Origin: a virus
Direction: 5' to 3' (one strand)
Length of the DNA: 24,996 nt
IMG/VR virus record: IMGVR_UViG_3300032086_000192
Coordinates: 1-24,996 of that record
The first letter of the stretch is position 1. Every line of letters begins with the position of its first letter. The notes under the pieces were generated by a model, which ran no database searches, was not told the DNA's origin, and worked only from the letters and a program-made list of their open reading frames with translations. Positions 1 to 24,996 of the stretch are shown here, piece after piece. The position numbers were made by a program, and so were the translations under genes.

Positions 1-125
1 TATTTGAACAAGCTAAAAAAGATATCAAAGCAGAAATGAAAGACAATGAAGCTGAGATATATAATGAGTTTGTAAGTGTCAAAAGAGATAAGCGTGGGTC
101 TATACGCATAACAAAAAAGGGATAA
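1..125 (+). CDS. C-terminal end of an unidentified protein (partial)
   Basis: An open frame enters from the left edge (first complete codon at base 3) and ends at TAA 123-125, giving 40 visible residues. The fragment is highly charged (many Lys, Glu and Asp) and ends in the basic stretch SIRITKKG. It reads in the same direction as the Erf-type gene that follows 45 bases later, so it is probably part of the same recombination or replication operon. The visible piece has no diagnostic motif and I do not recognise the family. The main support is that the frame stays open from the edge and is followed by a gene on the same strand with a good ribosome-binding site. Confidence 0.55.
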   Translation, partial: FEQAKKDIKAEMKDNEAEIYNEFVSVKRDKRGSIRITKKG

Positions 126-144
126 GCGACCCACTTACCCCTTT
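116..144 (+). terminator. Weak hairpin after the first gene; possible terminator or mRNA-stability element
   Basis: AAAGGGATAAG at 116-126 pairs with CTTACCCCTTT at 134-144. This gives an 11-bp stem with one A-C mismatch and a 7-base loop. It overlaps the stop codon of the upstream gene. No long T tract follows (only TTTATAACTAT), so it may be an intercistronic stability hairpin rather than a true terminator. Confidence 0.3.
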
Positions 145-170
145 ATAACTATCTGTGATTGGAGGTACAC

Positions 171-683
171 ATGACAGATACAAATACTAATATCAAAAAA
201 CCAGTGCCAAGTAAAGCACACCCCAAAGTTACTGCAACTTTGAAACAAGCATTGCTTGAATTTCAAAGACTTGCTGTGACTGCCAAGAAAGATGGCAAGA
301 ACCCACACTTCAGAAGTAACTACTCTACACTTGAGTCTGTTATCTCTGCAGTAAATCAAGGAAATCAATTTGGTTTATTCTTTACCCAAGAGATTGACTA
401 TGTATACACAAGTCATATGGATACCAAATCAGAAGTAGTTGTTGTCACTACAGTACGTCATGTCATTGACGATAGTACTTATGTGTCAAAGCTACCGATC
501 ATAATGTCTCAACCTAATTATGAAAACCCACAAAAGATTGGCTCAGCTATTACATATGCCAAGCGATATACATTGCAGTCGGTATATGGTCTGCCATCAG
601 AAGATGATGATGGTAATGAAGCAAGCAAGCCTTCAATTGCAATCAGTAAACCACAACGAAAAGGAGAAGATGATGGATTATGA
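171..683 (+). CDS. Erf-family single-strand annealing protein
   Basis: A 170-residue protein of the ERF superfamily (P22 Erf type). These proteins bind ssDNA and anneal complementary strands in phage recombination and genome circularisation or concatemer formation. The core runs from about residue 22 (LKQALLEFQRLA) through NPHFRSNYSTLESV to the family-typical block at 126-149, with the submotifs AKRYTLQ, YGLPSEDD and DGNE. The C-terminal 20 residues are a basic, flexible tail. The ATG at 171 is preferred over the in-frame TTG at 159 because GGAGG at 161-165 lies 5 bases upstream of the ATG and would otherwise be inside the gene. The next gene starts inside its last codons (overlap), so the two are probably translated together. 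Its neighbour is SSB-like, which fits an annealase/SSB pair. Confidence 0.88.
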   Translation: MTDTNTNIKKPVPSKAHPKVTATLKQALLEFQRLAVTAKKDGKNPHFRSNYSTLESVISAVNQGNQFGLFFTQEIDYVYTSHMDTKSEVVVVTTVRHVIDDSTYVSKLPIIMSQPNYENPQKIGSAITYAKRYTLQSVYGLPSEDDDGNEASKPSIAISKPQRKGEDDGL

Positions 684-1092
684 TAATACAGACAGAGGTA
701 GTTTCTTCAAACCACGAGCAGATGAAAGTCTGCTTGTGCAAGGGAAACTCAATAGCGAGGGATCAGAGTATCGTATTGCTATAGTCAAAGCCTCACTACC
801 TGATGGTGGTACAGCACGAGATGTCTATGTCAAAGTCGGTACTATGTACGAGAATGACAAGTCATTGAATGAAAAAGCACCAGACTTTAGTGGACCAGTC
901 ACAATGCCAAGCCAAGACAAACGTAGGATTGCTTGTTGGAAAACTGTATCCAAAGATGGCAATACTAAGTTTCTATCTGCACGGATAGGTGACAGTACAC
1001 CAAGAGTTGAAGAGCCAGTAACAAATCAAACTATTGTAGAAAATGAATCAGTATTAGGAGATATAAATGACCCAGACGAAATACCCTTCTAG
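673..1092 (+). CDS. Putative ssDNA-binding protein with an SSB-like acidic C-terminal tip
   Basis: A 139-residue protein beginning inside the end of the Erf-type gene. AAGGAG at 661-666 serves the tandem ATGs at 670 and 673; 673 has the better 6-base spacing. The body has a beta-rich pattern (SEYRIAIVKASL, DVYVKVG) and a block at about 68-107 with KAPDFSGP, ACWKTVSKDG and FLSARIGD. That block resembles the DUF736-like short proteins phages carry beside recombination genes. The linker at about 108-130 is polar, and the protein ends in DPDEIPF, very like the DDDIPF tip through which bacterial SSB recruits partner proteins. I infer an OB-fold ssDNA-binding protein working with the annealase. The SSB assignment rests on the tip, the size and the neighbour, not on clear homology over the body. 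Confidence 0.65.
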   Translation: MDYDNTDRGSFFKPRADESLLVQGKLNSEGSEYRIAIVKASLPDGGTARDVYVKVGTMYENDKSLNEKAPDFSGPVTMPSQDKRRIACWKTVSKDGNTKFLSARIGDSTPRVEEPVTNQTIVENESVLGDINDPDEIPF

Positions 1093-1378
1093 TGGATTAG
1101 CTAGAACCCATGACCCTAAAACGTCATGGGAAGCTGCAGAAAAAGTTGACACCAACAGACTTGAAGGCATTGTTCTTCGAGCCATAAAATCATGTGGTGA
1201 GAAAGGTGCAATACATGATGATGTGTATGCACGATTAGAACTGCACAAAATTAGAGAGTCAAGTATCACACCAAGATATAAACAACTTGAGAATAAAGGT
1301 TTGATCTATCGTGATGGCACTACAAGAAAAGGTAGCATGGGTAGAAGTCAACTTGTCATGTATTGTAAGGAGGAATAG
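1067..1378 (+). CDS. Small winged-helix-like protein
   Basis: A 103-residue protein. The start at 1067 follows AGGAG (1056-1060) by 6 bases and overlaps the previous gene by 26 bases. The N-terminus has the motif ARTHDPKTSWEAAEKV, close to the ARTTDPETSHEAA signature seen at the front of many small phage proteins. After it (about residues 30-100) come helix-rich segments and a final hairpin (GLIYRDGTTRKGSMGRSQ, then LVMY) with the layout of a winged-helix DNA-binding domain. It could be a transcriptional regulator or a recombination accessory protein; the sequence does not decide. It belongs to the rightward operon with the Erf-type and SSB-like genes. Confidence 0.7.
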   Translation: MTQTKYPSSGLARTHDPKTSWEAAEKVDTNRLEGIVLRAIKSCGEKGAIHDDVYARLELHKIRESSITPRYKQLENKGLIYRDGTTRKGSMGRSQLVMYCKEE

Positions 1379-1528
1379 ATGACATCATATCAAATAAAAA
1401 ATATTGAAACACTTTTGGATTGGTTAAAAACTTGTCCGTTAGAGTATCATATATCATCAATGCAGGGAAATCATGTGCATCTTAAAATAAGTATACCATT
1501 TTGCAATATTCCTGAAAATAAGTCTTGA
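1379..1528 (+). CDS. 49-residue hypothetical protein, last gene of the rightward operon
   Basis: The ATG at 1379 directly follows the TAG of the previous gene. A near-ideal AAGGAGG at 1367-1373 with 5-base spacing makes this a credible small gene despite its length. The product begins MTSYQIKNIETLLDWLK and ends with FCNIPENKS before TGA 1526-1528. It has two cysteines and two histidines but no recognised motif, signal peptide or membrane segment. It is the last gene before the convergent terminator at 1538-1570. Function unknown. Confidence 0.55.
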   Translation: MTSYQIKNIETLLDWLKTCPLEYHISSMQGNHVHLKISIPFCNIPENKS

Positions 1529-1537
1529 TATAAAAGC

Positions 1538-1570
1538 CATACAGAGGGGTAAACCAACCCCTCTAGTATG
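1538..1570 (-). terminator. Hairpin between convergent operons; terminator of the late operon, possibly bidirectional
   Basis: CATAC at 1538-1542 and AGAGGGGT at 1543-1550 pair with ACCCCTCT at 1557-1564 and GTATG at 1566-1570. This leaves a 6-base loop and a single bulged A at 1565. The 13-bp stem is strong for this AT-rich DNA and sits between the last rightward gene (ends 1528) and the last leftward gene (ends 1591). On the - strand the stem is followed by GCTTTTATAT, a T-rich tract, so leftward termination looks more likely. Rightward, the trailing sequence (ATTGTACCCT) is not T-rich. Confidence 0.7.
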
Positions 1571-1590
1571 ATTGTACCCTAGAATATCTA

Positions 1591-2046
1591 CTAAGTCTGT
1601 ATGTTTTTCATACGCTCAATAAGACGATTAGCTCTATTTGGCACTTGTTTTGCCCACCTCGAGAGTAACATTTCGTCAGCAGCATCACTCCACGAACCAT
1701 TATTGATATGTTGACGCATCTTAATGAACTTAGATAGTCTTGGTCTACCAAGATTAAACATCATATTACATAAAATCTTTTGCACTTCAGCAGGTAACTC
1801 TTCAAACTGTGGATAAAGTAATTTAGTTTCTGCTACACAAGTATATAAATCAGCTTCAAATAATTCAGTTACTCTTTCATCATCTACTTTTGTGCCAACA
1901 TCTAGTCCATGTTCAGGATCATCTTCACGGATAAGATGGCCAATACCTACAGTTGGCAAGCCAAGATGATCGAGATAGATTTCATTTACTACTCCTTCAT
2001 CAGCTTTGATTTCTTCTGTCATTTCATTAAATGTATTTGTGTTCAT
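1591..2046 (-). CDS. GH24 endolysin (T4-type lysozyme)
   Basis: A 151-residue protein of glycoside hydrolase family 24, which cleaves the beta-1,4 bond between MurNAc and GlcNAc in peptidoglycan. The catalytic layout of T4 lysozyme (E11, D20, T26) is kept with the same spacing as E17, D26 and T32, within DEG, LDH and PTVGIGH. The C-terminal half has the usual FNLG and RW..Q..NRA.R...M segments. Length is close to the usual 145-180 for the soluble single-domain form. No signal peptide is visible, so it would need the holin for export. The start at 2046 follows AGGAG, and its ATG overlaps the TGA of the upstream zinc-ribbon ORF (ATGA). It is the last gene of the late operon. Confidence 0.92.
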   Translation of the reverse strand: MNTNTFNEMTEEIKADEGVVNEIYLDHLGLPTVGIGHLIREDDPEHGLDVGTKVDDERVTELFEADLYTCVAETKLLYPQFEELPAEVQKILCNMMFNLGRPRLSKFIKMRQHINNGSWSDAADEMLLSRWAKQVPNRANRLIERMKNIQT

Positions 2047-2153
2047 TGCAATCTCCTATTTTCTATTACACCACACATAGGACATTTCCATACATTCTTC
2101 AAGGCAGTAAGAATCATTGCAATCTTACAGCGTTCACATATAGGAGTTGTCAC
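2043..2153 (-). CDS. 36-residue zinc-ribbon microprotein (GTG start)
   Basis: This small frame links holin and endolysin. It starts with GTG (2151-2153), overlapping the holin stop by four bases (GTGA), and ends with TGA (2043-2045), overlapping the endolysin start by four bases (ATGA). The product is mostly a CX2C-X14-CX2C zinc ribbon: ICERC at residues 5-9 and KCPMC at 23-27, followed by a short basic tail. The exact overlaps at both ends and the intact Cys pairs argue for a real gene. Its RBS is weak (AAGAAG), so translation probably depends on coupling with the holin. Role unknown; a lysis-timing, nucleic-acid-binding or partner-binding function is possible. No zinc-ribbon subfamily could be assigned. 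Confidence 0.65.
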   Translation of the reverse strand: MTTPICERCKIAMILTALKNVWKCPMCGVIENRRLQ

Positions 2154-2548
2154 TTTGTAATCTTCTTATACTTTTCAAAGGTACGTAGTCCACCAAGACC
2201 AAGCATACCCATCAGCACAGTCATCAATGATCCCATATCAAACTCAGGTAATGGTGGCATAGTGACACCAAACATAGCAGTAAAAAATATAACAAAGGGA
2301 GCTAAGACAAAGTGCCATGCCAAAGCGATACCACACACCCAACCAATGAAAGGTCTCCATGAAGCCACAAACCAATGACCTGATTGTGCTTCCATCTTGT
2401 TAACTTCTATCTGTGACTTGGCAAGTTCTTGTGCATGCTTCTCAGCCATAGTAGCAATGTCATGTGCTAGTTTATTCTTAGTATCTTTGTCTTCTATAAA
2501 TTTGCCTATTAGTTTGGTGGCAGGACCAATCAATGCTTGTATCACCAT
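2150..2548 (-). CDS. Holin of the 3TM / gene-transfer-agent type
   Basis: A 132-residue membrane protein resembling the holin_3TM family (GTA-type holins), which form lesions in the inner membrane so that the endolysin can reach peptidoglycan. Residues 1-55 are a charged amphipathic, probably coiled-coil region (KHAQELAKSQIEVNKMEAQSG). The family-typical segment SWRPFIGW is at about 63-70. Hydrophobic spans follow at about 66-93 (long enough for two helices) and 106-121, with a basic C-terminus (KYKKITK). The start overlaps the end of the preceding 64-residue gene by 7 bases and has GAGG upstream. The downstream neighbours are the zinc-ribbon ORF and the endolysin, so this is the core of the lysis cassette. 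Confidence 0.85.
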   Translation of the reverse strand: MVIQALIGPATKLIGKFIEDKDTKNKLAHDIATMAEKHAQELAKSQIEVNKMEAQSGHWFVASWRPFIGWVCGIALAWHFVLAPFVIFFTAMFGVTMPPLPEFDMGSLMTVLMGMLGLGGLRTFEKYKKITK

Positions 2549-2736
2549 AACCTCATTTGTTTGTTAACGTTAACCAGTTTGCAGTAGCAGTCATATCGTT
2601 GTGTTTCTTCACCTATCTTGACTGTTTGATTTGCAAGTCTGTCTTTGAAATATGTACAGTTATTTATATTTGCTAAATGCAATGTACCTGCAGGATTACC
2701 TGCAAGATAACACAATAAAACAAATGCAGGTTTCAT
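2542..2736 (-). CDS. 64-residue probable secreted Cys-containing protein
   Basis: Starts at 2736 with an ATGA overlap of the previous stop and a GAGG upstream. The N-terminus (MKPAFVLLCYLAGNPAG) looks like a signal peptide with a short hydrophobic core. The mature part has cysteines in NNCTYF and DCYC, which suggests a small exported, possibly disulfide-bonded protein. It lies between a single-TM protein and the holin, so a lysis or envelope role, such as spanin-like or lysis control, is plausible. No lipobox of the standard form is present, so I do not call it an outer-membrane spanin. Family not recognised. Confidence 0.65.
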   Translation of the reverse strand: MKPAFVLLCYLAGNPAGTLHLANINNCTYFKDRLANQTVKIGEETQRYDCYCKLVNVNKQMRLW

Positions 2737-2930
2737 TTTAATACCTCATGTAATCCAAAGACTTCTAACATCATAAAGGTAAAGAATAATAATAACACTC
2801 CACCAAATATAAGTTTACCTGAAAAATTTGTAGATCCTAATCGTATAGCCACAAACTCATTGCCTAATATTCTAAGTATAAGTTCAAAACTATTCTCTCC
2901 TATCTTAACATCTAATGGTTTTTTATCCAT
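2733..2930 (-). CDS. 65-residue single-TM hypothetical protein
   Basis: The start at 2930 is preceded by an excellent GAGGAGG. The first about 40 residues are polar with alternating hydrophobics (MDKKPLDVKIGENSFEL). A strong hydrophobic segment follows at about 40-59 (KLIFGGVLLLFFTFMMLEVF), with a short C-terminal tail. It would sit in the inner membrane. Its stop overlaps the start of the following secreted-type protein by 4 bases. I do not recognise the family. By position it is a lysis-cassette accessory (antiholin, spanin partner or envelope modifier), but that is inferred from context only. Confidence 0.65.
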   Translation of the reverse strand: MDKKPLDVKIGENSFELILRILGNEFVAIRLGSTNFSGKLIFGGVLLLFFTFMMLEVFGLHEVLK

Positions 2931-2944
2931 TGTATCCTCCTCTG

Positions 2945-3427
2945 TTAAGTTTTGTTAGCTTTCCATATGAAGTATAACAGCACAAAGAACCCAACGATAG
3001 TAATAATTAATCCTATAATACCAATGATATTAAATATCTTATCTCTTTGTTCTTGTCGTTTATGAACAAACTCTGCTCTTTCTTTTCTTATCTTACCTTC
3101 CATAGCCAAGAGTTCATTCCAACCTCCTTGACCATATTGCATAATAATTAAATTCTTTAGGTCTTGTCTATGCTTTTGCATTTTCTTTTTAGCAATAAGA
3201 CTATCAACAGCAACTTGCTCTATGTTGCCACTATTAAACATTGATTGCCATATGGTAGGATTCTTTGCACGTTTCTCCATATGCTCAATGTCAGAACTAT
3301 TCTGCATAAAGGTTGATACTTGTGAAGACATCTCAGATATATCTTTGCCAAGTGCAATGCCTTGCTTTAAATAGTCCACACATTTTGTAGCACCTGCAAG
3401 TAGCAATCCAATGGTGGCTGGTTCCAC
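2945..3427 (-). CDS. 160-residue tail-anchored membrane protein (GTG start)
   Basis: Starts with GTG at 3427 behind GAGG about 5 bases upstream; the SD overlaps the stop of the preceding gene. Residues 1-30 are hydrophobic and small-residue rich (ATIGLLLAGATKCVDYLKQG). Residues 30-130 are helical and strongly charged, likely coiled coil. A single strong membrane span lies at about 131-155, close to the C-terminus, which ends in KANKT. A long helical domain with a C-terminal anchor could place the soluble domain in the cytoplasm. The gene lies between the fiber and the holin. Family not recognised; a lysis or host-envelope function is possible, and a minor virion component cannot be excluded. 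Confidence 0.7.
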   Translation of the reverse strand: MEPATIGLLLAGATKCVDYLKQGIALGKDISEMSSQVSTFMQNSSDIEHMEKRAKNPTIWQSMFNSGNIEQVAVDSLIAKKKMQKHRQDLKNLIIMQYGQGGWNELLAMEGKIRKERAEFVHKRQEQRDKIFNIIGIIGLIITIVGFFVLLYFIWKANKT

Positions 3428-3429
3428 TT

Positions 3430-3597
3430 TTACCTCACTAACAATCCTATTAATAGGATAATAATTGTTCCTGCTGCACCAATCATAACATGCTCAATGC
3501 GTTTGATACGAAGAATAGTTTCTTTCCATCTCTCTGCACACACAGCTTCATGTGTATCTATTTGAGACTTTACTTCTATTACTGATGGTTTAGGCAT
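3430..3597 (-). CDS. 55-residue C-terminally anchored membrane protein
   Basis: The product (MPKPSVIEVKSQIDTHEAVC onward) has a polar helical N-terminus (about 1-35) and a hydrophobic C-terminal span (GAAGTIIILLIGLLV) ending in a single Arg. This layout resembles small XhlA-like or holin-associated proteins, but similarity was not established. An upstream GTG at 3621, sharing one base with the previous stop, would add eight residues (MWGVILEY). The ATG at 3597 is chosen because the added residues look like read-through of a GGGGAG-containing leader. Neither start has perfect SD spacing, so the start is uncertain. Function unknown, probably linked to lysis or the membrane. Confidence 0.6.
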   Translation of the reverse strand: MPKPSVIEVKSQIDTHEAVCAERWKETILRIKRIEHVMIGAAGTIIILLIGLLVR

Positions 3598-3620
3598 ATA
3601 CTCTAATATTACTCCCCACA

Positions 3621-3857
3621 CTAACTTTTCCAGTAAGTTCTGCCAGTAGCAATCACAGAATTAATACGTGTTAAATCTTTGCCACTATATTTGTCATCTA
3701 AGATTTCCATTTCAAGTGACATGATTATTCCACCAACACCAGATTTCTTTTCTTCGTCAGTAGACTCTGTCATCTTTTGACCTGCTATTACCATTTCAAT
3801 GATATCGCATTGATGTAACATTGCTAAGTAGTCTCGTTCAAGTTCATTAACTGCCAT
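3621..3857 (-). CDS. 78-residue hypothetical protein behind the tail fiber
   Basis: Starts at 3857 after AAGGAG, two bases beyond the fiber stop. The product is acidic and helical (MAVNELERDYLAMLHQCDII at the N-terminus) and ends with GRTYWKS. No membrane segment, signal peptide or known motif is visible. Its position directly after the fiber would suit a fiber-assembly or attachment cofactor, or simply the first gene of the lysis-side cluster. It is probably expressed with the fiber, given the short gap and strong SD. Family not recognised. Confidence 0.65.
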   Translation of the reverse strand: MAVNELERDYLAMLHQCDIIEMVIAGQKMTESTDEEKKSGVGGIIMSLEMEILDDKYSGKDLTRINSVIATGRTYWKS

Positions 3858-3859
3858 AA

Positions 3860-6800
3860 TTATGCTCCTTCTAATTCAGTTATTCTTGCTTGTAAGCTAT
3901 CAACTTTTGCTGATAGTTCTTGTATTGCCTTCACTAAAATTGGATATGTACTCATTGGTCTTGCTTCTAACTTAGATGGGTTTTCATAACTAACCAATCT
4001 AGTTCTATCCGTTGAATTAAAATCCATTTCAACTTCGTGCAATTCTTGTGCTATGAAACCAATTTCTTTTCTACCATGCCAACCACCATCTCTTCTGTTC
4101 CATGCAAACTTTACTGGTCTCATTGCTTTAATAAAATCTAAACCTAAATCTAAATCTTCAATGGCTGTCTTATCTCTTCGGTCTGATAAAGAACTAATTG
4201 TTTGTTGATTGCAACGTAGTGAGCCAATAAATGCATCACCTAATGTGATTTCATTAATTGCACTTGTTGAACTTGCTGTTGCTTGAAAGCCTATTATTGT
4301 ATTGCTACTTCCAGTATAATTGCTAGAAGTATCACCACCTGCTTGATATCCAATAAAAGTATTGCCATTTCCAGTAGTAAAATCTTCTCCTGCAAAGTAA
4401 CCCATTCCAGTATTACCCCAACCTGAAGTTACATTACTTAAAGCACCATAACCAACACCAGTATTATTATATCCACTTGATAATGCATCTACTGAATAAT
4501 TACCAAGACCAACATTATTATTTCCACTACCTCCTGCATAACCAGAGTTAACCCCTACAAATGTACAATGGTCACCTCCATCTAAATCATAACCTGCTCC
4601 ATAACCAATAAGTGTTGTGTAATCACTTTGAAGATACATAGAAGCACCTGCAGTTGACCCAACTGTTGTACTACCTTGATGATTTGACTTTGCATTATAT
4701 CCAATAGCAACAGCATAACTTGAGTTGTTATAATAAGGATTAGCGTTATAACCTAAAAACGTATTATAATCTCCACTATAAATACCACTTCCTGAAAAAG
4801 TTCCAACACAAGTATTGTAGTTATCAACTGAATGACCTGAAGTTCTACGATAAGTACGATAACCTATGGCAACATTATAAGAGCCACCATTATAAGAAGT
4901 ACTAGAACTTCCTCTATAAGCTTCATAACCAAGAGAAGTATTGTATGATCCAGTATTGCCATATTGTGTTAACCTTCCTATAGCAACATTACTACTTGCA
5001 GTAGATATATGATAACCTGCTGAAGTTCCAAGTGTAGTATTACTGTCACCAGTAGTCATGTTTGTTCCTGAATAAGTACCTACAATAGTATTGTAAGATG
5101 CAGACGTTATAGCATCACCTGCTTGAAAACCAATAGCTGTATGATAACTTCCAGAAGTAACATTTCTTAGTGCCTCATAGCCAATAGCAGTATTGTCATT
5201 ACTAGTTGTACTATTTCGTAATGCAAAATTACCTAATGCTGTATTATAACTACCACTAGTGTGAGTCATTAATGATTCCCTACCTATTGCTACATTATCA
5301 TTGCCTGAAGTAAGAGAATTTCCTGCACTATCTCCTATTATATGATTTCTACTTCCAGTCAGATTTGGAGCAGGCTCTGTAGCTTGAGTAACATCATTAT
5401 TATTACCAATGATAAAATTATTATTAGTTGCATACAAATTTAACTTACCATTTAAAGAAGCACCCCAAGTCTCACTTGTTGTACCACCACCACCACCTCC
5501 AATACCTAAATTAGCAGGTGTAATCTTTTTCATTGTTCCACCATCATCTACTAAAACAAAGTCTGCATCACTACTTGATGTTGTGGTTGTTGGTGTATCT
5601 GAGTTACCTGTTGTTAATAGTGTTCCAGTTGCATCAGGTAAGGTAATTGCTCTATTTGCTGTAGGTGTTCCACCATTTAGATCTATATAAAAACTGCCAT
5701 TTTGTGCCACCCATCTTATAAATTGCTCATTTCTAAATTCTAAAGCTTCGTGATTTAGATCTGTATGATCTGTCATTACACCACTTTTCATAGTGCTAAA
5801 TCTTAATCTACCTCTTTCACTTCCATCAGTTGTTGTTGTAATCATGCCACTAATTGAAGCATAGGTTACTTCTTGACTTGCATCATTTTCTCCAACAAAA
5901 TCAATATTACCAATGTTATCATTGCCTGCAGGACTAGAACTATCTCTTTTTAATATTAAAGAAGGATCGTCACCACTACCACTATCTGTAGATGTAAGTG
6001 TTAAATCACCAGTAATTGCTGCACCATCAGATGTGGTTTCAAGTTTTTTAACATTGTTGTGATAAAGTTCTACTGCACCATTATATATACCTCTAAAGAA
6101 TTTCTCATTACCAGTAGTTCCTAACTCCAAACCATATAAATTATCGTTACCATTAAATTGAATATATCCTTGTTGGGTTACATCAATAATTTGTTGTATT
6201 CTTGTAGCAGAAGTATTCCAATTACTACCATTGCCATCTCTAATTTTATTAATTCTTAATGATGAACCATTTCCATTGTTTACAAAAAAACTAGCTACTG
6301 TTTCTGTATCACCACTTGTTGTGCCTAAATTAGGTCCAGTAACTGCTATACCATCACCAGTAGTTTCAAATTTTTTAACATTGTTATAATAAAGTTCTAC
6401 TGCACCATCACCAATAAACTTTGCCATTGTTTCAGCATTATTATTTTTTGTAACAAAAAAAGTTCCATTTGTTTGCAAGTAAATTGGATTTGAATTTTGA
6501 TCTCGTATTATGCTTGCACCACTTGCATGGAATATTCTTAAATCATTTCCAGTGCCAAACATTACGTTAACAGAGTCATCTAATTTTAAAATATCTGAAG
6601 ATTTATCAAAGACTATGTTACCACTTGTGCCAGTAAATGTTACGTCACCATCATGCGTTGCACCATCATCTGTAACAGTGCCAGTAACTTCTATGCCACC
6701 ACTTGTAGTTTCTAACTTTAAACTATTATCAAAGTATAAAGAAGCATGACCATCATCACCACCAAACTCTGCTATTTTGTTGCCACCATTTGATTTTTCA

Positions 6801-8356
6801 ATTAACAAATCATTTGGACCAGTTCTGTAAGCTAAATCAACACCATTAGTTAAATTACTTGTATTATCACCATCAATAAATCGTATAATGTTTGGTCCAC
6901 CACCTTTTAGTATTATAGATGGCAAAGCTGTAGAGCCACCTTGATATTGTGTTACAGTGGTTAAAGTAGCTGTTAAAGTATCATCTGTATCTGATCTTAA
7001 AAACTGAGTACTATCTAAATTATCAAGTGTGCCATTAACATTGCCTTCAAGATTAGCAACCAATGTCCCTACTGCATAACCAGTACCACCAGTATTAACT
7101 GTAATTGTAGGCTCTACTTGTAAGTCCTTAAATAGCTTGAACTTGCCACTGTCACTGGCATCTCTGAATAAACCTGCATATAAATCTTGGCTACCAGTTG
7201 TGTCATACAATCCATAGAATCCAACATCAACTGAATCAGAACTATTATTACCACTTGCCAAAGATATTAAAGGGTCTTCGACTGTAAGTGTTGCTGTGTT
7301 GACTGTAGTAGAACTGCCATTAACAGTAAGGTTGCCACCTACAGTTACATTATTGTTAAAACTTGCATCACCTGAATTACTCATATCAATAGTCAATGCA
7401 GTAATTGTTGAACCACCATCATTCCCTTTGATTACAAAATCCTTATCAGATGTAGGCACAGTAAAGACTGCATCACCACTATTAGTATTAGAAAGCTGTA
7501 CAACATTTACATTGTTAGCATAGAAGTTGATTTGATCTGCAGTTTCAAAGTCAATCTTAGTTTCATCATCTTCACCAATCTTAATATCAGTAGCAAGTAA
7601 GCTTGTTATACCAGTTTGATCAGGATTTAATGATACTGTGCCACCAGTCACACTAAAATAAGTTGAACTATAATTAGCTATACCTTTGTTTGTTGTAGAA
7701 GCATCTTCTCCACTTATTGTAATCGTTTGGTTAGAAGCTGTAGTATCAATGCCTTCTCCACCTGCAACGGTAAGTGTTTGTCCACTTGCAGTATCAATAG
7801 AAGCTGTTCCTGATTCTCCTGCAATTGATAAAGATAATGTGCTAAACATTTCAACTGCACCAGTACTTGCATTAAAACCTAGTATTTTACCAAGTCTATT
7901 TGCTTTTGTAGGCAAAACCATAGAAGCAGCAGTATCCGAATCAGTCAATGCAATAGCACGAGTAACCTCATCATTGAAGTCAGCTTGTATAGCAGTCAAT
8001 CTATCTAGCTGTGTATTTAATGTTGTAATAGGATTAGCATTAAAAACTTCTGTTGGTTGAAAATCTGAAGTTCTTTCTAAAGCTATCTCACGAGTAACAA
8101 CAATAGTGCTACCACCAGTTGCACCAGTAACAGTCGTTGTAAAAGAGCCAGTACTTCCGTTGCCACCAGTAACTGTAAATTGTGTTGTGTTTGCAGTTGT
8201 GTCATCATATGTTCTTGCCACATTATCGACATAAACTTTGATATCTGTTTCACCATCAAAAAATATAAAAGGTATTGATTTAGCTGTAGACTCTGTTACT
8301 CCTTCTGCAACTGTGTATTCAATACGAGGGGTGTTATCTGCTAAATTAATTGTCAT
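3860..8356 (-). CDS. Tail fiber with T7 gp17-like N-terminus, YadA-head-like repeats and S74 chaperone
   Basis: A 1498-residue receptor-binding fiber, much longer than T7 gp17 (553). Residues 1 to about 140 match the virion-attachment domain of T7-type fibers (YTVAEGVTESTAKSIPFIFF, then REIALERTSDFQ and LNTQLDRLTAIQ). Residues about 140-950 are Thr/Ser/Gly-rich shaft with three repeats of an ELYHNNVKKLETT-type unit. A six-glycine run (about 953-958) separates shaft and distal part. About 1004-1372 hold roughly 22 N-T-A-I-G-like repeats typical of the left-handed beta-roll of YadA-type adhesin heads. The C-terminus from S1391 (SDRRDK) is a peptidase S74 intramolecular chaperone with GFIAQEL; it should trimerise the fiber and cut itself off just before S1391. 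It starts at a TAATG junction with GGAG upstream. Confidence 0.9.
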   Translation of the reverse strand: MTINLADNTPRIEYTVAEGVTESTAKSIPFIFFDGETDIKVYVDNVARTYDDTTANTTQFTVTGGNGSTGSFTTTVTGATGGSTIVVTREIALERTSDFQPTEVFNANPITTLNTQLDRLTAIQADFNDEVTRAIALTDSDTAASMVLPTKANRLGKILGFNASTGAVEMFSTLSLSIAGESGTASIDTASGQTLTVAGGEGIDTTASNQTITISGEDASTTNKGIANYSSTYFSVTGGTVSLNPDQTGITSLLATDIKIGEDDETKIDFETADQINFYANNVNVVQLSNTNSGDAVFTVPTSDKDFVIKGNDGGSTITALTIDMSNSGDASFNNNVTVGGNLTVNGSSTTVNTATLTVEDPLISLASGNNSSDSVDVGFYGLYDTTGSQDLYAGLFRDASDSGKFKLFKDLQVEPTITVNTGGTGYAVGTLVANLEGNVNGTLDNLDSTQFLRSDTDDTLTATLTTVTQYQGGSTALPSIILKGGGPNIIRFIDGDNTSNLTNGVDLAYRTGPNDLLIEKSNGGNKIAEFGGDDGHASLYFDNSLKLETTSGGIEVTGTVTDDGATHDGDVTFTGTSGNIVFDKSSDILKLDDSVNVMFGTGNDLRIFHASGASIIRDQNSNPIYLQTNGTFFVTKNNNAETMAKFIGDGAVELYYNNVKKFETTGDGIAVTGPNLGTTSGDTETVASFFVNNGNGSSLRINKIRDGNGSNWNTSATRIQQIIDVTQQGYIQFNGNDNLYGLELGTTGNEKFFRGIYNGAVELYHNNVKKLETTSDGAAITGDLTLTSTDSGSGDDPSLILKRDSSSPAGNDNIGNIDFVGENDASQEVTYASISGMITTTTDGSERGRLRFSTMKSGVMTDHTDLNHEALEFRNEQFIRWVAQNGSFYIDLNGGTPTANRAITLPDATGTLLTTGNSDTPTTTTSSSDADFVLVDDGGTMKKITPANLGIGGGGGGTTSETWGASLNGKLNLYATNNNFIIGNNNDVTQATEPAPNLTGSRNHIIGDSAGNSLTSGNDNVAIGRESLMTHTSGSYNTALGNFALRNSTTSNDNTAIGYEALRNVTSGSYHTAIGFQAGDAITSASYNTIVGTYSGTNMTTGDSNTTLGTSAGYHISTASSNVAIGRLTQYGNTGSYNTSLGYEAYRGSSSTSYNGGSYNVAIGYRTYRRTSGHSVDNYNTCVGTFSGSGIYSGDYNTFLGYNANPYYNNSSYAVAIGYNAKSNHQGSTTVGSTAGASMYLQSDYTTLIGYGAGYDLDGGDHCTFVGVNSGYAGGSGNNNVGLGNYSVDALSSGYNNTGVGYGALSNVTSGWGNTGMGYFAGEDFTTGNGNTFIGYQAGGDTSSNYTGSSNTIIGFQATASSTSAINEITLGDAFIGSLRCNQQTISSLSDRRDKTAIEDLDLGLDFIKAMRPVKFAWNRRDGGWHGRKEIGFIAQELHEVEMDFNSTDRTRLVSYENPSKLEARPMSTYPILVKAIQELSAKVDSLQARITELEGA
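4239..5346 (-). repeat. About 22 YadA-head-like repeats encoded in the distal fiber
   Basis: Reading the - strand, the coding sequence repeats a degenerate N-[TV]-[ASTFGI]-[ILVM]-G unit (NHIIG, NVAIG, NTALG, NTAIG, HTAIG through NTFIG, NTIIG, EITLG) at intervals of about 14-24 residues, often followed by YEAL, YQAG or similar. Codons differ between copies, so the repeat is conserved at protein level and diverged at DNA level. This is the pattern of a stacked beta-roll, not of a DNA-level tandem expansion. Confidence 0.8.
6009..6753 (-). repeat. Three dispersed copies of a ~73-base fiber-shaft module
   Basis: Copies lie at 6009-6081, 6336-6408 and 6681-6753, spaced 327 and 345 bases apart. 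The first two share a 31-base end (6051-6081 and 6378-6408) with only two differences; the third is diverged. They encode NNVKKLETTSDGAAITG, NNVKKFETTGDGIAVTG and DNSLKLETTSGGIEVTG. The module recurs in fibers of marine phages (recalled, not searched) and is a likely site for recombination between fibers. Confidence 0.65.
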
Positions 8357-11300
8357 TAATATGTACTCCTACCTAATGCTCTTAAATCATCATCTAATCC
8401 AAGCAACCCTAAATAAGGAAAATTATATGATAATCTTTTTAACCCTTCATCACTTTTATCATTCATTAACTCATATGCTGCTAACACCCATTCTCTATAC
8501 ATACTTGGTGTTGCTCCTAAAAAACCAAATGCAGAATCCCAACCAGTGCCATTATATCTTCCTTTCAACCAAGAAGTATCAGGATCATGATAACCTGAAG
8601 CAATAGCAGCTTCAATACCTTTATATGCAAGATCACTATATATACCAGTTATACCTGAATAATCAACTAACCTCATCATTAACTCAGGATAATCTTTATT
8701 CTCAAACCACCAAGATGGTTTACGCATTGCTAATGTAATATAAGCCATAGATAACAATGAGATTGCTCCACTTAATCTATACTTTTTATTTGGATCAAAC
8801 ATAGCACGAGTTATACGTTGATTTGCTGCAAACGCAAAATTATAAAATTGAAATGGAAAAGCCATCACACCTGACTCTATTCTTGCAATAGGATATCTAT
8901 AAGTATTATCAGATTTTAAACCAACAGAAGCAAAAGGATCAGGCTCAATACCAAATCTACTCATATAAGGTTTCCACTTTTTAAAAATAAATCCATCAGC
9001 AAATGTTGGTCTATCAAAAGCTGTAGCATGCATAATAGTATTACGTGCTGAATTATTTAAATACGTTTGCATAAAAGTTTTAAGTTCTCTATCTGCTTTT
9101 GTTTTTGTACTCCATTGACTTAAATTTAGTAATGGCATATCACTTTCTGTAAATTCCCATGCACCATTATTAAGTAATCGATTTGCTAACTTTCTATCTA
9201 TGCCATATCGTTGTAATTCTATTCTTTCAAATTGATCTAATGAATCATAATTTTTTATTTGTTTAAAAAATTTAGGTATTCTTATTGCACCATCTATTAA
9301 TTTACCAACCATTGTAATAAGTGCTAATCCATTTAATTTATAAAAAAAGTTTTCCATAGCATCTGCTGCTTTTTCTATTCGACCTATTTGTAAAGGCTTT
9401 AATAATTCATTTAATAATCTTGTATGTACTGTTCTTTTAGCTGTATCAATTGCTTCATTTGAATGTTGCACATCTTTTGCATTAGCTTTAATTCTGTCAA
9501 AATTACCATCAACAGCACGAAATGCAGTACGTAAAACATTACCTAAACCATGTTCAAATATTGGCATAGCCACAGTTTCTGTTAATGATGTTATTCCTGC
9601 AGTTGTAAGATAAGACATTCCTGCAAACTTCTTTGATATTCTTGCCCAAGTTGAATCCCATCTTTCAGGATCACGAGTTATTTGACCTGATACTCTTTGA
9701 TAATCAGCTAAAAAATCAGATTTTATTTCAGCAATTTGTTTGTCCGTATATTTACTTTTCACCATAATTTCTTCTAATTGACCTAAAATATAATCAATAG
9801 AATCATCACCAAACTTTCGAGCATACTCAATTCTAAATGCCATCATTTCTGCATACTTTGTAAAAACTGAGTTATCTTTTATAATAAAATCTTTTACTTT
9901 ATACTCTGGTATATTAGTTGTTCTCATAAGAACATGTTTAGCTTTACCTATTCTTAATGCTTTATGATATCCAAAAGGATCATCACCTTGATCTTTTATG
10001 TTATCAACAGTTTCTTGTGCTGCTTTTGTAGCTTTTTGGATTGTAGTCATGGGTATATTTGAATAACCACTGCCATTCCACACAGTTAAAAAACCTTGAT
10101 CTAAAAAATGATTTGCAAATATTCTTACTAATTGTTGCTCTGCTTTTTTATCATTAAGAATTTTTACTCTATCATAATATAAAGGTAATCTATAATTTGC
10201 TCGTGTAGGATTATATTCTTCATAGAATTGTAATCTTTTCTCAAGTTTATTACGATTTATAATTAAGATTGCTTTAAATGCTTCATCTTTTTCTTCTGCA
10301 ATTCGTGCATCATAATCATCTAGTTTCTTTTGTAATGCAGGAAATTTCTTTTTGTATGTTGTTTTATTTAAAAATACACCAGTATCTTGTGCTAATTGAT
10401 CAAAATATTTATTAAAAGCTTCTATTTTTCTTATTGCTTCTTTTTTAAATTCAGGGAGTTGTGGATAATATTTAGCTTTCCAAGTATCATCACTCATCAA
10501 TATATTTAACTCAATGATTTCATCAAAAAATTCTTTTGGAGTAGGATATTTTTGACTACCAGTTACAGAATTTATATATGCTGTTGTTGGTGTTTTACCT
10601 AATTTTTCTTTTGCTTTTACAAAAGGTGAAACTAAATCTATACCCATTACTTCACCAGTGCCTTCTGACTTTTGTAATGCGTTCATATATATTTTTCTTA
10701 TATCTTGCTCTAATTCAATACCTTTTCCATTGTGTACATTTTGCATTGAATCTATAGAACGTAATGGCACACCTTCAACTGGCACACTTGCATTGTAAGC
10801 TATATCAAGATGTGTTTTTTTTACTTCAGGTGGAGCTTCTCTGCCATCATATTTACCAAACTGCAATCTTCTTGATGGTAATATTTTATTAGCTATATTA
10901 AATCTATCAATTGTTTCTTCTTTTAATCTTGTACTTCCAACAAATTCATTGCTCATATTATTTGCTGAATCAATATCTTTATCAGGATTACTTGTATCTA
11001 TATTATCTGTTTGTGTTTTTTTATTTGGATTTTTTCTGATCTTATATTTTTGTATTAATTTATTATATCTATTTGCTACACCTCTAGCACCTCCACCTAA
11101 CATTCCTGCAAATACAGTATTACCTGCTATATTTAACATTGTTTCTTGTGCTGTATTATAAGGATCAAAAGGTGCTCTCAATAACTCAGAACCAACACCA
11201 AATACAAATCCAACTTTAGCTGACTCTTTTGCCACACCAAAAGCATTTTTTGCACCCCATGCTGCTTTAATACCTTTACTAAAAACTGGGTGAAAGAAAG

Positions 11301-11691
11301 CTATGTTCAAAGGATCAATTACTCCTGAAACAAGATGAGAAGTTAAACCTGCTCTTTCAAACATTTTTCTATTATCTTCTATAGCCTTCAAAGAATTTTT
11401 TATAAAGTTATAATGATCTAAATTTTTTGCTCTTGATAAATCTTCAGCATAAGCAAAGTCATTATTATCTTGTATAGTTTTTCTAAAATCAAAAGATTCA
11501 TCATATTCTTGATCTGAATAAGTAAAATATTCTTGTGTAAAATGAGTAATGGGAAGCCATTGATATTTAAAACCTGATGCTACACCTGAAAAAAAATCAG
11601 GGTCTACTTTGCCTTCTTGATCAGGATAAAAATAATGCAAAGGCTGAATACTCTGTATGCCCTTTGGAACAAAGTCTGTATATTCAGACAT
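8356..11691 (-). CDS. Large internal virion protein (T7 gp16-like position)
   Basis: A 1111-residue protein between the gp15-like protein and the fiber, the place of T7 gp16, the internal core protein that is ejected into the host and helps form the DNA channel. Much of it is charged and helical. Hydrophobic or Gly-rich segments that could enter membranes lie at about 117-140, 157-170 and 184-206 (LNIAGNTVFAGMLGGGARGV), in the middle (LALITMVGKLIDGAI) and near the C-terminus (LSGAISLLSMAYITLAM). I see no lytic transglycosylase motif of the T7 gp16 N-terminus; the muramidase activity appears to have moved to the neighbouring protein. Start at a TAATG junction with GAGGAG upstream. The function rests on size, position and composition. 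Confidence 0.75.
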   Translation of the reverse strand: MSEYTDFVPKGIQSIQPLHYFYPDQEGKVDPDFFSGVASGFKYQWLPITHFTQEYFTYSDQEYDESFDFRKTIQDNNDFAYAEDLSRAKNLDHYNFIKNSLKAIEDNRKMFERAGLTSHLVSGVIDPLNIAFFHPVFSKGIKAAWGAKNAFGVAKESAKVGFVFGVGSELLRAPFDPYNTAQETMLNIAGNTVFAGMLGGGARGVANRYNKLIQKYKIRKNPNKKTQTDNIDTSNPDKDIDSANNMSNEFVGSTRLKEETIDRFNIANKILPSRRLQFGKYDGREAPPEVKKTHLDIAYNASVPVEGVPLRSIDSMQNVHNGKGIELEQDIRKIYMNALQKSEGTGEVMGIDLVSPFVKAKEKLGKTPTTAYINSVTGSQKYPTPKEFFDEIIELNILMSDDTWKAKYYPQLPEFKKEAIRKIEAFNKYFDQLAQDTGVFLNKTTYKKKFPALQKKLDDYDARIAEEKDEAFKAILIINRNKLEKRLQFYEEYNPTRANYRLPLYYDRVKILNDKKAEQQLVRIFANHFLDQGFLTVWNGSGYSNIPMTTIQKATKAAQETVDNIKDQGDDPFGYHKALRIGKAKHVLMRTTNIPEYKVKDFIIKDNSVFTKYAEMMAFRIEYARKFGDDSIDYILGQLEEIMVKSKYTDKQIAEIKSDFLADYQRVSGQITRDPERWDSTWARISKKFAGMSYLTTAGITSLTETVAMPIFEHGLGNVLRTAFRAVDGNFDRIKANAKDVQHSNEAIDTAKRTVHTRLLNELLKPLQIGRIEKAADAMENFFYKLNGLALITMVGKLIDGAIRIPKFFKQIKNYDSLDQFERIELQRYGIDRKLANRLLNNGAWEFTESDMPLLNLSQWSTKTKADRELKTFMQTYLNNSARNTIMHATAFDRPTFADGFIFKKWKPYMSRFGIEPDPFASVGLKSDNTYRYPIARIESGVMAFPFQFYNFAFAANQRITRAMFDPNKKYRLSGAISLLSMAYITLAMRKPSWWFENKDYPELMMRLVDYSGITGIYSDLAYKGIEAAIASGYHDPDTSWLKGRYNGTGWDSAFGFLGATPSMYREWVLAAYELMNDKSDEGLKRLSYNFPYLGLLGLDDDLRALGRSTY

Positions 11692-14600
11692 TAAGAAAAC
11701 TCCTCATCAATAAAATCTACATCATCTTTTATATCAAATCCTAAATCACCAACTCTTTTTCTTACTCTTCTTTTTGTTTGATAAAATAAAGGTGTCTTTG
11801 TATTACCAAACTCTCCTTGATTATAAACCTGATGAAACCCTGCTTCTCTAAAATGAAAGTTTCTTTGATCTATATCTGAAGTATTTATTGCTTTTTTAAC
11901 AGCTTCATAATATTTAGGAAAACCTTTTTTTAATCTTTCATGCCCAAACTGATATGAAAAATCAATTAAAGCACTTCTACGCAATGGGTGTAGTTCATTA
12001 AAATTAGGAAACTCTTTCTCATACTGAGCATATATGTCCATCATTTTTGATCTAAATATTTTAGCTGCTTTATCTTTTTTAAATAAAATAGGTTTGCCAA
12101 ATTTAAATTCATTGACCATTGCATTTAGTTCATCTTCTGAATATTTCTTTTTATTTAGTTTTTTTTGTAATTCTTTTAATGGTTTTCTCATTTCAGGATT
12201 AATATTTTTATAATCTTTTTCTGTTAAATATCTAACGTTAAAGCCATAGCCAACAGAAATAGTATTTCTATCTCTATAGACTTGACTTTGAAAACCTTCA
12301 TTTACAGCAGTGTTTTGAAAAATATCTATTAATCCATCTTGTACACCAACTGCAACATCAGGTGTCATAAATTCTTTTAACATATTTAAAAATTTATCAG
12401 GTAAACTTAAGTTATTGACTACAGTATCTGTTATCATATTCCATAAAGGATTATCATAACCTTTTTTTGAAAATTGATTTGTAAAATAATCAGTGTCCAT
12501 CATACTTTCAAAGAAATTTGGATCATCTATTATTACTTTATTAGGTAATCTATATAGGTCTAATCCTTTTTTTTCTTTTTCTGTAAGTTGTTTGTTACGA
12601 TTCATAGCTAATGCTCTTAATTCAACAGACTGATTTAAAGAACGATTATTAATTTCTGTAATAGATATGTTATTATCTCGTTCATATTCTCTTGTAGTAA
12701 ACTCAACTGCTACACCACCTTCTAATTGAGATGGTATTATTTCTCCATCTATATTTACAAATGTATATCTTTGATCACCATATTGTGAGTTCTTGGCATC
12801 AGGCAAAAGAAATGTATTTTCACCAAGAATATATTCTTCACCTAATTGTTTTGTAATTAAACTTTGTGTCCATTTTCTAAAGTCATCATGACTAGCATAA
12901 GCGACACCAGTATATTTTTTCTTTGGAGTAAAATAAGTTAAGCCAGTATTATTTAAATTAAATACATCATATACATCTGTATCTTCAACAAACATAAGTT
13001 TATAAGTATCTTTTAAAACTGATAAAAGATTATCTTTATCCATTTCAACTGATGTTCCATCAGGCATTTTAACTGACTTATAAAATAAAAGTTTTTCAAC
13101 ATAACTATCTAATTGTGATCTATGATGTCTTGGTATTTCAGCTTCATCAAATATTGCTTCAACACCTGCATTAACATTTCCAATTTTCAAATCCCCAAAA
13201 TTCATATCAGCCAATGATGACATAATCATGCCTTTATAAGTGTCAGCATCATCAACTTTTGTATGATACAAAGAATAAGCTTTGATTAAATCATTACCAT
13301 TTACTCTTGCAATCTCATCTATGAATGTATACTTTTCATATTGTTTATCATAACCTTGTAAACGTCTTTCTCTTCTACCACCTGCACCAGTATTATATGC
13401 TAGATTGTTCCATGTATTTAATTCTCTTGCTGCATAGCTTCTTTTATCTCTTTCAGATAATGAACGAAATGCAGGAAAATTAAGCATATTACCTTTAAAT
13501 ATGTTATCAAGAGTTGTAGGTAAAACTGGTACATTCGATAAACTTGCTAATGTTTTATCATACTGAGCATTGTTCATCTGAAAAAAACTTGTTTCATTTA
13601 CTTGAAAGCCAAGAGATTTACTTAATTCATTATTTACAACTGCTCTATTATCTTTTGTATTAGGTAGAAAACCTGCTGTATCAACACCAATACCTTGTAA
13701 TTGTAGTCCTACATTATTTGATGTTCTTTCTTTACCAATTAACGTTAATTGTTTTGACACATCACCTGATCTATTAGAAATAAATTGCGTAATTACATTC
13801 GTATCTGTTCTATCTGCTTCATATTTATCTCTTAAATTATTTAAATTTGAAAGTTGTGCCATAGAAATTTGACCACGAGATGCTTTAACAACTCTTTCAT
13901 ATGTTTCTATTGATGCCTTTTTATTTTGAAAAATATCTTCAATATATTTAATTGCCAAAGGATCTTGCCCTACAAGATCAACAAGCTTAGTAACTTCACC
14001 TATCATAAAATTTCTTTTTAATCTTGATTCAGCATCACGAATTGCAGGTCCTTGTATATACCTGCCTTTTTTTAAACGCTCTATTGTTTTAGAATGTTGA
14101 TCTAAAATAAGAGAAGCGTCTTCAGGATATAAAAGAGCCACTTGCTCAAATTCAAAAAGAGCATCTTGATCAAGTAAAGCAGCATCATCTTTTTCTTTTT
14201 TTATTGTATCATTTAATATTTTATTAGAATGTAATATTGATTTATTAGTAACCTTATCAAGAAATTCAGGAACATATTGACCCATTCCTTCTTTCTTAAA
14301 AACGTCTACCCAACCTTTAATTAATCCTTGTGCTTCAGTATCAAATTTTGTCTTATTAAATGGATTTTTTGCATGAATTTCACCAAGTTGTTTATTAATT
14401 TTATTTTGTACAAAACCACTATATCTTTGCTCTAAAATTGCATTAGCTGATTGCTCTCCAACATCTGTAAACTCAATTTTTTCAAGTGATAAGTTTCCAT
14501 CTGCATCTTCTATTGGTAATGTTTTAGCTTTATTTATATCAGACTGAATAGCATCTTGTTTAGCTTCTTCCCATGCAAGAGCTTGTCCTCTTTCAAAAAG

Positions 14601-14705
14601 TTTTGCTGTTTGGAGTTCTGCTTCTACTGCACCAGTATTAACTGACACAACACCTACTGGTCTATTTTTATATGTAACTTGTTTTGATTTTAAAAATTGT
14701 ACCAT
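11691..14705 (-). CDS. Internal virion protein (gp15-like position) with C-terminal GH24-like muramidase domain
   Basis: A 1004-residue protein in the T7 gp15 position. Residues 1 to about 790 are charged and helical with no recognised domain. From about 795 to the end there is a lysozyme-like domain: NEGF with E803, YRD with D812, and SVGYG at 817-821, followed by PLRRSALIDFSYQFG and KTPLFYQTKRRV. E and D keep the 9-residue spacing of GH24 enzymes. The Thr that precedes [IV]G[IYV]G in T4 lysozyme is Ser817, and the loop is one residue shorter. I infer a virion-borne peptidoglycan hydrolase that opens the wall during DNA ejection. In T7 the equivalent activity is at the N-terminus of gp16. 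Start at a TAATG junction. Confidence 0.78.
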   Translation of the reverse strand: MVQFLKSKQVTYKNRPVGVVSVNTGAVEAELQTAKLFERGQALAWEEAKQDAIQSDINKAKTLPIEDADGNLSLEKIEFTDVGEQSANAILEQRYSGFVQNKINKQLGEIHAKNPFNKTKFDTEAQGLIKGWVDVFKKEGMGQYVPEFLDKVTNKSILHSNKILNDTIKKEKDDAALLDQDALFEFEQVALLYPEDASLILDQHSKTIERLKKGRYIQGPAIRDAESRLKRNFMIGEVTKLVDLVGQDPLAIKYIEDIFQNKKASIETYERVVKASRGQISMAQLSNLNNLRDKYEADRTDTNVITQFISNRSGDVSKQLTLIGKERTSNNVGLQLQGIGVDTAGFLPNTKDNRAVVNNELSKSLGFQVNETSFFQMNNAQYDKTLASLSNVPVLPTTLDNIFKGNMLNFPAFRSLSERDKRSYAARELNTWNNLAYNTGAGGRRERRLQGYDKQYEKYTFIDEIARVNGNDLIKAYSLYHTKVDDADTYKGMIMSSLADMNFGDLKIGNVNAGVEAIFDEAEIPRHHRSQLDSYVEKLLFYKSVKMPDGTSVEMDKDNLLSVLKDTYKLMFVEDTDVYDVFNLNNTGLTYFTPKKKYTGVAYASHDDFRKWTQSLITKQLGEEYILGENTFLLPDAKNSQYGDQRYTFVNIDGEIIPSQLEGGVAVEFTTREYERDNNISITEINNRSLNQSVELRALAMNRNKQLTEKEKKGLDLYRLPNKVIIDDPNFFESMMDTDYFTNQFSKKGYDNPLWNMITDTVVNNLSLPDKFLNMLKEFMTPDVAVGVQDGLIDIFQNTAVNEGFQSQVYRDRNTISVGYGFNVRYLTEKDYKNINPEMRKPLKELQKKLNKKKYSEDELNAMVNEFKFGKPILFKKDKAAKIFRSKMMDIYAQYEKEFPNFNELHPLRRSALIDFSYQFGHERLKKGFPKYYEAVKKAINTSDIDQRNFHFREAGFHQVYNQGEFGNTKTPLFYQTKRRVRKRVGDLGFDIKDDVDFIDEEFS

Positions 14706-15160
14706 TATGTAACCTTACTTGTACCATATGCTGTATTTAATATGCTTTGAAAACCCATCATTCTATACGCTTTGGATTTATTTTGACCTTGTAATAAAGC
14801 CATTTGTGTTTGTTGTGCAATTTTACTTTGATCCATTAGATTTTGTAAATTTACTCTTGAAGCAGTTTTATAAGCATCTTCTTTTGCTTTTTCTAAAATT
14901 CTTTTAAATGATCTATCGCTACCAGTATCTCTTCCAGATATACCTGCTAAAGCAAAATTTGTTGATTGCATTGATTGCAAATTTTCCATAACTTCATTAT
15001 GTTCTTGTAGTTGTTGAAGTTGTCTTTGTTCTGCTTGAGTTTTTAATCTTCTTGCTGTTAACCCTGCTTCTCTTTGTGCTGCTTTTGCTGCTGCACTATA
15101 TCGACTAAAACCTAAAACTCCACTTGCAATATATAAGGCTGTTGTTGGTTCTATTGCCAT
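14705..15160 (-). CDS. Internal virion protein B-like (T7 gp14-like)
   Basis: A 151-residue protein between the nozzle protein and the gp15-like protein, matching T7 gp14 in place and character. The N-terminus is short and hydrophobic (IEPTTALYIASGVLGFSRYS). An Ala/Gln-rich helical region follows (AAKAAQREAGLTARRLKTQA), then many Gln residues and a SGRDTGSD loop at about 75-82, a pattern seen in gp14-type core proteins. In T7, gp14 is ejected first and forms the outer-membrane pore. The start shares a base with the upstream stop (TAATG) behind GAGGTGG. Confident on the class, moderate on the exact role. Confidence 0.78.
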   Translation of the reverse strand: MAIEPTTALYIASGVLGFSRYSAAAKAAQREAGLTARRLKTQAEQRQLQQLQEHNEVMENLQSMQSTNFALAGISGRDTGSDRSFKRILEKAKEDAYKTASRVNLQNLMDQSKIAQQTQMALLQGQNKSKAYRMMGFQSILNTAYGTSKVT

Positions 15161-18144
15161 TAGTAAGCCACCTCTATTATCATTCCGTTAATCTGTAAAT
15201 CAAGAGGTACTGTTTGTGAAACAATAACTCTTGGGTCTCTATCATATCCTAATGTTCTAAATTCTTTTTTACCAGTAAAAGGTATTTTTTGTGGGTGATG
15301 ATCTGTTGTTTGTGCTGAAACAACTAAATCACGAGCAGTTGATAATGTTGATGGTGCTTTTATGTTTGCAGATAATGTTGTATTAAAGTCAACAATTACT
15401 CGTGATATTTCTCTTGGCTCTCCAGTAAGAGGACCATTAGCTAATTGTGCATCAATAGGTAATGTTTTAATTGTAGAATAAAAAGGAAACCCTACTAAAC
15501 CATTTCTTACATTTGTTTTTGCACTTGAAACATTTATTACACCTGAACTATTTACTGTATATTGACCTAAATGATCATTAACATTTACTACATCAACAAC
15601 AGCAGTTGGATCAAATTGTTGATATATTAGATAAGTAGTGCCATATCTATAAGTTGACTCAGTAGTATTTAATTCGTTAATTACACCACCACTACTGCCA
15701 GAAGCAGTTCGTACTGTTGCATAATCTAAAGGATAATCTGATCTAAAATGTTCTAAAGAACATCTTAAAGTGCCATCACCTCTATCTCTTACAGCAACAG
15801 CATATAAATGGTCTCTAACTGCACATACACTATCCCATGTTCCTTGTGTATCCCATAAAGACCAACCTGCTTTTTTATCACCCCTTACACTATAAAATAC
15901 TGCAATTGTACCATCTTCATTTAAAAGAAAAGAATAGTTTTCACTTCTATCTAAAGCACCTGCAATAACAGTTTGTTGTACTGGGTGTCTAATTAAATGT
16001 GGTGCTAATGCAGACACAGCTACAGATGTATAAGCATTTTCTGCATCAGTAAATAAAAACTCTCTTAACGCTGTACCAGTATGTTGCATAAATAATGTTG
16101 CACCATCAAAAGGTATTGGTCTAACGTAATCAGAACCAAATGGAGTTTGTTTTAATACTTGTGCATTTGACGGTGTTATAGCTGAATTATTAGAAGCTTT
16201 GACATAAAGTTCTGAACCTGCTGTAAATACTTGTAAATCTCTATTTGATACTAAATGTAATATTTGATTTATTTCACCAACATTAGTTGTTATATCAATA
16301 GCATCATTATCATCACCATCACCAATATCAAAGTTAAAAAACTGCCCTGACTTACTTGCCCATATTCCATCAGGCTGTCCAAGAGAACCTGCAAACCATA
16401 ATCTATTTTGATGAAAGGTAATTGCATGAGGATATCCGTAAACTTGAGAATAACTTTGTTCTTGCCAATCTTCTGTTATTGGTGTTCCCACTTTAATAGT
16501 AGGTGTACCACCACCAATTGCACTAGATGAAGCTGTATGGCTTGCAGTTACCTGATAAGTATTATCGTCTAACACCGTGACTGCTTTTGTTCCGTTAATT
16601 TGAGCACCACTAATACCACCGACTGCACCTGCATTACTAATGACAATATTTCCTCCAGTTAATCCATGAAGAGCCTGAGTTATTGTAATAACATTTGAAG
16701 ATTCATTAGTTCGTATAGAGTCAATAGGCAGTTCTGTTTCAACATCTTTATGCAATGTTACTCTTGCATAAGCTGTTCTTGTGCCAACTCTATTTTGTCC
16801 AGTATTACCAAGATCAAGTGCTGTAATTGTTAAACGTGAACCAAGTAACATTATATTTGTTCCTAAAGATGGAACATTTTGTGTTGGATTTGTTAAATCA
16901 GATGTTGTGACATTAGCTAATTGACCAGTTGTAGAACTAAAAGTTTGCGATGACCCATCTGCTGTTGCTTGAAAGATTAACCCTACATCACTAGTAGGTG
17001 CTCCAATCAATTGAAAATCAGCAACAGAAGATGATTGAGCATGAACAATTTGATATACATTACCTGATACCACTTGATTAATAGTTAATTGTGCAGTTGA
17101 TGTAAATGCAGGTACAGAAAAATAAGGATATGGATTATTATCAACAGAACTTGGATTCTTTATAACTAATATTTTATTATTTGATGCTTGATTTCCATTA
17201 ATTTCTGCCCTTACTCCTTGAGGTTGAAAAGAAAAATAAGGTTGATATATATCTGTATTATTAAATGATGTATCAAAATTAAATGTACTTATTTCAAAAG
17301 AAGTTAAACCAGTTCTTACTAACTGTTTAATCATGTGTGTAGGGTGTGCAATAAACATAATATCACCTTGTTGAGCAAATGTTAATTCATTTACATAAGG
17401 TTTATCATATGTATTATTTAACCAAGTCATGTCACCAGTTGGAGTAATTTGTTGAATTATAGAACCCCTACTTGCTCTTATTAAGTAACATTTTATACTT
17501 TGATCGGAAAAAGAAACTAGATACATTTCATCATCTGAAAATACAAAAGGCTCTAATCTATGTTGTATTTTAGGTACTCTAAAATCTTTTACTCTTGCTC
17601 TTTCTGCATCTGTTGATTCAACAGTTAAGTTTGCACCACCACTTGCAGTACGTTCTACAAATGTTGTATCAGGATAAGAGCCTAAAACTGACGCTGTTAA
17701 TTCAGGAACATCATCATAAGAACTATAAACACCAGTACCATTTATTCTATCTCTTAAACTTTCTGCATTTTCATAATTATTATTTGTATTAGACATAGCA
17801 TACCTTGACAGAAAAAAGGTGTTTCCTATTCTTGATTTATCTGAATTAAAAGTAAACTCAGCAGTTAAGATTGTTCCATCATTTAAATGAAATTTTATTT
17901 GTGAACCCATTTCAATATTAGCTGAATCTTGAAATCTTACTTCTGCTTGTGGGTGTGCGTAATCACCAAGAGATCGGTAAAATTCTGTTCCTGCTCTTCT
18001 CTTTACACCACCTTCAGCACGTATCCAAAAGTTTCTTACTTGTTCTGCTGCATTATTATATAAAGGTGTGTCTGTTCTAGAACTTAAAGAAGGACTAACT
18101 TCACCAAACTGAAAGTTATTTAATGGCACTTTCAATGTTGGCAT
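15160..18144 (-). CDS. Tail tubular protein B / nozzle (T7 gp12-like)
   Basis: A 994-residue protein that begins with the hallmark of podovirus nozzle proteins: LNNFQFGEVSPSLSSRTD, then NNAAEQVRNFWIRAEGGVKRRAGTE split over the next residues. Other typical segments are QPYFSF.., HQNRLWFAGS (about 585), and DGTIAVFYSVRGDKKAGWSL. It forms the distal tail tube below the gp11 adaptor and carries the internal gate in T7. It is longer than T7 gp12 (794), with extra beta-rich material in the middle (about 370-560, Thr/Ser/Asn-rich). Start at TAATG with AGGAGGT upstream. Confidence 0.9.
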   Translation of the reverse strand: MPTLKVPLNNFQFGEVSPSLSSRTDTPLYNNAAEQVRNFWIRAEGGVKRRAGTEFYRSLGDYAHPQAEVRFQDSANIEMGSQIKFHLNDGTILTAEFTFNSDKSRIGNTFFLSRYAMSNTNNNYENAESLRDRINGTGVYSSYDDVPELTASVLGSYPDTTFVERTASGGANLTVESTDAERARVKDFRVPKIQHRLEPFVFSDDEMYLVSFSDQSIKCYLIRASRGSIIQQITPTGDMTWLNNTYDKPYVNELTFAQQGDIMFIAHPTHMIKQLVRTGLTSFEISTFNFDTSFNNTDIYQPYFSFQPQGVRAEINGNQASNNKILVIKNPSSVDNNPYPYFSVPAFTSTAQLTINQVVSGNVYQIVHAQSSSVADFQLIGAPTSDVGLIFQATADGSSQTFSSTTGQLANVTTSDLTNPTQNVPSLGTNIMLLGSRLTITALDLGNTGQNRVGTRTAYARVTLHKDVETELPIDSIRTNESSNVITITQALHGLTGGNIVISNAGAVGGISGAQINGTKAVTVLDDNTYQVTASHTASSSAIGGGTPTIKVGTPITEDWQEQSYSQVYGYPHAITFHQNRLWFAGSLGQPDGIWASKSGQFFNFDIGDGDDNDAIDITTNVGEINQILHLVSNRDLQVFTAGSELYVKASNNSAITPSNAQVLKQTPFGSDYVRPIPFDGATLFMQHTGTALREFLFTDAENAYTSVAVSALAPHLIRHPVQQTVIAGALDRSENYSFLLNEDGTIAVFYSVRGDKKAGWSLWDTQGTWDSVCAVRDHLYAVAVRDRGDGTLRCSLEHFRSDYPLDYATVRTASGSSGGVINELNTTESTYRYGTTYLIYQQFDPTAVVDVVNVNDHLGQYTVNSSGVINVSSAKTNVRNGLVGFPFYSTIKTLPIDAQLANGPLTGEPREISRVIVDFNTTLSANIKAPSTLSTARDLVVSAQTTDHHPQKIPFTGKKEFRTLGYDRDPRVIVSQTVPLDLQINGMIIEVAY

Positions 18145-18728
18145 TAAGACCTCCTATCAGTTATAAATCTTGATGTAGCAAGTTTCCTTGTTGTTTGTTG
18201 TTGTGCATCTAAGTTTCTTGCTTTTGCCATCATTTGATCTGCTTTTGCAGTCATCAATTGTGTCAATGTTGTACTTCTTGCTATTGCTGTTGCAAAGATA
18301 GAAGCTAATGAATACTCAACTGCTAATGTAAAATAAGATGGAAAGTTAGTTTCTGTTTGCCTAAATGTATAATCAGCTATAACAACATCAGTATCTGTTG
18401 CATTACTAAATACCTTATCGCCATAAACTGTATAGTTTAAAAGATTGTCATTTACAGTTACTGCATGAAGCACAAGTAAATCACTTGGTAGTTGATGTGC
18501 TGCATCAAATCTACCAGTTGGATCAGAGGCTAATTGTGCCAATGTTGCTTGTTGTGTAGCAAATCGCCATCTTGCTGTAGATAAAGCTGTACGAATAGCA
18601 TCTTCATACATATTGTTTGCCACTAATGCCTCGGTTCTATTCTCCGTAAAAGAAGTAATAGGCTCTGCACCTATGAGAACCAATGCTCTTGAAACAATAT
18701 CTATTGCTGAATTTGCTGCTGTACTCAT
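18144..18728 (-). CDS. Tail tubular protein A / adaptor (T7 gp11-like)
   Basis: A 194-residue protein with the usual size and opening of gp11-type adaptors: IDIVSRALVLIGAEPITSFTE, then ANNMYEDAIRTALSTARWRFA. The internal blocks LPSDLLVLHAVTVND and YGDKVFSN are also typical. It forms the ring joining portal and nozzle. The start codon at 18728 sits 7 bases after a perfect 20-base hairpin, and the only good SD (AAGGAG, 18756-18761) is on the far side of it. Translation may therefore depend on the hairpin folding. The stop is shared with the nozzle start (TAATG). Confidence 0.9.
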   Translation of the reverse strand: MSTAANSAIDIVSRALVLIGAEPITSFTENRTEALVANNMYEDAIRTALSTARWRFATQQATLAQLASDPTGRFDAAHQLPSDLLVLHAVTVNDNLLNYTVYGDKVFSNATDTDVVIADYTFRQTETNFPSYFTLAVEYSLASIFATAIARSTTLTQLMTAKADQMMAKARNLDAQQQTTRKLATSRFITDRRS

Positions 18729-18735
18729 ATAAGAT

Positions 18736-18755
18736 TAGGGGGATTGCTCCCCCTA
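18736..18755 (-). promoter_or_regulatory. GC-rich hairpin between SD and start of the gp11 gene; candidate terminator or structured RBS
   Basis: TAGGGGGA pairs perfectly with TCCCCCTA (8 bp) around a 4-base loop (GCAA on the - strand). The stem is the strongest in this part of the window. AAGGAG (18756-18761) abuts its 5' side; ATCTTAT then the ATG follow its 3' side. Folding would put the SD 7 bases from the start codon. Its place after the capsid genes and before gp11 is also that of T7's T-phi terminator. The following T content is modest (ATCTTATAT), so a leaky terminator and a structured RBS are both possible. Confidence 0.7.
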
Positions 18756-18759
18756 CTCC

Positions 18760-19023
18760 TTAATCGCCATCAGTTTCAGCTATAGCTGTGCCATCTGATA
18801 CATCAACAACTGAACCAGTATTTGATAATACATTTACAAAGTTTGTTGTTGGAGTATTAGTATCTACCACAATTATAACGTCACGGACTGCCAACATATT
18901 AGCAGCATCATTGAAGTAACCTGCTGTGTTTACTGTTCCAATAGCATCTGCTGAACTGTAAAACCAAAGGTCACCACCTGAACTGCCACCAATACGAGTT
19001 AAGTTTGCTGCACTATAAGCCAT
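18760..19023 (-). CDS. Small putative capsid decoration protein
   Basis: An 87-residue protein directly after the major capsid gene, with a strong AAGGGGG 5 bases before the start. The sequence is Gly/Ser/Ala/Asn-rich and beta-like: AANLTRIGGSSGGDLWFYSS, ADAIGTVNTAGYFNDAANML, VRDVIIVVDT, acidic C-terminus. Short proteins with the same N-terminus and the TAGYFN block are common downstream of capsid genes in phages and prophages. I infer a head decoration or cement protein from that context. It has no membrane segment. A role as a minor tail or fiber-like ornament cannot be ruled out. Confidence 0.72.
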   Translation of the reverse strand: MAYSAANLTRIGGSSGGDLWFYSSADAIGTVNTAGYFNDAANMLAVRDVIIVVDTNTPTTNFVNVLSNTGSVVDVSDGTAIAETDGD

Positions 19024-19033
19024 TATAACCCCC

Positions 19034-19849
19034 TTATGTGTTGTTATCTAAGACTTCATAGATACCATTGTCATCTATGACAGTAGCACCCATTGACATC
19101 ATTGAAGTTGCTAAATGTGAAACTTTCTCAGGTACATAATTTAACTCAGTAGTTACATCTGCACCGATACCTAGACCCACAGAAGAAGTGTGATAGCCTA
19201 TGTTCTTACCTGCAGTAACAGCACTAGTTGAGAATACCTTAAATCCTAAGAACTCTTTCATGGACATACCACCTGCATATGGTAGGTTTTGCTCTCCAAC
19301 AAAGTCAGATGAAGCAAACTCTGTAATGAGGAATAAGTCAGCATATCCTTTTGGATTCATAGCTAAATATCTTCCACCATCTTCAGGAATATCTGCAGCA
19401 CCCATTGTCTCAAACAATGATAACAAGTCTGCTTTTTCTAAAGCTGAACCTGTGTCATGTATTTGTGTTGAGTTTGCACCTGCATCCATAGCAGTAATAA
19501 GTAACTCATCAGTCTTACGACCTAGAGCAGCAGCAGCAGATTGTGCCACAGCTTGTCTTTCGTCTATGTTAGTTTTAAGTTCGTCTAATTTATCAATGTA
19601 TTCTGCAGCATAGTAGTCGCTGAGTGTTACATCAACTGTGGTATGTGCTAATTCCATTGGAGTTACCATACCATTTCTTGATTTAGTAGAAGCCGAGCCA
19701 GTACCAATCTTTTGAAAACGTACTGTTGAGCCATTCACATTACTAACTGTACGGACAGTATTTCTTAATTTACTACCCATTCTTTGATAAGCAAGGTGAA
19801 CCTCTGTCTCGAACTGTCTAATAAAGGCTGTATCAATTGTATTAGCCAT
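19034..19849 (-). CDS. Major capsid protein
   Basis: A 271-residue protein behind a strong AAGGAG and the longest untranslated leader of the late operon. It lacks a long N-terminal delta domain, in agreement with the separate scaffold gene upstream. Features fitting short phage capsid proteins are the helical start (DTAFIRQFETEVHLAYQRMG), the loop RFQKIGTGSASTKSRNGMVT, a spine helix rich in Ala (QAVAQSAAAALGRKTDELL), and the tail block NIGYHTSSVGLGIGADVTTE. Location between scaffold and gp11 is the capsid position in T7-like phages. An HK97 fold is expected for the class but was not demonstrated here. Confidence 0.88.
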   Translation of the reverse strand: MANTIDTAFIRQFETEVHLAYQRMGSKLRNTVRTVSNVNGSTVRFQKIGTGSASTKSRNGMVTPMELAHTTVDVTLSDYYAAEYIDKLDELKTNIDERQAVAQSAAAALGRKTDELLITAMDAGANSTQIHDTGSALEKADLLSLFETMGAADIPEDGGRYLAMNPKGYADLFLITEFASSDFVGEQNLPYAGGMSMKEFLGFKVFSTSAVTAGKNIGYHTSSVGLGIGADVTTELNYVPEKVSHLATSMMSMGATVIDDNGIYEVLDNNT

Positions 19850-19932
19850 TATAAGTTCTCCTTATTAAAGTTACATTACTATTTCCAGTTATCCGTCTTT
19901 CGCTTCAACTAGTTATCCATATGGGCTATCAG
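19850..19932 (-). promoter_or_regulatory. Leader region of the capsid gene with a repeated 8-mer
   Basis: This 83-base gap is unusually long for an operon where genes mostly touch or overlap. It holds two exact copies of GGATAACT (- strand; 19911-19918 and 19887-19894) 24 bases apart, then AAGGAG just before the capsid ATG. A TTGAAG lies between the copies but is not followed by a convincing -10 box. It may carry a late promoter or mRNA element that boosts capsid expression; the sequence alone does not settle which. Confidence 0.35.
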
Positions 19933-20466
19933 CTAGTAACAGGGCTGTTCTTTATTATTTACCAAAATTTTGTCACCTTTGCAACGAACAAATCGCAAAA
20001 CCTGATATCCATTAAGCATTATTGGTTCATTTAATACCTGAAACCCAAGAAAACTCAGCCATTCCAACGTTTTTGTATGATCTGCAGGAACAACATTTTC
20101 TAGTTGATAATACTTTTTTTGGAAGTAATCGACTATTTTTCTGCTCCATTTTAAGAATTTCCAACTATGATTTTCTATTTCATATGATCCAAGTAACCAT
20201 ATTTTTCCTATAGTATGTTCTAATATTGGGTTAACACCAAACATCATGGCAGGCTGTCCATCTATTAAAACAGTATAAGTTTCAGCTTTATCTTCTCTGA
20301 TACCAGACATTAAGGCTCTAAATGGAGTTGCTCCATGTATAATACATTCTCTAACATCAGAGTCTCGTAAGTTATTTTGTAAATGATGTATATGATTTAT
20401 GTCAGCTTCTACAATGGGATACCCATCATAAATGCCACTACCCATAAAGTTTTTTGAAACTGTCAT
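19933..20466 (-). CDS. GNAT-fold protein like T7 gp13 (DUF2833-like)
   Basis: A 177-residue protein resembling T7 gp13 (internal virion protein A), a small protein with an acetyltransferase-like fold needed for correct core assembly but scarcely present in the virion. Supporting segments are the N-terminal LRDSDVRECIIHGATPFRAL, the strand pair YTVLIDGQPAMMFGV, IGKIWLLGS, and the GNAT-like end WLSFLGFQVL. The catalytic state is unknown. In T7 this gene follows gene 12; here it lies between scaffold and capsid. The start overlaps the scaffold gene by 29 bases and has only a weak SD, so an alternative start at the internal Met8 (20445) is possible. Confidence 0.75.
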   Translation of the reverse strand: MTVSKNFMGSGIYDGYPIVEADINHIHHLQNNLRDSDVRECIIHGATPFRALMSGIREDKAETYTVLIDGQPAMMFGVNPILEHTIGKIWLLGSYEIENHSWKFLKWSRKIVDYFQKKYYQLENVVPADHTKTLEWLSFLGFQVLNEPIMLNGYQVLRFVRCKGDKILVNNKEQPCY

Positions 20467-21178
20467 TTACTTCTTGTACATAGGCTTTGTCTCTTCTTGC
20501 AGGATCATAATAACGTGGGTCTCTCATCTTTGCAGCTATATCATCATGCGATAACTTACTTGGTGTTGCTATATCTTGAGCAGGATTTATTCCAGACATA
20601 GCTTTTTGTATATGTTCAAGTGCCTTGATTCCCTCTGCTGATGTTCCAAGTTGTGCAACTGCATCATGCATATCTTCAGGGAAAAACTTATTCATAAACA
20701 ACTGAACAGCTTCTATTCTTTGATTTGCATTATCACCTAATGATGTTTTAATAGCTTCAACATCAGTATCTTGTTCCTGCATATAACCTGCAAACTTGTT
20801 AACCCAATGTGAAAATTCATCTTGTGAGTAGCCATTTTCCCAAGCAAACTCTGCCCATTCTTTTAATAAAGGATTAGTTGCTGCTTCTGATTCATCTAAA
20901 GATTCAGGTATTTGATAGTGACCTGCTGTTTCAGGTCTATCAGCAAAAGCTTCTTTTTCAATTTCTTCCTGCATTGCTGATCTAATATCTTCTTCTTTTT
21001 TGCCTTTCCAAGATTCCAACTCTCCATATGACTTAGCCATATCCTCAGCAGTAGCAAACTTTTCAGGTAACCAATCAGGTCTCGTGTTGGTATCTGCTAC
21101 CGAACTGGAGGAAGAGTCCACGTTATGCGTAGTAGTATCTTCGGTAGCAGATTCGGTTGACACATTTTCTTCGTTCAT
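20438..21178 (-). CDS. Scaffolding protein (T7 gp9-like)
   Basis: A 246-residue acidic, helical protein upstream of the capsid gene. It opens with a disordered Ser/Thr/Glu-rich tail, then RPDWLPEKFATAEDMAKSYGEL (in two blocks), a WLP..F...EDMAKSY motif common to many phage scaffolds. A middle helical region contains the EWAEFAWENGYSQDEFSHWV blocks. The C-terminus has DIAAKMRDPRYYDPARRDKA, the helix-turn motif typical of scaffold C-termini that bind the coat protein. Start at 21178 behind AGAGGG, two bases from the previous stop. It guides procapsid assembly and leaves before packaging. Confidence 0.88.
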   Translation of the reverse strand: MNEENVSTESATEDTTTHNVDSSSSSVADTNTRPDWLPEKFATAEDMAKSYGELESWKGKKEEDIRSAMQEEIEKEAFADRPETAGHYQIPESLDESEAATNPLLKEWAEFAWENGYSQDEFSHWVNKFAGYMQEQDTDVEAIKTSLGDNANQRIEAVQLFMNKFFPEDMHDAVAQLGTSAEGIKALEHIQKAMSGINPAQDIATPSKLSHDDIAAKMRDPRYYDPARRDKAYVQEVNDSFKKLYG

Positions 21179-21179
21179 C

Positions 21180-21440
21180 TTATCCCTCTTTCTTCTTTAG
21201 GTTTTGTGCATGATTCATTCTTTTTACAATTAAAGCAATAATATATCTTTGACCTTCAAGATGTCTAAGTTCTCCATCAGATATATTGCCACCACTTACT
21301 ATATCAGTTGTAATTGATCTAAGATAACCTAAGACTGCATTTCCATTTGGTGTATTAAATAATGCTAAAACATCTTGCGATATTTTTTCATCTGTAGCTT
21401 TTGTTCTTGGAAAGCCATCAACTCCTAAGTGCTTCGACAT
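21180..21440 (-). CDS. Small Bbp19-like protein between portal and scaffold
   Basis: An 86-residue protein starting at the ATG 21440 behind AAGGAGGAATGGAG, a strong SD within the end of the portal gene (23-base overlap). A longer frame reaching 21521 is rejected because it lacks an SD and its extra residues are out-of-frame portal sequence. The blocks LALFNTPNGNAVLGYLRS and LRHLEGQRYIIALIVKRM match the F.TP.G..VL..L and HLEGQR pattern of a small family I recall as Bbp19-like, found near portal genes. Its role is not established; it may be a minor head or packaging cofactor. The C-terminus is basic (KKKEG). Confidence 0.72.
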   Translation of the reverse strand: MSKHLGVDGFPRTKATDEKISQDVLALFNTPNGNAVLGYLRSITTDIVSGGNISDGELRHLEGQRYIIALIVKRMNHAQNLKKKEG

Positions 21441-22968
21441 TCTCCATTCCTCCTTGTTGTGGTTGTTGCATTTGCATCTGTTGTGCCATCTGTACAAGTT
21501 GCTGTCGTTCATCAGCATCACGTATTAACTTATCAGGCACACCAAATTTCTTAGCCAAATACACAGCAGTTTCTTCAGAAGAAATTAAAATGTTCAGCAC
21601 TTCAGGTCCAAATGAACCTGCCACAGTTTGCAAAAATCTATTCAGCGAGACTATATCTTGATTAGATTGTGCTTGTGCAAGTGGTGAAACACTACGTATC
21701 TTTACCTCTCTTCCATTAACTACTGGCATTTCAATACGACCTTGTTTCTTTAAAATATATATAACTCTTTGTAATACTGGTTGCACCATTTCAGCTTGCA
21801 ATCTGCCAAAAGCAGAACCAATCTTTCTTGATAAGTCTGCCATTCTTTCTGCCACTTCTGTTGCTGAAGCAGGTGTTTTATTTGGATCACCTAGCATATC
21901 ATTATACAAGGCTCTTTTAATATTGTTTCTCATATCATTTAAAACAAGATTAGCAACATCAAAAGAACCTGCTGATCTTATTGGCTGTAGACCTTGAGTG
22001 TTTGGTGCTTTTGGAATCACAGTTCCTGGCACGAGATTAATTGTATCAACATTAATAACTCCATCATCATCTATCTGATAGATACCAGAGATTGCCATCT
22101 GAGCATTTTCTAATATTAATTCTATTGTCAGGTTACATGTTTTGATTGCACTAAGGGCATTCACAGCAGGACCTCTGCCATAAATCTCGCCTGATGCTTT
22201 GCTCCATCTAAAAGCTATAAAAGGATTTGAGCCTACACCTTTATAGATTTCAGACATAATCATTGTCTTGTCTGCTACATCTATAATGTAATATCCATAC
22301 TTTTCTTCATTTATATCATCATATAATTTACATGATACTTCTAGTATTTTTGTTTTAGATTCAGGGTGATCTTGTATTCTTTTTGCTATATTTGGTGTCA
22401 ATACAGCATTAGGAAAAGCAATCATTAAGTCTTCATTCTTAATCATTCTTTCTCTATAAACATGATCAACCCTTCCATCAGGACCAGTGTCAAGAACTAC
22501 ATGAGGTAAAGGTATAGATTGAAACCTTATTGGATTTACAGCATCTCCCTCCATTACGCATAGGACTGCAGTTCCAAGTGCTAAATCTATAAAACACTCA
22601 TGTATTTCTTGAGCAAAGTTTGATGTCTGAAGAACTTCAAAAACGTAATCAGTCACTTCATCAAGTGCATTATTTACGTCATCTCTTTCTTCTTCAGGTA
22701 CTTCTGAGCCAGTTACAAAATCTGCCCATCTGGCGAAATTTGGAGTAAGACCTGATTGTAGTCTTGATGCAAATTCTTGTATACCGACAACAGCAGTTTC
22801 ATCAAATATCTTATCATCTCTACGTTGACCTGCTGAATAATTTTTAAATCCTTGTCTTTGTGGCAAACAATATTCAAAGATTTCATCATACAACTCTTCA
22901 AACTCTCGCCTTATAGCAAGAGCCTTTTCATATCGTTGCATTAAATGTTCAGCAGTTTTCTCGTGCAT
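21418..22968 (-). CDS. Portal protein / head-tail connector (T7 gp8-like)
   Basis: A 516-residue protein of the T7-type head-tail connector family, which forms the dodecameric portal at one capsid vertex. Diagnostic parts are the N-terminal helix (LMQRYEKALAIRREFEELYD), EYCLPQRQGF, the segment FASRLQSGLTPNFARWADF, and QSIPLPHVVLDTGPDGRVDH split in the middle. RWSKASGEIYGRGPAVNALS is the family's best conserved piece, and the Gln-rich tail (QMAQQMQMQQPQQGG) ends the protein. The start at 22968 follows the previous stop with no gap; the local SD is weak (AATAGG), so coupling is likely. Length is typical. Confidence 0.92.
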   Translation of the reverse strand: MHEKTAEHLMQRYEKALAIRREFEELYDEIFEYCLPQRQGFKNYSAGQRRDDKIFDETAVVGIQEFASRLQSGLTPNFARWADFVTGSEVPEEERDDVNNALDEVTDYVFEVLQTSNFAQEIHECFIDLALGTAVLCVMEGDAVNPIRFQSIPLPHVVLDTGPDGRVDHVYRERMIKNEDLMIAFPNAVLTPNIAKRIQDHPESKTKILEVSCKLYDDINEEKYGYYIIDVADKTMIMSEIYKGVGSNPFIAFRWSKASGEIYGRGPAVNALSAIKTCNLTIELILENAQMAISGIYQIDDDGVINVDTINLVPGTVIPKAPNTQGLQPIRSAGSFDVANLVLNDMRNNIKRALYNDMLGDPNKTPASATEVAERMADLSRKIGSAFGRLQAEMVQPVLQRVIYILKKQGRIEMPVVNGREVKIRSVSPLAQAQSNQDIVSLNRFLQTVAGSFGPEVLNILISSEETAVYLAKKFGVPDKLIRDADERQQLVQMAQQMQMQQPQQGGMENVEALRS

Positions 22969-23202
22969 CTATGAAAAATACCTATTATAAAATCCTATTC
23001 CACCACCTCGACCTCGAAGTAATGAACGTCTACCTGAGCCTTTTCTAATATTAGAAATATTCTGTTCAAGAACATCTTGACGTGCTTCTGCACGTCTTCC
23101 AGTTTCTTCTTCTTTTGCAGATTCTCTTTCCATTTCGGCTTCTTTTTCCTCATCTGTTGGAGGAGGAGGACTTGATGAACCACCACCACTAGGTAAACAC
23201 AT
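22969..23202 (-). CDS. Small proline/Glu-rich protein between terminase and portal
   Basis: A 77-residue protein beginning MCLPSGGGSSSPPPPTDEEK. The start at 23202 is chosen over the in-frame one at 23229 because AAAGGAG lies 6-8 bases before it, and the longer version would overlap the terminase. A Gly/Ser/Pro-rich N-terminus is followed by a highly charged helix (about 20-58) and an Arg/Gly-rich C-terminus (GRRSLLRGRGGGIGFYNRYF). Small MCL-GGG-PPP proteins are common at this site in marine podoviruses (recalled, not searched). Function unknown. The N-terminal Met-Cys could bear a modification, but there is no lipobox or signal peptide. Confidence 0.68.
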   Translation of the reverse strand: MCLPSGGGSSSPPPPTDEEKEAEMERESAKEEETGRRAEARQDVLEQNISNIRKGSGRRSLLRGRGGGIGFYNRYFS

Positions 23203-23213
23203 ATTAAACTCCT

Positions 23214-24734
23214 TTACATTCTTGCCCAAAGACCTTGTCTTCGTGGCTGTTTTGCTCTTCGATTAAATACATCATAATCTACCCTAGCATTAAATGTTTC
23301 AATAGGTCTAGTCATTCCTAATACTTGTCTGCCTTCTCCTGCTCCTAGCATGAGATACTGCATTGCATCATGGATATGCGAGTACCTATCCTTTAAAGGT
23401 TTATCCTCATAGCGTTCTCCTGACACTTGGAGTCTTCTATATTGATAACCCCCTTCAAACCCTTTTATCAGTTCTTTACACCTAAAGTCAATTAAAATCC
23501 CTGATTGACCATCTACCATTCTATTTAAAACAGAAGAAACAGACTCTATTCTTAAGGCTACATCATTACTTGTTGTTGGCCTTGCCATCAATCCTGCACC
23601 TCTTAAAACCTGAAAAGGAGTGCTTTCATCTGTCTGTGCCCTGAAGTCACCTGCAGGATCACCAAATATATTAACCTCTAAGTTATTATAACGTGTTGCT
23701 ATTTCAGAACGAAGTAATTCTGCAAACCTAACAATGCCCATGTCAAAGGCTACAATTTCTTGCAATATAATCCAACGACCACGAACCTTCTGACCAAAAA
23801 CAGCAGCAGGTGTAAGACCAAAGTCCAGTCCAATATAAAGTGGCACACCATCTGCAACTGGTATTTCTTCTTTTGATACATGAGTATCTGCAACAAACAT
23901 ATTATAAACTGGCTTTCCGTCTTGTATAGAGCCAAGCCTATTCATTACATACACATCTATCCAAGACTTTGTTTTTCCTTGAACAAGATTGGGATAATAC
24001 GATTCTAAAATATTTTTTCTATTTTCTGCTTTTGGATTTGGCTTGTAGCCACTCACAGAACCATCTTCATCTTTTTCTTCTATCATGCCACTAGGCTGTG
24101 TAAAAAACTGCCAGTTATCAGGTTTAACAAGCATACGACTTTCTTCTAAAGTTATATGATCAGGTACTGGAACTTCTCCACTCATAATAGACCACCAATG
24201 ATCTTCTTCAGGACTATTGGTATCACAGATAACACCTGACCAAGTTGCACCACCATCTTTAACCGAAGGATATCTTCCTACTCTCATAGTACAAGCATCT
24301 ATTATTGACTTGGGTATCTCCCTTGCTTCGTTGACCCAAACCCCAGTAAGTTCCAAAGATAATAACTTCTTAACATCTTCAGGTCTGTCAAGTGCCAAAA
24401 AAATAACTTCCATCTCAAGATCACCTGCAGTAATCATATGCGTATAAGGAACTGACCAAGCAAACTTACCCCATTCATTTTCAGGAAACCAGTCAAGCCA
24501 AGTCTTAATTGTTGTTGTTCTAAGTTGTGGGTTAGTATTTCTGATGACTGCCCATCTGCTTTTTCTCTTGCCTGACTTATCAGGTTCTTGCATTAAGGCT
24601 CTTCTGAAAATTTCTATACTACACCCTACTGACTTGCCACTACCAACTGGACCTCTAATGCCACGAAAAAAAGTATTGTCTTTCATAAAAGCCTTGAGGA
24701 CATCTCCATCAGGTTTGTATTTAAATTGTATCAA
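23214..24734 (-). CDS. terL: Terminase large subunit (TTG start)
   Basis: A 506-residue DNA-packaging motor: an N-terminal ATPase and a C-terminal RNase H-like nuclease. Walker A is GPVGSGKS (28-35); Walker B is GVWVNEA with catalytic E136; a C motif-like CDTNS follows at 170-174. The nuclease shows the three expected acidic residues: D304 in LYIGLDFG, D359 in IFGDPAGD, and D456 in HIHDAMQY. The start is TTG (24732-24734); no ATG lies near, and the conserved FKYKPDG-FMKDNTFFRG segment before Walker A demands the upstream codon. AGGAAAG lies about 10 bases before it. It overlaps the preceding gene by 14 bases. The basic C-terminus (RRAKQPRRQGLWARM) suits portal docking. Confidence 0.95.
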   Translation of the reverse strand: MIQFKYKPDGDVLKAFMKDNTFFRGIRGPVGSGKSVGCSIEIFRRALMQEPDKSGKRKSRWAVIRNTNPQLRTTTIKTWLDWFPENEWGKFAWSVPYTHMITAGDLEMEVIFLALDRPEDVKKLLSLELTGVWVNEAREIPKSIIDACTMRVGRYPSVKDGGATWSGVICDTNSPEEDHWWSIMSGEVPVPDHITLEESRMLVKPDNWQFFTQPSGMIEEKDEDGSVSGYKPNPKAENRKNILESYYPNLVQGKTKSWIDVYVMNRLGSIQDGKPVYNMFVADTHVSKEEIPVADGVPLYIGLDFGLTPAAVFGQKVRGRWIILQEIVAFDMGIVRFAELLRSEIATRYNNLEVNIFGDPAGDFRAQTDESTPFQVLRGAGLMARPTTSNDVALRIESVSSVLNRMVDGQSGILIDFRCKELIKGFEGGYQYRRLQVSGERYEDKPLKDRYSHIHDAMQYLMLGAGEGRQVLGMTRPIETFNARVDYDVFNRRAKQPRRQGLWARM

Positions 24735-24915
24735 TCTTTGTGTTCTTTCCTATGCGTAACAATTTATCCACAGTCTCAGGACCAATAACAGAAATAACTT
24801 TATCGGCTTCTCGATCTGTACAGAATTGTTCAGGGTGATGTTTAAGATGTACACGTTTGACAACGTGCCTGAGTATTCTTCTTTCTTCAGGTTTAAGTGT
24901 ATGGAGAAAACTCAT
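24721..24915 (-). CDS. 64-residue conserved-type protein upstream of the large terminase
   Basis: A small basic, helical protein (SFLHTLKPEERRILRHVVKR, then HLKHHPEQFCTDREADKV and VIGPETVDKLLRIG). The ATG at 24915 lies directly after the stop of the preceding partial gene. His/Arg/Lys content suggests nucleic-acid contact. It occupies the place where a small terminase subunit might be expected, but it is shorter than any usual TerS and shows no TerS-specific motif, so I do not assign that role. I recall similar small proteins beside the terminase of marine podoviruses. The 14-base overlap with the TTG-started terminase suggests translational coupling. Confidence 0.68.
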   Translation of the reverse strand: MSFLHTLKPEERRILRHVVKRVHLKHHPEQFCTDREADKVISVIGPETVDKLLRIGKNTKIDTI

Positions 24916-24996
24916 TTAAGAAAACTTTCTATAGCTTTTCGTTTTCTTAGCAATCGACTTGGGTTGTTTAGATACTTGTTTTCCTTTTCTAATTGC
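24916..24996 (-). CDS. C-terminal end of a small, strongly basic protein (partial)
   Basis: The frame enters from the right edge on the - strand and stops at TAA 24916-24918, just before the next start codon. The 26 visible residues (AIRKGKQVSKQPKSIAKKTK then SYRKFS) contain about ten Lys or Arg, with no acidic residue. This suggests binding to DNA or RNA, or a flexible basic tail. Too little is visible for a family. Direct abutment to the next gene on the same strand supports it being part of the packaging operon. Confidence 0.55.
   Translation of the reverse strand, partial: AIRKGKQVSKQPKSIAKKTKSYRKFS

Follow-up and report, generated by a model that had tools for sequence, protein, structure and literature searches.

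The tail gene ttuA raises the question of how a ribosome finds an initiation codon whose only Shine-Dalgarno (SD) sequence lies on the far side of a stable hairpin. The window, the whole 24,996-nt stretch of DNA analysed here, is an IMG/VR virus fragment; compared by terminase, its nearest isolate is Pelagibacter phage EXVC031P Hodr, at 64% identity. Its minus strand carries, in order, the genes for the major capsid protein (phrog_3437; 19034–19849), an 87-aa protein (phrog_18004; 18760–19023), the gp11-like tail protein TtuA (phrog_394; 18144–18728), and TtuB (phrog_376). An earlier note took the junction directly upstream of ttuA to separate capsid from tail genes. It does fall at a head/tail boundary like that of T-phi in T7, but the adjoining gene is the 87-aa one, with the capsid gene one further upstream.

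Anatomy of the ttuA junction

Read along the minus strand, the junction runs GGCGAT TAAGGAG TAGGGGGA GCAA TCCCCCTA ATCTTAT ATG. The TAA stop of the 87-aa gene (18760–18762) overlaps the SD AAGGAG (18756–18761), the upstream half of the proposed split ribosome binding site. A perfect 8-bp stem follows directly, in which the 5′ arm (18748–18755) pairs across the GNRA tetraloop GCAA (18744–18747) with the 3′ arm (18736–18743). An unstructured 7-nt spacer, ATCTTAT (18729–18735), then leads to the ATG of the initiation site (18726–18728), the position of which is conserved among relatives. The hairpin that the earlier note described as wedged between SD and start codon is exact in sequence and coordinates on this strand.

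The SD is too distant from the ATG in linear sequence (27 nt) and has no alternative near the start codon, while the stable hairpin lies wholly between the two and restores a near-normal gap of 7 nt when folded. The computed anti-SD duplex of AAGGAG reaches −8.7 kcal/mol, and there is no SD 3′ of the stem, where the best energy is +2.1 kcal/mol (both values from locus L001, whose junction is identical to that of the window). Perfect hairpins with an 8-bp stem, a 4-nt loop and ≥5 G-C pairs occur once in the 25-kb window against 0.03 expected from dinucleotide shuffles, the hairpin region has a folding z of −3.6, and a scan of both strands found no second SD-hairpin-ATG arrangement in the window. 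In the MFE fold the window's SD is partly paired with the 3′ spacer (unpaired probability 0.30), through a weak pairing open to the UCUU of the spacer and absent from most relatives. Across six junctions, opening the SD with the hairpin kept intact costs 0.8–4.0 kcal/mol against an anti-SD gain of −3 to −10 kcal/mol. A nucleotide search with the junction gave no matches in 50,697 phage records, and Rfam gave none above the gathering score for the window and six loci.

The ttuA junction is probably a split ribosome binding site bridged by a hairpin, of the type described for T4 genes 25 and 38, and we put this reading at roughly 0.77. The stem would fold in the mRNA and take 20 nt out of the path between SD and AUG. 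The two would then be ~7 nt apart over the base of the helix, within reach of a single 30S subunit, which could bind both together and initiate TtuA synthesis. Ribosomes would accordingly be expected to use the AAGGAG SD, and disruption of the stem to lower TtuA synthesis.

Spacing and stem conservation among relatives

Three protein searches yielded 181 usable loci with 104 distinct junctions. One source record, IMGVR_UViG_3300046167_000222 (58.6 kb; L119, L120), contains the region in two copies 35.5 kb apart, reflecting either a repeated assembly or two joined genomes. A GC-rich hairpin stands directly upstream of ttuA and just past the upstream stop in 90 of the 104 junctions, and its 5′ arm is G-rich in all 90. 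The SD is 5′ of the stem in 82 distinct junctions, 0–3 nt away (one outlier at 7), with anti-SD energies of −3.2 to −9.9 kcal/mol; on the 3′ side the energy is above 0 in 82/82. Random 16-nt windows reach −3.2 kcal/mol in ~23% of cases and −5 in 10%, so a lone weak SD means little. Taken together, however, the SDs are not accounted for by such chance energies. Collection-wide scans for SD-hairpin-ATG patterns provide examples rather than rates; among the matches listed, 94 of 239 are TtuA.

Spacing was measured both from the duplex end and from the GG position, which differ in absolute values but agree on how linear and folded distances contrast. By duplex end, the 82 junctions have linear SD-to-ATG distances of 24–77 nt (sd 8.0) and folded distances of 7–15 nt (sd 1.5), with hairpins spanning 16–65 nt and 3′ spacers of 7–12 nt. 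The GG-to-ATG distance, counting only the G-C-closed stem, averages 34.0 nt linear (sd 9.2) and 12.2 nt folded (sd 2.1). In the same phages, the ordinary SDs that serve the 87-aa gene lie at 9.3 nt (sd 1.1); the folded spacing is therefore not perfectly optimal. The tightness of the folded distance is also partly geometric, since SD and AUG by definition lie on either side of the stem. More telling is that both flanks remain short and constant across hairpins of fourfold different span, and that the SD keeps to the stem and not to the stop codon: the GG-to-stem distance has an sd of 1.2 against 2.6 for stop-to-stem, with 11 junctions included in which the stop is 9–15 nt off.

The stem is also conserved at the RNA level, through compensatory changes and GNRA or UNCG loops. 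In 45 distinct four-base-loop hairpins, 97.5% of the inner eight pairs are formed, compared with 74% (maximum 80%) when the 3′ arms are permuted. MAFFT alignments of the hairpins were out of register, and covariation was scored on ungapped, loop-centred sets. In two such sets 97.4% and 97.2% of cells are paired, against 82% and 85% after shuffling (0/500 shuffles as high), and the covariation scores (0.592 and 0.364) are higher than in any of the 500 shuffles or any slid register. Close relatives show the same changes individually: an A-U pair is replaced by G-C in L123/L124, whose TtuA proteins are identical; two pairs are changed on both sides in L113/L114 (TtuA 97% identical); and L061/L062 carry a local double change within the stem. 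Four-base loops are GNRA in 40/70 and UNCG in 21/70, together 61/70, a count that excludes 20 hairpins with other loops. This prevalence points to an RNA rather than a DNA structure. The compensatory stem changes and constant SD and 3′ spacer lengths that the earlier note proposed to look for are present in 82 distinct junctions, and its claim that the hairpin shortens the distance is strongly supported in the same set by an SD at the stem foot, constant folded spacing and covarying stems.

Relocated sites and possible other roles for the hairpin

Several relatives have rearranged the parts of the site. L145 and L142 encode identical TtuA proteins and carry the same GGGGGCTACGGCCCCC hairpin. 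In L145, TAGGGGT precedes the hairpin and a 10-nt spacer without an SD follows it, whereas L142 has lost TAGGGGT and carries AAGAGGTTAATATG, an SD, 3′ of the hairpin instead. The L045 and L066 groups likewise have a hairpin and then a normal SD, with spacers of 20–23 nt. In total the SD is 3′ of the hairpin in eight distinct junctions from three groups, with spacers of 19–23 nt and the 5′ SD lost or weak. In L018, L022 and L023 a small, lysine-rich ORF, equipped with an SD of its own, sits exactly between the hairpin and ttuA; the TtuA of L022 equals that of L019, which has no insert. Eleven distinct junctions in close relatives have neither hairpin nor SD; their start codons lie 4–7 nt past the stop and they probably initiate by coupling. 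The stem-less junctions and SDs near the start that the earlier note had named as counter-evidence thus occur in subgroups (these 11, and the eight with an SD after the hairpin) and not elsewhere. On the unrooted TtuA tree the junction states require eight changes. Independent switches between 5′ and 3′ SD number three on it, too few for a sign test.

The Hodr type differs again: 39 of its 40 distinct junctions have a hairpin but no SD better than −4 kcal/mol on either side. Short spacers go with weak 5′ SDs (−3.3 to −3.9 kcal/mol), and where the spacer is 17–23 nt long there is mostly none. Together with the 11 hairpin-less junctions, the 39 indicate that ttuA expression in the wider group does not strictly depend on either element. 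Two annotation points concern isolates. The locus-tag prefixes of the Hodr and Baldr records are swapped (EXVC032PBaldr tags in the Hodr record, EXVC031PHodr tags in the Baldr record; L188 OQ414635.1, L191 OQ414636.1). The annotated start of AGE60281.1 of HTVC010P, a GTG within the boundary hairpin (L199:3380; KC465898.1, position 7275), is doubtful given that the gene in the relative HTVC034P starts after the hairpin.

The earlier note had also proposed that the element terminates most transcripts after the head genes, like a leaky T-phi, with a minority continuing into the tail genes. The position matches T-phi, a loose terminator scan picks up the window site, and hairpins with a T-run occur at the boundary of more distant isolates (Vibrio phages 1.257.O and CKB-S2, Yersinia YeP5, Acinetobacter TPWB-05), in several of which a normal SD then follows 3′, as in T7 (Vibrio 1.257.O, CKB-S2, Yersinia YeP5). 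Bacterial polymerase normally requires a U-tract, however, and no conserved one was found among 51 distinct split-type 3′ spacers, ATCTTAT of the window included: T makes up 36% of the first 7 nt compared with 29% overall, and the longest T-run is 1–2 in 42 of the 51. A single-subunit phage RNA polymerase (PF00940) was detected in none of 15 long, possibly incomplete related contigs, with T7 positive as control. This half of the dual claim is therefore not supported for the window's clade, where the missing U-tract makes classical termination unlikely as a common function. Restart by a terminating ribosome, with the stem moving the AUG near the upstream stop and the SD merely accessory, is similarly improbable. 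SD and stop do often overlap, and the hairpin-less relatives start just past the stop without an SD, but the SD is held closer to the stem than the stop is, and in the 11 junctions noted above it sits at the stem with the stop well away. Hairpins near start sites act as repressor operators in T4 gene 43 and elsewhere (PMC3014915). An operator role here is very improbable, as stem sequence, length (16–65 nt) and loop all vary and geometry and stability alone are conserved.

A hairpin that protects the head-gene mRNA against exonucleases at its 3′ end, or directs its processing, and so sets the head:tail ratio has a somewhat less than even chance, and would be compatible with a split ribosome binding site. 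Stem-loops set subunit ratios in Clostridium (PMC4423207), the hairpin has its place after the upstream stop and its G-rich 5′ arm in the 90 junctions, and a boundary hairpin is retained even where the SD is 3′, an ORF is inserted, or no clear SD exists. Protection leaves unexplained why the SD sits at the stem foot, why the 7–12-nt 3′ spacer is confined to the split type, and why L142 and L145 differ as they do. Given its retention in the 39 Hodr-type junctions, the hairpin probably serves the head-tail boundary in a second way, either stabilisation of head-gene mRNA or one reflecting descent from a T-phi-like terminator; mRNA protection is a fair candidate for the shared role. The boundary hairpin is also more widespread than the 5′ SD and, given these SD-less hairpins and the distant T-run terminators, probably came first, with the SD later accommodated to it. 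As the TtuA tree is unrooted, we can only infer this order. Tentatively, and with less than even odds, one dual-use element may be envisaged: a boundary hairpin derived from a T-phi-like terminator, or arisen in parallel with one, would have shed its U-tract, continued to protect or delimit head mRNA, and become the scaffold of the split site. One fold would then couple head-mRNA fate to tail-gene translation, with SD placement switched at least three times.

Known systems and further hairpins

The closest counterpart of the bridged site is T4 gene 38, where a hairpin reduces the spacing from 22 to 5 nt (PMC3014915). Its sequence, TAAGGAG AGGGGC TTCG GCCCTT CTAAAT ATG, has the anatomy of the window junction: UAAGGAG with the stop overlapping the SD, a G-rich/C-rich stem with a tetraloop, a short spacer and AUG. 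It is, however, a single tail-fibre assembly gene of an unrelated phage, whereas ttuA is a core tail gene across a broad clade, and the likeness most likely arose by convergence. For T4 gene 25, the studies cited in PMC3014915 (Nivinskas 1999; Malys and Nivinskas 2009) report a linear spacing of 27 nt, as in the window junction, cut to 11 nt rather than 7 by a conserved stem at an intercistronic junction. As summarised in that source, the gene 25 site is restricted to close T-even phages, whereas in the ttuA hairpins stem sequence and length diverge widely while the geometry stays. T7 resembles the ttuA junction in having a hairpin, T-phi, between capsid and gene 11, but with a U-tract and with its SD (AAGGAGG) 3′ of the hairpin. 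The stem-loops of selective RNA processing and stabilisation (PMC4423207) are likewise intercistronic and follow a highly expressed structural gene, but do not explain SD placement.

The mechanism itself is already known from T4 genes 38 and 25 (PMC3014915). What appears to be added here is breadth, a core tail gene, and an SD that has changed sides while the hairpin stayed in place. A search of the open literature, with most subscription journals outside its scope, found no paper on hairpin-bridged sites in these phages, and in the literature found split ribosome binding sites are a curiosity of two T4 genes. For ttuA the putative bridged arrangement would be the usual state across dozens of lineages of diverse, mostly uncultured and mostly marine phages. 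The natural swaps isolate each part of the site, and the junctions form a large evolutionary data set on the spacing and stability that bridged sites tolerate. Start-site finders that scan only 5–13 nt upstream miss such SDs, and the Hodr record has no ribosome binding site annotated for ttuA.

Hairpins near other genes were also noted. A 92-aa gene of other phages, helix-turn-helix-like by eye (L597, L598, L601, L618, L656; ~position 555–603), is preceded by AGGAG, a GGGGGCTTCGGCCCCC hairpin, a 5–6-nt spacer and ATG. Other members of its family have quite different upstream regions, and because the geometry occurs in a single subclade and varies little there, it does not count as independent proof of bridging. 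Upstream of a 104-aa gene (MEKRIFSEDKDQGI...; L325, L334, L339, L343, L350), AAGGA is followed by a GC hairpin and a long T-run nearly flush with the start codon, placing a terminator-like hairpin within the initiation region. In the window itself, a perfect 8-bp GC-rich hairpin, AGAGGGGTAAACCAACCCCTCT (1543–1564), lies between converging genes at 1067–1378 (plus strand) and 1591–2046 (minus strand) and is likely a two-way terminator.
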